From Sulfurovum lithotrophicum (GTDB taxonomy: Bacteria; Campylobacterota; Campylobacteria; Campylobacterales; Sulfurovaceae), in assembly GCF_000987835.1 (NCBI RefSeq), contig NZ_CP011308.1, positions 744,001 to 808,000 on the forward strand: a DNA stretch of 64,000 nucleotides. Reading direction: 5' to 3'. The notes below the pieces were generated by a model. It saw only the letters and a list, made by a program, of their open reading frames with translations. It was not told the origin of the DNA and did no database searches. Of the stretch, positions 1 through 64,000 are shown in pieces. Each line of letters begins with the position of its first letter. The stretch's first letter is position 1. The translations under genes and the position numbers were made by a program.

Positions 1-17
1 ATTTTAATTTTTTAGGG

Positions 18-44
18 ATTACTGATTAAATTTTAATCAGTAAT
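18..44. repeat. Perfect 13-bp inverted repeat downstream of the PII gene
   Basis: Positions 18-30 and 32-44 are exact reverse complements around a single central base (half-site ATTACTGATTAAA). No T-run follows on the minus strand, so it is a poor intrinsic terminator for the leftward nitrogen operon. A protein-binding site for this or the next gene to the left is possible. A GC hairpin at 54-58/67-71 (CAGGG/CCCTG) lies between it and the PII stop and may help end transcription. Confidence 0.5.
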
Positions 45-82
45 ATAAATAACACAGGGGAAAGATCCCTGCAGAAAAGAGA

Positions 83-448
<366 letters not shown>

Positions 449-525
449 TCATATACAAATGTATTCACTGTTCGCTTCAAAGCAGGTGTGATGACGCAGT
501 GCTTAAGCCCTGCGTCATATTCTGC

Positions 526-1833
526 TTACACGTTCATCCCTCTTTCACCGTGTACGGATTCATCAAGACCCATCTCTTCGTCCTCGGCAGTGACTCTTGC
601 ACCACCAGTAAGTGCACTTGCAATGTAGTAGACCACGACCGTACCGATCAGTGTCCAGAGACCAACAACCACAACAGACTCGACCTGCACCATGAACTGT
701 CCCATTCTGTCTCCACTTTCTTTCATCGGTCCGTCCCAGAGAAGTGCTTTGTCGTTCAGTGCGAGAAGTCCAGTCATCAATGCACCCCAGAGACCAGCAA
801 GGAAGTGGATACCGAATGCATCAAGAGAGTCATCGTATCCGAACATTTTTTTAAGTTTGACAACACCGAAAAATCCGATGAGCGAACCACCGATACCGAT
901 GATGAATGCGCCGCCGACACTTACAAAACCTGCTGCCGGTGTGATGGCAACCAGGCCTGCAACGATACCTGATGCGATACCAAGAAGTGTCGGCTTCTTA
1001 TAGACAACCCACTCGATGAGCAACCATGTGAGACCGGCAGCGGCAGTTGCAACAGTCGTAGTAAGCAATGCTACACCTGCAATAGCATTCGCACCGAATG
1101 CAGAACCGGCGTTGAATCCATACCATCCGAACCACAGGATAGCTGCACCCGCTGCAGTGAAGATGATGCTGAATGGCTTCATAGCGACTTTTGGATATCC
1201 GGCTCTTTTACCTACAAGGATAGCAAGTACAAGTCCTGCCAGACCACCGTTCATGTGTACAACAGTACCACCGGCAAAGTCAAGTGCACCTGCATCAAAA
1301 AGAAGGGCACCGTTTCCACCCCATACCATGTGTGTGATAGGTGCATAAACTACGAGTCCCCAAAGGGCTACAACAATCATCCATGTAGAGAACTTCATAC
1401 GTCCGATGACCGAACCTGAAGCAATTGCTACTGTAATAGCGGCAAAGGTACCCTGGAATGCGATAAATACGAAAGTCGGATAGGTACCGCTCAGGTCTGT
1501 CCATTTTGTTTCACTGAGAAGAATGTTCCCAAGACCACCGATGAATTTCTGAATGCCTGCGCTTTCAGCTGTACCGAATGCAATGGAATATCCTGCAACG
1601 ATCCATACAACAAATGCGAGTACGAAAGCACCCATGACCATTGCGTAAGTGTTCAGTGCATTCTTGCTTCTTGTCATACCAGCGTAAAAGAGTGCGAGTC
1701 CTGCTGGTGTCATAAGAAGTACAAGCGCGGTGGAGATCATCATCCATGCTGTATCACCCGAATCGAGTTTGTCTGCTGCCGAAGCGGCAATAGGCATCAA
1801 TGATGCCAAGAGAGCGAAAAGTTTTAACTTCAT
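526..1833 (-). CDS. amtB: Ammonium transporter, Amt family
   Basis: A 435-residue inner-membrane ammonium channel with a cleavable signal peptide (likely cut after the ASA at residues 17-19) and about eleven hydrophobic segments. The two pore histidines typical of Amt proteins are present, in the contexts VVHMNGGLAG and FGIHFLAGLWG. The C-terminal tail DEEMGLDESVHGERGM matches the cytoplasmic region contacted by GlnK. A good Shine-Dalgarno (AAAAGGAAACAGG) precedes the ATG. It is upstream of glnK in the same leftward operon. I looked for a sigma-54 promoter upstream and did not find correctly spaced GG/GC elements. Confidence 0.96.
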   Translation of the reverse strand: MKLKLFALLASLMPIAASAADKLDSGDTAWMMISTALVLLMTPAGLALFYAGMTRSKNALNTYAMVMGAFVLAFVVWIVAGYSIAFGTAESAGIQKFIGGLGNILLSETKWTDLSGTYPTFVFIAFQGTFAAITVAIASGSVIGRMKFSTWMIVVALWGLVVYAPITHMVWGGNGALLFDAGALDFAGGTVVHMNGGLAGLVLAILVGKRAGYPKVAMKPFSIIFTAAGAAILWFGWYGFNAGSAFGANAIAGVALLTTTVATAAAGLTWLLIEWVVYKKPTLLGIASGIVAGLVAITPAAGFVSVGGAFIIGIGGSLIGFFGVVKLKKMFGYDDSLDAFGIHFLAGLWGALMTGLLALNDKALLWDGPMKESGDRMGQFMVQVESVVVVGLWTLIGTVVVYYIASALTGGARVTAEDEEMGLDESVHGERGMNV

Positions 1834-1938
1834 CCTGTTTCCTTTTAATTTGAATTACAGGAGCAATGATAACATGGCCATATCATTCTGAGGTCCGGTT
1901 TAGTGATTAATTTTTAGGCAATGAGCGTTAATGCCGGT

Positions 1939-2640
1939 TTATTGGATGAGAGGAATCTCCAGTTTGATATTATGCTCATTGAGGAGTACGGAGATATGTA
2001 TCTTGTTTGCAAGTGTCCTGATCTCATTGTCGGCATCTGTGTATCTGCCGTTCGCTTTGACGGTAAGCTGTATCAGAGGTTCTTTTTTCCCGGAGATGAC
2101 CACATGCTCACCAATGAGAAATTTCAGTGTAATACTGATGGAGTCCGAAGACCTGAAGGCGTTAAGTGTTTTGCGAAGGAGTTTGGAAAAGGTGTTCTGA
2201 TCTACCTGGAAGGGAGGTATGTCCTGGTCGGTCAGAAGCTGCAGATGATTGGGATTCTTTGTTTTGAAAAGTGCAATGTTCGCCTCTAGCAGTATATTGA
2301 TGTCTGTCGTGATGAGTTTGTCTGTATCAAGAGGCACCGTAGATTTGACCCGCGGGGCATTGTAAAAACGGATGAAGATCTGCTCTTCGTTCTCATAGCC
2401 TACAGTAATGGAGTAGAAATTGAAAGCCTCATAGGTTAAATTGACGGCAGTGGTCTTGTAGCCGAATGACTGTGGCGCATAAGAGAGTGCAATGTCGTAG
2501 AGCTCCTGTTTGGAAGCATACCCGAAGAGAATTTCGGCTGCATTGTTGAGGTAGAGTATTTTTCCCTGGTTGCTAAAAAGGATGAAGGGACTGTTGTCCC
2601 ATTCGACAAAAGGCTGAAAATCAATCGATAGTGTGTTCAT
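1939..2640 (-). CDS. PAS protein with degenerate histidine-kinase-like C-terminus (NtrB-like)
   Basis: A 233-residue cytosolic protein. Residues about 10-90 read as a PAS sensor domain (SPFILFSNQGKILYLNNAAEILFGY). The C-terminal half resembles the shape of a HATPase domain: an N-box-like stretch (VDQNTFSKLLRKTLNAF) and a terminal strand pattern. It lacks a recognisable phospho-accepting His region and the glycine-rich G boxes, so kinase activity is doubtful. Its start overlaps the end of the upstream NtrC-like gene by 20 bp, indicating coupled translation. The position next to glnK-amtB suggests a nitrogen-sensing role by analogy with NtrB/NtrC; this is inference. Confidence 0.6.
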   Translation of the reverse strand: MNTLSIDFQPFVEWDNSPFILFSNQGKILYLNNAAEILFGYASKQELYDIALSYAPQSFGYKTTAVNLTYEAFNFYSITVGYENEEQIFIRFYNAPRVKSTVPLDTDKLITTDINILLEANIALFKTKNPNHLQLLTDQDIPPFQVDQNTFSKLLRKTLNAFRSSDSISITLKFLIGEHVVISGKKEPLIQLTVKANGRYTDADNEIRTLANKIHISVLLNEHNIKLEIPLIQ

Positions 2641-3355
2641 GTATTTTCTTTCTGAGCGTATTTCTATTAATGCCCAATACCTGGGAAAGTTTCAGTTGGG
2701 AGCCGTATTTTTTCAGTCCGGCTTCGATGAGGGGTTTTTCGTAGAGTTCAAGATACTCTTTATAGGCATTGTTGCCCGTAATATGTTCCATTATATAATA
2801 GTAAACAGCCTCCTCAATACTTTTTTTATCCATGGTACGTATGGTTAGGAAAGTATAAATGGCTCTTTTGAGGCTTTTGCTGTTAGCACTGAGATCCATT
2901 TTGAATTCTGAAAGGTCGGCAGGCAGTTTTTCAATCATCAGGTCATGCTGCGCCTGCTGGAAGAAGAGGTCTCTGATATAGAGAGCGTCCTGCGGCCGTT
3001 CTTTGAAAGAAGGCATCGTATAGATAAATGCGAAAAGTGTATCTATGGTACTGTAGTTACCGGCAAAGTTGGCAGTGGCAATGATACGTTTGTTGTCAAA
3101 GTCAAGCGCTTCCTGATTGCTGAGCATTTCAAAATCAGTGATGATCAGTTCATCCTGTTCCTCAAGAGCCTGTTCTACCTCTTTCTGCACTTTTCCGGAG
3201 ACCATAGGGGCCTGAGGAAAAAGATAGCGTGCCAGACTTTTTTTCCCTGTATGGGCTTCCCCTATGATGATAGAAGAGACAAAAAGGGTTTTGGTGAGGT
3301 TGAAACCTTTGATGATCTGCTGTACCTGCTCTGATGTGGTAAAAAACTGTTCCAT
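2621..3355 (-). CDS. Truncated NtrC-like AAA/Fis-type regulator
   Basis: A 244-residue protein with an abbreviated sigma-54-activator-like ATPase followed by a Fis-type helix-turn-helix. A Walker A-like GEAHTGKKSL lies near residues 33-42, a Walker B-like ELIITDFE near 70, and the FKERPQDALYIRDLFF stretch mimics the usual RxxDI region. The C-terminal HTH is clear (YGSQLKLSQVLGINRNTLRKK). There is no receiver domain and no GAFTGA loop, so it is unlikely to remodel sigma-54 polymerase conventionally. It sits head-on to the next rightward gene and forms a pair with the PAS protein next to the ammonium genes, suggesting a simplified nitrogen regulator. Confidence 0.65.
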   Translation of the reverse strand: MEQFFTTSEQVQQIIKGFNLTKTLFVSSIIIGEAHTGKKSLARYLFPQAPMVSGKVQKEVEQALEEQDELIITDFEMLSNQEALDFDNKRIIATANFAGNYSTIDTLFAFIYTMPSFKERPQDALYIRDLFFQQAQHDLMIEKLPADLSEFKMDLSANSKSLKRAIYTFLTIRTMDKKSIEEAVYYYIMEHITGNNAYKEYLELYEKPLIEAGLKKYGSQLKLSQVLGINRNTLRKKIHEHTID

Positions 3356-3377
3356 AGACGCACTTTAAAATATAAAT

Positions 3378-3400
3378 AAATGATTAAAAAATAATCATTT
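3378..3400. promoter_or_regulatory. Palindrome upstream of the NtrC-like gene
   Basis: AAATGATTA and TAATCATTT form a 9-bp inverted repeat with a 5-base A-rich spacer, between the NtrC-like gene (leftward) and the DUF234 gene (rightward). It shares the TGATTA/TAATCA core with the palindrome at 18-44. Spacing and location suit an operator; which protein would bind is unknown. Confidence 0.4.
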
Positions 3401-3473
3401 TTCTCTAAAGTTATTATAACCAATCTATGTTAAACTAATAAAATCATTTTATTTACGTCAGCAAGGTAAAATT

Positions 3474-4364
3474 ATAAAAAACACGTTCAGACATTTTTGT
3501 ATTTACAATCCCCATCTCTCACTGGAACAATCCATTGAGTATTTTTCCATACTTGGCGGTATGGAAGAGTGTATTGATCTGGATTTCTTTGAAGATATCT
3601 TTTCTATGGTCAAAAAGAACTTTGTAGATGATTTTGCAACGTTCCAGTCTCTTGTCTCTCCCTCCTACCTGCTTGAAAGACCTTACAGGGAAGTGCTCTC
3701 TGCCGTGGCCAGAGGTGACGGGAAGTTCTACTCGGTATTACGAAAAGCACGCTTGAGTGAAGGTGCGGGAGAAGAGATTGTTCGGGAACTTGTTGAAAAA
3801 GGTATCCTCTACATAGAACCTTCACGTGAACAACCTTTGCGCATACACCCCAAACAGAAGATCAAAAAAGAGTTGCGTTCCTACCGTATACAAGACAAGC
3901 TGCGTTTTGGCATACCCTTCATGCGTTTCTGGTTCGGGTTTGTTACTCCGTACCGTGAAGAGTTGTTACATGGAGAGGGCAGTGCCTTTCTGGAGAATTT
4001 CGAGAAACATTACGAGCGTCTGCGTTCTCTGGTCTATGAACAGTTGTGTAACGATATGTTCTGGCAGTATTATAGTAAGAAAACGCCGCTGTTGAGTAAT
4101 GGAAGCTACTGGGACCAGTACAGCGAATTCGATCTGCTTGCAGTCACTTCAGACAAGAAAGTGATACTCGGAGAATGCAAATACAAAGAGCGTAAAGTGT
4201 GCAGGAACGAACTATCCAAACTGAAGGCGAAAGCACAGAAGTCCGGGATAGCGGTAGATATATATGTTCTCTTTTCCAAAAACGGTTTTTCCAACGAACT
4301 GATGCAAAGTAAAGATGACAGCCTGCTGCTCTTCGACCTGAAAGATCTAAAGATGCTTCTCTAA
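3474..4364 (+). CDS. DUF234 protein with PD-(D/E)XK-like nuclease fold, non-canonical start
   Basis: A stand-alone DUF234 protein, a domain usually found after an archaeal-type AAA ATPase. The nuclease-like core is visible near the C-terminus: EFDLLAVTSDKKVILGECKYK (E/D then ExK), preceded by a winged-helix-like region (LLERPYREVLSAVARG). The first ATG is at 3561, but family-like sequence (FRHFCIYNPHLSLEQ, then SIEYFSILGG) continues in frame upstream to about 3474, and the first in-frame stop is at 3417-3419. No ATG, GTG or TTG lies in that stretch. An ATA at 3474 sits 7 bases after an AAGG Shine-Dalgarno (3463-3466), and an ATT is at 3471. The start is therefore either a rare codon or a mutated ATG. 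The ATPase part of the family is absent. Confidence 0.6.
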   Translation: MKNTFRHFCIYNPHLSLEQSIEYFSILGGMEECIDLDFFEDIFSMVKKNFVDDFATFQSLVSPSYLLERPYREVLSAVARGDGKFYSVLRKARLSEGAGEEIVRELVEKGILYIEPSREQPLRIHPKQKIKKELRSYRIQDKLRFGIPFMRFWFGFVTPYREELLHGEGSAFLENFEKHYERLRSLVYEQLCNDMFWQYYSKKTPLLSNGSYWDQYSEFDLLAVTSDKKVILGECKYKERKVCRNELSKLKAKAQKSGIAVDIYVLFSKNGFSNELMQSKDDSLLLFDLKDLKMLL

Positions 4365-4528
4365 GCCCCACAGAACAGTTTTGCATTAAAATACCCAAAT
4401 AACCTAAAAGAAGACCCGTTTTATTTTTAAATAAGCTTGTTTTGGCTATAAATACATTAAAAAAATAGAAAAGCCGATAAAATTTAAGGTTCTATGGGTT
4501 TTTCTAATTATGATTGGACCGTAAAAAG

Positions 4529-5188
4529 ATGAGAATATTAACTGTAGGCTTCGATGACGAGTATGTCAAAGAGCTCGAAAAAGAATTGGACAAATATTTT
4601 ATTTGTATTGTAGACAATGCCAAAGACCTGTACGACGCAACGAATTTTACGGACTTTAGACATTATGAGCTGGTAATCATCGTTGATGAGGGAGTGAAGT
4701 TCTCTCTTGAGCGTTATGTAAATGAAGTGAAAAAGAAAAAGAGTGAAACAAAGATCATGATCTTGACGGATGATTACCGTCAGCAGGAATCTTTCTTTGC
4801 TCTGGGTGTGGATGATGTCATTTACAACCATTGCGAACATCCTGATCTTATTGCGGCAAGGGTCCTTGCGAACATGAGACATCTCTTCGGTACAACGGTT
4901 GATATCGGCAAGCTGGTCATTGATATCTCCAACAAAAAGATCGAATACGATGAGAAGATCGTTTCCCTCAATGGCAAGACCTTTGACATACTTGCCTATT
5001 TGGCACTGCGTAAACAGAGGGTCTTCTCGAAAGATGAGATCATCAATGCGCTTTGGGAAGAGCCGGAGTATGTTTCTGACAACACTGTGGAAGTTGCTAT
5101 TAACCAGATTAGAAAGCGTCTTAAAAGTATACTTGGATTCCAGGTGATCCATACTGTGAGAAGACGTGGATATAAGTTCTCGTATTAA
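4529..5188 (+). CDS. hsrA: HsrA/HP1043-like orphan response regulator
   Basis: A 219-residue OmpR/PhoB-type regulator. The N-terminal receiver is atypical: the region where the phospho-accepting Asp normally lies reads YELVIIVDEGVKFS, and the acidic pocket is weak. The C-terminal winged helix is very close to Helicobacter HsrA (NALWEEPEYVSDNTVEVAINQ, ending HTVRRRGYKFSY). HsrA proteins act without phosphorylation and are essential in Helicobacter pylori. An upstream TTG at 4514 would add five residues; I chose the ATG at 4529 because MRILTV aligns with the HsrA N-terminus. No partner histidine kinase is adjacent, as expected for an orphan. Confidence 0.85.
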   Translation: MRILTVGFDDEYVKELEKELDKYFICIVDNAKDLYDATNFTDFRHYELVIIVDEGVKFSLERYVNEVKKKKSETKIMILTDDYRQQESFFALGVDDVIYNHCEHPDLIAARVLANMRHLFGTTVDIGKLVIDISNKKIEYDEKIVSLNGKTFDILAYLALRKQRVFSKDEIINALWEEPEYVSDNTVEVAINQIRKRLKSILGFQVIHTVRRRGYKFSY

Positions 5189-5283
5189 AATTTCTTTGGT
5201 AGGGACAAGACATGTCTTGTCTATACAGACTTCTATATTTTCATTGTTGCAAGCAACTTTTTTTCTCTTTTTTAATTTTGATT

Positions 5284-5366
5284 GGTGTTGTCGGGGACAA
5301 CACCCTACAGAAGCATAACTTTTATATCAGTATGGACATTGTAGGGTGCTGTGCCCTCACAGCACC
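5284..5366. repeat. GTAGGGTG-type paired hairpin element (copy 1)
   Basis: Two 9-bp hairpins in opposite orientation: GGTGTTGTC-GGG-GACAACACC followed by CTAC (5284-5308), and GTAG then GGTGCTGTG-CCCT-CACAGCACC (5341-5366). The same GTAGGGTG/CACCCTAC ends occur at 17252, 45776 and 51404. It looks like a REP/REPIN-type mobile palindrome and contains no convincing gene. Confidence 0.6.
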
Positions 5367-5371
5367 AAAAC

Positions 5372-5977
5372 CTAGAGTGTACTCTGCACTTGTTCAATCC
5401 AATAAGGAATAACCCTTTGCTCCGCTTTCAGAGTTGTGCTGAGGCCATGACCGGGGTAGATGGTATAGTCTCTTTCTATTTTCAGCGCTTTCTCCAGGCT
5501 TTTGATCATATCTTCACCGCTTGAGGCCGGGAAGTCCCAGCGTCCGATGCTTTGCTGGAAAAGGAAGTCACCGCTGAACCAGACATCGCCTATCTCTATG
5601 ACGGAGCATCCCGGGGTATGTCCGGGAAAGTGTCTGTACTGTATCTTCACGCCTGCAATCTCGAGAAGTTTGTCACCTTCTACTTCGTAGTCTGGTACAC
5701 TTTTGGGCGTGCCCTGTCCAAGAGGATCGTCGGTGAGCATAAAAACATCGTCTTTGGGGCAGTAGATGGGGATGTCAAGTTTCTCTTTGAGCTCTGCATT
5801 GCTCCAGACGTGGTCGAAGTGACCGTGTGTATTGAGGATGGCTATGGGATTGGTAACATTGCTCAGCACCCACTCTGTCGCATCGACACCGGGGTCTATG
5901 ATGAAATCTTTCCCGTCCACAGTGACGATATAGCAGTTGGTCTGGTAGACCCCCATGGGTTGTATTTTAATCTCCAT
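5372..5977 (-). CDS. Metallo-beta-lactamase-fold hydrolase (glyoxalase II-like)
   Basis: A 201-residue cytosolic binuclear metal hydrolase. The THGHFDH motif (HxHxDH type) is near residues 50-56, followed by the downstream metal ligands in FPGHTPGC and the Asp in FSGDFLF, and the late PGHG histidine. Its length fits the short hydroxyacylglutathione-hydrolase-like group (YcbL type); the substrate cannot be read from sequence. A strong Shine-Dalgarno (AAGGAG) lies 10 bases before the ATG. It is divergently transcribed from the DUF455 gene with only about 16 bp between start codons. Confidence 0.85.
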   Translation of the reverse strand: MEIKIQPMGVYQTNCYIVTVDGKDFIIDPGVDATEWVLSNVTNPIAILNTHGHFDHVWSNAELKEKLDIPIYCPKDDVFMLTDDPLGQGTPKSVPDYEVEGDKLLEIAGVKIQYRHFPGHTPGCSVIEIGDVWFSGDFLFQQSIGRWDFPASSGEDMIKSLEKALKIERDYTIYPGHGLSTTLKAEQRVIPYWIEQVQSTL

Positions 5978-5993
5978 CGGTTATAATCTCCTT

Positions 5994-6806
5994 ATGAATA
6001 TCTATGAACTCCTCGAAGAAGCCATCCTCACTGACGATATCGCCCTGAAAGAGGAGTTGACACTTCAGTGTTTGGCGTATTGTACCAAAAATGAAGTGAA
6101 TGATGTTGATTTCACTCCCCGTCTGTTTGAAACCCCTTCCTATGCTTCCAAATGTCAGATCGTCGACCCCAGAGAACTTCCTGCACGAAAAGATTTTGAT
6201 ACGAACGAAGGATTGGCTACACTCATCCATGCCATTGCACACATTGAATACTCTGCCATAGACCTTGCACTCGATGCGGTCTACCGCTTCCCCGAGATGC
6301 CTGTTGCCTACAAAATAGACTGGCTGGAGGTGGCCCAGGATGAGATACGCCACTACAAAATGCTCAGGCAACTACTGGATGAGGTAGGGTACCGTTACGG
6401 GGACTTCCCTGTTCACTGCGGACTATTTGATGCAGCTAACCATACAAAAGATTCCGTATTGGACAGAATGGCGATTGTTCCGAGATACTATGAGGCTTCG
6501 GGGCTGGATGTCAATCCGCAGATCATTAAAAAGCTGGAGAACAAACGGAAAAATCCTGTGGTAGCAAGACTCATAGAAGTACTTGATGTGATCTATGATG
6601 AAGAGATCGTCCATGTCCATAAAGGGGATAAATGGTTCAAATACCTTTGCGAAAAGAACGGACTGGATGAGAGTGTCTATTTTGAAATACTCGAACGCTA
6701 CAAACTTTTGGGCAAACACCGTCCCCACATTAATGTGAATGCAAGGAAAGAGGCGGGCTTCACCTGCAGTGAAATACTGCAACTGGGTGCGAAACAGTGT
6801 CAGTGA
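5994..6806 (+). CDS. DUF455 ferritin-like protein
   Basis: A 270-residue DUF455 protein, a family with a ferritin-like four-helix core. Candidate di-metal ligands are visible: HAIAHIEYSAIDLALD near residue 75, DEIRHYKML near residue 120, and DEEIVHVHKGDKWF near residue 205. An in-frame ATG at 5955 exists but overlaps the divergent hydrolase; the ATG at 5994 gives the natural N-terminus MNIYELLEEAI. No clear Shine-Dalgarno precedes it, so it may be leaderless or poorly initiated. The end overlaps lpxK by 10 bp. Confidence 0.8.
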   Translation: MNIYELLEEAILTDDIALKEELTLQCLAYCTKNEVNDVDFTPRLFETPSYASKCQIVDPRELPARKDFDTNEGLATLIHAIAHIEYSAIDLALDAVYRFPEMPVAYKIDWLEVAQDEIRHYKMLRQLLDEVGYRYGDFPVHCGLFDAANHTKDSVLDRMAIVPRYYEASGLDVNPQIIKKLENKRKNPVVARLIEVLDVIYDEEIVHVHKGDKWFKYLCEKNGLDESVYFEILERYKLLGKHRPHINVNARKEAGFTCSEILQLGAKQCQ

Positions 6807-7714
6807 CCCAAGCCTATGAGCAGATGCTCTTTCATCCCCGATGGTACCACTATCCTGTCATCCTGCTATTGCTTCCGCTCTCTATTTTGTATGGAAGTTG
6901 GATGCTGTTCCGTAGAATACTTGCTTATAAAAAAGATTTTGGTATTCCTATTGTCAGTATAGGAAATCTCATTGTCGGAGGAAGCGGTAAAACCCCTTTT
7001 GTCATTGCGCTTGCATCCCGTTACAGTGACGTTGCGGTCATTTCACGCGGATACGGCAGGAAGAGCAACGGACTGGTCGAGGTGAGCCGGAGGGGAAAGA
7101 TACTTGTTTCCGTCGAGCAGAGTGGGGATGAAGCAATGTTGATGGCACTTTCCCTCCCCAATGCTTCAGTCATTGTAAGTGAGGATAGGCATGAAGCGAT
7201 CGCTTTGGCAAAGGGGCAGGGGGCGAAGCTCATCATTCTTGATGATGGTTTCAACCGGGTTGAGATAGAGAAGTATGAGATCCTTCTGGAGCCCGAAGAG
7301 ATCAAAAATCCATTTCCGTTCCCATCCGGTCCTTTCAGAGAGTTTGCTTTCACCAAAAAATATGCAGACCTGGTACTCAAGGAGAAAAGGGATTTTGAAA
7401 GAGTGGTAAGCTATGGAGATCCCACATCCAGAATGGTTCTTGTCACAGCCATCTCCAACCCCAAACGCCTGGAACGTTATCTTCCCACAGGAGTAGTAGG
7501 AAAAGTCTACCTGAAAGATCATGCCTATTTTGAAAAAGAGATGCTTGAAAGGCTGATGCAAAAGTATGAGGCACAAAGTCTGTTGGTCACCCAAAAGGAT
7601 CATGTCAAAATGGCGGGCTTTAAGTTGCCTGTCTCCCAAATTAAGTTAGAATTAAAGATAAAAGATGAGGTCTTTACAAAAATCGAAAGATATATTCAAA
7701 CCTATCATTCATAA
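6797..7714 (+). CDS. lpxK: Tetraacyldisaccharide 4'-kinase
   Basis: LpxK phosphorylates the lipid A disaccharide at the 4' position on the inner face of the cytoplasmic membrane. The protein (305 residues) has an N-terminal hydrophobic segment (about 18-36) and a family P-loop near 55-67 (SIGNLIVGGSGKTP), followed by ISRGYGR and the ILDDGF motif. It starts with GTG inside the end of the DUF455 gene, suggesting coupling. Slightly short for the family, but all core motifs are present. Confidence 0.93.
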   Translation: MSVTQAYEQMLFHPRWYHYPVILLLLPLSILYGSWMLFRRILAYKKDFGIPIVSIGNLIVGGSGKTPFVIALASRYSDVAVISRGYGRKSNGLVEVSRRGKILVSVEQSGDEAMLMALSLPNASVIVSEDRHEAIALAKGQGAKLIILDDGFNRVEIEKYEILLEPEEIKNPFPFPSGPFREFAFTKKYADLVLKEKRDFERVVSYGDPTSRMVLVTAISNPKRLERYLPTGVVGKVYLKDHAYFEKEMLERLMQKYEAQSLLVTQKDHVKMAGFKLPVSQIKLELKIKDEVFTKIERYIQTYHS

Positions 7715-7739
7715 ACTTCTTTAAAAAGGAATCTATAAA

Positions 7740-8591
7740 ATGAAACATAAGATCGATGTTGTCAAAACACTATTGGATGCCCTTCCGTTCATCAAGAAAT
7801 TCTCCAATGAAAAGATCGTTGTCAAATACGGCGGTGCCGCGCAGACAAGTGCCGAGCTTAAAGAACAGTTTGCACAGGATATCGTACTGTTGCATCTAGT
7901 TGGAATGAAACCCATTATCGTACACGGCGGGGGTAAAAGCATTACCCGGCTTTTGGCGGACCTGGGCGTAGATACCACGTTTGTAGACGGGCAGCGTGTA
8001 ACGACCAAAGAGGTGATGCGTATCGTCGAAATGGTACTTTCAGGTGAGATAAACAAAGAGATCGTCTCGCTTCTGGACAATCATGGGGCCAAAGCTATAG
8101 GCATCTCCGGAAAGGACGGTGGCTTTCTCAAAGGTATGCCAAAGGATTTTGAGAACTTTGGTTATACCGGTTTGATAGAAGATATCGACCCGGAGATCGT
8201 TGACAATATCATCGATGACGATGCCGTTCCTGTGATCGCTCCTATTGCAGGCAGTAATATTCTGGGACATCCCGGGTTCAATATCAATGCGGACCTTGCG
8301 GCAAGCAGGATTGCTGTGGCTCTGGAAGCCAGAAAAATACTCTTTCTGACGGACACTCCCGGCGTATTGGACAAAGAGATGGAACTGATCACCAACCTGA
8401 GCATCGAGCAAACGGAAGCCCTGAAAGAGGACGGAACCATACAGGGCGGCATGGTTCCCAAGGTCGATGCCTGCATCGAAGCACTCAGAGGCGGTGTAAA
8501 AAAAGCACATATCATCGACGGACGCGTAGAACATTCACTTTTGCTGGAGATATTGACAAGTACAGGTGTGGGAACCTGTATAGAGTTGTAA
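7740..8591 (+). CDS. argB: N-acetylglutamate kinase
   Basis: ArgB catalyses the second step of arginine synthesis, ATP-dependent phosphorylation of N-acetylglutamate. The 283-residue sequence carries the amino acid kinase signatures VVKYGGAAQTS, IIVHGGGKSITRLL, NINADLAASRIA and GGMVPKVDAC. The N-terminal helix (MKHKIDVVKTLLDALPFIKKF) is of the kind seen in arginine-sensitive hexameric enzymes, so feedback inhibition is plausible. It lies 25 bp after lpxK. Confidence 0.96.
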   Translation: MKHKIDVVKTLLDALPFIKKFSNEKIVVKYGGAAQTSAELKEQFAQDIVLLHLVGMKPIIVHGGGKSITRLLADLGVDTTFVDGQRVTTKEVMRIVEMVLSGEINKEIVSLLDNHGAKAIGISGKDGGFLKGMPKDFENFGYTGLIEDIDPEIVDNIIDDDAVPVIAPIAGSNILGHPGFNINADLAASRIAVALEARKILFLTDTPGVLDKEMELITNLSIEQTEALKEDGTIQGGMVPKVDACIEALRGGVKKAHIIDGRVEHSLLLEILTSTGVGTCIEL

Positions 8592-8612
8592 AAAAGAGGG
8601 GGGAAAGAAAGT

Positions 8613-9539
8613 ATGAAGCTGTTTACATATGTTTTTTTCCTGATGTCAGTATACATAGGTACGGCTTTGTCTGCTCCCATAAAACCACTCCCCCAAAGCG
8701 TGAAAGCGGACTGGAAAAAAGTTCCGTTAGGCCAAAAGCTTTTTTTTGATCCCCACCTGTCAGCAGATGGTACGGTTTCCTGTGCCAGCTGTCATGATCT
8801 TGAGAAAGGGGGAGATGATGGCTTGAAGTACTCCGTCGGTGTCAGTGGAAAAAAAGGGAATATCAATGCACCCACCGTTTACAATGCCGTCTTTAATTTC
8901 AGGCAGTTCTGGGATGGACGTGCCGAAGATCTCAAAGCACAGGTCTTCGGTCCCATTGAGAATCCCGTAGAGATGAACATGACTATGGCACAGACTGTGG
9001 ATAAATTGAAAAAAGATCCAATGTATGTATCTGAGTTTGCAAGAATATACTCCGACGGCATTACGCAGGAGAATGTTGCCGATGCCATTGCAGAGTATGA
9101 AAAAACCCTTATTACACCCAATGCACCTTTTGACCGCTATCTGAAAGGAAAGCAGGGTGCCATAAGCCGAGAGGCTGAAGAGGGATACAAGCTCTTTACA
9201 TCCAAGGGATGCATCATCTGTCATAATGGCGTTAATGTGGGAGGGAATTTTTACAACAAGTTCGGTATTTTTAAAGATGCCAACAGCAGCTCCCTGGGAC
9301 GTTTCAATATTACCAAACGTGAAGAAGACAAATATGTCTTTAAGGTACCTTCCCTGAGGAATGTAGCATTGACCGCACCCTATATGCATGACGGCCGGGC
9401 CCGGACGCTTCAGGAAGCTGTCGGGATCATGTCGGAGCACCAGCTTGGAAGGTATATAACGGAGGATGAGATCAGGAAGATCGTTGCCTTTCTCGAATCA
9501 TTAACGGGTGAGCTACCCAAAAGTGCCAGGAAGAACTGA
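8613..9539 (+). CDS. Di-haem cytochrome c peroxidase (CCP/MauG family)
   Basis: A 308-residue periplasmic peroxidase that would reduce hydrogen peroxide with electrons from small c-type cytochromes. It has a signal peptide (1-20) and two haem c motifs, CASCH at 57-61 and CIICH at 200-204. The intervening MauG/CCP regions (NAPTVYNAVFNFRQFWDGRA, FGPIENPVEM) and the late KVPSLRNVALTAPYMHDG are intact. It is 3 bp from the following sensor gene, so they are probably co-transcribed. Candidate donors are the cytochromes at 49-51 kb. Confidence 0.92.
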   Translation: MKLFTYVFFLMSVYIGTALSAPIKPLPQSVKADWKKVPLGQKLFFDPHLSADGTVSCASCHDLEKGGDDGLKYSVGVSGKKGNINAPTVYNAVFNFRQFWDGRAEDLKAQVFGPIENPVEMNMTMAQTVDKLKKDPMYVSEFARIYSDGITQENVADAIAEYEKTLITPNAPFDRYLKGKQGAISREAEEGYKLFTSKGCIICHNGVNVGGNFYNKFGIFKDANSSSLGRFNITKREEDKYVFKVPSLRNVALTAPYMHDGRARTLQEAVGIMSEHQLGRYITEDEIRKIVAFLESLTGELPKSARKN

Positions 9540-9541
9540 GC

Positions 9542-12418
9542 ATGAAACTGATAAAAACACTGCAAAAGAGGGTAGACAGTTTTTATCTTTTTTTTGTATT
9601 TTTTGCCATACTCCTCATTTCCCTCTTTTTCTATCTGCTTCATGGCGACAGAAAGATACGGCATTATGACGAGTATCGGCAAGTCCTTCAGGAAATGGAT
9701 GCACTTGAACACCAACTGGATTCGATCTTTTTTAAAAAATACCAATTCCTGGACTATGATGAAACAAGTCACCTTTCCAAAGCATTTGAAGAGAAGATAG
9801 CCTTTTTCAAGAAGAGTGCGCTGAGAGAGGAGTTCGGGGAACATATCTATGATGATTTCAGGACTGTAGAAGAGGTGTTTAAACAAAAAAGTGATCTGCT
9901 GATACGCTTTGAGGCATTGAATGCAAACCTGACCAATTCCATACATAGCATGTACGACCTCAAAAGGGAGATCAACAATCGTCATAAGCACGATGCCAAA
10001 AATCTTGATCTGATCAATACACTTTTTTTTCAGGTAGGACAGATCTATATGGGACTCCCTTATGACAAAGCAGCATTCAAGCGATCGCTCTCTTTGCTTA
10101 AAGTGTGCGGTAATGAAGACAAACTGCTTCAGTATCTCTGTCTGCATCTTGAAAATTTTGTTGCCAATACTGTAAAACTCGATGCAATCATAGAAGAGAA
10201 TGCACACATAGGGCTTTCCAAGAAGATTATTCACCTTTCGAATGAGATGAATCTACGTTATAACCAGGTTCGAGAAGAGCAAAAAATGATAGGATTAGGC
10301 TTCTTTGGCTTGGCCTTTTTCATGCTGTTTCTTCTGGTCTTTAATTATATCCGGGTCAAAAAAGCGGCAAAAGAGCTGCTGGCTTTCCGTTATGCCATAG
10401 AGAACAGTGACAATGTGATTATGATTACCGATGCAGGTCGGTACATAGAGTATGTCAATGATGCTTTTGAGTTAGAAACAGGGTATAAAAAAGAGGAAGT
10501 GTACGGCAAGAACCCCAATATTCTTAAATCCGGTCTTGTACGTCCAGAGGTCTATAAAGAGATGAATGAGACACTTGACCGGGGAGAAAAGTGGGAGGGG
10601 GAATTGATCAACAAAAGAAAAGACGGCTCTCTCATTTACGAGAGAGCATCCATCGTTCCTATATTCATGGATGGTGAACTGCAACAGTATCTGGCCATCA
10701 AGCTTGATGTCACAGAGTATATCCGGCAGCAGAAAATACTGCAGCAGGCTGCAACAGTGTATGAGAATATCGCAGACGGTATCGTCATTACCGACGAGCA
10801 TAAAAATATTGTTTCTGTCAATCCTGCCTTTTGTGATCTGTTTGGCTACAGGGAAGAGGAGCTGTTAGGTAAAGAACCTATGGTCATTATGTTATTGAAA
10901 AAAGATATCGTTTTTTATAAAAATATGTGGCAAAAGCTGTTGTCTCAGGGAAGATGGTCAGGAAGAGTTGAAAACAGGGCGAAGAACGGAGAGCTTATCC
11001 CTATATGGCTTACCATTGCGGCAGTGAAAAATGAGAACGGAAAAATTCAAAACTATATTGCCATCTATACGAATCTCAAAGAGATTATCGAAATGGAAGA
11101 AAAGGCCAACTATCTTGCCTACCATGACAGTCTGACAGATTTGCCCAACCGTATACGTTTTGAAAGTTATATGGCCGATACTCTGGCCCTGGCAAAAAGA
11201 GATAAACAGACTATAGCGGTACTTTTTATCGATCTGGACCGATTCAAAGTGATCAATGATACACTGGGGCATCAAATCGGTGACGAAATGCTTGTCCGGC
11301 TTGCCCGTCGTATCGGGAATCAGTTGGAAAGCAATGCCTTTTTTGCACGCATAGGAGGCGATGAGTTTGTGGTGGTCATGTACCTGAAAGAGCACAGGAA
11401 AGAGGCAGGCATATTGGCAGAAAGCCTACTGAAAGTTATCCGTGAGCCTATCAGAATACAGGACTACTATCTCTATACGACAGCAAGTATCGGTATTGCC
11501 GTCTATCCCGATGACGGTGAAGACAGAAGTGAGATTGTCAAGCATGCAGATTCGGCAATGTATCATGCTAAAGAAAAAGGAAAAGACACTTACCGGTTCT
11601 ATACCGGTCAGTTGTCACTGGATGTTCAGTCAAGACTGGATCTTGAACAGGAGTTGCTGCATGCACTGGGCAAAAATGAATTCTCTCTTCAGTATCAGCC
11701 CCAGTATTCACTCAAAAGTGGCAGAGTGAACGGTGCAGAAGCACTCCTGCGGTGGAAGAATACACATCTCGGTGTTGTCTCTCCTGACAGGTTTATCTCT
11801 GTTGCCGAGGAGACGGGAATCATTATTGATCTCGGATATTTTGTTTTTGAAGAAGCATGCAAAACCTATATGCAATGGAAAAAAGAGGGAGTTGAGATCG
11901 ACAGTATTTCCATTAATTTCTCAAGTATACAGTTCAGAGAAGAGCATATTTTTGACCGACTCCAGGAGATCATTCTGCGTACGGGTATCCCTGCAGATAA
12001 AATAGAGGTAGAGATCACGGAACGTTTCATTATGGAATATTCGACGACCAACCTTACCATTCTTGAAGAGCTGCGTAACATCGGCTGTAAGATTTCTATC
12101 GATGATTTTGGGACAGGCTATTCATCCATGAGCTACCTCAAAAGCCTGGCGATCGATACGATCAAGATCGATAAATCCTTCATTATGGACCTGCCTCACA
12201 ATTCCAATGATGCAGAAGTCTCCAAAGCGATCATCGCACTTTCGAAGAGTTTGGGGTATGAGGTTATAGCGGAAGGCATAGAGACGGAGGAACAGGAAGC
12301 ATTTTTAAAAGAACACGGATGTGACACAGGCCAGGGCTTTTACTTCGCCAAACCTATGTCGGCAGATGATTTTATCGGTTTTTATAAAGCGCATAAGCAA
12401 AATAAAATAAAAAAATAG
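9542..12418 (+). CDS. Membrane PAS-PAS-GGDEF-EAL cyclic-di-GMP protein
   Basis: A 958-residue inner-membrane protein. Two membrane helices (about 15-36 and 248-270) enclose a periplasmic helical sensor. They are followed by PAS domains at about 285-395 and 406-520, a GGDEF domain with an intact GGDEF near residue 605, and an EAL domain from about 700. The EAL part keeps EALLRW, EITER, DDFGTGYSS and the KIDKSFI lysine, so phosphodiesterase activity is plausible. No RxxD inhibitory site is visible before GGDEF. It may make, degrade or switch c-di-GMP. It is 3 bp downstream of the peroxidase gene, which hints at a redox or peroxide-related signal. Confidence 0.93.
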   Translation: MKLIKTLQKRVDSFYLFFVFFAILLISLFFYLLHGDRKIRHYDEYRQVLQEMDALEHQLDSIFFKKYQFLDYDETSHLSKAFEEKIAFFKKSALREEFGEHIYDDFRTVEEVFKQKSDLLIRFEALNANLTNSIHSMYDLKREINNRHKHDAKNLDLINTLFFQVGQIYMGLPYDKAAFKRSLSLLKVCGNEDKLLQYLCLHLENFVANTVKLDAIIEENAHIGLSKKIIHLSNEMNLRYNQVREEQKMIGLGFFGLAFFMLFLLVFNYIRVKKAAKELLAFRYAIENSDNVIMITDAGRYIEYVNDAFELETGYKKEEVYGKNPNILKSGLVRPEVYKEMNETLDRGEKWEGELINKRKDGSLIYERASIVPIFMDGELQQYLAIKLDVTEYIRQQKILQQAATVYENIADGIVITDEHKNIVSVNPAFCDLFGYREEELLGKEPMVIMLLKKDIVFYKNMWQKLLSQGRWSGRVENRAKNGELIPIWLTIAAVKNENGKIQNYIAIYTNLKEIIEMEEKANYLAYHDSLTDLPNRIRFESYMADTLALAKRDKQTIAVLFIDLDRFKVINDTLGHQIGDEMLVRLARRIGNQLESNAFFARIGGDEFVVVMYLKEHRKEAGILAESLLKVIREPIRIQDYYLYTTASIGIAVYPDDGEDRSEIVKHADSAMYHAKEKGKDTYRFYTGQLSLDVQSRLDLEQELLHALGKNEFSLQYQPQYSLKSGRVNGAEALLRWKNTHLGVVSPDRFISVAEETGIIIDLGYFVFEEACKTYMQWKKEGVEIDSISINFSSIQFREEHIFDRLQEIILRTGIPADKIEVEITERFIMEYSTTNLTILEELRNIGCKISIDDFGTGYSSMSYLKSLAIDTIKIDKSFIMDLPHNSNDAEVSKAIIALSKSLGYEVIAEGIETEEQEAFLKEHGCDTGQGFYFAKPMSADDFIGFYKAHKQNKIKK

Positions 12419-12455
12419 AGTATAATAAAAAAATTTTATATAAAAGGAATAAATC

Positions 12456-13655
12456 ATGAAAAATAAATTATGGTATGCCCTATTGGGAGTCTTAGCCTTT
12501 TCCATAACTATCAATGCCGATAAGGCAAAAGTGAAGAAGGTTGTCAAAAAAGAGGCCTATCATGCTGTATGGCAGAGAATTTACGGTGGAACAGAAGATG
12601 ATATTGCCTATGGTGTCGTAGCCCTTGAAAATGGAGATAGTGCTATTGTGGGTACATGCAAATCCTATGGCGCGCAACGTACCGATATCTGTGTAACGAG
12701 AATGTCGGCGGACGGCGCTATGAAATGGCGTCTCTGGCTTGGCGGAAAGAAAAAAGATGAAGGCAAGGCCATTGCCAGGGCAGCGGACGGGAACATTTTG
12801 GTACTTGGGCGCTCGAAATTCGGAAAAAGATATGATTATGACCTCTATGTCGCCAAGATATCACTGGATGGCAAGAAGATCTGGGAGAAGAGTCTTGGCG
12901 GTGAACGTGACGAATATGCGGGTGGGATTGCCGGTACCGATGACGGTGGTGTACTGGTTGTGGGCAGCAGTGAATCCTATGGTAAAAAAGCGGATAAAGA
13001 CATCTATATTGCCAAGCTTACCAAAGAGGGTAAGCTTGTTTCCGCCCATACGGTCGGAGGGAAAAAAGAAGATGTCGCCACGGCACTGACACGTACCCGT
13101 GACGGGAAGATGGTACTGGTAGGATATAGAGAAGCATCACGTACGGGGAATAGCGATTTTCTCATTATGCAGTTGGACCAGAATGGCAAACAGCGCTGGG
13201 TGAAGACCTTCGGCGGTCCCTATGAGGATATGCTTTTCGGTGTCACAGCAACCGTAGACAACGGTATCGTTGCGATCGGAAGTACACGCTCGTACGGAAG
13301 TGCGCAAAGTGACTTGACAGTCATGAAGATCGATGGAAAAGGAAAGACGATCTGGCACAAGATCTACGGGTTCAAATATTATGAGTACGGTGAAGCGGTA
13401 GCCACGACACGTGATGGTGGCTTTATGCTGGTCGGCGGTACCAATACGCTGGGAAAAGGAAACCACAGTGCGTACCTTCTGGCACTGGACAGACGGGGTG
13501 AGCTGATCTGGTCTCATGTCTATGGCGGTGAACGCAAAGATGTAGCTCACGGTGTAGCAAGAATGAGTGACGGGAGTATCATTGTTGTAGGTGAAACGGA
13601 AAGTTTCAAACCTGCAAAGAATTTCTTTATCATTAAATTGCGTAAAACAAAGTAA
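12456..13655 (+). CDS. Secreted seven-repeat beta-propeller-like protein
   Basis: A 399-residue exported protein with a signal peptide (cut near residue 21). The mature part holds seven repeats of about 50 residues with the pattern W-x3-[YF]GG-x3-D-x-A-x-G ... DGG-x2-VVG-x2-S-x-G-x4-D-x-[YF]-x3-[KL]. Seven copies fit a seven-bladed propeller. No enzyme motif is visible. A Shine-Dalgarno AAAAGGAAT precedes the ATG and a TATAAT-like box lies just upstream (12419-12424). Function unknown; periplasmic or surface location is inferred. Confidence 0.75.
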   Translation: MKNKLWYALLGVLAFSITINADKAKVKKVVKKEAYHAVWQRIYGGTEDDIAYGVVALENGDSAIVGTCKSYGAQRTDICVTRMSADGAMKWRLWLGGKKKDEGKAIARAADGNILVLGRSKFGKRYDYDLYVAKISLDGKKIWEKSLGGERDEYAGGIAGTDDGGVLVVGSSESYGKKADKDIYIAKLTKEGKLVSAHTVGGKKEDVATALTRTRDGKMVLVGYREASRTGNSDFLIMQLDQNGKQRWVKTFGGPYEDMLFGVTATVDNGIVAIGSTRSYGSAQSDLTVMKIDGKGKTIWHKIYGFKYYEYGEAVATTRDGGFMLVGGTNTLGKGNHSAYLLALDRRGELIWSHVYGGERKDVAHGVARMSDGSIIVVGETESFKPAKNFFIIKLRKTK

Positions 13656-13744
13656 TATGGAAGGGGTACATTTTCAGAGAATTTGTTACCTTTTTTGGCT
13701 ATAATTATTACTTTTAATATACAAAAAATAACAGGATAATTTAA

Positions 13745-15211
13745 ATGCAATTTATTGAGACACGGGGAAATGACGGGAAGAAACCCTCATCCGTACAGTT
13801 TTCGGAAGCGATACTCAGCCCGAGTGCCAGTTTTGGGGGGCTTTATGTTCCCCAGACCCTCCCGGAGTTAGATAGAGATTTTTTAACCAGCCACCTTTCC
13901 AGCCACTACAAGAGCCTGGCGCTTGATTTTCTCGACAGATTCGGTATCGATATTTCTAAAGAGGTGCTTGAAGCAGCCGTAGATCGTTATGACGGATTTG
14001 ATAATCCTCAAAACCCTGTACCGGTTGTTCAGATCGAAAATGACTGTTTCGTCTCTGAGCTTTACCATGGGCAGACACGTGCCTTCAAAGACATGGCATT
14101 GCAGCCTTTCGGATACATTCTAAGCAAAACGGCACAGCAGAGAGGTGAAAACTATCTGATCATGGCGGCCACCAGTGGAGATACAGGGCCTGCAACGCTT
14201 GAGACATTCAAGAACCAGGCGAATATCAAGGTAGCATGTCTCTACCCGGATGGAGGGACCTCTGATGTCCAGAGACTGCAAATGGTCACCGAAGATGCCG
14301 AAAATCTCAAGGTGATCGGGGTCAAAGGAAACTTCGATGACACACAGCATGCGCTCAAAGAACTGCTGGCTTCCGAGGATTTTAAAGCCCAGCTCGAAGC
14401 ACGTGGTATCAAACTTTCCGCAGCCAATTCGGTGAATTTCGGGCGGATCATCTTCCAGATCATTTACCATATCCACTCCTACCTTGCACTGGTAAGAGAG
14501 GAGGCTATTGCCATGGGTGAAGAGGTATACATGGTCGTTCCAAGCGGGAACTTCGGTAATGCACTTGGTGCCTACTATGCCAAAAAAGCGGGACTTCCGG
14601 TCAAAAAAATACTCATTGCCTCCAATATTAACAACATTTTGAGTGACTGGATCAATACGGGAATCTATGATATTAGTGACAGAGAATTGGTATTGACCGA
14701 ATCGCCTGCCATGGATATTTTGAAGAGTTCCAACATCGAGCGTGTCATGTTCGATAAATTTGGTGCCGAGCGTACCAAAGAACTGATGGAAGCGCTGAAC
14801 GCAAACCAAAGATTTGAGTTGACTCCTGAAGAGCTTGCTTCGCTCCAGGAGGATTTTGCAGCGACATTCTCAAATGATGAAGAGGGCGAAGCAGTGATTG
14901 CTGAATATGCTAAAAAAGGGTACATCATGGATCCGCATACGGCAACCTGTTTCAAGGCATACAGGGATCTCAGAGAAGAAAAGATCCCCACTATCCTTTA
15001 CTCCACGGCGGAATGGACGAAGTTCAGTACGACAGTCTCCAAGGCGCTCGGCCATGTAGCAGAAAACGATCTTGAAGCCCTGAAGTGGGTATCTGAAAAG
15101 GCCAATGTACCTGTGCCTTTTATGATCAGCGCGCTTTTCGGTAAACCGGTGATTCATGATACAATTGTAGATAAAGAGGATATAAAAGGAGAGATGTTGA
15201 ACTTCCTATAG
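13745..15211 (+). CDS. thrC: Threonine synthase
   Basis: A PLP enzyme converting O-phosphohomoserine to threonine. The 488-residue length fits the longer, fungal/enterobacterial-type class. The Schiff-base lysine is in GQTRAFKDMALQPFG (about residue 114), with the ATSGDTGPATL phosphate-binding loop and PSGNFGNALGAY downstream. The aspartate-family gene asd is elsewhere in the window (24073). A TATAAT-like sequence is present upstream. Confidence 0.96.
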   Translation: MQFIETRGNDGKKPSSVQFSEAILSPSASFGGLYVPQTLPELDRDFLTSHLSSHYKSLALDFLDRFGIDISKEVLEAAVDRYDGFDNPQNPVPVVQIENDCFVSELYHGQTRAFKDMALQPFGYILSKTAQQRGENYLIMAATSGDTGPATLETFKNQANIKVACLYPDGGTSDVQRLQMVTEDAENLKVIGVKGNFDDTQHALKELLASEDFKAQLEARGIKLSAANSVNFGRIIFQIIYHIHSYLALVREEAIAMGEEVYMVVPSGNFGNALGAYYAKKAGLPVKKILIASNINNILSDWINTGIYDISDRELVLTESPAMDILKSSNIERVMFDKFGAERTKELMEALNANQRFELTPEELASLQEDFAATFSNDEEGEAVIAEYAKKGYIMDPHTATCFKAYRDLREEKIPTILYSTAEWTKFSTTVSKALGHVAENDLEALKWVSEKANVPVPFMISALFGKPVIHDTIVDKEDIKGEMLNFL

Positions 15212-15215
15212 TTCA

Positions 15216-16427
15216 ATGCAAGCAGTTATGTATAGAAAATATTCGGCTTTTTTGCTTTTTGCCAGTATTACGGTGAGCTCTTTGTCTGCAAAAGGTATAG
15301 TGGAGTGCCGTGTCATTACCGGTGGTACGACAGAGTGTAACCCTTACAGTAAGAGACTGCTTGTGGCAAAAGAGGTCTCCTATGATATCGATAAACAGAA
15401 ACTTATCGTAACAAAAACCCTTCCCGTTCCTGTCAAAAAACCCAAACTGAAAGTCATTTCCGTAGCTGATATGATAGAGAAGTATATACATATATCAGAT
15501 TCCATGCGATACCGGGGTTCCGAGGAGATGACGTCAAAAGAAAAAGAATTAATCAGAAAACAGGAAGCGCTTAAAAAGATAAAAAGACTAAAAGAGGAAC
15601 AAAGATTAGATAGGTTGGAAGAGGAGCGCCTCGCGCAAAAAGCAAAAGAGCAGATTCAAAAAGAAAAGATCCTAAAAGAGCAAAAAGTTCAACAGGGTTT
15701 TTATGTAATTGCCAAAGGGGATACACTCAGTACCATTGCGGCAAAGTACGGTATGAAGACCAGGGAACTACTGGAATTGAACCAGCTCAAAAAAGATGCA
15801 AAGATCAGGCTTGGTAAAAAACTTCTGCTCCCTTATCCCCAGAATATCATTGATGCCATAGCTTCGGGAGAATATAAAGTACAGGAGGGAGACACCCTTA
15901 TCTCCATTGCACGCAAGTTCAATCTCAAGCCTAAAGACGTAGCCAAGTTCAATGAGTTAAAAACGACTGCACTCATACGCGTCGGCAAGACAATACAGCT
16001 GCCTCTTCCTTACAGACTCAAAGCACTTGAAGCGAAGAAAAAAGCCGAGGAGAAGAAACGAAAACTTGCCAAGGCACTGAAAAAACGTAAAGGCTCCAAA
16101 CTGATCCGGGGGTTTGGAAAACGCAAGTTGAGAGTTACAGCAACCGCTTACAGTTCACATCGGGGTCAAACGGACAAGACGCCGTTCCTTGCAGCCTGGA
16201 ACAATCATATACGACCGGGAATGAAGATCATTGCAGTCTCGAGGGACCTTCTGACAAAATACGGATTGCGTAACGGTTCAAGAGTACGTATTGGTGGATT
16301 ACCCGGTATCTACAGAGTACGTGACAAGATGAACAAACGTTTTAGGAAGCGTATCGATATCTATATGGGTATAAATAGAAGAAAAGCTCTCCGCTGGGGA
16401 AGGCGGAGTGTAATGCTCTATTGGTAG
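15216..16427 (+). CDS. Secreted LysM-LysM-3D cell-wall protein
   Basis: A 403-residue exported protein. The N-terminal hydrophobic stretch looks like a signal peptide; the second ATG at 15228 (MYRKYSAFLLF) is an equally good start. A charged Lys/Glu-rich helix (about 105-160) leads to two LysM peptidoglycan-binding repeats (about 163-206 and 223-266). A C-terminal 3D-type domain follows (VTATAYSSH, then IRPGMKIIAVS and KRIDIYMG), resembling the double-psi barrel of MltA-like or resuscitation-factor proteins. Likely acts on or binds peptidoglycan in the periplasm. It starts 4 bp after thrC. Confidence 0.8.
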   Translation: MQAVMYRKYSAFLLFASITVSSLSAKGIVECRVITGGTTECNPYSKRLLVAKEVSYDIDKQKLIVTKTLPVPVKKPKLKVISVADMIEKYIHISDSMRYRGSEEMTSKEKELIRKQEALKKIKRLKEEQRLDRLEEERLAQKAKEQIQKEKILKEQKVQQGFYVIAKGDTLSTIAAKYGMKTRELLELNQLKKDAKIRLGKKLLLPYPQNIIDAIASGEYKVQEGDTLISIARKFNLKPKDVAKFNELKTTALIRVGKTIQLPLPYRLKALEAKKKAEEKKRKLAKALKKRKGSKLIRGFGKRKLRVTATAYSSHRGQTDKTPFLAAWNNHIRPGMKIIAVSRDLLTKYGLRNGSRVRIGGLPGIYRVRDKMNKRFRKRIDIYMGINRRKALRWGRRSVMLYW

Positions 16428-16454
16428 TGAAGGGAAACAACTCCCACTTGAGAG

Positions 16455-17192
16455 TCAACTAATGTTCGTATAAACAGTTTGGACATCTTCATCCTCTTCT
16501 AATTTGTCGATCAGTGTTTCGATCTCTTCGAGCTGCTTTTCATCGAGTTCGACAGGGGTATTCGCGATATATTCGATGGTCGCTTTTTTCACTTCAATAC
16601 CTTTGTCCTCAAGAGCTTTGGAGAGTTCCCCGAATGAAGTAAATTCCCCGAAGATCCTAACAATGGCTTTATCGTCATGGTTCTCCTGGGGCTCAACATC
16701 CTCTTCTATCTCTTCAAGTCCATAGTCAATGAGATCGAGTTCAAGCTCTTCAAGGTCCATGTCGTCTGTCTTGTCAAACACGAATACCGCTTTTTTTGTG
16801 AACATGAAGTTGAGTGATCCCGATGTAAGCATTTCTCCGCCGTTCCTGTTGAGGATCGCCTTGACATTGGCAACGGTTCTTGTGTGGTTGTCCGTGGCAC
16901 ACTCGACGATCATCTGTACACCGTAATGTGCTTTGACATCGTAGGTGATCTCTTTGATGTCCGCAGCATCTTTGGCTGCGGCTCTTTTGATCGCGGCATC
17001 GATGTTGTCTTTTGGCATATTCTGCGCTTTGGCATTGAGAATGGCCGTACGAAGTTTTGGATTCATGTCCGGGTCAAGGCCGCCCTCTTTGGCCGCCATC
17101 GTGATGATTTTTCCCAGTTTCGGGAAAACACGTGACATAGTTCCCCATCGTTTCATTTTTGCTGCTTTGCGGTATTCGAACGCTCTACCCAT
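16455..17192 (-). CDS. yebC: YebC/PmpR family protein
   Basis: A 245-residue YebC-family cytosolic protein, linked in the literature to transcription control and to helping ribosomes through proline-rich or stalled sequences. Signature regions are intact: [42 protein letters not shown], and [21 protein letters not shown]. The acidic C-terminal half is typical. It is convergent with the LysM protein and is followed upstream by a GTAGGGTG element. Confidence 0.94.
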
Positions 17193-17251
17193 ACTTGTTT
17201 CCTTAGAAATTTAATTGTGTGATTATACTCCGAAATCAATTAATTATCTAT

Positions 17252-17344
17252 GTAGGGTGCGTAATCACGCACCTTTTGATGGCCTTTCGGCACACTTTTT
17301 ATTTTATGCAAATTTTATCTTTGGTGCGTGATTACGCACCCTAC
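17252..17344. repeat. GTAGGGTG-type inverted repeat (copy 2)
   Basis: A perfect 22-bp inverted repeat: 17252-17273 and 17323-17344 are exact reverse complements, each arm itself being a hairpin (GGTGCGTAATCACGCACC type). The arms flank about 49 bp of A+T-rich spacer. It lies between yebC and selO, and the outer ends read GTAGGG and CCCTAC. Confidence 0.75.
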
Positions 17345-17380
17345 CTCACTGTTTTAAGAAAGTGTTGATATTATTAATTT

Positions 17381-18817
17381 ATGAAACTGAATGAACTTAA
17401 ACTTACCAATCCCTATCTAAAGCTTTCGGCGGAATGTTATGACCGTGTCAAACCGGCACCGCTGACCAAACCGTTTCTCATACATGCCAATGAGGCTGTT
17501 GCAGAGATGCTGGGTATCGATAAAGAAGAACTTTACACAGAGGAGTTTGTGGACTTTGTCAATGGTGCGTACCAGCCTGAAGGCAGCGATACCTTTGCCA
17601 TGTGCTACGCCGGGCACCAGTTTGGATTTTATGTGGACCGTCTTGGAGATGGGCGTGCTATCAATATTGGAACACTCAACGGCTTGCATATGCAGCTCAA
17701 AGGGGCGGGGCAGACCAAGTATTCCCGTTCAGGTGACGGACGTGCCGTACTGCGCTCTTCCATACGTGAGTACCTGATGAGCGAAGCGATGCATGGATTG
17801 GGCATAGAGACCACTAGAGCGCTGGCTCTGATCGGTTCGGAACATTCGGTGTTCCGCCAAGAATGGGAAAAGGGTGCAATAGTGTTACGCGTCTCCCCCT
17901 CATGGGTACGTTTCGGTACTTTTGAGTATTTTGCCCATAAAAAGAAACTTAAAGAACTTGAAGCACTGACGGACTATGCCATTGCAGAATCCTATCCACA
18001 TCTGATAGATGTAGAGAATGCCTATGCAAGTTTTTTTGGAGAAGTAGTGAAAAGAACGGCCAGACTGATGGCTGAATGGCAGGCCGTCGGCTTCAACCAC
18101 GGTGTGATGAATACGGACAATATGTCTATTGCCGGCCTGACCATTGACTACGGTCCCTATGCTTTTCTTGATGATTACGATGCAGGATACATCTGTAACC
18201 ATACGGACCAGTACGGACGCTACAGCTTCGGTAATCAGCCAAGCATCGGAGAGTGGAACCTCCGTGCGCTGATGGCAGCCCTTTCTCCTCTGATACATAC
18301 GGAAAAAATGGAAGAGAGTATGGCAGGGTACTGGAAAATATACAAGGCACACTATACAGAGCTTATGTGTAGAAAAATGGGTTTTGATGAGGTAATTGAA
18401 GGAGACCTTGCTCTGATACAACATATGCTCGGTACACTGCAGGGACTGCATATCGACTATACACTTTTCTTCAGGACTTTGAGCCGGTATGACGGTGACA
18501 GGGCAGCTATCCTGAAGCTTGGCCTCTACCATCAGCCGATGCATGACTGGCTGGATGATTATGATGCACGTCTGGCACAGAACAGCTCGACACAGGAGGA
18601 GAGGGAAGGAAAAATGCTCATGAGTAATCCGAAATATGTCTTGAAGAACTATATGCTTCAGGGAGCGATCGATGCGGCGGTTGAGGGGACATACGCTCTG
18701 ATAGACGATCTTTTCAGGATTGCCCGGAATCCATTTGATGAACATCCGGAGTATGAACGATGGGCCGGAGTGACCCCCGAAGTGTACAAGAATAATAAGT
18801 TAAGCTGTAGTTCCTAA
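17381..18817 (+). CDS. selO: SelO/YdiU family protein adenylyltransferase
   Basis: A 478-residue pseudokinase-fold enzyme that transfers AMP to protein hydroxyl groups. Conserved features include YAGHQFGFYVDRLGDGRAI near the N-terminus, QLKGAGQTKYSRSGDGRA (nucleotide loop), and NHGVMNTDNMSIAG with the active-site Asp/Asn. The chain ends LSCSS, placing a cysteine where eukaryotic SelO has selenocysteine. In E. coli the family responds to oxidative stress. No SECIS-like context is needed, as the codon is TGT. Confidence 0.93.
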   Translation: MKLNELKLTNPYLKLSAECYDRVKPAPLTKPFLIHANEAVAEMLGIDKEELYTEEFVDFVNGAYQPEGSDTFAMCYAGHQFGFYVDRLGDGRAINIGTLNGLHMQLKGAGQTKYSRSGDGRAVLRSSIREYLMSEAMHGLGIETTRALALIGSEHSVFRQEWEKGAIVLRVSPSWVRFGTFEYFAHKKKLKELEALTDYAIAESYPHLIDVENAYASFFGEVVKRTARLMAEWQAVGFNHGVMNTDNMSIAGLTIDYGPYAFLDDYDAGYICNHTDQYGRYSFGNQPSIGEWNLRALMAALSPLIHTEKMEESMAGYWKIYKAHYTELMCRKMGFDEVIEGDLALIQHMLGTLQGLHIDYTLFFRTLSRYDGDRAAILKLGLYHQPMHDWLDDYDARLAQNSSTQEEREGKMLMSNPKYVLKNYMLQGAIDAAVEGTYALIDDLFRIARNPFDEHPEYERWAGVTPEVYKNNKLSCSS

Positions 18818-18877
18818 AGGTATTTGTTTAAGTAAAGACCATTTATAATGTGAACAAACCAATTAAAGGAGTCGGTG

Positions 18878-19207
18878 ATGTATTACTTAACATCTATTGA
18901 TGGTTGCGGCCATGCTGAACTTGAGAATGAACTGAGATATTTTTTCAACCGTCTGCGTCAGGTCAGGCGCCGGTTGAATCAGGAACGTTCCGCCTTATCG
19001 CTTAACCGTATCCAAAGAAGCAGGTGCAAGCAGAATCTTCTTGATCTTGAAGTGATGGAGAGAGATTTTTATGCATTGAGTCACAAAGAAGATATCAGGC
19101 ATCTCTACCGAAAGGTACAACGTTTCGTCAAACTAGACCAGGAAAGACTGATGCATACTTTCGGACAGGAGACGATCAGCTGCCGTTCCATGTTCCTTGC
19201 ACTGTAA
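18878..19207 (+). CDS. Small basic helical hypothetical protein
   Basis: A 109-residue, Arg-rich, mostly helical protein without a signal peptide. I do not recognise a family. The ATG at 18878 is 7 bases after AAAGGA; an overlapping GTG at 18875 would add one residue. It has cysteines at CGH, RCKQN and SCRSM. The gene stands alone between selO and the convergent gene at 19213. Confidence 0.6.
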   Translation: MYYLTSIDGCGHAELENELRYFFNRLRQVRRRLNQERSALSLNRIQRSRCKQNLLDLEVMERDFYALSHKEDIRHLYRKVQRFVKLDQERLMHTFGQETISCRSMFLAL

Positions 19208-19212
19208 TGTAA

Positions 19213-19740
19213 TCAAGTACGGCTGGAGGGGAGAACATATTGTCCGGTGTCATTCAGCACTTCGGAGAGGTTGATAAAAAGAGCTGGATACTCTCGCTTG
19301 ATATCGGAGATGAGTTGATCAAGATTGATCGTGTGCGGCTCTCCCTTTTCTTTCTGTTCCTGGATGATCTTCTGGATCCTGTCCATTGCTACGACCCAGA
19401 CATCATGAAAGTCAACAGGTGTCTGTTTTAAGATCGATTTTTCAAGTTTGAGGTCGAAGTTTTCCTGATTAGTTGCCTGCAGTGTATTGAGCAGGTTCGC
19501 AAAGCGCTCGGCAGAGATAAATACATAGGCATGATGAGGGTCTTCTTTGTCATAAATGAACATCGGTTTGTTTTCACTCCATTCTCCGCTTTTATGAATG
19601 AGTTCTTTTATCTCAGGATCATCGGTACTACTCATTTCAAAGACCGTTTTCCCATGATCCTCAAAACCCATTTTCCTGGAAAGATCGTCGATTTTCTCGA
19701 TCAGCCTGTTTGCTTCCGCTTCCGGTCTGTTTTCCTGCAT
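19213..19740 (-). CDS. Hypothetical cytosolic protein
   Basis: A 175-residue acidic soluble protein (MQENRPEAEANRLIEKID...). I recognise no domain. The reading frame runs 45 bases further upstream, but GGAGAGAGGACATT directly before the ATG at 19740 favours this start. The C-terminal part (IQKIIQEQKEKGEPHTINLDQL) is predicted helical. It converges with the basic small protein at 18878. Confidence 0.6.
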   Translation of the reverse strand: MQENRPEAEANRLIEKIDDLSRKMGFEDHGKTVFEMSSTDDPEIKELIHKSGEWSENKPMFIYDKEDPHHAYVFISAERFANLLNTLQATNQENFDLKLEKSILKQTPVDFHDVWVVAMDRIQKIIQEQKEKGEPHTINLDQLISDIKREYPALFINLSEVLNDTGQYVLPSSRT

Positions 19741-19933
19741 AATGTCCTCTCTCCGTTTGGATTGTAAGATAGAGAAGTATAGCATAGGTTTATGAAGTCA
19801 AGAGTCTGAATTATTGTGCGATGAAGTTTAAAAGGCAATCGATATAATTACTACAGGAAAAATCAAAATGAATCTCTGAAATTTAATATTGTATTTTTTG
19901 ATTTGCAAAACAACACATTAAGAAGGTAATTTT

Positions 19934-20251
19934 ATGACCCTGGAAGAACTACAAAATACCATCAGATCGGAAGTGGGGGTACTGCTTTACTTCTCCGGAG
20001 AGAAATGCAATGTCTGCCACGCACTGCGTCCCAAATTTAAAGAGGTATTCGACAAAGAGTTTCCTCTCATCAAGCAGATTTATCTTGATGCCCATGAAAA
20101 TGCCGAGATTTCGGCACACTACCAGGTCTTCTCGGTACCGACGATGATCGTATTTCTGGACGGAAGGGAGTTTGTTCGGGAGGGAAGGGCGGTGAGTCTG
20201 CATCAGATGACGGAACAACTTAAACGGCCGTATACTTTGATGACGGAATAG
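19934..20251 (+). CDS. Thioredoxin-like protein (CxxC)
   Basis: A 105-residue thioredoxin-fold protein without a signal peptide. The active site is CNVC (residues 25-28) rather than CGPC, followed by YQVFSVPTMIVFLDG with the cis-proline. Probably a cytosolic disulfide reductase or a thiol sensor. Shine-Dalgarno AAGAAGG upstream. No operon partner. Confidence 0.85.
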   Translation: MTLEELQNTIRSEVGVLLYFSGEKCNVCHALRPKFKEVFDKEFPLIKQIYLDAHENAEISAHYQVFSVPTMIVFLDGREFVREGRAVSLHQMTEQLKRPYTLMTE

Positions 20252-20305
20252 TACCGGTCCGATTTTATAGGACAGCATTTAAATTAATCACACGCAGTGT
20301 GCACT

Positions 20306-20351
20306 GTTGTAACGAACGACCTTGAAAGCGAAGCGATTCGAGAGTTACAAC
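20306..20351. repeat. Long hairpin GTTGTAAC...GTTACAAC
   Basis: Eight-base arms (20306-20313 and 20344-20351) are reverse complements, with an additional CGAA/TTCG pairing inside. It lies in the non-coding stretch 20252-20487 between the thioredoxin and exbD ends. The AGCGAAGCGA sequence inside resembles the region after the hairpins at 49 kb. Confidence 0.4.
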
Positions 20352-20421
20352 GATTTTTTTGTTTCGTTTTTTTCTAAAAAAAATGAAAGGAAAACTACGC
20401 CTCGGTTTAAGTCACGGGGAG

Positions 20422-20442
20422 ATCCTGAAACAAGTTCAGGAT
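20422..20442. repeat. ATCCTGAA-ACAAG-TTCAGGAT hairpin
   Basis: A perfect 8-bp stem with a 5-base loop in the same non-coding stretch. From memory, this type of sequence recurs between genes in many proteobacterial genomes. It is not followed by a T-run, so I do not call it a terminator. Confidence 0.5.
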
Positions 20443-20487
20443 GACGTGGGAAATATGAATGTGTTATTTGGATACAGTGATTCTGTA

Positions 20488-20865
20488 TTATTTCTTCGTA
20501 ATGATTGAAATATTCTCAAACCCTTTGGTCTTCAGAATATCGATGATGTTTACAAAGAACTGGAACTGGCTGGTCTTGTCCATATGCAGAGAAATAAGGT
20601 CTTTTTTGGGATCAAGCTTCATCAGTTTTTCTTTAATAGCATCAAGTGGCAATTCATCTTTATTATAATAATATTTTCCCTCTTTATCTACCGAAATTGC
20701 AATACTTTTTTTCTCTTCGGCTTTTTTGGATGAAGCTGTAGGAAGATCGACGTTGACGGTCTGATTGGTCACGAAAGTTGCTGTTGCCAGTACAATGACC
20801 AGCAGAACCAGTACAATATCGATGAAGGGGACGACATTCATCTTGTCAAAGCGTTCGCGTCTCAT
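20488..20865 (-). CDS. exbD: ExbD biopolymer transport protein
   Basis: A 125-residue inner-membrane protein with one N-terminal helix and a periplasmic domain. MNVVPFIDIVLVLLVIVLATATF contains the helix with the proton-path Asp. The rest matches the ExbD periplasmic fold (DLPTASSKKAEEKK then ISVDKEGKYYYN). With ExbB it converts proton motive force into movement of a TonB-type partner. No tonB gene is adjacent. It starts 9 bp after exbB. Confidence 0.92.
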   Translation of the reverse strand: MRRERFDKMNVVPFIDIVLVLLVIVLATATFVTNQTVNVDLPTASSKKAEEKKSIAISVDKEGKYYYNKDELPLDAIKEKLMKLDPKKDLISLHMDKTSQFQFFVNIIDILKTKGFENISIITKK

Positions 20866-20874
20866 GAGGATGCT

Positions 20875-21315
20875 TTACTTCTGTGTATCATGGGCGATGT
20901 CCCACTGGGCGAGCAGGGTATCGACTTTAGCGAGGAGGGCATTGTAGATCACAGTTGCAGGGATGGCTACTACCAGACCGGCAGCAGTCGCTTTCAGTGC
21001 CAGTGCCAGGTGTTTCATGACATCCCCGGCATTGACATGCTCCTGCTGTTCGCCGATGATATAGAAAGTAAGGATGATCGCAAGTACCGTACCGAGCAGA
21101 CCGATATATGGGGCATTGGAGCCAATGGAAGCAATGGTGGGAAGACGCTTCATAATATCAAGTTCCATAGCGGTTCTGTTTTTGTAGTCCTCAACTTTGA
21201 TACCCCGGTAAAAAAGCACTCTTTCTATGGCAAATGCAAAAGTGATAAAGCTGAGGAAGATCAGAAGGCCGATGATCCCGTAGTCAACGATATTCTTTAT
21301 CTGTTCTATGGGCAC
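20875..21315 (-). CDS. exbB: ExbB biopolymer transport protein
   Basis: A 146-residue MotA/TolQ/ExbB-type channel with three hydrophobic segments, shorter than enterobacterial ExbB and typical of the compact Campylobacterota form. The conserved core IGSNAPYIGLLGTVLAIIL and the last helix LKATAAGLVVAIPATVIYNAL are intact. Initiation is at a GTG. Forms a two-gene unit with exbD. Confidence 0.92.
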   Translation of the reverse strand: MPIEQIKNIVDYGIIGLLIFLSFITFAFAIERVLFYRGIKVEDYKNRTAMELDIMKRLPTIASIGSNAPYIGLLGTVLAIILTFYIIGEQQEHVNAGDVMKHLALALKATAAGLVVAIPATVIYNALLAKVDTLLAQWDIAHDTQK

Positions 21316-21546
21316 AGTAATGTCCTTGTTTTTTTGGATGCATTATAGCCTAAAAAATGTTAATAAATGAGAGTGTTATTAAAACGGGAAAATGAGCGCT
21401 TAAAAGAAAAATATTATGTTAATCAAAAATTACAAAGAATTACAAAAATCCGTTTTAAAGCGTCTAAATGCGATTTTGAGCGCTTTTTAAGCCTTTTCAC
21501 TGTCTCCATTGGATAAAATCATTCCACTTTACAAGTAAGGATAAAA

Positions 21547-24069
21547 ATGTCTGATCTGTTTGACGATAATAATAATGTTGAAGAGGTGCTGATCGAAGAC
21601 AGTATCAAATCAAGCTATCTGGACTACTCTATGTCCGTTATCATCGGTAGGGCGCTGCCCGATGCGCGTGACGGACTCAAACCCGTACACCGAAGAATTC
21701 TCTATGCGATGAACGATCTGAGTCTTTCGCACCGAAGTCCCTATAAGAAATCGGCGCGTATCGTCGGGGATGTGATCGGTAAGTATCACCCGCACGGTGA
21801 CAACTCGGTCTATGATGCGCTGGTACGTATGGCGCAGGACTTCTCCATGCAGGCACCACTTGTGGACGGACAGGGTAACTTCGGTTCGGTTGACGGTGAC
21901 AATGCGGCTGCGATGAGATATACCGAAGCGCGTATGACGAAGATCGCAGAAGAACTTCTGAGTGATCTGGAAAAAGATACGGTTGATTTCGTTCCCAACT
22001 ATGATGACTCCATGTCCGAGCCGGATGTACTTCCTTCACGTGTGCCGAATCTCCTTCTGAACGGTTCAAGCGGTATTGCAGTCGGTATGGCAACGAACAT
22101 CCCTCCGCACAGGCTCAATGAGCTGATCGATGCATTGGTAGTACGTATTGACAATCCTGAAGCGAGCATTGAAGATATGATGAAGATCGTTCAGGGTCCG
22201 GATTTCCCTACAGGCGGTATCATCTTCGGACGCAAGGGGATTACTGATGCCTACACGACAGGTCGTGGACGTATCAAGGTACGTGCAAAGACGCATATCG
22301 AGCAGAAGGGTAACAAAGAGATCATCATCATTGATGAGCTTCCTTTCCAGGTAAACAAGTCAAGGCTCATCGAGAACATCGCCCAGCTGGTGCGTGACAA
22401 ACACATCGAAGGGATCTCCGAGATCCGTGACGAATCGGACAGAGAGGGTATCAGGGTCGTGATGGAACTCAAGCGTGATGCGATGAGCGAGATCGTACTC
22501 AACAACCTTTTCAAAAGTACGCAGATGCAGGTGACCTTCGGTATCATCATGCTGGCGATTACCAACAAAGAGCCGAAAGTCTTCAACCTGATAGAACTTT
22601 TCGACCTTTTTCTGAACCACAGGAAAACGGTCATTATTCGACGAACGATCTTCGATCTTGAAAAAGCGAGAGCGAGAGCCCATATACTCGAAGGTTTGAA
22701 GATCGCTGTGGACAACATCGATGAGGTCATCAAGATCATCCGTGCCTCTTCGGATGATGTGGAGGCGAGAGAGAACCTTATGTCACGTTTCAAGCTTTCC
22801 GAGATTCAGGCAAAAGCCATTCTCGAGATGCGCCTGAGACGTCTGACCGGACTTGAGATCGAGAAGATCGAGAATGAACTGGCAGAACTTCTCAAGACTA
22901 TTGCCTACCTTGAAGGTATTCTCAAAAGTGAAGAGAAAATCAACCAGATCATCCGTGAAGAACTTATCGAGATCGGTGAGAAATACCGTACACCGAGACG
23001 TACCGAGATCGTGGATGATTATGACGATATCGACATTGAAGACCTTATTCCCAACGAGCCGATGGTCGTGACGATCACGCACAGAGGGTACATCAAACGT
23101 GTTCCTGTGAAGCTTTACGAGAAGCAGCACAGAGGCGGTAAAGGCAAAACAGCCGTTACTACTTATGACGACGACTTCATCGAGAGCTTCTTTACCTCCA
23201 ATACGCACGATACATTGATGTTCGTCACTGACAGAGGACAGCTCTACTGGCTGAAGGTTTACCGTATTCCGGAAGGTTCGCGTACGGCAAAAGGCAAGGC
23301 GGTGGTCAACCTGATCAACCTTCAGCCTGACGAGAAGATCATGGCGATCATTCCGACAACAGACTTCTCTGAAGAGAAAGGACTGGTCTTCTTTACGAGA
23401 AATGGTATCGTCAAGAGAACGAACCTCTCCGAATACTCCAACATCAGGAGTAACGGTGTCAGGGCGATCAACCTTGATGAAAATGATGAACTGGTAGAAG
23501 CCAAGATCGTCAAGCCTGAGACCAAATGGCTCTTCGTGGCGACAAAAAAAGGTCTCTGTATCCGCTTCAAAGTGGAAGATGCAAGAGAGATCGGACGTGT
23601 ATCGCGTGGTGTGACGGCGATCAAGTTCAAGATCGACGGTGACTATGTTTGTGGTGCGACTACGCTGGAAAGTGAAGATGATGAGATCCTTATGCTCTCT
23701 GAAAAAGGACTCGGCAAACGTACAACAGCAAGCGAATACCGTGAACAGAACCGTGCAGGTAAAGGTGTCATCTCGATGAAACTCACGCCTAAGACCGGTG
23801 ATGTGGTCGGTGTAGTCATGGTGGAAGAGGACAAAGACCTGATGTGTTTAACTTCTGTCGGTAAAATGATACGTGTCGATATGGAGACCATCCGTAAAGC
23901 GGGAAGAAATACTTCCGGTGTGAAAGTGGTTTCTGTAGAAAAAAAGGACAAAGTAGTCAGTATGGCTAAATGCCAGAAAGAGGAGAAGCCTGAAGAGGAA
24001 CCTTCTGAAAATGAAGCAGGCAGTGAAACAAAAGATGACAATAACGATAATACATTAGGATTGGTATAG
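21547..24069 (+). CDS. gyrA: DNA gyrase subunit A
   Basis: An 840-residue type II topoisomerase subunit. The DNA-linking tyrosine is Tyr125 ([11 protein letters not shown]). The quinolone-determining region reads [20 protein letters not shown], with Asn at the Ser83-equivalent and Asp at the 87-equivalent, the arrangement found in Helicobacter. The C-terminal six-bladed pinwheel contains the GyrA box region ([13 protein letters not shown]). A Glu/Asn/Asp-rich tail ends the protein. Shine-Dalgarno AAGGATAAAA upstream. Confidence 0.98.
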
Positions 24070-24072
24070 AAC

Positions 24073-25113
24073 GTGAAAAGAAAATACAATGTAGCAGTGG
24101 TTGGCGCTTCGGGTGCCGTAGGTGAAGAGCTTTTCAGAGTATTGGAAGAGGTGAAGTTCCCCATAGGAGATCTTCTGCCGCTTGCCAGTGCAAACTCGGT
24201 AGGTATCGAGGTAGAATGCCAGGGGAAAGCCTACAAGATAGAAGAGTTGACTGAAACAGTATTTGAGGGAAGAGATATTGATATCGCTTTCTTCTCGGCA
24301 GGTGGAAGCATTTCGGCACAATTCGCCAGATTTGCAGTAGAAGCAGGGGCAGTGGTCATTGACAATACTTCGCATTTCAGAATGGACCCGGATGTGCCTT
24401 TGGTCGTACCTGAAGTGAATCCTGAAGATATCGAACTCTGGCAGGATACGGGGGTCATAGCAAACCCGAACTGTTCGACCATACAGATGGTCCAGCTGCT
24501 CAAGCCGCTCGATGACCTGTACGGGATCAAGAGAGTGGATGTCAGTACCTACCAGGCGGTTTCCGGTGCAGGAAAAGCGGGGATGGAAGAACTGGTAAAG
24601 CAGATGCAGGACTTCTTCGCATTCAAACTTGATGAGACGGAGATCAAAGCATTTTCACATCAAATTGCTCTCAATGTCATTCCCCAGATCGATGTACCCC
24701 AGGAGAACGGTTACACCAAGGAAGAGATGAAAATGGTCAATGAAACCAACAAGATCATGCACTCAGACTTTGCCGTTTCGGCGACCTGTGTGCGAGTACC
24801 GGTGCTTCGTTCGCACTCCGAGTCCATCACGATCACTTTCAGAGAAGGGGTAGACGTGAGTGTGGAAGAGGCACGGGAAGCATTGGCGAACTTCGAGAAT
24901 GTCAAAGTCATAGACGACCTTGAAAAAGGTGAATACCCTATGCCGATCATAGCGACAGATACGGATTATACTTATGTAGGGCGCATTAGAAAAGATATCT
25001 TTGCCGAGAACATACTGCATATGTGGGGTGTGGCTGACCAGGTACGTGTCGGTGCTGCGACCAATGCAGTACGGATCGCGCAGAAGTGGATCAAGTTGGA
25101 GGAAGCTGTTTGA
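24073..25113 (+). CDS. asd: Aspartate-semialdehyde dehydrogenase
   Basis: A 346-residue enzyme making aspartate semialdehyde for lysine, diaminopimelate, threonine and methionine synthesis. NADP-binding VVGASGAVGEELFRVLE is at the N-terminus. The catalytic Cys134 is in NPNCSTIQ, with the later His/Arg region SHSESITITF. It uses a GTG start 3 bp after gyrA, so the two are likely co-transcribed. Confidence 0.97.
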   Translation: MKRKYNVAVVGASGAVGEELFRVLEEVKFPIGDLLPLASANSVGIEVECQGKAYKIEELTETVFEGRDIDIAFFSAGGSISAQFARFAVEAGAVVIDNTSHFRMDPDVPLVVPEVNPEDIELWQDTGVIANPNCSTIQMVQLLKPLDDLYGIKRVDVSTYQAVSGAGKAGMEELVKQMQDFFAFKLDETEIKAFSHQIALNVIPQIDVPQENGYTKEEMKMVNETNKIMHSDFAVSATCVRVPVLRSHSESITITFREGVDVSVEEAREALANFENVKVIDDLEKGEYPMPIIATDTDYTYVGRIRKDIFAENILHMWGVADQVRVGAATNAVRIAQKWIKLEEAV

Positions 25114-25634
25114 TGAAATGGTTGGAACAAAGCTTCGAGTGGAGCCTATGGGCGACCCGTTTCATGGTCCTTCTGGCTGTCATCTTTGGTCTGATAGGTG
25201 CAGTGGTACTTTTCATCGTAGCCAGCTTCGATGTCTATCATGTATCGACCTTTGTGTTTGATGTTTATGTTAACCATCTGCATCCGAACAAGTTCCACGA
25301 GAAAGTTGTTGGTGAGATCATCGGAGCAGTGGACCTCTATCTGATCGGAGTGGTAATGCTGCTCTTTTCTTTTGGGCTCTATGAGCTTTTTATCTCCGAT
25401 ATAGATGTGGCAAAAACGGATGATGAGAGACAGAACAAGATCCTCTCGATCCACTCGCTCGACCAGCTCAAGGACAAGATCTCCAAAGTGATCGTGATGG
25501 TTCTTGTGGTCGGTTTTTTCAAAAAAGTAGGTTTGGCAGAATACACACAGCCCTTGGAGCTGTTTTATCTGGCACTTTCGATCACTGCAGTTTCTGTAGG
25601 ATTATATTTTTTAAGTAAGGTAGGAAAACATTAA
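25113..25634 (+). CDS. YqhA/UPF0114 family membrane protein
   Basis: A 173-residue integral membrane protein with four hydrophobic segments ([69 protein letters not shown]). It matches the UPF0114 family of unknown function. The start overlaps the asd stop by one base (TGATG) and the stop overlaps the hemE start by one base (TAATG), so the three genes are translationally coupled. Confidence 0.85.
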
Positions 25635-26674
25635 TGTCTAAAATATTTGTAGATGCCTGTTTAGGCAAAGAGACACCGTACACACCGGTATGGATGATGA
25701 GACAGGCAGGACGCTACCTGCCAGAGTATATGAAAGTAAGAGCAGAAGCAGGAAACTTCCTCAACTTGTGCCACGACCCTGAAAAAGCATGTGAGGTCAC
25801 ACTCCAGCCTGTCGATATCGTTGGTGTGGATGCCGCGATCCTTTTCTCCGATATTCTGGTTATCCCCGATGAGATGGGAATGGATCTGAGTTTTGTCAAG
25901 GGAGAAGGGCCAAAGTTCTCCGACCCTATCAAGACACTGGCCGATGTGGACAGGCTTATCGGCGGTGAAGAGGCAGCAAGCAAACTGACTTATGTATACG
26001 ATACGATTAAGCTCATTAAAGAACGTCTGGTAGAGGACAAGGCCCTGATCGGCTTTACCGGCGCACCATGGACGCTGGCAACCTACATGATAGAAGGACA
26101 GGGAACCAAAACCTACAACATTTGTAAAAAGATGATGTATTCCAACCCGGAACTGCTGCATAACATTCTTGCTAAAGTGACCGAAGTCGTCAAATATTAT
26201 ATGGAGAAGCAGATCGAAGCAGGGATTGATGTAGTACAAATATTTGATTCATGGGCATCTGCTATTGAACCGGGTAAATATGATGAATTTTCTTGGAAAT
26301 ATATGGTAGAGATAGCAGATCATCTGAAATCAAAATACCCGGATACTCCTATTATCATGTTCCCTAAGGGCATCCCTGCATTCATTGAAAGAGGGCTTGT
26401 ATACGGAAACTTCGATGTCTTCGGTGTAGACTGGGGAACGCCAATGGCACTGGCCAAAGAGAAACTGGGAGACCAATACGTCCTCCAGGGCAACATGGAG
26501 CCGTGTAGACTCTACAGCAAAGAAGCGACCACTGAGTGTGTAGAAGCCATTCAAAAAGTCATGGGTGGTAAACGCCACATCTTCAATCTCGGGCATGGGA
26601 TACTTCCGGATGTGCCTGTTGAGAATGCCAAACACTTTGTAAGTGAGTGTCAGAGAGTGAGCGGTAAAAAGTAA
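25634..26674 (+). CDS. hemE: Uroporphyrinogen decarboxylase
   Basis: HemE decarboxylates uroporphyrinogen III to coproporphyrinogen III in haem synthesis. The 346-residue protein has the N-terminal [15 protein letters not shown] signature, [12 protein letters not shown], and [16 protein letters not shown]. It is fully typical and supplies haem for the many c-type cytochromes in this genome. Last gene of the gyrA-asd-yqhA-hemE run. Confidence 0.97.
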
Positions 26675-26711
26675 TAAACCTCCATTTGTCCTCAAAATGA
26701 CTCCAATTTTG

Positions 26712-26732
26712 ACCCCAAAGATTTTTTGGGGT
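26712..26732. terminator. Possible hairpin terminator after hemE
   Basis: ACCCCAAA and TTTGGGGT pair as an 8-bp stem around 5 bases. No strong T-run follows, so termination is uncertain. The direct repeat ACCTCCATT occurs on both sides (about 26678 and 26735), at the left edge of the A+T-rich island. Confidence 0.4.
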
Positions 26733-26804
26733 TGACCTCCATTCTTTAAGAACAATAAATAATATTTTAGCTATATTGTAGTATATAAACCAATAAGGGC
26801 TAAT

Positions 26805-27089
26805 ATGTTATCTTTTCTTCCTCCTGCGCCATCAGATATGATGGATACTCTCAAAAGCAAATTTAGACAACGTAGAAAAGCTTTGGGTTATACACAAACC
26901 GAACTCTCTGAGCGTTCTGGTGTGAGCCTTGGGTCACTCAAACGCTTTGAGCGTTCTGGACAGATATCTTTGGAATCGCTTTTGAAGTTGGCTTTTGTTT
27001 TGGATTGTTTGGGGGATTTCTCTTCTTTGTGTGAGGTTGAGGAGGAGAGGTTTGGGAGTATTGTAGAGGTGCTAGAAAGTGGTAAATAG
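26805..27089 (+). CDS. hipB: HipB-like XRE-family antitoxin
   Basis: A 94-residue DNA-binding protein. The XRE helix-turn-helix covers about residues 18-72 (FRQRRKALGYTQTELSERSG, then SLGSLKRFERSG). This subtype usually precedes hipA and represses its own operon while neutralising the kinase. Here hipA is 5.4 kb downstream. Shine-Dalgarno AAGGG sits 6 bases before the ATG. The C-terminal segment AFVLDCLGDFSSLCE is echoed by the remnant at 28062. Confidence 0.8.
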   Translation: MLSFLPPAPSDMMDTLKSKFRQRRKALGYTQTELSERSGVSLGSLKRFERSGQISLESLLKLAFVLDCLGDFSSLCEVEEERFGSIVEVLESGK

Positions 27090-27201
27090 TAAAAACATGT
27101 GCCTGAAAGAAATGCCCTTGGGGTGCAATATGCTATATTTTGTAAGACTTTGAAAAATATATGATACTCTTTGTACAAGTGTGTAAATTGGAGATAAGAA
27201 T

Positions 27202-28062
27202 ATGAATAACCATATAGCGATATATCAAAGTGGAGAAATAGAACTTGATATATCTATCCAGGAAGAGACTATTTGGCTTACACAAAAACAGATAGTTGAG
27301 CTGTTTGATTCGAGTAAAGCAAATATTAGTGAGCATATTAAAGCCATTTTCAATAGCGATGAATTGAACAGAAGTTCAACTGTTCGGAAATTCCGAACAG
27401 TTCAAAATGAAGGCGGAAGAGAAGTTGCACGAAATATAGAACATTATAACCTTGATGTGGTTATATCAGTGGGCTATAGAGTAAATTCTATCAAAGCTAC
27501 AAAGTTTAGACAATGGGCTACTTCTGTACTAAAACAGTACATTAGAGATGGTTATACTATAAACACAGACAAGATTACCAATGAACGATTCGTAGCACTA
27601 GAACAAGAGGTGCTTTCTCTCCAAAATAAAGTAACCGATATTGATACAAAACTACAAGACAAATCCTTAAAACCCACACAGGGTATTTTTTATGATGGGC
27701 AGGTATTTGATGCTTATGTGTTTATTGCAAACCTTATCAAAAGTGCGAAGGATTCCATTAAGCTGATAGACAATTACATAGATGAAAGTGTTCTAATTCA
27801 TTTTAGTAAAAATCAGAATATTCAAGTCACGGTATATACCAAAAATATCACTAAGCAACTCAAACTTGACCTTAAAAAGTACAACTCCCAATATCACCAT
27901 ATAGAACTGAAACAATTTGATGTCTCACATGATAGGTTTTTGATACTTGATGATACTGAGATTTATCACATAGGAGCAAGTCTAAAGGATTTGGGTAAGA
28001 AATGGTTTGCTTTTAGTAAGATGGATGAAGATAGTTTGGGGCTTTTGGAGAGGTTGAAGTGA
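27202..28062 (+). CDS. RhuM-family DNA-binding protein with PLD-like C-terminal domain
   Basis: A 286-residue cytosolic protein. Residues 1-120 match the virulence RhuM family (IWLTQKQIVELFDSSKANISEH, then FRTVQNEGGREVARNIEHYN), an HTH-containing domain. A coiled segment (about 130-155) links to a C-terminal domain with phospholipase D/nuclease-like features: FIANLIKSAKDSIKLIDNYID, then HDRFLILDDTEIYHIGASLK and DLGKKWFAF. The usual HxK pair reads HDR, so catalysis is uncertain. Base composition is A+T-rich. Its TGA stop overlaps the next ATG (TGATG). Role in the island unknown; regulatory or defence-linked is inference. Confidence 0.75.
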   Translation: MNNHIAIYQSGEIELDISIQEETIWLTQKQIVELFDSSKANISEHIKAIFNSDELNRSSTVRKFRTVQNEGGREVARNIEHYNLDVVISVGYRVNSIKATKFRQWATSVLKQYIRDGYTINTDKITNERFVALEQEVLSLQNKVTDIDTKLQDKSLKPTQGIFYDGQVFDAYVFIANLIKSAKDSIKLIDNYIDESVLIHFSKNQNIQVTVYTKNITKQLKLDLKKYNSQYHHIELKQFDVSHDRFLILDDTEIYHIGASLKDLGKKWFAFSKMDEDSLGLLERLK

Positions 28063-28154
28063 TGGGGTTTGTTTTGGAGTGTTTTTGGGATTTTTCTACT
28101 ATTTGTAGTGCTGGTAAGGATTTACCTAAGAATATGGATGAGGTATTAGTATGA
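28062..28154 (+). pseudogene. 30-codon hipB C-terminal remnant acting as a coupling mini-ORF
   Basis: This short frame reads MGFVLECFWDFSTIC, then SAGKDLPKNMDEVLV. It aligns with the C-terminus of the intact HipB upstream (AFVLDCLGDFSSLC), but the DNA differs enough that it is not a recent duplicate. The HTH is missing. Its ATG overlaps the rhuM stop (TGATG) and its TGA overlaps the start of the large NTPase gene (ATGA). It therefore sits where an antitoxin stop would normally couple to hipA. Whether the 30-residue peptide is made is unknown. Confidence 0.65.
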
Positions 28155-31100
28155 GTTTTAATTGGACAAATATAATAAGCTTAGAAAGTTCTCAAAATAA
28201 TGCATTTGAAGAACTCCTTTGTCAATTAGTAAAAAAAGAGCCTATCGAAAATAAAAAAGAGTTTATAAAAGTCGGTAATCCTGATGGTGGTGTTGAATGT
28301 TATATCTCTTTAGATGATAATAGTGAAATAGGTTTTCAGGCAAAATGGTTTTTATCAACTCCTGGAGATACACAATGGAATCAAGTAGAAAAGTCATTTA
28401 AAACTGCTTTGGCGAAACATCCTAATATGATTCAGTATTATGTAGCTATTCCATTAGATAGAGCAGACCCACGGATTGATAATCAAAAATGGTTTATGGA
28501 TAAGTGGAATGAAAAAGTTGAGCAATGGAAAAAGTTTGCATTAGATACTTATGGTAGACAAATAGATATTGTTTATTGGGGAAGTTTTGAATTTATTGAG
28601 AGATTAGTAAAAGAAGAAAATGCTGGCTTGAAAAAATTCTTTTTTAGTGAAATTGATTTGTCTGATAAGTGGTTTAAGAATCAAAATGAATTAGCTATAA
28701 GTGATCTTGGTGCTAGATATACTCCTGAAATTAATGTGGAATTAGAGATTATAGAAAACTTCAATGCTCTAAGTAGAAATAATTCTTTTAAAGAACAAAT
28801 AGATGACCTTTATCATGATATGATGGTTAATTTTAGAAAATTATTAAATCGTCACCACGTTAATAAAAACTTGATAGTTAATTTTGAGACATTAAATAAT
28901 AATTTATTGGATTTTGAATCAGACTATTTTAAATTAAATCTAATAGGAATAGAAAAAATTGATTTTGAAATAATTAAAAATCATCTGAATAACGTAGAAT
29001 CAATATCAGAAAAGATTTTTCAATTATTAGAAGGTCTAAACGAAAAAGAGATTAAAGAAAAAAATATAAAAACTGAAAGAAATTATAGAACGTCAACTAG
29101 TTTCGATGGCTATATCCGTGATTTAAGAAATGCTAATGATTCTCTCTATAATTTTAAATACACACTAAATAAGTCATTTGTTAAATTAGCAAATAACCCT
29201 TATATGATTTTAAAGGGTGAAGCAGGAATTGGTAAATCCCATTTATTGGCGGATATCATAAATCAAAGACTAGAAGATGGAAGTGATTCTATATTTTTAT
29301 TAGGTCAGCATTTTATGCAAGAAAAATCTCCATGGAGTCAAATTTTAGATGATTTATTAAGACTCAAATGTCATGAAGATGAATTTCTAGGGGCTTTAAA
29401 TGCTAAAGCAGAAGTTAATCAAAAAAGAACAATTATTTTTATAGATGCGATTAATGAAGGAAAGGGTAGAAATTTTTGGAGTGACTATTTAGTAAGCTTT
29501 GTAGAGTCTATAAAAAAATATGAATGGTTAGGTTTGGTTTTGAGTATTCGTTCTTCATATTTTAATTTAGTTATACCAGAAAGAATAAAAAATGATGAAA
29601 GTATAGCGATTATGACACATTATGGTTTTGATGAGATGGAATATGATGCTTCAAAAATATTTTTTAAATACTATAATATTGAGCAGCCCGCTATACCATT
29701 ACTTCATCCTGAGTTTTCAAATCCTTTATTTCTAAAATTATTTTGTGAGGGATTACAAAAAAAAGGACTTGTCCAAGTGCCTAAAGGATATGAAGGCATA
29801 TCAAATATTATAAATTTTTTTATAGAGGGTGTTGAAGATAAATTAATACGTACATATCCACCTTTAAAAAGATTAAAACTTCTAAGTAAAATTATAAATA
29901 GTTTAATTATCCAAAGTCTTGAAAATCAAGTTATACTATATGCTACAGCGTATGAAAAAGTTGAAGAAATTTCATTTAAATATGGCCTAAATAGTGGATT
30001 ATTAGATGACTTGATTTCAGAAGGTCTCTTAACACAAAATCTCCAATATGATTATGAAATAAAAGAGTATCATGAAACAGTCTATTTTGCATATGAAAGA
30101 TTTGAGGATCATTTAAAAGTAAAATATTTATTTGAACAATTTTTAGATGGAGATAACCCTAAAGAGTCTTTTGAAAAAGAACCTCTCAATAGTTATTTTG
30201 AGGATGATAAGATGTATTATAACAGAGGCATCATCGATGCTATGAGTATCCAGCTTCCTGAGGTTTGTAAGGTAGAACTTATAGATATGGTAGATCAAAA
30301 TCAAGTTTTAGTTGAAAGTTTTTTTGAAGGTTTACTGTGGAGAAAAGTAGATAGTATCTCTCAACATACAGTAGAAAGAATAGTAAAAAATATAGACAAC
30401 CAATATATACAAAAAAATATTTTTGAAACATTCTTTTTAGTTGCTTCTAATGCCAATCATCCTTTGAATGCAAATTTAATGCATAAATACTTAAAAGACT
30501 TTTCTATGAAAGATAGGGATGTTTGGTTTATACCTTTGTTGAATGAAATTTATTTAGATTATGGGATAAATCCTATAAAAAGGCTCATTGACTGGTCATG
30601 GTCAGATGAAGATAAAAGTTATGTATCAGATGAGTCTTTGCTTTTGACTTCAATAACATTATCTTGGTTTTTGACAACATCTAATAGACAATTAAGGGAC
30701 TCCTCAACAAAAGCATTAATCTCAATATTACAAGGTAGGATTACCGTTCTTTTAGAACTTTTGAAAAAATTTGAAGATATTGATGAATTATATATACAAG
30801 AGAGACTGTTTGCTGTTGCTTTTGGTGTTGTGGTTGGGACAGAAAATAATGAAGGATTAAGAGAGTTAGGAGAGTATATCTATCATGCCATTTTTGATAA
30901 AGAAGAAGTTATTCCACATATTTTGCTAAGAGATTATGCTAAAAGTACAATTGACTATATGGCGTATTTAGGCATTGAATTAGATGTAGATTTAGAAAAG
31001 ATAAAACCGCCATATAAAAGTTATTTCCCAGAGATAGAAAAATTGCCAACAAATGAGGATTTAGATAAATATAAGGATGATGAAGAAGGTTATCATCAGA

Positions 31101-32458
31101 GTATAATAATATCATCAATGATGACGGAATATGGTAATGGTAGGGGATATGGAGGATATGGAGATTTTGGTAGGTATGTATTCGGTAGTAATTTACATTA
31201 CTTTGAATGTAAAAAAGATGAACAGTTAATTAGCAATTATGCAACTAGAAAGATATTTGAAGAATATGGATATGATGGAAGTTTTTTTAATGATGCTGAA
31301 AAATCTATCCAAGAGAAAAATAGATATAGCTATGATAGGCATAGTCATAAGATAGAGAGGATAGGTAAAAAGTATCAGTGGATAGCGATGCATGATACTT
31401 TAGCTAGGATAACAGATAATTTTAGGATAGTAGACCCAAGTAGTGGATGGAATGGTGAAGAAAAAAAATATGTTGATTATCAAGGAACATATGAACCTTA
31501 TGTTAGAGATATAGACCCTACAATTTTATTGAAAGAGACTAAATCTAATTGGTATATAGAGACCGATAGTAAACTTTGGTGGAGTGTTAAAACAAACTTT
31601 CAATGGAAAATGGATAATAAAGAGTGGATAAATTCTACAGAAGATATACCAAACCCGAAAAGTTCAATATTTTTTACTGATGATGGTGGTCAAGAGTGGG
31701 TTGCTTTAAATTCTACACCTAATTGGATAGAACCAATTAAAAAAGGGGTTAATAAATCTGATATAGTATATAAAAAAGCTTGGTATATTTTACATGGTTA
31801 TTTAATTCCAAATGAACATATTGATGAATTTAAAACATGGGCTGAAAATCAAAGTTTTTGGAACAATTGGATGCCTGATGCTAAAGAACATTATCAAATG
31901 TTTAATAGAGAATTCTACTGGTCTGACACCTATACTTTTTTTCAAAACCCATATTATGGATATGAAGAGTGGTCAGAAATAGATAGTTATAAATTAAAAG
32001 CAAAATATCCACATAAAATTGGTTTGACAACTTCACAATACTATTGGGAATCGGAGTTTGATTATTCAAAAGAGGGTTCATTGGGGATGAATAAGCCATC
32101 TAATATACTTTTTGAAGGTTTGAAAATGAGATACTCAGAAAAAGAGGGTCATTTTATAGACAAAGATGGAGAAATTATCTGTTTTGATCCAAGTATCTAT
32201 CATGAATCAAATCCATATTTAATGGTTAGAAAAGACAAGCTGTTACAGTTCCTTTCAGAAAATAATTTAACTATTTGTTGGACACTATTAGGTGAAAAAC
32301 AAGTCATTACACCATCTTTTGGTAGGGATGATAATTTTGGTGTTATGCAAATGAGTGGATATGTTGCTTTAGATGGTACGGGTATTATGAATATTAAAGA
32401 CGCAGAGCATGAATTTGAAAGATACAATATCAAACTTAATATTGCAGATATGGTTTAA
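28151..32458 (+). CDS. Giant nuclease-STAND NTPase (Avs-like), putative anti-phage protein
   Basis: A 1435-residue soluble protein. The N-terminal domain (about 1-160) looks like a PD-(D/E)XK nuclease: DGGVECY near residue 45, then IGFQAKWF near 62 (QxK core). A linker with helices precedes a STAND-type NTPase. Walker A is GEAGIGKSH (about 356-364) and Walker B is RTIIFIDAINEG (about 427-438), followed by LVLSIRSSYFN (sensor-like Arg). The remainder is long helical repeat sequence, then a Trp/Tyr-rich region (about 1090-1330). The order nuclease, STAND, large C-terminal sensor matches Avs-type defence proteins, which bind phage proteins; which phage ligand is unknown. Shine-Dalgarno GAGG lies within the upstream remnant. 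Its stop overlaps hipA (TAATG). Strongly A+T-rich. Confidence 0.7.
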   Translation: MSFNWTNIISLESSQNNAFEELLCQLVKKEPIENKKEFIKVGNPDGGVECYISLDDNSEIGFQAKWFLSTPGDTQWNQVEKSFKTALAKHPNMIQYYVAIPLDRADPRIDNQKWFMDKWNEKVEQWKKFALDTYGRQIDIVYWGSFEFIERLVKEENAGLKKFFFSEIDLSDKWFKNQNELAISDLGARYTPEINVELEIIENFNALSRNNSFKEQIDDLYHDMMVNFRKLLNRHHVNKNLIVNFETLNNNLLDFESDYFKLNLIGIEKIDFEIIKNHLNNVESISEKIFQLLEGLNEKEIKEKNIKTERNYRTSTSFDGYIRDLRNANDSLYNFKYTLNKSFVKLANNPYMILKGEAGIGKSHLLADIINQRLEDGSDSIFLLGQHFMQEKSPWSQILDDLLRLKCHEDEFLGALNAKAEVNQKRTIIFIDAINEGKGRNFWSDYLVSFVESIKKYEWLGLVLSIRSSYFNLVIPERIKNDESIAIMTHYGFDEMEYDASKIFFKYYNIEQPAIPLLHPEFSNPLFLKLFCEGLQKKGLVQVPKGYEGISNIINFFIEGVEDKLIRTYPPLKRLKLLSKIINSLIIQSLENQVILYATAYEKVEEISFKYGLNSGLLDDLISEGLLTQNLQYDYEIKEYHETVYFAYERFEDHLKVKYLFEQFLDGDNPKESFEKEPLNSYFEDDKMYYNRGIIDAMSIQLPEVCKVELIDMVDQNQVLVESFFEGLLWRKVDSISQHTVERIVKNIDNQYIQKNIFETFFLVASNANHPLNANLMHKYLKDFSMKDRDVWFIPLLNEIYLDYGINPIKRLIDWSWSDEDKSYVSDESLLLTSITLSWFLTTSNRQLRDSSTKALISILQGRITVLLELLKKFEDIDELYIQERLFAVAFGVVVGTENNEGLRELGEYIYHAIFDKEEVIPHILLRDYAKSTIDYMAYLGIELDVDLEKIKPPYKSYFPEIEKLPTNEDLDKYKDDEEGYHQSIIISSMMTEYGNGRGYGGYGDFGRYVFGSNLHYFECKKDEQLISNYATRKIFEEYGYDGSFFNDAEKSIQEKNRYSYDRHSHKIERIGKKYQWIAMHDTLARITDNFRIVDPSSGWNGEEKKYVDYQGTYEPYVRDIDPTILLKETKSNWYIETDSKLWWSVKTNFQWKMDNKEWINSTEDIPNPKSSIFFTDDGGQEWVALNSTPNWIEPIKKGVNKSDIVYKKAWYILHGYLIPNEHIDEFKTWAENQSFWNNWMPDAKEHYQMFNREFYWSDTYTFFQNPYYGYEEWSEIDSYKLKAKYPHKIGLTTSQYYWESEFDYSKEGSLGMNKPSNILFEGLKMRYSEKEGHFIDKDGEIICFDPSIYHESNPYLMVRKDKLLQFLSENNLTICWTLLGEKQVITPSFGRDDNFGVMQMSGYVALDGTGIMNIKDAEHEFERYNIKLNIADMV

Positions 32459-33681
32459 TGAAGAAAAATACTCAAACCTTAACCATCCACCTAACCCAAC
32501 AAAAAACTCAGAAAGTCGGCACCCTAGCCATAAAAGACAAAAAAATCTACTTCGAATACGATAAAGAGTTCTTAAAAACAGGATTAGAACTCTCACCCTA
32601 TAAACTACCACTCAAAGCAGGACTGAAAAGATGTGATGACAGCCCTTTTGAGGGATTGTGGGGTGTGTTTTCAGATTCGTTGCCTGATGGGTGGGGACGG
32701 TTGTTGATGGATAGGCATTTGGTGGGGATGGATGTGAACCCCAATGCTTTGACTCCGTTAGATAGACTGACTTATGTAGGCTCTCATGCCATGGGAGCAT
32801 TGAGTTATGAACCACACCAAGATATGGAACATCTGCCTGATGAGATAGTTTTAGATACACTGGCAGAACATGCAGATATCATACTCGAAGGCAGGAGTGA
32901 TGAGATGGTCGATGAGCTACTTCTTTTGGGAGGCTCGTCAGCAGGGGCAAGACCTAAGGTGTTGGTACAGCTCAGTGACGACAAAAAGCAGATCATCCAT
33001 GGGCGACAAAAACTGAGAGAGGGGTTTTCTCACTACATGGTGAAATTTGCTTCCTCTACAGACAGCCGTGAGATAGGCGCTATAGAATATGCTTATGCAC
33101 GTATGGCAAAAGAGGCCGGGCTTAAAGTACCAAAAACGGCACTGCTTCAAGGTAAGAACAGAAGCTACTTTGCCTGTGAGCGATTTGACAGGGTAGGAGA
33201 CAACAGGGTGCATATGCACTCTGTAGCAGGGCTGACGCACAGTGACTTTAGGTACCCGACACTTGACTATGATGACTTGCTAAGTCTGACACTACACCTC
33301 ACCAAAAATGTACAAGAGCAAAAAAAGATGTACCGCCTGGCATGTTTTAACCTACTCAGCCATAACCGTGATGACCATGCCAAGAACTTCTCATTTCTAA
33401 TGGATGAAAAAGGAAGATGGAGACTCTCACCGCTCTATGATGCCACTTTCTCCTATGGTCCCGGTGGCGAGCACAGCACGATGTATCTTGGAAATGGGAA
33501 AAACCCTGCAAAAAAAGATTTGCTGGAGATGGGCAAAAAGCATGGCATTAAAGAAGCACCACAGATTTATGAAGAAGTACGCTACGGCGTAAGCAGATGG
33601 CAAGAGATAGCCAAAGAGTTGGATATTTTAAAAAAGACAATAGAGACTATAGAAAAGAACTTAAAAACATTGAGAGTATAA
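32458..33681 (+). CDS. hipA: HipA-family serine/threonine kinase toxin
   Basis: A 407-residue HipA-type protein kinase; E. coli HipA phosphorylates glutamyl-tRNA synthetase and induces dormancy. The N-terminal HipA region (GVFSDSLPDGWGRLLMDR), the Gly-rich ATP loop GGSSAGARPKVL (about 158-169), catalytic HNRDDHAKN (about 302-310) and the metal-binding LYDATF are intact, so activity is plausible. The start overlaps the NTPase stop by one base. The first part is A+T-rich, and composition returns to the genomic norm within the gene. Confidence 0.88.
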   Translation: MKKNTQTLTIHLTQQKTQKVGTLAIKDKKIYFEYDKEFLKTGLELSPYKLPLKAGLKRCDDSPFEGLWGVFSDSLPDGWGRLLMDRHLVGMDVNPNALTPLDRLTYVGSHAMGALSYEPHQDMEHLPDEIVLDTLAEHADIILEGRSDEMVDELLLLGGSSAGARPKVLVQLSDDKKQIIHGRQKLREGFSHYMVKFASSTDSREIGAIEYAYARMAKEAGLKVPKTALLQGKNRSYFACERFDRVGDNRVHMHSVAGLTHSDFRYPTLDYDDLLSLTLHLTKNVQEQKKMYRLACFNLLSHNRDDHAKNFSFLMDEKGRWRLSPLYDATFSYGPGGEHSTMYLGNGKNPAKKDLLEMGKKHGIKEAPQIYEEVRYGVSRWQEIAKELDILKKTIETIEKNLKTLRV

Positions 33682-33702
33682 TAGCAGTTATAAAGGAAAC
33701 CT

Positions 33703-34617
33703 ATGAACAATATCATCTTTGGTCCCATCCACTCCCGCCGTTTCGGCAAATCGCTCGGTGTTGATCTGAGCCCGGGCAAAAAGCAGTGCAACTTTGACTG
33801 TCTCTACTGTGAGCTGGACCCCGCAAAGACTATGGTGGGACAGGATGAGGTATTGAGTGTCGAAGAGATCATTGATGCGATCAAAAAGGGTTTGCAGGAA
33901 CATCAAGATATTGATTTTCTGACCATCACAGCCAATGGTGAGCCCACACTGTATCCTCACCTTTCAGAACTGATAGACGAGATCAACAAGATCAAAGGTC
34001 ATACCAAAACACTTATCCTGAGCAATGCTGCAAGCATCGATGACCCCAAAGTACAGGATGCCCTGCTGAAGCTCGATGAGGTGAAGCTCTCTTTGGACTG
34101 CGCGACCCAGAAGTGCCTCAAAAAACTGGACCGTTCCCATTTGGGTATCGATGTAGAGCATATCAAAGCGGGAATGCTGACATTCAAAAAGAGGTATAAA
34201 GGTCCTTTGGTCATAGAGATACTTATCGTCAAGACACTCAATGACTCCCAAGAGGAGATTGCCAAGCTTAATGAGTTCCTTTTGAAACTTCGACCGACCC
34301 GCATCGACATAGGCACTATAGACAGACCTCCGGCATTCGATGTCAAACCGGTAAGTTACGAAGAACTCCTGAAGATCAGTCATCTCTTTGACAGCAGTCT
34401 GCCGGTCTACATCGCCTCACGCAAAAAAACAGATGCTTCCCCGGAGAGCTACTCCTATGAAGAGATACTCGAAACCCTTTCAAAACGCCCTCTGACACAG
34501 GAAGATATAGAAGTACTTTTTGATGAAGAGAGCCAAAAACGGGTTGAAAATCTTCTGCATAAACACAAAATAAAGCTTGTAGAGACAAATGGTGTAAAAT
34601 TTTACAAAAAAGTTTAA
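33703..34617 (+). CDS. Radical SAM protein (COG0731-like)
   Basis: A 304-residue radical S-adenosylmethionine enzyme. The [4Fe-4S] ligands are Cys29, Cys33 and Cys36 (QCNFDCLYCE). TANGEPTLYPHL is the GGEP-like SAM motif. It resembles the wyosine-related COG0731 group but the substrate is not certain. The C-terminal quarter (ETLSKRPLTQEDIEVLF) looks like a winged helix. It begins 21 bp after hipA with normal base composition. Confidence 0.8.
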   Translation: MNNIIFGPIHSRRFGKSLGVDLSPGKKQCNFDCLYCELDPAKTMVGQDEVLSVEEIIDAIKKGLQEHQDIDFLTITANGEPTLYPHLSELIDEINKIKGHTKTLILSNAASIDDPKVQDALLKLDEVKLSLDCATQKCLKKLDRSHLGIDVEHIKAGMLTFKKRYKGPLVIEILIVKTLNDSQEEIAKLNEFLLKLRPTRIDIGTIDRPPAFDVKPVSYEELLKISHLFDSSLPVYIASRKKTDASPESYSYEEILETLSKRPLTQEDIEVLFDEESQKRVENLLHKHKIKLVETNGVKFYKKV

Positions 34618-34624
34618 AAAACTC

Positions 34625-34653
34625 TTGACATTAAAGGACTTTTTGTCTATAAT
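34625..34653 (+). promoter_or_regulatory. Consensus sigma-70 promoter for tRNA-Asn
   Basis: TTGACA at 34625-34630 and TATAAT at 34648-34653 are separated by exactly 17 bases. Both hexamers are perfect consensus. Transcription would start near 34660, about 34 bases before the tRNA. Such strong promoters are typical of stable RNA genes. Confidence 0.9.
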
Positions 34654-34693
34654 CTCACCCACGAAACAAGCACTCGCTTCTTTCAATCATTGT

Positions 34694-34768
34694 TCCGGCA
34701 TAGCTCAGCGGTAGAGTAGATGACTGTTAATCATTTGGTCCGAGGTTCGAATCCTCGTGCCGGAGCCA
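34694..34768 (+). tRNA. tRNA-Asn (anticodon GTT)
   Basis: The acceptor arms TCCGGCA and TGCCGGA pair. A D-arm (GCTCAGCGGTAGAGT), anticodon loop CTGTTAA with anticodon GTT, and TpsiC arm GAGGTTCGAATCCTC follow. The 3' CCA is encoded. It is about 1 kb right of the hipA gene and is not split or flanked by an obvious attachment repeat. Confidence 0.97.
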
Positions 34769-34869
34769 CTTCAAAAATCTTCAAATATCAATCATATCAC
34801 CTATTTTAGAGGTCTCCTTAAGTAGTTATATCTTACTATATACCTTACTATAATTCCAAGGAATGATAT

Positions 34870-35265
34870 ATGAAACAACTACTTATGCTTTTTCTTGTTG
34901 TACATACGGTACAGGCAGCAGAAACACCGATCTATCAGACTTCACTCTATACAGGTACGGTCTCTCTGTTTTTATTGCTGGCGGGCATCAGTATCATACT
35001 GATGAGAGGAAGGGCCAGAGACAGACAGTTGTTGCAGGAAAAAGAAGAGAAGATACTACAGTTAAGCCAGGACAATATGGAAAATGAACAGCGTCATCTG
35101 CAAAGAGAGCGGGAATTTGAAAAAGAGATATTGAAACAGGCACATACGATCGAAAACCTGGAGCTCAAACTGAAAGAGGGAACAAAAAATCAGGTTGTCA
35201 GCAAGATCGAAGAACTTCAGAAGAAACGTCAGACGGTACAAAACCGGCTTGCTGAAAATGCATAG
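34870..35265 (+). CDS. Exported or membrane-anchored coiled-coil protein
   Basis: A 131-residue protein with an N-terminal signal-like stretch (1-18) and a second hydrophobic segment (about 29-47), then a long charged coiled coil (about 50-130; KEEKILQLSQDNMENEQRHL). No family recognised. A TATAAT-like box at 34850 and AAGGAA upstream support expression. It is 8 bp from the next coiled-coil gene, so the two probably work together. Confidence 0.65.
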   Translation: MKQLLMLFLVVHTVQAAETPIYQTSLYTGTVSLFLLLAGISIILMRGRARDRQLLQEKEEKILQLSQDNMENEQRHLQREREFEKEILKQAHTIENLELKLKEGTKNQVVSKIEELQKKRQTVQNRLAENA

Positions 35266-35273
35266 GAGAGACT

Positions 35274-35912
35274 ATGGCACAGCATGAACATATGTCCATT
35301 CAAAAAAATACTGCCTCCTCCATGGAAGAGCATGATGAACTCTCCGGGCAGACCGCGGCTAAAGTAGCCATGGCACTCAGTGCGCTTGACAGCCGCTACA
35401 AAGAAAATATAGCCGATTACGCCCAGGAGCTTCACAGCTGGACACACAGGATCGACAGTGCCCGCATTGAGCTTGAGATGCTGTTTAAACAAAAAGAACC
35501 GTATGATGATACCCTGACGGCGGTGGAAAAAGAGATAGAGTATACCCTGCGTCTTCTGCAGCGTCTGACGGATCAGTACATCCAAAAAACAGTGGTCGTT
35601 TCCGAACTTGAAGATGAATTGAAGAATCTGGGCCACTCCAAAGAGAGTGAAAGTCTTCTTCAAAACAGGTATACAGAACTGGACAGATTGGAAGCGGAGA
35701 TAGGGAATCTTGAGCTGACACTCCTGAACCATGAACTTGAAAAACAGAACCTTTTGCTCAAGACCGAACCTATCACACGGAAGATCTCCTCACTGGAACA
35801 GAAGATCCGGGAGCTTGAATCCAAAAAACGCTATATCGAATCGGCTTACCTGCACCGCATTACACAGGTCGCATCTATACAGCCGTCGAAACTGCCGCCT
35901 GCCGCCATATAA
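35274..35912 (+). CDS. Cytosolic coiled-coil protein
   Basis: A 212-residue protein with heptad-like coiled coil from about residue 55 to 195 (LDRLEAEIGNLELTLLNHEL). No signal peptide or transmembrane helix. Shine-Dalgarno AGGAGAG overlaps the gap after the membrane coiled-coil gene. No family recognised; a cell-shape or scaffold role is only a guess. Confidence 0.6.
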   Translation: MAQHEHMSIQKNTASSMEEHDELSGQTAAKVAMALSALDSRYKENIADYAQELHSWTHRIDSARIELEMLFKQKEPYDDTLTAVEKEIEYTLRLLQRLTDQYIQKTVVVSELEDELKNLGHSKESESLLQNRYTELDRLEAEIGNLELTLLNHELEKQNLLLKTEPITRKISSLEQKIRELESKKRYIESAYLHRITQVASIQPSKLPPAAI

Positions 35913-36054
35913 GAAGCTGATGACGAATTTTTCTATTGTGTTGTCATCCTGATACCTTTGAGGTGGCAGGCAATACTCACCTCTTTTCCTGAAAGCCAGA
36001 TAAAAGCATATATTGCGAACGTTACTTTATGATTTCGATAACCTTTGCGCTATA

Positions 36055-36087
36055 ATATCCCTAAAGGATATCCTCTATTATTAGAGG
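36055..36087 (+). promoter_or_regulatory. Two short hairpins in the tex leader
   Basis: ATATCC-CTAAA-GGATAT (36055-36071) is followed directly by CCTCTA-TTAT-TAGAGG (36072-36087). A TATAAT at 36051-36056 just before them may be the -10 element, which would put both hairpins in or at the start of the tex mRNA leader. Any function in control is speculative. Confidence 0.4.
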
Positions 36088-36122
36088 TTTCCTTCAAATA
36101 ATATACAAAGTATCCATAACCC

Positions 36123-38225
36123 ATGCAAACCCTCGTCACACTCCTCTCAAATAAAACAAATCTCAAACCCCAAGTCATCAGCAATATTCTCAAACTCCTG
36201 GAAGAGGGCGCCACCATCCCGTTCATTGCCCGTTACCGTAAAGAGATGACCGGCGGTGCCAGTGATGGTGAGTTACGTGATTTCTACGAAGCCTATCTTT
36301 CATCCAAAAGGCTGCTTGAACGCAAAGAAGAGATTCTGCATATTCTCTTGGAAAAGGAACTACTCACCCCGGCACTCCGTGGCCAGATAGAAGAAGCTGC
36401 CACCCTCACAATCCTTGAAGACCTCTATCGACCGTATAAAGAGAAAAAAAATACCAGAGCATCAACTGCCGTCAAAAACGGCCTGGAACCACTTGCAAAT
36501 ATACTCCAGTCGGCAAAGCTGAGCAGGAAAGAATTTGAAGTGAAGGCTGGACAGTTTGCCAGAGGGAATGTGAAGAATGTTCCCGAAGCCATCAAGGGAG
36601 CCCAGGATATTATTGCCGAAAGATACGCTGATACAGCCAAAGAACGTACCATTCTTAGAGACCTTCTTCTCAAACACGGGATGCTGGAAGTCAAAACCGG
36701 AAAAGAGTTTGAAGCACAGGGTGTCTATAAAAACTACAAAGACCATAAAGAGAAGGTGGCTTTCATTCCCTCGCACCGCTACCTTGCCATCAAAAGAGGA
36801 GAGAAAGAGAAGCAGCTATCTGTCAAACTCACTATGGATACAGAACGATACTTCGATACGCTCAAACGCTACAAACTCAAAGAATACATGGACAGCTCTA
36901 AAACATTGCTGCTGGAAGCCTACAAGGATGGTTTCAAACGGCTGTTGTTTCCTTCCATTGAAAGAGAAGTATTCGCTCTGCTCAAAGAAAAATCCGATCT
37001 GGCTGCTATCGGGGTATTCGGAAAGAACCTGATACAGTTATTTATGACTCCGCCAGTGACCAATAAAGTACTTCTTGGAGCTGACCCTGCCTACAGGACA
37101 GGATGCAAGTTGGCTGTACTCGATAAGAACGGAAAGTACCTGGATGATGCCTTGATTTTTCCTACACCTCCGAAGAGTGATTATGAGGGTTCCAGAAAAA
37201 CAGTACTGGACCTGGTAAAAAAATACAATATACAGGGGATAGCCATAGGGAACGGTACGGCATCCAAAGAGACGCAGGAGTTCTTTGCAAAGATCAACAA
37301 AGAGCTAAACGGCCAGTTGAAATATACGGTCGTATCAGAAGCAGGGGCATCTGTTTATTCGGCTTCCAAAGTGGCGGCAGAAGAATATCCCGACCTGGAT
37401 GTAACTATCAGAGGAGCCATTTCCATAGCAGGACGTGTACGTGATCCGATGGCTGCGCTGGTGAAGATAGATCCCAAGTCATTGGGAATAGGGCAGTATC
37501 AGCATGATGTTGACCAGAAACTGCTTGAGAGAAAACTGCATGAAGGTGTAGAAGACCTGGTGAACAGGGTAGGGGCCGATGTGAATTCCGCTTCAGCTTC
37601 CCTGCTTTCCTTTGTAGCAGGCGTAGGGCCGAAATTGGCAAAGAGCATCGTAGCCTACAGAGAAAAGAACGGACCTTTCAAAAGCAAAAAAGAGCTTCTG
37701 AAAGTCAAAGGCCTTGGCGCCAAAGCCTATGAGCAGCTGGCCGGGTTCATCCGTATACGTGACGGGGAAAGTATATTTGACAATACCGGTATCCACCCGG
37801 AGAGTTACAGTGTTGCCAAAGCACTGGAAAAGATCAGCGGTGATATCGACACAAAAGCTCTGTCACAGGAACTGAATGTGGGAGAAGAGACACTTAAAGA
37901 TATCATCAAAGAACTTGCAAAACCCGGCTTTGATCCCAGGGAAGAGCTTCCGGCCATTCCTTTCAAAGATGATATGACAGATATTTCCATGCTTAGAGAA
38001 GGAAGCATCGTTTCAGGTGTGGTAAGGAACATTGCCGACTTTGGCGCCTTTGTGGATATAGGACTGAAGAATGACGGGATGATCCATATCTCCCAAATGA
38101 GTGATAAACGTATTGCCCATCCGCTTGAAGTGCTTTCGGTCAATCAGTATCTGCCTCAGATTGAGGTGATCTCGATCGATGTGGAGAAGGGGAAGGTGAG
38201 GTTGAGTTTGAAGAGCATTTTATAA
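36123..38225 (+). CDS. tex: Tex-type transcription accessory/RNA-binding protein
   Basis: A 700-residue cytosolic nucleic-acid-binding protein. It has the N-terminal helical region with PFIARYRKEMTGG, a YqgF-like fold in the middle (LLGADPAYRTGCKLAVLD), a helix-hairpin-helix region (about 495-540; VGADVNSASASLLSFVAGVG) and a C-terminal S1 domain (about 630-700; GSIVSGVVRNIADFGAFVDI). Tex homologues act in transcription and RNA quality control. The length is slightly below that of enterobacterial Tex. Confidence 0.96.
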   Translation: MQTLVTLLSNKTNLKPQVISNILKLLEEGATIPFIARYRKEMTGGASDGELRDFYEAYLSSKRLLERKEEILHILLEKELLTPALRGQIEEAATLTILEDLYRPYKEKKNTRASTAVKNGLEPLANILQSAKLSRKEFEVKAGQFARGNVKNVPEAIKGAQDIIAERYADTAKERTILRDLLLKHGMLEVKTGKEFEAQGVYKNYKDHKEKVAFIPSHRYLAIKRGEKEKQLSVKLTMDTERYFDTLKRYKLKEYMDSSKTLLLEAYKDGFKRLLFPSIEREVFALLKEKSDLAAIGVFGKNLIQLFMTPPVTNKVLLGADPAYRTGCKLAVLDKNGKYLDDALIFPTPPKSDYEGSRKTVLDLVKKYNIQGIAIGNGTASKETQEFFAKINKELNGQLKYTVVSEAGASVYSASKVAAEEYPDLDVTIRGAISIAGRVRDPMAALVKIDPKSLGIGQYQHDVDQKLLERKLHEGVEDLVNRVGADVNSASASLLSFVAGVGPKLAKSIVAYREKNGPFKSKKELLKVKGLGAKAYEQLAGFIRIRDGESIFDNTGIHPESYSVAKALEKISGDIDTKALSQELNVGEETLKDIIKELAKPGFDPREELPAIPFKDDMTDISMLREGSIVSGVVRNIADFGAFVDIGLKNDGMIHISQMSDKRIAHPLEVLSVNQYLPQIEVISIDVEKGKVRLSLKSIL

Positions 38226-38358
38226 ACCTCCACGCACTAAGCATTTATTCCGGTTATCCATTGATTAATCATTATTTTTAATACATTCATCTTCCAGGGT
38301 TATAATACTCTCAACAAAGAGAGAGATTATTCATAATGAAGGTGAGAGTTGTTTTAAT

Positions 38359-38865
38359 ATGAGGAAATATCTGGTTATGATCACAGGGAGCCTTTTGGCA
38401 ATAGGGTTACAGGGCTGTGGGGAGCCTTCACTTGAGAAGATCAAAACAAAGATCGTGAAGGTTGAAACACCCCATGGGGAATATACCACGGTGAACAAAA
38501 GTTCCGGGGCATACGGGAAATACCAGATCATGCCGAAAACCGCAAAACATTACACCAGAAAACTCAATATACCTCACAGGGAATGGAAAAAACCTGAAAA
38601 TCAGGACAAGATTTTTACCGCGCTGCTGGAAGACAACATAAACAACCTCAAAAAATATGGCTTCAAGCCAGATGCTTTTACCGTTTATGGCTGTCATCAG
38701 CAGGGAGCGACAGGTTTTGTGTGTATAATGACAAATAAAAACCTTTCCAACAAAGCCTATATGCGATTGAGAAGAAACTTGCCAAAGAAATACAGAAACG
38801 TAAATAAAAATGAATTAAGAGAAACATGGATAGAGTATTGGAAAAATAGAATGAGGGAAGTGTGA
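38359..38865 (+). CDS. Lipoprotein with lytic-transglycosylase-like segment
   Basis: A 168-residue lipoprotein: signal peptide with lipobox LQGC (lipid-modified Cys20). The mature part contains SSGAYGKYQIMPKTAKHY, which resembles the GxxGLMQ...P motif of lysozyme-like transglycosylases. The catalytic Glu normally found before this motif could be that in VETPHGEYTTV, but the spacing is unclear. Possibly degrades or binds peptidoglycan. It overlaps or abuts the following exonuclease gene. Confidence 0.6.
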   Translation: MRKYLVMITGSLLAIGLQGCGEPSLEKIKTKIVKVETPHGEYTTVNKSSGAYGKYQIMPKTAKHYTRKLNIPHREWKKPENQDKIFTALLEDNINNLKKYGFKPDAFTVYGCHQQGATGFVCIMTNKNLSNKAYMRLRRNLPKKYRNVNKNELRETWIEYWKNRMREV

Positions 38866-38870
38866 AACCT

Positions 38871-39662
38871 ATGACTCCCACACTCTATTGCGTCGATGTA
38901 GAATCTACAGGTGTCGACTTGAAGAACGACAGACTTATCCAACTTGCTTTTTTGAAAGTGCAGGGTGAGAAGATAGAAGCGTTCAACGATCTGTGTTATA
39001 CCGATATAGAGATGAACGACACGGTGATAGCCGTACATAATATTACCAATGCCATGCTTGAAGACAAATACTGGCCCTATGAGACAGATGCTTTCATAGA
39101 ACTTGAGAAGGGAAACAAACCTTCCAACTATTTCATTGCGCACGGAAATGAGCTTGATGTTGCAATGCTTGAGCATGAAGAGCTTTTTTTGAAGATGCAA
39201 AAGATCGACACGGACAAATGTGCGAGACTCCTGCTGAAAGAGGCGAACAGTTATAAACTGGGGGATCTCATTACCGGCTACAAGCTCACTTCAAAAGCGG
39301 AAGCCATAGCTAAAAAGATCGGCCTGGAAGATATCGATGCGCATGATGCACTGAGTGATGCCCTGTGGCACTATGTTCTCTTTGAACTGCTTCTTGAAAA
39401 GGCAGGTGGTGACATAGATGCTCTGGTGACTCTTACGGTAGAACCTATGATGCTGGAGAAGATCACGTTTGGCAAATACAAAGGGAAGAGCTTTGAAGAG
39501 ATATCTGAAAAAAGTCCTCTCGATCTGGTTTGGATGTATGCCAATATGGCAGCCGACTGGCCCGACCTGGAGTATACGCTCACCCACTGGCTGAAACAGA
39601 AAGAATTTTTTTGGAACAAGGCTCAGCAGGAGAGAAAAGAGGCGGAACTTCTCCGGTTCTGA
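38871..39662 (+). CDS. DEDDh 3'-5' exonuclease (DnaQ-like) with DUF3820-type tail
   Basis: A 263-residue nuclease. The DEDDh acidic residues appear as YCVDVESTG (Asp/Glu near residues 9-11), HGNELDVAML and AHDALSDAL. The C-terminal domain (about 185-250; KITFGKYKGKSFEEI) matches the zinc-less ExoX/DUF3820-type tail. A GTG at 38862 overlapping the upstream stop is an alternative start three codons earlier; the Shine-Dalgarno GAGGGAAG is too close to it. Likely DNA repair or proofreading on its own. Confidence 0.85.
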   Translation: MTPTLYCVDVESTGVDLKNDRLIQLAFLKVQGEKIEAFNDLCYTDIEMNDTVIAVHNITNAMLEDKYWPYETDAFIELEKGNKPSNYFIAHGNELDVAMLEHEELFLKMQKIDTDKCARLLLKEANSYKLGDLITGYKLTSKAEAIAKKIGLEDIDAHDALSDALWHYVLFELLLEKAGGDIDALVTLTVEPMMLEKITFGKYKGKSFEEISEKSPLDLVWMYANMAADWPDLEYTLTHWLKQKEFFWNKAQQERKEAELLRF

Positions 39663-39969
39663 TAATAAACGAACAGTATAATCCAGGGTTAACCCTTCAG
39701 ATCGACCATTCATGCATCCGCAACTGAACACGTAATGACTTCACGGGCCAAATTACACCAGTGTGCTGTCCGATCGAGTATGGTGGGGTTACAGCTGACG
39801 ACGATGTGCTTACTCTCTGCCAGCAATATATCTGTGCGTTCTGTCGTTTCAGTGGTGAAGGGCACTATCCTGTGAGTGATTTTATGGTGCTTTGGCATAT
39901 TTTGGCATATATAGAGAGATACTGGGGAAGATCTCAAGCATCCATTGTTAATAAAAATACATCTGAATA
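39663..39969. other. Non-coding gap with no recognised gene
   Basis: This 307-bp stretch contains only frames without a convincing start, Shine-Dalgarno or homologous look. It includes a tandem TTTTGGCATAT repeat at about 39890-39910. It separates convergent genes (exonuclease and antiporter). I see nothing in it that I can name. Confidence 0.5.
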
Positions 39970-40902
39970 TTACATACTCTGTATTGTATTGTTCAGAAAA
40001 AGTCCCAGAATAATTATGAGGCTGATACCGGCCGATTTTGTATAGAGTTTGTTCGCCGTAAGAAATACGAGTATCAGTGTCGCAACGATCATCGTCGCGA
40101 TGTCAAAAAGGTAGGCAGGTGCATTGATGGGCATGGGGTTTGCCAGCGCTGCTGAGCCAAGCACCACGGTTGTATTGGCGAGGTTCGAGCCGATGATGTT
40201 ACCAATAGCCATATCGACTTTCCCTTTTACCGCAGCGGAGATACTGACGACGAGCTCAGGCATGGAGGTTCCCAGGGAGATCATGACGATACCGATGATC
40301 CACTCGGAGATACCGAAACTCTTGGCGATCTCCGAAGCGCTCTCTACGGTGAAATGCGCACCGACGATCACCAGTATGAAGGCTCCGATGAGTATGGGAA
40401 TGACAATAACCCATGAGAAGTGGCTTACATCAACATCGTCAAGCTCCTCAAGCGGGATGCTTTTGGCATCCTGCAGTAAAAAGAGCAGGTAGGCACCCAT
40501 GAGCAGCAGAAGCAGGATGGCATCGAAACGGGAGATGACACCGTCGAGGATCATCAGAATGAAGATCAGAACGGGAACCAGGGCCCAGGTACTGTCTTTG
40601 GCAAAGAAATCACGTTTGGGATTGATGCTTCTGGCAATGAGAAATACACTGGCAAGTACCAGCGTGATGTTCAGTATGTTGCTTCCGATCACGTTGGAGA
40701 TGGCGATCTCCGGTTTATGGTTCATGCTTGCAGCGACACTCGCTGCCATTTCAGGCAGGGAAGTTCCAAGTGCGATCAGTGTCGCCCCGATGATGAATTC
40801 GGGAATGTTGAACTTCAGTGCGATCTTCTCACTCTGTTTGATGATGAGTTCAGCACCCCAGATGAGCGCACCCATTGCGATGACAAAAATGACAAAATTC
40901 AT
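39970..40902 (-). CDS. Calcium/sodium antiporter (CaCA family, YrbG-like)
   Basis: A 310-residue inner-membrane exchanger with about ten hydrophobic segments and the two inverted alpha repeats of the family: ATLIALGTSLPEMAASVAAS near residues 40-60 and MISLGTSMPELVVSISAA near 200. Ion-binding Glu residues are in both GTS(L/M)PE motifs. Likely exports Ca2+. It starts 9 bp from the end of ybeY. Confidence 0.93.
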   Translation of the reverse strand: MNFVIFVIAMGALIWGAELIIKQSEKIALKFNIPEFIIGATLIALGTSLPEMAASVAASMNHKPEIAISNVIGSNILNITLVLASVFLIARSINPKRDFFAKDSTWALVPVLIFILMILDGVISRFDAILLLLLMGAYLLFLLQDAKSIPLEELDDVDVSHFSWVIVIPILIGAFILVIVGAHFTVESASEIAKSFGISEWIIGIVMISLGTSMPELVVSISAAVKGKVDMAIGNIIGSNLANTTVVLGSAALANPMPINAPAYLFDIATMIVATLILVFLTANKLYTKSAGISLIIILGLFLNNTIQSM

Positions 40903-40911
40903 CGGTTTCCT

Positions 40912-41355
40912 TTAATCGTTTCGTATGATAAGACTGGAAGGCAGACCGAATTCTTCAATGATCTCCCGCTCTTTCTGGCGCATTTCGCCCTCATCCGTTT
41001 CATGGTCGTATCCCAGCAGATGCAAGAGTCCGTGTATGAAGAGCAGTTTGAGTTCGTCCTGCTCTGTATGGCCGTATGTCTTTGCTCTTTCTCTCACAAA
41101 ATCAGCCGAGATGACGATCGTCCCCAGCGGTATATCAAAGACACTCTGTTCAGTAAAGGGTGTCTCCAGCGGAAAACTGAGAACATCGGTGGGATTGTCC
41201 CTGTCTCTGTATTCCCGGTTGAGTTCCTGTATGTTCTCATTGTCCGTGATGATGAGTTCTATCTCTCTGTTGGTCAAAGACTGCGCGATCTTCTCGAGGG
41301 CTTCGATATCGACATTTAAAGTGGTCTGATTATCCAGTTCTATTATAGTATGCAT
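40912..41355 (-). CDS. ybeY: Endoribonuclease YbeY
   Basis: A 147-residue metal-dependent RNase needed for 16S rRNA 3'-end maturation and ribosome quality control. The zinc-site motif HGLLHLLGYDHE is intact near residues 113-124, and the NREYRDRDNPTDVLSFPL signature is present. It is the first gene of a leftward pair with the antiporter; queC diverges from it. Confidence 0.96.
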   Translation of the reverse strand: MHTIIELDNQTTLNVDIEALEKIAQSLTNREIELIITDNENIQELNREYRDRDNPTDVLSFPLETPFTEQSVFDIPLGTIVISADFVRERAKTYGHTEQDELKLLFIHGLLHLLGYDHETDEGEMRQKEREIIEEFGLPSSLIIRND

Positions 41356-41409
41356 GCCCGAAGTTTACCCAAATCTTGGTAAAATGGTATTAAAAATTAG
41401 GATATCGTA

Positions 41410-42078
41410 ATGGGTAAAAAAGCAGTCTGTATTATATCGGGAGGCATGGACAGTGCTCTAAGTGCAAAGATCGCACAGAAAGAGGGCTATGAGATTATTG
41501 CCTTGCATTTTAACTATGGACAGCGTACCCAGAACAAAGAGCTGGAATGTTTCCGAAAGATCACTCAGGAGCTGAATGCCTCGGAATCTTACGAGATCGA
41601 TCTTGATTTCTTTGAACAGATTGGTGCCTCGGCACTGACGGACAAAAGTATTGACGTTCCTACCGGAGGGTTGGAAGAAGGTGTGCCGGTGACCTATGTG
41701 CCTTTCAGGAACGGCATCTTCCTCTCCATTGCTGCGGCTATTGCAGAGAAACATGGGGCTGAAGCACTCTTCATCGGTGTGGTTGAGGAGGATAGTTCCG
41801 GTTATCCGGACTGCCGTGAAAGCTACATTGAACAGATGCAGAAAGCGATCAACCTGGGTACGAAAGATGAGACGAACATCGAGATAAAGATGCCTCTTGT
41901 CTCACTGAAAAAGAGCCAGATCGTACAAAAAGCCATTGAGTTGGGTGTTCCCCTTGAAGATACATGGAGCTGTTATCAGGCGGAAGATGCAGCCTGCGGT
42001 GTCTGCGACAGCTGCCGCCTGCGCCTGCGCGGATTTGGGCTGGCCGGGGTGAAAGACCCCATTCCCTACAAAAAATGA
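41410..42078 (+). CDS. queC: 7-cyano-7-deazaguanine synthase
   Basis: QueC makes preQ0 in queuosine synthesis. The PP-loop ATPase motif [10 protein letters not shown] is near residue 11. The C-terminal zinc site has four cysteines ([21 protein letters not shown]). The length of 222 residues is standard. It ends directly against the convergent truD gene. Confidence 0.96.
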
Positions 42079-43167
42079 TTAGGATTTAAGTGAGAACTTC
42101 CCGATCTCTTCGAGGAAAGTTGTGGCATAAGCGCCTTTGGGAAGGTAAAAGTCCACGGTAAGTTTCTGCTGCTCTTTCTGATATGTTGTTTCGACCTCTT
42201 TGGGCCAGATCCAGGCAAAACGTCTGTCTCCCTTGAGTGAACTCAGTTCCGTATCGTCAAAAGGCTCTTCGAGATGGTAGGCGTCACTTTTGGCACGCAT
42301 GGCATTGGCACCGCAGAGCAGTCCTGTCGGAGAGATTTTTGCCTGTTTGAATGCCAGGGCGCTTTGCATCATATCTTTGACATAGTTGGGTTTTCCGTAA
42401 GGGTAGGGCATGATGATATCCCCCAGAAAGAGTTTGAAGAACTGCGGCTGTTTGGCAAGTACTTTGACCAGCTCAGGAGGATATTTGAGTTTTTTGGCAG
42501 CGCTGTCAGGCTTCTCTTTGGCAATGACTGCAGAAAGTTTGACGCGTGAAGCGAGCCATTTGTTGAAGAGGTGGCTCTGATAGGCGGAAACAAGCAGTTT
42601 CTCTTTGCTCCCTTTAAGCTTTTTTCCGCTGTGTGCGATCTCCTTGCCCTGAAGGTAGGACTGGCTGTCCTCTCCAAAACGCTGGTAGCCGTAATAGTTC
42701 GGTATACCGTCCACCTGCATTTTCTTGGCAGTGGTGTTGAAGAACTTCGCATCTTTCTCGTTGATCTTGTGCAATACAATGCTAAAACGGTTTCCTTTGA
42801 GATGGCCTATTTTGATGGGAGCTTTGTTATAGGTACGTTCGAGTATTTCCACGCGTTCGGTCGTCAGATTTTTGTTGAGCTCTTTTTCATATCTTTTAGG
42901 CAAAGAGATGTACTGTATGGTTGTGGCATTTTTGTCTTTCAGACCCGCATACCCGATATCGCGTTCCTGAAGTCCGGTTGCTTTTGCCAGAACGGTCACG
43001 AGTTTCCAGGTGCTCATATCAGTCTTTTTGATCTTGAGAATGAGAAAATTTCCTATTCCCGTAAAATCATAGAGAGGTATTTCCTCAACGAAAAAACGTT
43101 CAATGGTCTGCTTGAAGTCAAAGTGAAGCGGTGAATGGTCGTAGGCATAGGTCTTAATATGATTCAT
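42079..43167 (-). CDS. truD: tRNA pseudouridine(13) synthase
   Basis: A 362-residue pseudouridine synthase. The catalytic Asp is in GYAGLKDKNATT, followed by the TruD insertion domain with NRFSIVLH and NYYGYQRFGED. The frame extends upstream to 43245, but the ATG at 43167 (MNHIKTYAYDH) gives the natural start with the FxVEE-type region shortly after (RFFVEEIPLY). Overlaps nothing; abuts queC tail to tail. Confidence 0.94.
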   Translation of the reverse strand: MNHIKTYAYDHSPLHFDFKQTIERFFVEEIPLYDFTGIGNFLILKIKKTDMSTWKLVTVLAKATGLQERDIGYAGLKDKNATTIQYISLPKRYEKELNKNLTTERVEILERTYNKAPIKIGHLKGNRFSIVLHKINEKDAKFFNTTAKKMQVDGIPNYYGYQRFGEDSQSYLQGKEIAHSGKKLKGSKEKLLVSAYQSHLFNKWLASRVKLSAVIAKEKPDSAAKKLKYPPELVKVLAKQPQFFKLFLGDIIMPYPYGKPNYVKDMMQSALAFKQAKISPTGLLCGANAMRAKSDAYHLEEPFDDTELSSLKGDRRFAWIWPKEVETTYQKEQQKLTVDFYLPKGAYATTFLEEIGKFSLKS

Positions 43168-43318
43168 ACCGGAATTATAGCCAAATCTATCACCGTATGA
43201 TACATCTGTCGTGTCACGCTGGGAAGTCATCCCATTCCACTCCATTTTTTATCAGATATTCGATACAATATAGTTCAGTTGAACTTATACAGTTTTATAA
43301 TTTTATTGAGGAGAATAG

Positions 43319-44107
43319 ATGAAAAAGATTTTGAAAATTGCAGTGCTGGCATTGCTGGTACCGGCAAGCGTCATGGCAGCAGAATTCTGGGTGGGGCTTT
43401 TTGCAAAAGATACAGGTTTTACCGGCCAGTCCTATACGACCAGCAAAAGTCTTGCACATTTAAAAACGAACATTGAGAATGAATGGGCAAAAGGCTATGA
43501 CCTTATCGACGTCTCCTACGGACATGATGCCTGGATGGCACTCTATGCAGAAGGTACGGACTACAAGGAGCAGGCCTACATGCACAGACGTGATATTCAA
43601 AAGTTCAAAGAGGCGGTCAAAGCATATGAGGCGAAAGGATTTAAACTGGTCAATATCGAGTATGGGGCAGGTGACTGGCTGGGGATCTTTGCGCAGGGAA
43701 GCAGGTACGAAGATGTTCTGTTCGAATCGACAAGATACCGCGATGACTTTGAAAAAATCATTGTCAAACACTGGAGAGAGGGCTATATGCTCATAGATGT
43801 GGAAGCTGCCGAGGGCTACTGGACAGGTATATTTGCCAAGAATACCGGGTTCAAGGATCAGGCCTATACCATGGTCGATGAGTGGGAACTTGTCAGTCCG
43901 CAGATCAAAAAACGCTGGAAAGCAGGTTACAGACTGGTGAACATCGAATACACTGCAGGCGAATGGTTTCTTATTTTTGCTGTCTATCCCAAAGAGAGAG
44001 AAGAACTCTTCGCCAACAATAAAGATATTGAGGATTTCCAGGAAACGATCCGTAAAAACTGGAAAAAAGGCTATTACCTGATCGATCTTGCCAGCGGCAG
44101 GGACTGA
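43319..44107 (+). CDS. Secreted five-repeat protein resembling DUF7477
   Basis: A 262-residue exported protein: signal peptide (cleaved near AXA at residue 20) then about five repeats of roughly 46 residues. The repeat pattern is W-x-G-[IL]-FAK-x-TG-[FY]-x2-Q-x-Y ... I-x3-W-x2-GY-x-LI-[DN]-[IV]. From memory this resembles the DUF7477 repeats at the end of plant MUT9-like kinases. No enzymatic residues recognised. Likely periplasmic; the role is unknown. Shine-Dalgarno GAGGAG upstream. Confidence 0.65.
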   Translation: MKKILKIAVLALLVPASVMAAEFWVGLFAKDTGFTGQSYTTSKSLAHLKTNIENEWAKGYDLIDVSYGHDAWMALYAEGTDYKEQAYMHRRDIQKFKEAVKAYEAKGFKLVNIEYGAGDWLGIFAQGSRYEDVLFESTRYRDDFEKIIVKHWREGYMLIDVEAAEGYWTGIFAKNTGFKDQAYTMVDEWELVSPQIKKRWKAGYRLVNIEYTAGEWFLIFAVYPKEREELFANNKDIEDFQETIRKNWKKGYYLIDLASGRD

Positions 44108-44116
44108 TCACCGGGA

Positions 44117-44902
44117 TCATCCGCATTTCCCGGGGGCACATTTCATGCCTCCGCACTTTCCTTCCAGTTTGCTTTTCACGCTTCCTGTCTGCATACTGTC
44201 GATCATTTGCTGCATCTCTTTGGGATGTGCAATGAATTTGTAGCCTTTATAGAGTGTGTAGAATCCGTAAAAAACCACAAGCATAGCAGCCAGTTTCATC
44301 ATAGTACCTCTCAAGGAGCCCTTTTGAAGGAACTTCGTGACTGTTCCCAAAAAGAAGAGTGCCGGAATGGTTGCAAGACCGAAGGTAGCCATGACGATGG
44401 CACCCCAGAGCGGACTGGCCGTAGCTGCCGCAAAGATGGCAAAAGAGTAGACCAGCCCGCAGGGGATGATACCGTTGAGCATCCCGAGCAGGTAGAAACT
44501 TGAAAGAGAATTGCTGCTGATGAGTTTCCTGAACATGTCCTGGTACCATCTGTTCTTCGAGACAGACCATTCTGCCGAATTGAGGAACTTGAGATTTCCC
44601 AGCAGGGAAAGCCCGGCAGCCACCATCAGGATACCGGTAATGACAAAGAGCACTCCTTTGGTCGTCGGGGTAAAGGCTATGGCTTTTCCCATTAGACCAA
44701 ACAGAGCTCCCAATATACTGTAGGTGGTAACCCTTCCGAAGTTGTAGGCAAGATGTGAGATGGTCTGTCTTACCCATGAAGCCTTATGATCAATCTTGCT
44801 TGAGCTGTAAGCAACGACGATTCCTCCGCACATACCGATGCAGTGTCCTACACTGCCGAGAAAAGCCGTACTCAGGATGATGAGCAGATCAATATTGTTC
44901 AT
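44117..44902 (-). CDS. DsbD_2/SafE-type membrane protein with metal-binding-like tail
   Basis: A 261-residue inner-membrane protein with six or more hydrophobic segments of the DsbD_2 (UreH-like) fold. Cysteine pairs lie in SVGHCIGMCGG near the N-terminus and GIIPCGLVY near the middle. In this bacterial group such proteins occur with cytochrome oxidase assembly genes and may move copper or electrons. The last 12 residues are CGGMKCAPGKCG, a motif shared with two copper-region proteins (50944 and 54612). It stands alone here. Confidence 0.75.
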   Translation of the reverse strand: MNNIDLLIILSTAFLGSVGHCIGMCGGIVVAYSSSKIDHKASWVRQTISHLAYNFGRVTTYSILGALFGLMGKAIAFTPTTKGVLFVITGILMVAAGLSLLGNLKFLNSAEWSVSKNRWYQDMFRKLISSNSLSSFYLLGMLNGIIPCGLVYSFAIFAAATASPLWGAIVMATFGLATIPALFFLGTVTKFLQKGSLRGTMMKLAAMLVVFYGFYTLYKGYKFIAHPKEMQQMIDSMQTGSVKSKLEGKCGGMKCAPGKCG

Positions 44903-45003
44903 TATTATCTCGCTTTGGTTTAAAAATTATAAAACTATAGTCTTTTTTTGTTAAAATGGTGTTAAGTTAACCTCTAATAACAAGTGATACTCTAAGGAAT
45001 ATA

Positions 45004-45441
45004 ATGCTTAAAACATTCAAAAGAAATGTCATGAAAATGTTCAGGGAGGTGCTGGTCTACCACAACAGCTCTCTGGAGTTTCGTGCAAAGCTGCTGACAC
45101 TGATGATCACATCGGATGGGGAGATAAACGAATGTGAACGGCAGAAGCTCAAAGAGATCGCCCATACGATCTATCATGACGATCAGGAGCGTGCGGAACT
45201 TCTGATCGATACAGTTTATGAGTTTCACACCAAGATCATGACTGATAACGGTCTGGATTTTGAACACCTTGTCGCACAGGTCAACAGAGAGGTCAAAGAG
45301 GTAAAACGCTTCTGCAATAAGATCGATATCGGCCTTTTGATGCAGCTGCATGAATGTGTAGAGGATGAAGATGATGAAGCACTCTTTCAAATGCGTATCA
45401 TTGAATTCCTTCAGAGTTTAAAAGAGGAGTGCAAGGTATAA
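45004..45441 (+). CDS. TerB-like helical protein
   Basis: A 145-residue soluble, mostly alpha-helical acidic protein with a TerB-like signature (KLLTLMITSDGEINECERQK). The MITSDGEI motif matches the metal-binding loop of the family. Function uncertain. A Shine-Dalgarno CTAAGGAA precedes the ATG. It lies 2 bp before the acylphosphatase gene. Confidence 0.7.
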   Translation: MLKTFKRNVMKMFREVLVYHNSSLEFRAKLLTLMITSDGEINECERQKLKEIAHTIYHDDQERAELLIDTVYEFHTKIMTDNGLDFEHLVAQVNREVKEVKRFCNKIDIGLLMQLHECVEDEDDEALFQMRIIEFLQSLKEECKV

Positions 45442-45443
45442 AG

Positions 45444-45719
45444 ATGGAGTGGTACAGATTTATCATTTACGGGAGGGTGCAGGGAGTTTTCTACCGAAAG
45501 TTCGTTTCACAGGCCCTGATGAGAAAACAGATAAAAGGGTACATGAAAAACCTGCCTGATGGTACCGTGGAAGTGGTAGTTGAGATCTTTGATGATGATT
45601 TCGACAGTGTCATGAAAATACTAAAAGAGGGCTCGCCTCTGAGCATTGTCGAAGAGATAAGCTATGAGATCATAGATGATGCAGAATTTAATACGGATGG
45701 TTTTGAGATAAGGTATTGA
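45444..45719 (+). CDS. acyP: Acylphosphatase
   Basis: A 91-residue acylphosphatase (hydrolyses acyl phosphates). The signature GRVQGVFYRKFV holds the catalytic Arg, and the Asn is in KGYMKNLPDGTVEVV. An upstream GTG at 45429 would add five residues, but the ATG at 45444 follows AAGG at a normal distance. Co-directional with the TerB-like gene. Confidence 0.92.
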   Translation: MEWYRFIIYGRVQGVFYRKFVSQALMRKQIKGYMKNLPDGTVEVVVEIFDDDFDSVMKILKEGSPLSIVEEISYEIIDDAEFNTDGFEIRY

Positions 45720-45775
45720 ATGCGATGGAAGATGGAGGATGTTGGTATGTTTTTCAGAAAAAAAGATTTGTTGTC

Positions 45776-45840
45776 GTAGGGTGGCGCATTCATGTCCACC
45801 ACATGAGGAAAACAGTCCCGTAGGGTGGGCATTGCCCACC
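45776..45840. repeat. Tandem GTAGGGTG-type palindromes (copy 3)
   Basis: Two direct copies: GTAGGGTGGCGC...GTCCACC and GTAGGGTGGGCATTGCCCACC (about 45776 and 45820). Each is followed by RCATRAGGAAA. The second contains the hairpin GGTGGGCA-TTG-CCCACC. Same family as 5284, 17252 and 51404. Confidence 0.6.
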
Positions 45841-45916
45841 GCATAAGGAAAGCGGCATAAAAACAGACTTTATAGCGAAAGCCTTAAAGCAGACAATGAA
45901 TTAAAAGGAGTAGCAG

Positions 45917-46117
45917 ATGGCAAGCGGATGGGGATGCCAGTTTATGGGAAAGAACGGTGATATTAAAGATTGGTGCATGAAACTACACCATCCCTGTGAT
46001 CCGGGATGCAAAGGTTGCATTATCTACGGACAGGTAGAATTCTCCCAGCCTCAGGTAGATGAGGAACAGGAAAAAAAAGCCAAGAAACGCAGCGACAATC
46101 CTCTGGGGGAGCGTTGA
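45917..46117 (+). CDS. Small cysteine-rich protein
   Basis: A 66-residue soluble protein with five cysteines (Cys7, Cys20, Cys27, Cys31 and Cys34) in GCQFMG, WCMK and HPCDPGCKGCI. The DPGCKGC cluster is a plausible metal site. The C-terminal third is acidic and Gln/Glu-rich. Shine-Dalgarno AAAGGAG precedes the ATG. I do not recognise a named family; it is convergent with msrA. Confidence 0.7.
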   Translation: MASGWGCQFMGKNGDIKDWCMKLHHPCDPGCKGCIIYGQVEFSQPQVDEEQEKKAKKRSDNPLGER

Positions 46118-46645
46118 TCAGTCTACTTTTTCTGAGAATTTTTCCATCAGCTTTGCGATCTTTGGTGGAATGACTGCATTACAGTAGCCCTGCATCGGGT
46201 TCTGTCTGTAATAGTCCTGGTGATAGGCTTCTGCCGGATAATAGTTTTTCAGTGCTTCAAGTGTGGTGACAATAGGAGTACTATAGTCAGTCTGTGCACG
46301 TTCGATAGCTTTTTTTGCCGCTTCGAGCTCTTCATCATTTTGATAGCAGATGCAGGAACGGTACTGTGTGCCGACATCGGCACCCTGACGGTTGAGTGTG
46401 GTTGGGTTGTGTGTCGCAAAGAAGACATCGAAGAGGGTGTCGAGGTCGATGATCTCATTATCATAAGTGATCTTGATGACTTCCGCATAGCCTGTGTCGC
46501 CTCCGCATATCATGCGGTAGTTCGGGTTGGGTATGTCACCGTTGGCATAGCCGCTCTCCACATCACTGACCCCTCTAAGCAGTTCAAATACCGCTTCAGT
46601 ACACCAGAAACATCCGCCGCCTACAATCAATTCTTTTTGTGCCAT
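46118..46645 (-). CDS. msrA: Peptide methionine-S-sulfoxide reductase
   Basis: A 175-residue repair enzyme reducing methionine sulfoxide. The catalytic Cys is in GGGCFWCTEAVF near residue 13. GYANGDIPNPNY, the ATHNPT element and the later QYRSCICYQ are typical. Divergent from the trxC operon, which may supply its reductant. The region between the two holds a CRP/FNR-like site. Confidence 0.95.
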   Translation of the reverse strand: MAQKELIVGGGCFWCTEAVFELLRGVSDVESGYANGDIPNPNYRMICGGDTGYAEVIKITYDNEIIDLDTLFDVFFATHNPTTLNRQGADVGTQYRSCICYQNDEELEAAKKAIERAQTDYSTPIVTTLEALKNYYPAEAYHQDYYRQNPMQGYCNAVIPPKIAKLMEKFSEKVD

Positions 46646-46674
46646 TTTTATTCCTTTAGGGGAGCGCTAATAAA

Positions 46675-46716
46675 TGTGACAAAAGTCACATTCATATGTA
46701 TAAGATGTGTTATAAT
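46675..46716 (+). promoter_or_regulatory. CRP/FNR-like site with TATAAT for the trxC operon
   Basis: TGTGA-CAAAAG-TCACA at 46675-46690 is a perfect CRP-type palindrome inside a longer AATGTGAC/GTCACATT stem. TATAAT follows at 46711-46716. With a start near 46723, the site centre lies near -41, the usual class II activator position. The same site could also affect the divergent msrA gene. The regulator is not identified. Confidence 0.6.
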
Positions 46717-46760
46717 ATCCAAGAAAATAAAAACTATCATAAAATATAGGAGCTTTTACA

Positions 46761-47189
46761 ATGAATATAAATGTAGTATGTCCCCACTGTCTCAAAGTAA
46801 ACAGAATTCCCAAGAAAGAGCATTATACCAAAGCCAATTGCGGGGCATGTAAAAAATCGTTGCTGGACAGCAAACCTGTCTCTGTCGATACGAATAAACT
46901 GGGGATATTCCTTGCCAATTCGGATATTCCGGTGGTCGTGGATTTCTGGGCACCATGGTGCGGTCCCTGTCTGCAGATGGCGCCGGCATTTGAAGAGGCT
47001 GCTTTGGCTATGCCGCTTCAGGCACAGTTCCTGAAGGTCAATACCGAAGAACAGCAGTCCTTGGGTGCACAGTACGGTATACGCAGTATTCCGACGCTGA
47101 TCGTCTTCAGGAACGGTACGCAGATCGATCAGGTCAGTGGAGCCTTGAGTGCGGGAAGATTGCAAAGCTGGGTAAAACAGTTTGTCTAA
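46761..47189 (+). CDS. trxC: Thioredoxin 2-type protein with zinc ribbon
   Basis: A 142-residue TrxC-type thioredoxin. An N-terminal zinc-binding ribbon has Cys7, Cys10, Cys27 and Cys30. The thioredoxin domain has WAPWCGPC (Cys67/Cys70). A cytosolic disulfide reductase and likely partner of MsrA. The last codons overlap the following response regulator by 8 bp, an unusual coupling of a thioredoxin to a two-component system. Confidence 0.93.
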   Translation: MNINVVCPHCLKVNRIPKKEHYTKANCGACKKSLLDSKPVSVDTNKLGIFLANSDIPVVVDFWAPWCGPCLQMAPAFEEAALAMPLQAQFLKVNTEEQQSLGAQYGIRSIPTLIVFRNGTQIDQVSGALSAGRLQSWVKQFV

Positions 47190-47853
47190 GATCCTGCTCC
47201 TTGAAGATGATGCCAATCTCAATGAGACCGTAACGGAGTTTCTTGAAGAGGAAGGGCATAAAGTTGTCTCTGTCTATGACGGCTATGAAGCCCAGGAAAA
47301 GCTCTATGAGAGCAAGTATGATTTATTACTTCTTGACATAAATGTACCGGGTATTGATGGTCTTGAACTGCTTAAGGAGAGTAGGGAAGAAGGTGTGGTA
47401 GCACCGGCTATTTTCATTACATCGATGGATTCGGTTGATGATCTTGAGAGAGGGTTTCAAAGCGGTTGTGATGACTACATTCGTAAACCCTTTGCACTAA
47501 AAGAACTGAAGATCCGTGTTGAGACCCTACTCAAACGCAGTTTCTTTCATGAATCCAAAGAATTGATAGCCATCGATGAGAACATCTCTTATGATAGCAA
47601 AAACGGAGAGCTGATCATCGACGGTGAGAGTGTTTCTCTGGGCAATAAGGAGTCCCGCCTGCTCAAACTCTTTGTCAAAAAAGAGGGAGAAGTTCTGGCG
47701 CATGAACGTATTTATGAGCATCTCTGGGACTATGATGAAGAGCCGAGCGATACGGCACTTCGAACCTATATAAAAAATCTTCGCAAGATCATCGGTAAGG
47801 AAAGAATTGTTAGCATCAAGAAACAGGGATACAAATTCATTGCTAAAAAGTGA
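47182..47853 (+). CDS. OmpR-family response regulator
   Basis: A 223-residue phosphorylation-dependent DNA-binding regulator. The receiver holds the acidic pair ED near 8-9, phospho-accepting Asp52 (LLLDINVPGID) and the late Lys (DDYIRKPF). The C-terminal winged helix ends YIKNLRKIIGKERI. Initiation is at a TTG inside trxC. Partner is the histidine kinase that overlaps it by 47 bp. Confidence 0.9.
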   Translation: MSKILLLEDDANLNETVTEFLEEEGHKVVSVYDGYEAQEKLYESKYDLLLLDINVPGIDGLELLKESREEGVVAPAIFITSMDSVDDLERGFQSGCDDYIRKPFALKELKIRVETLLKRSFFHESKELIAIDENISYDSKNGELIIDGESVSLGNKESRLLKLFVKKEGEVLAHERIYEHLWDYDEEPSDTALRTYIKNLRKIIGKERIVSIKKQGYKFIAKK

Positions 47854-48994
47854 AAAAAAATCCCTCTTAAGGTTCTTGGCACTCTATACGTCCCTGGTGA
47901 TCCTGCTTATCACACTGCTGTCCATCTTCTACTACCAGAGCCAGGAGAAGCTGATGTTCTCCAATCAGCGTGCAGAGCTTTCCAAATATGCCTACATACA
48001 GACCAAGCGTCTGAAGGTTCTGCACTATTTTTTTCCTGAGCGTACCACCTATCCCCGGGATCCACGCTTTAAATCGGCCATTTACGATATTGAATATAAG
48101 AAAATATTTTCTCTTCTTGAAAATGAGAATATCCATTTTAATGAAGAGATATACAGGGCCGGCAATTATATCCATTTTGTCAAACTTCTTGATACCTATT
48201 ATCTTGGGACCAAATACCTTATTATAGAAGTACCGGAAGATATGGCCTGGAAAAAGGAAGCCTGGAAGCAGATCGCTATTGGCAGCGTATTGGCTTTCAT
48301 ACTCTTTATGGTTTTCGGGCTTATCCTGGCACGACTCTTTCTGAAACCGATGCGTGACTCCATCGTACTGCTGGACCGATTTATCAAGGATACGACCCAC
48401 GAACTCAATACGCCGCTTTCCGCTATTCTGACCAATATAGAGATGATGGATACAGATGTGATGGCGGAGAAGAACAAAAAGAAACTCAACCGTATCAATA
48501 TTGCAGCCAAGACCGTTTCACAACTCTATAAAGACTTGACCTACCTGACCCTTAAACAGGAACAGAAGGATCATAAAGAAGAGATAGAACTTCAGGGGCT
48601 TATACGTGACCGAATAGAATATTTTACGGCATTGGCAAATACCAAACAGTTGTATTTTGAACTCGATACGGAAAATGTGATCATCCACGCCGACAAACAG
48701 AAGATCACCCGTGTGATAGACAATCTCCTCTCCAATGCGATCAAATATAATAAAAGAGGTGGTACTATCAGTATCAAATTGCGTATCGGCAGCCTGGAGG
48801 TCAGTGATACGGGTGTCGGTATAGATGAAGAGAAGATACCGTTCATTTTCGACCGCTACATGCGCTTTAACCAGAGCGAAGGGGGATTCGGCGTCGGGTT
48901 GAGTATTGTTAAAAAGATACTCGATGAGTATCATATCAAAATAGAGGTATACTCAACAATAAATAAAGGAACCAAAATGGTACTCACATGGTGA
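47807..48994 (+). CDS. Membrane sensor histidine kinase
   Basis: A 395-residue kinase with two membrane helices (about 22-42 and 160-182) flanking a periplasmic sensor of about 115 residues. The phospho-accepting His198 lies in DTTHELNTPLSA, with N-box (NLLSNAIKYN), G1 (VSDTGVGI) and G2 (GFGVGLSI) motifs. No HAMP is obvious. The TTG at 47807 follows a clear AAGGAAA; a later TTG at 47840 is possible. Overlaps the regulator, so the pair is coupled. Its signal is unknown; the neighbouring thioredoxin and cytochrome genes suggest redox. Confidence 0.88.
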   Translation: MLASRNRDTNSLLKSEKKSLLRFLALYTSLVILLITLLSIFYYQSQEKLMFSNQRAELSKYAYIQTKRLKVLHYFFPERTTYPRDPRFKSAIYDIEYKKIFSLLENENIHFNEEIYRAGNYIHFVKLLDTYYLGTKYLIIEVPEDMAWKKEAWKQIAIGSVLAFILFMVFGLILARLFLKPMRDSIVLLDRFIKDTTHELNTPLSAILTNIEMMDTDVMAEKNKKKLNRINIAAKTVSQLYKDLTYLTLKQEQKDHKEEIELQGLIRDRIEYFTALANTKQLYFELDTENVIIHADKQKITRVIDNLLSNAIKYNKRGGTISIKLRIGSLEVSDTGVGIDEEKIPFIFDRYMRFNQSEGGFGVGLSIVKKILDEYHIKIEVYSTINKGTKMVLTW

Positions 48995-48995
48995 G

Positions 48996-49180
48996 AACCG
49001 TAAGAAAATGTGAACTGCTTCACATTTTTAGGTTCGAAACCGGAGCGGTGGAGCAAAGCGACCCGTACAGGCCAACCGTAAGAAAATGTGAACTGCTTCA
49101 CATTTTTAGGTTTGAAACTGTGAAAGCCGTTAAATGAACGAGAAGAGTTTCTCGTTCATAGGCTTGGAACCGAAGGCGTT
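48996..49180. repeat. Tandem structured repeat block with hairpins and TGTGA-N6-TCACA
   Basis: Two 45-bp copies differ by one base (48996-49040 and 49074-49118, 78 bp apart). Each contains a perfect 10-bp hairpin AAAATGTGAA-CTGC-TTCACATTTT, with AACC and GGTT pairing outside it. A third unit (about 49126-49180) has a different hairpin (ATGAACGAGAA-GAGT-TTCTCGTTCAT) and GCC/GGC outside it. The first two stems also read as TGTGA-N6-TCACA sites (49009-49024 and 49087-49102). Lies between the kinase and the cytochrome gene. Confidence 0.7.
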
Positions 49181-49233
49181 GTCTTACAAAGACCGCCGTA
49201 GGAAAGTCAAAGTAAAACAAAATTAATAGGAGA

Positions 49234-49575
49234 ATGAGATTGATACAAAAATTACTGTTTATTGTCGTGCTGTTTACAGCCATACTGTCTGCCCAGAACG
49301 TCTATGAGCGCAATTGTGTCCCATGCCATAAGGATCTGTCGACTTCGCTGCAGCAGATGTTTAAAAAGTATCTGTTGGTCTATAGTGGAGAACAGAATGT
49401 CAAAGCGGGTATCATACACTATCTGCAATACCCCAACAGAAGTATCTCTGTGATGTCGAAACTTTTTATTGAGAGTTTCGGTATTAAAAAGAAAACGACA
49501 CTTTCCCCAGAAGAGCTGAACAGAGCTGTCGATATCTACTGGGAAAAGTTTAAGGTTTTTAATAAGTTGAAGTAG
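49234..49575 (+). CDS. Small periplasmic monohaem cytochrome c
   Basis: A 113-residue exported protein: signal peptide to about residue 20, then haem motif CVPCH (28-32). The rest is helical and ends VDIYWEKFKVFNKLK. Likely an electron carrier of the sulfur- or hydrogen-oxidising chain. Shine-Dalgarno TAGGAGA precedes the ATG. The first of four small secreted proteins in a row, three with c-type-like features. Confidence 0.8.
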   Translation: MRLIQKLLFIVVLFTAILSAQNVYERNCVPCHKDLSTSLQQMFKKYLLVYSGEQNVKAGIIHYLQYPNRSISVMSKLFIESFGIKKKTTLSPEELNRAVDIYWEKFKVFNKLK

Positions 49576-49624
49576 ATACAATGTTTTTATATTATATTAG
49601 TTTATATAAAAAAGGAGTGTATAA

Positions 49625-49951
49625 ATGAAAAAACTGATGGGAACGGTAGCGCTTGCGCTGCTCGTAACAATGACTGTACCGACAGTTTCCATGGCCGCAT
49701 CCAAAGCAAAAAAAGGCCAGAAGATATTTAAAAAGAAATTCCGTAAAGCCTGCGGTTTTTCCGGAGTGAGGTTTTCAAGGAATCATACACAGGCAGAGTG
49801 GGAGGAAATTTACGAAAAAGGTAAATTCCAGAATGAAGCAAAAAAGATCTGCCCCAGACTCAAACTTAAGAAGATCAAAAAGTCATGGTGGCCGTATGTA
49901 TATGAGTTCTCTCACAAATATGCAAGCGATGGCATTGTTCCCAAATGTTAA
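49625..49951 (+). CDS. Cytochrome c-like secreted protein lacking a haem motif (CGFSG)
   Basis: A 108-residue exported protein (signal peptide to about residue 24). It looks like a small cytochrome c (KGQKIFKKKF) but has CGFSG at Cys43 where CxxCH would be. Two further cysteines (76 and the C-terminal 108) are shared with the paralogue at 50113. Haem binding via CxxCH is impossible. Possibly a disulfide-stabilised or metal-binding relative. Shine-Dalgarno AAGGAG upstream; transcription probably ends at the terminator at 50008. Confidence 0.7.
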   Translation: MKKLMGTVALALLVTMTVPTVSMAASKAKKGQKIFKKKFRKACGFSGVRFSRNHTQAEWEEIYEKGKFQNEAKKICPRLKLKKIKKSWWPYVYEFSHKYASDGIVPKC

Positions 49952-50007
49952 AATAGGTATACTCATATAAATAATAAGTATATTTTAGTCATATATGTAA
50001 CTTCAGG

Positions 50008-50037
50008 AAGCAGTTTTTAAAAAAAGCTGCTTTTTTT
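50008..50037 (+). terminator. Intrinsic terminator
   Basis: AAGCAG (50008-50013) pairs with CTGCTT (50027-50032), extended by inner T/A pairing, and is followed by seven Ts. Ends transcription from the cytochrome-like genes upstream; the paralogue at 50113 must start from its own promoter. Confidence 0.8.
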
Positions 50038-50112
50038 CTACATGCCCTTCACAATCTTTTCACAATTCCATGGTATCATCTCTTTGTCTTGAAATTAATA
50101 AAAGGATGAACA

Positions 50113-50427
50113 ATGACAAAAATGACTAAATTGGCTCTGGCCGCACTTCTTGGTATGGCTGTACTTTCTACAACAGCTTCTGCCAATCCAAACAAAGGTA
50201 AAAAGATCTACATGAAGAAAATGAAAGCCAAATGTGGATTCTCAGGTGCCAAATTTGCTACCAAGCATACTCAGGATGAGTGGGAGAAGATCAAGAATGC
50301 CGGTAAGTTTGCTGGTGAAGCTGCAAAGATCTGTCCGGGACTTAAGTTGAAAGAAAAATACATCAATGATGTATATGACTTTGCACATGAGTATGCATCT
50401 GATTCAGGTAACGTACCAAGCTGTTAA
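50113..50427 (+). CDS. Cytochrome c-like secreted protein lacking a haem motif (paralogue)
   Basis: A 104-residue paralogue of the 49625 protein. Signal peptide to about residue 24, then NKGKKIYMKK and CGFSG at Cys41, with cysteines at 74 and 104. The pattern HTQxEWExI...GKF...EAxKICPxLKLK is conserved between the two, arguing for a maintained function. Shine-Dalgarno AAAAGGATG upstream. Confidence 0.7.
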   Translation: MTKMTKLALAALLGMAVLSTTASANPNKGKKIYMKKMKAKCGFSGAKFATKHTQDEWEKIKNAGKFAGEAAKICPGLKLKEKYINDVYDFAHEYASDSGNVPSC

Positions 50428-50550
50428 GCCAGCGTTATTATTAATATAATATTAAGCTTTGGAAGTATATCATATGTTCCAATCGATCGGGGAAGTGTGG
50501 ATATACTTTCTTTAGATCGCTTAAACAAACTTTACTAAAAGGAAGAAACA

Positions 50551-50847
50551 ATGAAAAAAATCGTAATTGCAACATTATTTGCTGGATCAACTCTACTTAT
50601 GGCAGACGGTGCCGCACTTTTTGCTAAATGTGCAGGGTGTCACGGACAAAACGGTGAAAAAGCTGCTCTTGGTAAATCAGCAATCATCAAAGGTCAAGAT
50701 GCTGCTAAAACAGTAGAGCAACTTAAAGGTTACAAAGCAGGTACACTTAACCAACATGGTATGGGTGCACTTATGAAAGGTCAGGTTGCTTCTATGAGCG
50801 ATGCTGATATTCAAGCTGTAGCTGATCATATCGCTGCAATGAAATAA
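50551..50847 (+). CDS. Cytochrome c553-type protein
   Basis: A 98-residue periplasmic class I cytochrome c. Signal peptide to about residue 18, haem motif CAGCH (27-31), and a Met-rich segment (MGALMKG) with the axial Met. The C-terminal helix DADIQAVADHIAAM is typical. Likely electron donor to cytochrome c oxidase or to the di-haem peroxidase at 8613. Clear Shine-Dalgarno AAAAGGAAG. Confidence 0.93.
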   Translation: MKKIVIATLFAGSTLLMADGAALFAKCAGCHGQNGEKAALGKSAIIKGQDAAKTVEQLKGYKAGTLNQHGMGALMKGQVASMSDADIQAVADHIAAMK

Positions 50848-50943
50848 TTTTTGTTGATTTGCACGCATCTTTTTGGGATGTGTGCAGTCACTTACATTAT
50901 AGTAAGCTCCTTTACACAAACCCAAAATCTACATACAGCATTC

Positions 50944-51390
50944 TTAATTTCCACTACTACATTTCCCCGCTTCACATTTCATACTGCCGTTACTTACTTT
51001 TATTGGTACTTTTTTCTCTTTCTTTTCAAGAGTGATCTTATTCTCAAAAGATTCAGTTTTATTATTTTCCCGGATGGTTAACCTGCCTGTTTCAGGGTCA
51101 CGTACACAGTTGTAAAGCGCTTTGGTTGTCTTGGCCTTCAGTACACAGTCTCGCCGTTTGTCCTCTTTCTTTATTTGGTCAAGAATGTTCATCTTTTTTT
51201 TGACCAGTACGGCAGAACCGTCCACCATACTCGACCCGCATTTTCCTGCACCGCATTTCATGCCGCCTTCGGTAAGGGATTTGTTTTTTTCCTTGTCGGA
51301 ACAACCTGTTAGCAGCAGTATGGCTGCTGATAGAATGAGGAGTGTCGGCATGTTTTTCTTTTGAAAAGCTTTTGTTTCAAATGTCTGCAT
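50944..51390 (-). CDS. Lipoprotein with two MKCxxGKC motifs
   Basis: A 148-residue lipoprotein: lipobox LLTGC at Cys30. The mature part carries MKCGAGKC shortly after the anchor and MKCEAGKC at its very end. No other domain is recognised. AAGGAAAGACA before the ATG at 51390 supports this start over earlier in-frame ones. It lies downstream of the cus operon in the same direction, with a GTAGGGTG element between, so a copper or silver binding role is plausible. Confidence 0.7.
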   Translation of the reverse strand: MQTFETKAFQKKNMPTLLILSAAILLLTGCSDKEKNKSLTEGGMKCGAGKCGSSMVDGSAVLVKKKMNILDQIKKEDKRRDCVLKAKTTKALYNCVRDPETGRLTIRENNKTESFENKITLEKKEKKVPIKVSNGSMKCEAGKCSSGN

Positions 51391-51403
51391 TGTCTTTCCT
51401 TGT

Positions 51404-51476
51404 GTAGGGTGCTGTGTCCCCACAGCACCATTTATATGATGTTGGTTTTTGGTGCCGTCAGGGGACAGCACCCTAC
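51404..51476. repeat. GTAGGGTG-type paired hairpin element (copy 4)
   Basis: GTAGGGTGCTGTGTCCCCACAGCACC-type arm at 51404 and the inverse arm GGTGCCGTCAGGGGACAGCACCCTAC-type at 51451-51476 (each arm paired). Outer ends GTAGGG and CCCTAC match copies 1 to 3. It sits between cusA and the lipoprotein gene. Confidence 0.6.
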
Positions 51477-51489
51477 GCGGTGTGTTGCT

Positions 51490-54400
51490 TTATTGTTTTT
51501 TCAGCTTATGCTTCTCATACATCTCATAAAAGATCGGTATCAAAAGCAAGCTTAACACAGCGGAGCTTACAACCCCGCCAATCATCGGTGCGGCGATACG
51601 CTGCATGACCTCTGAACCCACACCGTGCGTGTACATGATAGGCAGAAGACCGGCCAGAATCGCGAAGACGGTCATCAGTTTGGGTCTGACCCTCTGTACA
51701 GCCCCTTCATAGATGGCATTGTTCAAATGCTTCAGATCGAATTTGTCACCCAGCCTCGCCTCTGTTTCCTCAACGGCTTCCTGCAGATAGACGATCATTA
51801 CAATGGCCGTTTCAGCCGCGACCCCGAGAAGGGCAAGGAAACCGACGATAATTGCGATACTCATGTTGAAACCAAGTATATCCACATAGAAGAATCCTCC
51901 CAGCAGAGCGAAGGGCAGTGTGAAGAATACGATCAGTGTAGGTACCATTTCACCGAGTGCGAAATAGATGAGTACCAGAATGACCAGCAGTACGGTCGGG
52001 ATGATCCACTTGATCTTCTTCATCGCCGATGCAAGATATTCCGACTGTCCTGCCCACTCGATGTAATAGCCTGCAGGCAGTTTGAGATTTTTCAAGGCTT
52101 TCATTGCTTCTTCTTTGTAGGTCACGACGCTCATTCCGAGTTGAGGTGTAATGTAAATGAATGTCACCGGCGTTGCCATTTCACTCTTGATGACCGAAGC
52201 GCTCTGTCTGTACTCCACTTCGGCAAAGGTCGAAAGCGGAACAAAGCCCAGCGGTGTCTTGACCTGGATGTTACGTATCTCGTCGAGATTGCGGCGTTCC
52301 TCCTCTTCGAAGCGCAGCGCGATGGGGTAACGCTCCAGGCCCTTGTACATAGTAGTGATCTTCTTGCCGCCGATGGCTGCGGAAGTGTACTCGAGGATGA
52401 CGGATTTGCTTATGCCGTAACGCTTGAGTGCTTCGGTATCTATATTGATATCGATGAAGAAACCGGCACTGGCCTGGTCGGATATGACAGACTGCGTACT
52501 TTTGAGGTTACGCAGCGTACTCTCGATCTTAAGCGCGACCTCCTGCAGTCCTTTGGCATCCTTTCCGTAGAGTTTGATCCCCAGTGGTGTCCTGATACCC
52601 GAGAGCAGCATATCGATACGCCCGCGGATAGGGTAGGTCCATGAATTGACAAGGCCTGGGACCTGCAGGGCTTTGTCCATTTCCGCCATCAGTTTCTCCG
52701 TGGTCATTCCCGGACGCCACTGATCCTTGGGTTTGAAGGTGATGATGGTCTCTATCATCCCCAGCGGTGCAGGGTCGGTTGCGGAGTTCGCACGTCCGCC
52801 TTTACCGAATACCGTCGCCACTTCAGGAAAGCTTTTGATGATCTTGTCCGTTTTCTGCGTCAGTGCCTTGCTCTGGTCTATGGAAATCCCGTAAGGCGTG
52901 ACAGGCATATACATGACCGTCTGCTCATCGAGCATCGGCATGAATTCCCAGTTGAGCTTCTGGTAAAGCGGTACGGCCAAAAGAAGCAGCCCCGCAGCGA
53001 TCGCGATGACCAGGTATTTAAATTTCAGTCCGTATATCAGGATCGGGTGGTAGAGCCAAATGAAAAAACGATTCAGGGGGTTCTTTGACTCAGGGATGAT
53101 CTTTCCCTTGACGAAATAGATCATCAATACAGGAACCAGTGTGACGGCGAGGAGTGCTCCTGCTGTCATGGCAAAGGTCTTCGTAAAGGCCAGCGGCGTG
53201 AAGAGCAGTCCTTCCTGTCCGGAAAGGGCAAAGATAGGCAGGAATGAGACCACAACCAGTGCCAGCGCAAAGAAGATCGGACGGCCGACGACCTGTGAAG
53301 CTTTGACGATCGCCTCGATACGTTCTTTGTTTGTCAGGTCGCGTTCCCGTCTTTTCTCCTCCTTGTGTATGGCCTTGTGTGCATTTTCTATCATGACGAT
53401 GGAGGCATCGACCATGGCACCGATGGCAATGGCGATACCTCCCAGGCTCATGATGTTCGATCCGATACCGAAGAGTTTCATAAGAAGGAAGGTCAGGCCT
53501 ATGGTAAGCGGCAGGACGATAAGGACAATGAGAGAAGAACGCAGGTGCATCAGGAAAAGCCCGATGATGATGACCACGATAATGCTCTCTTCGATCAGTG
53601 TGCTTTTAAGGGTATTGACCGCTTTGCCGATGAGCTCGGAACGGTCGTAGGTAGTGACCACATCAACCCCTTCCACTTTCAGCTCTTTCATTTTGGCTTT
53701 GATACGCTGCAGGGCAGAGTAGACATCTTCGCCGTAACGCAGCATCACGATACCGCCGACCACTTCACCTTCACCGTTCAGGTCCGCCATACCGCGTCTT
53801 GCGGCCGGTACTTTTTCCACACGACCGATGTCTCCCAGTGTCAGGGGTACACCGCCTTTGGTGGTGATAACGAGATTTCGTATCTCGTCGAGATCTTTGA
53901 TGTATCCCTTTGCCTGTACCATCCACTCATAGCCGTTCTGTATAATGATCCGCCCGCCGGTGTCGTTGTTGTTCTCTTTGAGCGTGCGTGCCACATCTTT
54001 AATGGAGAGATTGTACTGCACCAGTGCATCGTTGTTGACCGTCACCTGATAGGTAGGGATGAATCCGCCGATCGTTGCCACTTCTGAGACACCGTCCACA
54101 CCCATGAGGGCATATTTATAGTAATAATCCTGCAGGGTACGCAGCTCTTCAAGGTTTTTGGTCTTGGAGGTCAGGGCATATTCATAGGCCCAGCCTACAC
54201 CGGATGCGTCGGGGCCCAGTGTCACTTCCATGTCATCGGGAAGCTGGCTCTGAATGGAAGCGAGCTGCTCGAGTACACGTGATCTTGCCCAGTAAAGGTC
54301 CGTTCCCTCTTTGAAAATAATGTAAATGAGCGCATTCTCATAGGTAGAGAATCCACGCACTGTCTCGATGTTCGACACGGCAAGAAACTGGGAGACCAGA

Positions 54401-54603
54401 GGGTAGGTACCCTGATCTTCGATGGTTTCCGGACTCTGTCCTTTCCATGTGACCTGGACGATTACCTGCGGAGGAGAAAGGTCGGGCAGAGCATCGAGAG
54501 GGGTGTTCCTCATGGACCAGATGGACCCCATTACGATGAAGAGGGCAGCCATCAGGACCAGAAAACGGTTCTTGACACTGAAGGAGATTAGTTTTTCAAT
54601 CAT
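51490..54603 (-). CDS. cusA: Heavy-metal RND efflux pump (CusA/CzcA family, copper/silver type)
   Basis: A 1037-residue inner-membrane proton-driven RND transporter with twelve expected membrane helices and large periplasmic loops. The N-terminal SVKNRFLVLMAALF and proton-relay helix GGIAIAIGAMVDASIVMIENAHK are intact. Met residues of the CusA substrate path seem kept: MYMPVTP, LGMIETI and RIDMLLSGIRTP, pointing to Cu(I)/Ag(I) rather than Zn/Co. Encoded after cusB in an operon with an outer-membrane channel, 8 bp from cusB. Confidence 0.92.
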   Translation of the reverse strand: MIEKLISFSVKNRFLVLMAALFIVMGSIWSMRNTPLDALPDLSPPQVIVQVTWKGQSPETIEDQGTYPLVSQFLAVSNIETVRGFSTYENALIYIIFKEGTDLYWARSRVLEQLASIQSQLPDDMEVTLGPDASGVGWAYEYALTSKTKNLEELRTLQDYYYKYALMGVDGVSEVATIGGFIPTYQVTVNNDALVQYNLSIKDVARTLKENNNDTGGRIIIQNGYEWMVQAKGYIKDLDEIRNLVITTKGGVPLTLGDIGRVEKVPAARRGMADLNGEGEVVGGIVMLRYGEDVYSALQRIKAKMKELKVEGVDVVTTYDRSELIGKAVNTLKSTLIEESIIVVIIIGLFLMHLRSSLIVLIVLPLTIGLTFLLMKLFGIGSNIMSLGGIAIAIGAMVDASIVMIENAHKAIHKEEKRRERDLTNKERIEAIVKASQVVGRPIFFALALVVVSFLPIFALSGQEGLLFTPLAFTKTFAMTAGALLAVTLVPVLMIYFVKGKIIPESKNPLNRFFIWLYHPILIYGLKFKYLVIAIAAGLLLLAVPLYQKLNWEFMPMLDEQTVMYMPVTPYGISIDQSKALTQKTDKIIKSFPEVATVFGKGGRANSATDPAPLGMIETIITFKPKDQWRPGMTTEKLMAEMDKALQVPGLVNSWTYPIRGRIDMLLSGIRTPLGIKLYGKDAKGLQEVALKIESTLRNLKSTQSVISDQASAGFFIDINIDTEALKRYGISKSVILEYTSAAIGGKKITTMYKGLERYPIALRFEEEERRNLDEIRNIQVKTPLGFVPLSTFAEVEYRQSASVIKSEMATPVTFIYITPQLGMSVVTYKEEAMKALKNLKLPAGYYIEWAGQSEYLASAMKKIKWIIPTVLLVILVLIYFALGEMVPTLIVFFTLPFALLGGFFYVDILGFNMSIAIIVGFLALLGVAAETAIVMIVYLQEAVEETEARLGDKFDLKHLNNAIYEGAVQRVRPKLMTVFAILAGLLPIMYTHGVGSEVMQRIAAPMIGGVVSSAVLSLLLIPIFYEMYEKHKLKKQ

Positions 54604-54611
54604 AGTGTGTC

Positions 54612-55814
54612 CTAATATATACTGTTGATCTGGGCATCTGAGTCCATCATGAAGAGTGCATTGTTTACAACGGATTCTCCTTCAGACAAGCCTTTTTTGA
54701 CGACGAAGTACTGGTTGTCGAGCGGTTCGAGTTCTATCTTGACTGGTTCATACTCTCCTTTGAATTCCGTGGCGATAAAGGCATACCACCTGCCGTCTTT
54801 TCTCAGTGCAGCAGTACGCGGGATCACCAGGTCGGTCTGTTTCTTGCCGGAAGCATGTACTTTGGCATACATACCGGGTTTAAGCTCTTCGTTTGGGTTG
54901 TCGACAACAAGGCGCAGTGTCGCTGTCGCCTCTTTGGGGTCGAGTCTTGGGTAGAGCAGGGTTTTTCTGGCTTTGAATACGGTTGGGATACCTTCTGCCT
55001 TTACAGTAAAGTGCTGAAGTGTGTTGAGCTTGGCGAGTTCTTTTTGAAAGAGTTTCGCTTCGAGCCAAACCTGTTCAAGGTTGACGATCTCAAAAAGCAT
55101 CGCCTGCTTCTTAAAACTTGATCCTTCATTGATCTTCTTGGAAAAGATCCAGCCTGACATCGGTGCGTAGATAGTCGTATAGAGATTGATCTTCCGTGTT
55201 GATCTGATCTGCTCGATCTCTTTATCACTTATGTTGAGCAGTCTGAGTTTCTCTCTGGCCCCTCTAAGCATACCTGGCGATGAGCGCTGTGCATTGAACT
55301 TGAGCGAATTCAGGTAGTCCTGCTTGGCTTTATAAACCTCCGGAGAATAGACTTTTGCAAGCGCATCTCCTTTTTTGACTTTTTTGTAGAGTGTGTCTGC
55401 AAACAGCGCTTCGACATAGCCTTCATACCAGGCCACGACATCGACCCTGCGTGAATCCTCCACGACGATATAGCCGTAGTTAACTTGCTCCTTTGCCGCT
55501 TTCAGACGTTTGACTTTCACGGTCCTGACATTAAAAAGCTGTTCGATGATACGTCGGTTCTTCTTCTCATGTGCCTTTTTGGGGTCAGGCTTCTTTGCCT
55601 GTGCTGCTTCTTTTTTCAGCATGGCAGTATGCTCTTCGGTTGTCATATCGGGCATCGCTTCCGATTTGGCCGGTTCAGGTTTTTTGGGAATAGCTTTTTG
55701 GGTTGCCTCTTTGCCTGTACTGCATTTTCCGGATTCACATTTCATCTCTGCCTGTGCCGAGATGGTGAAAAGTACAAGAGTAAGTATAAAGGTTTTGAAT
55801 ATTTTGTTTTCCAT
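54612..55814 (-). CDS. cusB: RND efflux adaptor (CusB-like) with N-terminal metal motif
   Basis: A 400-residue periplasmic adaptor linking the pump to the outer-membrane channel. Signal peptide cut near residue 22, followed at once by MKCESGKC. A long Lys/Glu/Ala-rich linker follows, then the lipoyl/barrel regions (VVAWYEGYVEALFADTLYKK, PMSGWIFSKKINEGSSF). CusB N-termini hold Met residues for Cu(I); here a Cys pair replaces them. Overlaps tolC by one base (TAATG). Confidence 0.87.
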   Translation of the reverse strand: MENKIFKTFILTLVLFTISAQAEMKCESGKCSTGKEATQKAIPKKPEPAKSEAMPDMTTEEHTAMLKKEAAQAKKPDPKKAHEKKNRRIIEQLFNVRTVKVKRLKAAKEQVNYGYIVVEDSRRVDVVAWYEGYVEALFADTLYKKVKKGDALAKVYSPEVYKAKQDYLNSLKFNAQRSSPGMLRGAREKLRLLNISDKEIEQIRSTRKINLYTTIYAPMSGWIFSKKINEGSSFKKQAMLFEIVNLEQVWLEAKLFQKELAKLNTLQHFTVKAEGIPTVFKARKTLLYPRLDPKEATATLRLVVDNPNEELKPGMYAKVHASGKKQTDLVIPRTAALRKDGRWYAFIATEFKGEYEPVKIELEPLDNQYFVVKKGLSEGESVVNNALFMMDSDAQINSIY

Positions 55815-57013
55815 TATTTTATGTTTCCTATCAGTGATTTGAGCTTGGCTACGCTTCTGAGATATTGCGCCTTGGCAACGATCCTTTCTTCATCGAGGTC
55901 GAGTTTCTGTTCCAGCAGATTGGTATAGGTAAAGAGGTCTTCACCGCTTTCAATGGAAGCTTCATTGAGTTCAAACATATGTTGAAGCTTGGGCATACTG
56001 TCGTTCTGAATGATCTGGTAGATGTGGTATGCCTCTTTCATCTGTGCATAGTTCACCCGTATTTCACTCTCAAGTGCTGCACGGTAATCCAGTGCCGCGC
56101 TTTTTGCTGCCAGGACTTCTTTGCGCGCCGCTTCCGTTTCAAGCTTTTCCGAACCGAGGATAGGCAGGGTGAACCCTACGGCGACGCTGGCATAGTCCTC
56201 ATACTCCTTACGGTTGAAATAGCCTACCTGAACGAAAGGGTCCGGGTTACTTTCGAGCTCTTTTATTCTTCGGTTGGCATCTGCCACTTTGATTTGTGAA
56301 AGGGTTTTATGATAGGCTGGATTGTGCTCAAGCTTTGAGAGGTAAAACCTTAGTGATCTCGGTTTTTTTAGATGCAGTCTGTCGGAAATAGATATGTTCT
56401 TCTTCTGTACCAGGTAGGCAAGTTTGGCTTCCTGGCTTTTCATCACCGCCTTGTATCTTTCACTCCGAATATGCAGTCGTGAGAGCATCAACTCCGCTGC
56501 CATACTGTTAGAGTGGCTCATGCTGTCTGTGGCGGTATAGGCATCATAGAGTGCAATGTTCTGTTTTGTAAGCTTTTTATATTGTCCGATGATACGGAGC
56601 CGTTCCCTGATCTCAAGAATGGTATAGGAGGTCGTTCGGATCTCCTCTGCCAGCTTGATCCTTGCAATGTCATAAGAATCCAGAATGACATTTTTCTGTG
56701 CACGTGTGAAATGCTCCCTTGCATCGATCTTGCCGAACCAGGGGAAACGCTGTTTCACATTGATCGCCTGATACTGCATGGGTTCGATGCCTCTGTTGGT
56801 CGGATCATCGAACTGGATATCGCTCATGTTGAGTAGCATCTCCGGGTTGGACCAGTTCCTGCTTTTCGCTATACGGTCATCCATCGCTGAGAGTAGATGT
56901 TGGATCGTCTGAAGAGAGGGGTGTTTTTTCAGTGAGTAATCTATAAGTTGGTTAATGCTCTGTGCCTGCAGCAGTGTAACTGCTATTGCAAGAATGAAGA
57001 GGAAAAGTCGCAT
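55814..57013 (-). CDS. TolC-family outer-membrane efflux protein
   Basis: A 399-residue outer-membrane factor: signal peptide (to about residue 17), two long coiled-coil repeats (IRTTSYTILEIRERLRIIGQ; AKLAYLVQKKNISIS) and the terminal AQYLRSVAKLKSLIG. First gene of the leftward cus operon; completes the trans-envelope channel. Diverges from the Rrf2 gene, with a palindrome in between. Confidence 0.88.
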   Translation of the reverse strand: MRLFLFILAIAVTLLQAQSINQLIDYSLKKHPSLQTIQHLLSAMDDRIAKSRNWSNPEMLLNMSDIQFDDPTNRGIEPMQYQAINVKQRFPWFGKIDAREHFTRAQKNVILDSYDIARIKLAEEIRTTSYTILEIRERLRIIGQYKKLTKQNIALYDAYTATDSMSHSNSMAAELMLSRLHIRSERYKAVMKSQEAKLAYLVQKKNISISDRLHLKKPRSLRFYLSKLEHNPAYHKTLSQIKVADANRRIKELESNPDPFVQVGYFNRKEYEDYASVAVGFTLPILGSEKLETEAARKEVLAAKSAALDYRAALESEIRVNYAQMKEAYHIYQIIQNDSMPKLQHMFELNEASIESGEDLFTYTNLLEQKLDLDEERIVAKAQYLRSVAKLKSLIGNIK

Positions 57014-57046
57014 GGTTCGTCCCTAAATTGTAGATAAACATATTTT

Positions 57047-57059
57047 ACATAAATTATGT
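57047..57059. promoter_or_regulatory. Palindrome ACATAA-A-TTATGT in the cus/Rrf2 divergent region
   Basis: A 13-bp perfect palindrome lies 34 bp upstream of the tolC start, in A+T-rich sequence. A possible operator for the cus operon, perhaps used by the divergent Rrf2 protein. The true binder is not known. Confidence 0.35.
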
Positions 57060-57176
57060 GCAAGAAGTGTGTATATGGTGTTTAAATTAAAATACAATGA
57101 GTTCTATAGATTTACTTTATATTAAAGATGTTTTAGGTTAAACTGTTCTTTTAATCCGAGTTTAAGGTGATCAGAT

Positions 57177-57590
57177 ATGACGGGAATTTCAACTAAGACG
57201 ATCTATGCTGTTGCGGCACTTCATGAACTAAGTCAGGTTCAGGATGATGCGCTGCTCAAGATCAAAGAGATTGCTGCACGTGCGAATGTTCCCCAGAATT
57301 TTCTGGAGCAGATACTGCTTGAACTCAAAAAACAGCATATTCTTGTCAGTATCAAAGGAGCCCATGGCGGCTACAGGCTTGCAAAGCAGCTTAAGGACAT
57401 CACACTGAAAGATATCGTAATGGCACTTGAGACCGATGCGCTCTCCGAAGTATGCAGGACGAATAACCCGGCACTGAAACTCTTCTGGGAAGATATCAGA
57501 GACGGGGTGGCGAACGTGTTCGATATTCCGCTTTCCGAATTGAAAAGCTATCAGCAAAAAGCCAACGATACACTTAATTACTCCATATAG
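57177..57590 (+). CDS. Rrf2-family transcriptional regulator (CymR-like)
   Basis: A 137-residue winged-helix regulator (IKEIAARANVPQNFLEQILL; SIKGAHGGYRLAKQ). It has one cysteine in the region where IscR carries three, so an Fe-S cluster is unlikely; this resembles CymR, which senses cysteine supply with a partner enzyme. The gene 9 bp downstream encodes a Cys/Met PLP enzyme, which supports a sulfur amino acid role. Confidence 0.88.
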   Translation: MTGISTKTIYAVAALHELSQVQDDALLKIKEIAARANVPQNFLEQILLELKKQHILVSIKGAHGGYRLAKQLKDITLKDIVMALETDALSEVCRTNNPALKLFWEDIRDGVANVFDIPLSELKSYQQKANDTLNYSI

Positions 57591-57599
57591 GAAAATGAG

Positions 57600-58853
57600 A
57601 TGACAAAAGATTTTAACTATTTCAATACACTTCTTGTCCAGAGTGTAGGTTCTAAAACAGGACCTATTGCTCCCACTATAATTCCTTCCGCTGCTTATGG
57701 TTATGCAGATGCACAGGAGGCAGAAGGAATATTCGCCGGAGAGGTGAACCTTCCGCTTTATGCGAGAGTAGGTAATCCGACCAATGCAAAACTTGAATCG
57801 ATCGTTGCAAAAATGGAAGGTGGAGTCGGTGCCATCGCTACTGCTTCAGGTATGGGTGCCATCTCCATGGTGACCACAGCTTTCCTGAAAGCAGGGGATG
57901 AAGTGCTCTGTATCGGTGGTTTTTTCGGAGGGACCTATACGTTGATCAATGAAACGATGAGGCGTTTCGGTATCGGTAACTCCTTTTGTGAGGTAGATGA
58001 TTTCCTTCAAATCGAAGAAACACTCAAACTCGGTATCAAGATGGTGATCATGGAGAGTGTGGGCAATCCGAGCCTCAGACTGCCTGATATTAAAAGGATT
58101 GCAGAACTGTGCAATACCTATGAGACACTTCTGATGGTAGACAATACAGCCACACCTCTTCTGATGCAGCCATTGGCACTGGGTGCGGACATCGTGGTGC
58201 ACTCTTCGACCAAAAACATGAGCGGACACTCGGCGTCGCTTGGTGGTGTTGCTGTCTTCAGAGCTGTGCAGGAAGAGAGTGACAAACTGCATCATAAAAA
58301 ATATGCGGACCTCCACAAAATCGTGAATAAAATGGGAAAGAAAGCCTTTATTCCTATCTGCAAGAAAAGGGCGATAAGGGACATGGGTATGACAGCCAAT
58401 GCCTTTGGGGCATTCCTGACGATGCTTGGACTTGAAACCCTTGCGCTCAGAATGGAACGTGTTAACGATTCCGTAGCAAAAATTGCCAAGATACTCGATG
58501 AAAAGCTTCCTGACGGTGTCAGTGTGAATCATCCAAGCCTGACTTCGAGTATGGATCATGAACGATATATGAAAGATTATGCACAGGGTTGCGGGCCTCT
58601 TTTGACACTGGACTGTGGTACGAAAGAAAAGGCCTTCACCTTGCTAAACGCTCTTCAAATGGTCATACAAACAGCGAATATCGGGGATAACAGAACACTT
58701 GCCCTTCATATGGCCAGTACGATCTACAGCGACTTTGATGAAGAAACTCGAAAGTCCCTTGGTGTACACGAAGGACTTATCCGTGTCTCCATTGGTCTGG
58801 AAGACCCTGAAGTGATCGCGGAAGACTTTCTTCAGGCAGCTGCTGCTCTTTAA
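57600..58853 (+). CDS. Cys/Met metabolism PLP-dependent enzyme
   Basis: A 417-residue member of the gamma-family PLP enzymes. The Schiff-base Lys is in HSSTKNMSGH (about residue 205). YARVGNPTNAKLESI and ATASGMGAISM are the family signatures. Could be O-acetylhomoserine sulfhydrylase, cystathionine gamma-synthase or methionine gamma-lyase; these cannot be told apart from sequence alone. Operon with the Rrf2 gene. Confidence 0.88.
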   Translation: MTKDFNYFNTLLVQSVGSKTGPIAPTIIPSAAYGYADAQEAEGIFAGEVNLPLYARVGNPTNAKLESIVAKMEGGVGAIATASGMGAISMVTTAFLKAGDEVLCIGGFFGGTYTLINETMRRFGIGNSFCEVDDFLQIEETLKLGIKMVIMESVGNPSLRLPDIKRIAELCNTYETLLMVDNTATPLLMQPLALGADIVVHSSTKNMSGHSASLGGVAVFRAVQEESDKLHHKKYADLHKIVNKMGKKAFIPICKKRAIRDMGMTANAFGAFLTMLGLETLALRMERVNDSVAKIAKILDEKLPDGVSVNHPSLTSSMDHERYMKDYAQGCGPLLTLDCGTKEKAFTLLNALQMVIQTANIGDNRTLALHMASTIYSDFDEETRKSLGVHEGLIRVSIGLEDPEVIAEDFLQAAAAL

Positions 58854-58865
58854 GGATACGATACA

Positions 58866-60071
58866 TTGTTACTTAAACTTGTGATCTTCATGTACTCTGT
58901 ATTTGTCCTGCTTCAGGCAGGGCATAAAGAAGACGCCTTACGATATCTCAATACGATCCGACAACATACAGGACTGATCGAACTCAGATCCAATACTGTA
59001 CTGGAAAAAGCGGCAAAGTCACATGCAAAATACCTTTTGTTCCAGCAGCAGTATGGTCATTATGAAAAAAAAGGGAGAAAAGGCTATACGGGAAGGACTC
59101 CTTCCGACAGAGTACTTCATGCGGGTTATCCTGCGAGAGATGTGATGGAAAATGTCTCTGTAAATGCCAAAAATACCCGGCAGTCCATCGATACGCTTTT
59201 CGCTGCGATCTATCACCGTTTTGTCTTTTTGAATTTTGACAAGAATGAAATAGGTATAGGTAGTGCTTATAGTAAAAAAAAGAGGAGGATCGTGTCAACA
59301 TTTGTCTATCTTCTGGGTTCCAGTGAAGTCTCCAAACTGTGCAAAGAAACTTTTTTTCTGCAAAACGGATTAACCTATATGAATGAACTGTGTAGAGACC
59401 CTGCCCATCTTGTACCGCAATATCTTTATGAGGAGAGGTGTGAGATGATCAGACGAAAGAATAGTGATTTGATTGTCTATCCTTACCCTGATGCCACAGG
59501 ATCACCTCCCGTTTTTTATACTGAACACCCACATCCTCTTCCTGGTTCCAAAGTGAGCGGATACCCAATATCGGTTCAGTTCAATCCTGCATATTACAAC
59601 AACATAAAATTGAAAAAATTCCGTCTTTTCAATGCAAAGGGGAAAGAGATAAAAAAACGGAAGATTCTCACATACAGTACTGATATCAACCAACGTTTTA
59701 CACCATTCCAGTTTGCTTTCATGCCTTTGAAAAGACTGGATTACGATCAGACTTACCAGGTAGAATTTGAAGCTATGGCAGATGAAAAGCGCATTCAAAA
59801 ACGTTGGGAGTTCAGGACAAAAGGATTTAAACAGAAACTGTACAGAATAACAAAAAGAAACACCACTGTGAACGTAAAAAAAGGGGAAAAGATCGTTCTT
59901 TTCTTTGAACCGCGGTCCAATCAAGATGTGCTGGAATGTATCAACTATACGGACAAACTGCATATCACCTGCCATGACCAGAATACGCTTTTAGTCACTG
60001 TACCCAAGAACAGATATTTTTCGGAGTACACTTTAAATGCAGGGGGAAGAAGTGTAACCCTTAAAGAATGA
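58866..60071 (+). CDS. Secreted CAP/SCP-domain protein
   Basis: A 401-residue exported protein. A TTG start follows AAGGA at 9 bases; the first 17 residues are a signal peptide. The CAP domain is at about 20-160 (ALRYLNTIRQHTGL, LEKAAKSHAKYL, and HRFVFLNFDKNEIGIG). The C-terminal 230 residues have beta-rich sequence with no recognised domain. Function unknown; periplasmic or surface. Confidence 0.75.
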   Translation: MLLKLVIFMYSVFVLLQAGHKEDALRYLNTIRQHTGLIELRSNTVLEKAAKSHAKYLLFQQQYGHYEKKGRKGYTGRTPSDRVLHAGYPARDVMENVSVNAKNTRQSIDTLFAAIYHRFVFLNFDKNEIGIGSAYSKKKRRIVSTFVYLLGSSEVSKLCKETFFLQNGLTYMNELCRDPAHLVPQYLYEERCEMIRRKNSDLIVYPYPDATGSPPVFYTEHPHPLPGSKVSGYPISVQFNPAYYNNIKLKKFRLFNAKGKEIKKRKILTYSTDINQRFTPFQFAFMPLKRLDYDQTYQVEFEAMADEKRIQKRWEFRTKGFKQKLYRITKRNTTVNVKKGEKIVLFFEPRSNQDVLECINYTDKLHITCHDQNTLLVTVPKNRYFSEYTLNAGGRSVTLKE

Positions 60072-60074
60072 TGC

Positions 60075-60962
60075 TTAGGTCTTTTCTTTGCCGGAGATCA
60101 GTTTTTCAAGCCTGATAATCTCTTTACCACCATCATAAAGAATGCTTTGATCAGGTGTCAAGTCTATCTTGGAAGATTTCCCCTCATACTCGAAAGAGGA
60201 GAGAATATGTTTGATCACATTGATACGGGCGTTTTTCTTAATGTCAGAATTGACAATGGTCCAGGGAGCAGCTTCGGTATGTGATGCCAGCAGCATAGCG
60301 TATTTTGCGATGGTATATTTGTCCCACAACTCCTGTGCTTTGATGTCTATGGGGGATATCTTGTAATTTTTGAGAGGATTGACCTGCCGCTCATGGAAGC
60401 GTTTTGCCTGCTCCTCTTTCGAAATGGTAAGATAGAACTTGATCAGGTGTGTACCGGAACCTACCTGCATCTCCTCATAAAAGGGCACTTCATGCAGAAA
60501 TCGGGCATGCTCTTCTTCCGTACAGAAGCCCATCACCGGTTCGACACCGGCACGGTTATACCAGCTACGGTCAAAGAGGGTGATCTCGCCTCCGCTGGGA
60601 AGATGGGTCGTATAGCGCTGGAAATACCATTGTGTTTTTTCAACATCGGAAGGAATGCCCAGAGCAACGACCCTGGCACCACGGGGATTGAGATGCTCCA
60701 TGATCCTTTTGATGGTTCCGCCTTTTCCGGCTGCATCACGTCCTTCAAAGATGATAAGAACTTTCAGACCTTTCTTTTTGACATGGTTCTGGAGTTTGAG
60801 TAGCTCCATTTGAAGCGTTTTCAACTCTTTTTCATAGTTGAGGGTACACTCTTTTTTCCAGACAGGCAGACGGGGCTCTTTCCCTTTGGTAACCCTTTCC
60901 TCTTCTTTTTCACACTTGCCAATGCATTTTTCGATAAATTTATTTTGTTTCTTTTTTCCCAT
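60075..60962 (-). CDS. ppk2: Polyphosphate kinase 2
   Basis: A 295-residue PPK2 family enzyme moving phosphate between polyphosphate and nucleotides. Walker A is FEGRDAAGKGGTIKR (about 72-86) and Walker B-like FDRSWYNRAGVEPVMGFC follows. The lid region KRFHERQVNPLKNYKISPID is intact. It ends 3 bp from the convergent CAP-protein gene. N-terminal 40 residues are Lys/Glu-rich. Confidence 0.94.
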   Translation of the reverse strand: MGKKKQNKFIEKCIGKCEKEEERVTKGKEPRLPVWKKECTLNYEKELKTLQMELLKLQNHVKKKGLKVLIIFEGRDAAGKGGTIKRIMEHLNPRGARVVALGIPSDVEKTQWYFQRYTTHLPSGGEITLFDRSWYNRAGVEPVMGFCTEEEHARFLHEVPFYEEMQVGSGTHLIKFYLTISKEEQAKRFHERQVNPLKNYKISPIDIKAQELWDKYTIAKYAMLLASHTEAAPWTIVNSDIKKNARINVIKHILSSFEYEGKSSKIDLTPDQSILYDGGKEIIRLEKLISGKEKT

Positions 60963-61069
60963 ACATGATATCCTTTTGCAAGTGATGTGACAGAGAGGTA
61001 ACCGACTGTCCTTTTAAATATTATACACTATTTATTTGTTGCAGGAGGGAAGGTATACCCGTGTCGGAG

Positions 61070-61417
61070 TTATTTTTTAAGATCGACCAGTACGGTATTG
61101 ATTCTGTCTATAACCTGTTTGATCGCTTCGGGGAAAGCATGTATCTGATCATGGGCATCGTGGACTGTTTTTCCAAGTTCGAGGTCATCGAAGAGGTGCA
61201 AATAGCTACTGAGCAGTTCACGTTTTTGGGCACATTCCCGACACATATGCAGATCTTCACAGATGGAATCATTGAGGTGTACATAGGTGTTTTCTGTAGC
61301 ATCGATCAGTGATTTGAGATATTTGGGATTGGACAGGTCTTCTAGTGTAAGGGTATCACCGACGATTATCCTTATCATTTCGAACTTCGCTTTTATCATT
61401 TTGATCTCATCAAGCAT
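61070..61417 (-). CDS. Helical hypothetical protein
   Basis: A 115-residue soluble acidic protein of helices (MLDEIKMIKAKFEMIRIIVG). A CxxC sequence is present (LHMCRECAQ). No family recognised. Shine-Dalgarno TTGGAGGAAAA precedes the start. Flanked by ppk2 and sppA, all leftward, but spacing on both sides argues against one operon. Confidence 0.6.
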   Translation of the reverse strand: MLDEIKMIKAKFEMIRIIVGDTLTLEDLSNPKYLKSLIDATENTYVHLNDSICEDLHMCRECAQKRELLSSYLHLFDDLELGKTVHDAHDQIHAFPEAIKQVIDRINTVLVDLKK

Positions 61418-61499
61418 ATTTTTCCTCCAATATAAAAAAATTAATTTATAGTATAACTATTTTATATGAAATAAAATTGATTTAGATCAAGACAAATGA

Positions 61500-62357
61500 T
61501 TAGAAAACCGTTGACTTCAAGCCGTAAAAGTAACTTTGCAGTTTCAGAATGCTTTTGCTGCTCAACTCTTCAAAGAAAGATTCCAGTTTATCTTTCTCTT
61601 TCCAGATCGGATTTTTGACCTTTGCCAATGAGGTGATCTCCTCTTTTGCACGGCTTTTTGTTGCGATCTCGTCGATGAGGCCAGTCTCCTTGGCTCTTTT
61701 GGAAGAGAAGATATGCGCATCGGCATAGGCTGATGAATTGTTCACATCCAGTCCCCTTGCCTTGGCTACATCCGAAACAAATAGCTCATAGGTATCTTTG
61801 GTCAGCCTTTCAAGCTCTTCTCTCTCTTTGGGGGTCCACTCTCTTGTCGGTGTCCCGGCCTCTTTATATTCTCCTGCTTTGACGACTTGCGTTCCTACAC
61901 CTACCTTTTCCATCAGTTCCCGAAGATTGGGTGCCTCCATGATCACACCGATGGAACCCACGATCGAACCGGGATTGGCGATGATCTTGTTGGCATAGAT
62001 AGAGGCATAGTAGCTTCCGCTTGCCATAATGCCGCTGGCATAGGCGATGACAGGTTTCTTTTCCTTGAGCTCTTTGATAGCATGGCAGATCTCGATAGAA
62101 GGAGGTACGGCGCCTCCGGGTGAGTTGACATTGAAAAGTACTCCTTTGATATCGTTATCTTTTTTTGCTTTGTCTATCTCTTTGAGGACCTTATCTGCAT
62201 CCATGATGGGACCGGTGAGCCTGATCTCCTGCAGGTTGGCAGGTTTCAGTTTCGATTCTGAAGTAGGCATGAAGACGATCAGCAGGATAAGCAGGAAAAG
62301 CATTCCCTTGAAGTGATCGCCGAGCCATTTGATGAAGTCGCTTAGATTTTTAAACAT
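61500..62357 (-). CDS. sppA: Signal peptide peptidase (SppA, short form)
   Basis: A 285-residue membrane-bound serine peptidase that clears signal peptides. N-terminal membrane anchor (about 18-30), then the S49 core. Catalytic Ser is in GIMASGSYYASIYA and the Lys in VVKAGEYKEAG. The length matches the short single-domain form. The start overlaps the preceding amidohydrolase gene by 8 bp. Confidence 0.92.
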   Translation of the reverse strand: MFKNLSDFIKWLGDHFKGMLFLLILLIVFMPTSESKLKPANLQEIRLTGPIMDADKVLKEIDKAKKDNDIKGVLFNVNSPGGAVPPSIEICHAIKELKEKKPVIAYASGIMASGSYYASIYANKIIANPGSIVGSIGVIMEAPNLRELMEKVGVGTQVVKAGEYKEAGTPTREWTPKEREELERLTKDTYELFVSDVAKARGLDVNNSSAYADAHIFSSKRAKETGLIDEIATKSRAKEEITSLAKVKNPIWKEKDKLESFFEELSSKSILKLQSYFYGLKSTVF

Positions 62358-63564
62358 ATTTTTCTCCTTCTATATAGACATGTGAGACCTGTTTGGTATG
62401 AATGATACTCCACAACGCCACCTCTTCTTTGCTTTGCGGCATAGCCGGCAGGGTAAGTACTGCAAGGTCTGCTGCGGCCCCCACTTCTATCTTCCCGCAA
62501 TCGAGTCCGAGGATATCTGCGGCATCCTGCGTACTTGCTGTGATGAGTTGTTCTGCAAGCTCATGGATAGGTATGTCGTTATGCAGCATCAGAGCTGCTC
62601 TGAACTCGTCAAAGATGCTGAGTGAATCGTTGGAGCTCAGTCCATCCGTGGCAACAGAGAAAGGCAGCTTGAGCTTTTCGATTTTTAGGCGTCCACAGCC
62701 AAGGTAGCGGTTGGAACGGGGACAGTGTGCGATAGAATGGCCTTTTTGACTCAGGTACTCCAGCTCTTCTTCAGTGGCCTGGACTGCATGGGCAAAATGG
62801 GTCGGGTAGGTGTCGAAGGCATGCATGAACTCTTGGATGTTCGTGACCGGAGTGGAAGTGCTGAAGTATTTTTCAAAGAAGCTTTTGAATTCTCCCTCTC
62901 CCTCTTCCAGCCACTGACGCTCTGCCTGTGACTCCAGGAAATGCGCAGTCAGCGGCATCTTGTTCTGTTTGGCGAGTGTCACGGCTTTCTGAAGAATGAT
63001 GGGATGAACGGAGTAGGGGGAGTGGATGGCCACGGCTGGTGTGATCTTGGCAGATTCATCGCAGCTTTGAGAAGCCTTGACGCGTTCAAGAAAATCACCG
63101 TAGAGCATATCGGCAGTAGCGGCGTTGGAACCGATAACCTCATTGAAAAAAACGACACGTTGGGCTGCTTTTTCACACACTTCAAGTTCCGTACCAAAAC
63201 TGGAGATGGCACCGAATGTAGTAATGCCAGAACGCAGCATCTCATCACACTCTTTTTGCATCATGGTATTGTCGCAGGCATTGACGAGATCGTCCCTGTG
63301 TTCTATGACCGAGTCGAGCCACGGCATGAAGGAGCCATACTTCAAAGAGGTTCTGTTGGCGGAGAATTCAAGGTGAACATGGGTATTGATGAAACCGGGG
63401 TAGATAACAGAGTAGGGTGCGGTTCTGATGATCTCGGCTTTGGGATAAATGCTCAGCAGGCTTTCAAGAGGGCCGATACCGTGGATCTCGTTGTTAAAGG
63501 CTACAGCCTGGTTCTCTACGAAGCCATTAGGTGTATAGATATGGTCAGCTACGAGTATTTTCAT
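62350..63564 (-). CDS. Atz/Trz-type amidohydrolase (likely aminodeoxyfutalosine deaminase)
   Basis: A 404-residue TIM-barrel metal hydrolase. Metal ligands: HVHLEFS, then HFLESQAER, the later HAVQAT, and SVATDGLSSND. Campylobacterota lacking classical menaquinone genes use such a deaminase in the futalosine menaquinone pathway, so that is the favoured role; other purine- or guanine-type deaminases cannot be excluded. Operon with sppA. Confidence 0.82.
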   Translation of the reverse strand: MKILVADHIYTPNGFVENQAVAFNNEIHGIGPLESLLSIYPKAEIIRTAPYSVIYPGFINTHVHLEFSANRTSLKYGSFMPWLDSVIEHRDDLVNACDNTMMQKECDEMLRSGITTFGAISSFGTELEVCEKAAQRVVFFNEVIGSNAATADMLYGDFLERVKASQSCDESAKITPAVAIHSPYSVHPIILQKAVTLAKQNKMPLTAHFLESQAERQWLEEGEGEFKSFFEKYFSTSTPVTNIQEFMHAFDTYPTHFAHAVQATEEELEYLSQKGHSIAHCPRSNRYLGCGRLKIEKLKLPFSVATDGLSSNDSLSIFDEFRAALMLHNDIPIHELAEQLITASTQDAADILGLDCGKIEVGAAADLAVLTLPAMPQSKEEVALWSIIHTKQVSHVYIEGEKYV

Positions 63565-63821
63565 TGCGTTTGTCCTTGTGTAGATACTGTTTTGTATTTT
63601 TAGATACCGAACATATAGACAGTATTATATCCAAGTGGGAGTTATTTTTACTCATGCAGATGTGGTACCCCGGAAAGGTAACCGCCTTGTCAAAAGAGAC
63701 TGGAGCAGAGAATAACTAACCGAAAATCGGAGTTTCAAAAAAAGGTAATACCAAGCGATTGGGCTTCAATAAGCTCTATTTTTTTCGTTTCTACTGGGGA
63801 CGGATGAGAACGAAAGAAAAA

Positions 63822-63844
63822 AATATGTTACAATTAAACATATT
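63822..63844. promoter_or_regulatory. Inverted repeat AATATGTT-ACAATTA-AACATATT upstream of the last gene
   Basis: Eight-base arms with a 7-base spacer end 15 bp before the last gene start. TACAAT within it resembles a -10 element, so it may be an operator overlapping the promoter. Confidence 0.4.
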
Positions 63845-63862
63845 AACTTTTAAGGGGTCATG

Positions 63863-64000
63863 ATGAAAAAGCTACTGTTTTTAAGCCTATCGTTCATATT
63901 TATATCAACACAGGTTCTTTATGCCAAAACGAAGCGCTATAAAGTAGAGTCCGGTATGGTAACTTACAAGATTACGGGCAGTGGAAATATTATGGGTATG
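63863..64000 (+). CDS. Secreted protein, 3' end cut by window
   Basis: The first 46 residues are visible: a signal peptide (MKKLLFLSLSFIFIS, cleavage near LYA) and mature start KTKRYKVESGMVTYKITGSG. An ATG three bases earlier is an alternative. Shine-Dalgarno AAGGGG upstream. The mature start resembles small periplasmic proteins of this bacterial group, but no family can be assigned from this fragment. Confidence 0.6.
   Translation, partial: MKKLLFLSLSFIFISTQVLYAKTKRYKVESGMVTYKITGSGNIMGM

Follow-up and report, generated by a model that had tools for sequence, protein, structure and literature searches.

A two-hairpin repeat that begins at stop codons in Sulfurovum lithotrophicum and other Campylobacterota, probably a small mobile element

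Between a sensor histidine kinase gene and the gene for a small CxxCH protein, the genome of Sulfurovum lithotrophicum carries a run of hairpins, two of which read TGTGA-N6-TCACA, raising the question of whether the locus holds binding sites for a regulator, a structured RNA, or something else. It lies in a 64,000-nt stretch of contig NZ_CP011308.1 (positions 744,001 to 808,000; hereafter the window, in whose numbering coordinates are given). The tandem hairpins reported in the initial annotation are present: 45-nt units at 48996-49040 and 49074-49118 are identical at 44 of 45 positions, each with an inner AAAATGTGAA/TTCACATTTT stem and an outer AACC/GGTT pair, and a further hairpin at 49135-49158 has an outer GCC/GGC pair. 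The region folds strongly in comparison with shuffled sequences (z of -4.86 on the plus and -5.23 on the minus strand). The third hairpin had been called unrelated to the other two, but a covariance model of what is termed hairpin A below matches all three (48995-49041, 49073-49119 and 49124-49171; E 2.7e-14 to 6e-11), and the third is a member with another stem and the loop GAGT. All three units belong to a single dispersed repeat family; they are not CRP sites, nor do they make up a small-RNA gene of this locus.

The repeat unit is about 84 nt long and has two parts, hairpin A followed by hairpin B. In hairpin A, a 5-bp outer stem (GNNNC/GN'N'N'C) is separated by an internal loop (GTTAAR/TA) from a 10-bp inner stem, which is capped by a CTGC loop; the linker GRAACCG leads to hairpin B (for example GCGG-TGGAGCAAAGCGA-CCCGC or ACGG-TCGGAACAAAGTGGAG-CCGT), and the right end of the unit is GAAGGC. 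The consensus is GA GNNNC-GTTAAR-(10-bp stem, CTGC loop)-TA-GN'N'N'C-GRAACCG-(B hairpin)-GAAGGC. In the window the whole object is an A-B-A-A-B array that runs on the plus strand from the kinase stop codon at 48992 to 49203. The kinase gene (47807-48994, plus strand; HisKA and HATPase_c domains) has its stop codon interrupted: the TGA occupies 48992-48994, the covariance-model match starts at 48992, and the GA of the codon (48993-48994) forms the first bases of the element. The first A hairpin (48995-49035; outer stem GAACC/GGTTC, internal loop GTAAG/TA, 10-bp inner stem closed by CTGC) is followed at 49036-49072 by the linker GAAACCG and a B hairpin (GCGG-TGGAGCAAAGCGA-CCCGT) with right end ACAGGC, which together make the first AB unit (48992-49072; 85.2 bits). 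The second A hairpin (49073-49120) is a tandem copy of the first and ends in the linker GAAACTG. The third (49121-49165) opens with TGA, has an outer stem AAGCC/GGCTT, an internal loop GTTAAA/TA and an inner stem TGAACGAGAA/TTCTCGTTCA around the GAGT loop, and continues at 49166-49203 through the linker GGAACCG into the second B hairpin (GGCG...CGCC; right end CCGTAGGA), forming the second AB unit (49121-49203; 70.6 bits). The junction between the second and third A hairpins, GAAACTG directly followed by TGAAAGCC, is also found in genomes G024 and G016, while G014 has ...GGAACCA before the same TGAAAGCC. The array of G024 is shorter than that of G000 by 78 bp, exactly one repeat period, so arrays also change by recombination. 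Downstream, on the plus strand, lies the gene for the CxxCH protein (49234-49575), which has no Pfam match; in relatives with an empty site, the ATG of this gene and the stop codon of the kinase overlap (ATGGTAA).

Both A stems vary freely in sequence but remain paired, as the initial annotation had supposed from the stems of the window alone. Across 84 distinct copies from relatives, 96.6% of stem cells hold standard pairs and 422 stem cells have changed on both sides, compared with 110 after shuffling; the copies reach a covariation score of 0.642, shuffled sequences 0.181 and slid controls 0.04-0.10. The alignment behind these figures was fitted to the model and is thus biased towards it. 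The family model was built on eight copies aligned with MAFFT, and the MAFFT alignment of the first eight copies gives the same picture, its structure having been derived from those very sequences. Among 128 parsed A units there are 63 different inner arms and 45 different outer stems, with the CTGC loop in 100 and an inner stem of exactly 10 bp in 127, counts that cannot themselves prove pairing, as the parser demanded pairing and the TA. The stems contain 102 G-U cells but 40 A-C cells (p 2e-7), an excess that points to the plus strand as the folded one, in a model that itself tolerates G-U. In an orthologous element 3' of a gene whose product ends in YLDM, a compensatory change from A-U to G-C separates G000 and G024 from G014. 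The earlier proposal of RNA structure under selection therefore stands as regards covarying pairing. Because the copies are dispersed paralogues, however, that pairing may have been selected during movement (as hairpins of single-stranded DNA), in RNA, or both; on its own, covariation among such repeats does not prove a functional RNA.

The same survey of stems bears on the resemblance to CRP sites. The window holds three instances of TGTGA-N6-TCACA where 0.09 would be expected, and two of the three are these hairpins, perfect matches beyond what chance would give. That they serve as CRP/FNR-type DNA-binding sites upstream of a cytochrome gene is nonetheless highly improbable: the motif is found in only 6 of 128 A hairpins and is one stem variant among many, the 5' arms being of 63 kinds; the orthologous hairpin of G015 reads CGTGA..TCACG and that of G449 has another stem; and the conserved features are the pairing, the loop and the internal loop. 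The arrays stand at the 3' ends of genes that share no common pathway, not at the promoters of one regulon. Elsewhere in the window, a perfect CRP/FNR-type palindrome at 46675-46690 (TGTGACAAAAGTCACA) lies between two genes and outside the repeat family, and is therefore a better candidate for a real site. A separate small-RNA gene at 48.99-49.23 kb had also been suggested, and promoter support for it is absent at the array. The 3' positions and A/T-rich stems would suit intrinsic transcription terminators copied round the genome, but the stem is followed by TAGNNNC with no U tract, a terminator scan makes no call at the array, and one array stands between grpE and a dnaK-like gene, where a strong terminator should do harm; we regard this reading as very unlikely.

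The repeat is widespread. The array region matches 14 further places in the S. lithotrophicum genome (2,217,891 bp, a single contig), which has about 25 copies in all (26 model matches at E up to 10). By the covariance model, 42 of 60 relatives carry it, and across the phylum it is found at E<=1e-6 in 83 of 397 genomes, with 36 of 68 sampled genera of Campylobacterota represented. Neighbouring units are head-to-tail in 51 of 54 pairs and inverted in 3. A search of Rfam 15, with relaxed thresholds as well, returned nothing significant, the best hit being a chance-level match to SSRC8_2 far below the gathering score; the repeat resembles Rfam families as a covarying structured RNA candidate but matches none of them at gathering score. 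The papers searched do not describe it, the sole relevant one being on REP elements (PMC3733652). Phage records gave no match and plasmid records a single partial one, to a plasmid of Sulfurovum mangrovi; the exact A pattern is in none of the viral contigs. In one genome, G189, four A units lie directly 3' of phage tail gene stops (L322:1267-1317 and 7645-8341), in what looks like a prophage tail operon. On a contig of Candidatus Nomurabacteria (L310:3690-3741), an A-type hairpin with the GTTAAG internal loop, the CTGC loop and a covarying outer stem lies upstream of a tsaD-like gene, possibly through homology, transfer or convergence.

Comparison of filled and empty sites bears directly on how such copies arise. 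The kinase site is empty in most relatives (ATGGTAAA, ...ATGG TAA AAA), filled in G000, G024, G015 and G449 (...ATGG T(GAG ... GG(C))AAA), and occupied by a decayed remnant copy in G016. There is no target duplication: ATGGT/AAA becomes ATGGT(...)AAA, and the stop becomes TGA. In the kinase tree, G014, which is empty, falls together with the filled G000 and G024 (support 92/82), and empty G025 with filled G015 (83/74), which implies either repeated insertion at the same nucleotide or scarless loss. At groEL and argJ, the genes sampled without the element stop in TAA or TAG, apart from a single TGA, and those with it in TGAG. The simplest reading of these alleles is an insertion, without duplication, directly after the T of a stop codon and ahead of its two purines, whereby the GA of the element would rebuild the stop.

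The preference for stop codons extends to the family. The left end coincides exactly with the in-frame stop of an ORF of at least 60 codons in 33 of 69 distinct left contexts, against 10 and 11 of 69 in the other two frames, the stop being the TGA or TAA of the element. In several off-frame cases the element falls within the final codons of the gene, and translation stops at a TAA that the element supplies. At grpE (L004:1505-1518), where G024 and G015 share the start of the element, the protein ends ...RPAMVSTAK with its stop 14 nt into the element, so that the last residues VSTAK and the stop appear to come from the insertion. Genes with an element at their ends include fabG, groEL, argJ, serS, rimP and grpE. 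In 20 of the 33 cases the codon before the stop is ATG or TGG, against 10% of 427 other gene ends, a background that is raised by groEL and kinase orthologues. This preference for ATG and TGG can explain how different families come to have the same Met-ending genes filled. The left flank shows a bias (ATG, TGG, NGA or ACA before the T), and the right flank of single copies completes TAA, TAG or TGA (AA, AG or GA first) in 17 of 30. Three other readings of a hairpin at a stop were considered and rejected. Selenocysteine insertion, which would pair UGA with a hairpin, is at odds with proteins that end at normal length (FabG ...GGMYM, GroEL ...GGMM) and with the TAA or TAG of empty relatives; an encoded peptide is at odds with the TAA within GTTAA in most copies; and for an integron attC site, GTTAAGC resembles the R' box but the partner box is missing.

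Taken together, the repeat is probably a small non-autonomous mobile element with structured ends that lands in stop codons. On this reading a unit would split a stop codon after its T, ahead of the two purines, preferring ATG or TGG before that codon and leaving no target duplication, and the GA of the element would restore a TGA, which would leave the host protein unchanged and the insertion nearly neutral. Arrays would lengthen head to tail, both as units are duplicated and as further units insert into existing ones. Mobility without target duplication, guided by hairpin geometry, is likely: an enzyme acting on single-stranded hairpin DNA, as in IS200/IS605-like systems, and reading the geometry, not the letters, of the stems would explain both their covariation and the nearly fixed 10-bp length. 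Once inserted, an array would form a folded intercistronic or 3' RNA and may be kept for effects on the mRNA; an RNA function after insertion is plausible.

Such a function could instead be the reason for the repeat. As an RNA element that acts in cis at mRNA 3' ends or in intercistronic regions, spread by occasional duplication and kept by selection, it would fold just beyond the UGA at which the ribosome stops, and might protect the message upstream of it, uncouple translation of the following gene or bind a protein. The strand-specific G-U excess (partly favoured by the model), the compensatory change in the orthologous element, the left end exactly at the stop codon and the filling of the same gene ends in different families all agree with this; the re-used gene ends could be old copies under functional selection. 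Any given site, however, is empty in most relatives with no obvious consequence, many genomes lack the repeat, its host genes have no pathway in common and the G016 remnant is decaying, so we consider a primary cis-acting role possible but lean away from it. The mobile reading has its own difficulties: no autonomous partner was found, the target is degenerate whereas IS200/IS605 elements use one fixed tetranucleotide, and in the R2 repeats described below an AB unit replaces a small hairpin in place of a clean insertion.

R2 is a second dispersed family, seen in sister genomes (GGTTTCACTCGATAGC...GCCATCGAGTGAAACC, about 80 nt), whose small central hairpin differs in sequence between copies but stays paired (GGC/GCC, CACC/GGTG). 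An AB unit stands in place of this hairpin in some copies, so AB units combine with other palindromes too. The R2 loci are L052, L062, L079, L082, L083, L176, L178-L180, L208-L213 and L215, with empty versions at L231-L250, and L187 has the R2 layout with a different outer stem. A sub-family of the repeat in G039 (L075, L326, L327) has the linker GCACGACG and adjoins a partial antisense tRNA; at L075 the element is flanked by a direct repeat of about 60 nt that includes tRNA-like T-arm sequence.

The nearest known kinds are REP elements and hairpin elements derived from IS200/IS605. IS200/IS605-derived elements of the PATE type have hairpins at their ends, no terminal inverted repeats, no target duplication and a polar target. 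The present repeat likewise has a hairpin at each end, a polar target and no target duplication, and its ends (left TGAGNNNCG, right GAAGGC) are not complementary, leaving it without terminal inverted repeats. In contrast to those elements, its left boundary is only 1-3 nt from the hairpin, its target is degenerate where theirs is a fixed 4-5 nt, and it has no linked Y1 partner. With MITEs of the RUP, ERIC and Correia/NEMIS type it shares small size, lack of coding capacity and, probably, mobility and transcription into folded RNA, and it differs from them in having no terminal inverted repeats and no duplication of TA or another target. It resembles REP/BIME sequences as a short extragenic palindrome with many copies 3' of genes, covarying stems, clusters, and copies inside other palindromes. 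Unlike these it has no end tag, joins two different hairpins by a linker, forms head-to-tail arrays, sits in the stop codon, lacks association with Y1 genes and numbers tens rather than hundreds of copies. That it is a REP element moved by RAYT/Y1 transposases of the GTAG or CGTC super-families is unlikely. Its 3' positions and covarying stems are REP-like, S. lithotrophicum has three Y1 genes, and PMC3733652 lists Sulfurovum sp. NBC37-1 with both GTAG and CGTC REP families. Neither end carries a GTAG or CGTC tag, however, the ends being (T)GAG and GAAGGC with an internal TAG after the A stem, and its 51 head-to-tail versus 3 inverted neighbours are the opposite of the rule in PMC3733652, by which head-to-tail dimers are absent or rare and neighbours mostly inverted (HH/TT). 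Neither the presence of the repeat (Fisher p 0.57) nor, inside the genus, its copy number (rho -0.01) is associated with Y1 genes; a Y1 match is lacking in 15 of the 42 genomes that carry the element, and the element is at 0 of 32 Y1 loci. The repeat is set apart from the NBC37-1 families by their description in the text of PMC3733652, not by their sequence, and the two may partly overlap.

A broader possibility, which we offer tentatively and hold to be doubtful, is a new Campylobacterota-wide class of stop-codon-targeted, frame-healing elements, with machinery that recognises hairpin geometry and leaves the stem sequence free, copies that also serve as RNA modules, and possibly a trace in Patescibacteria. 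If the proposed explanation is correct, repeats that land in stop codons would occur across a whole bacterial phylum, in which close relatives can be compared with and without a copy at a single nucleotide position, and the choice of target, possible scarless excision and the mobilising enzyme would become testable. A selfish repeat would then break the translational overlap of neighbouring genes (ATGGTAA) and leave the upstream protein undamaged.
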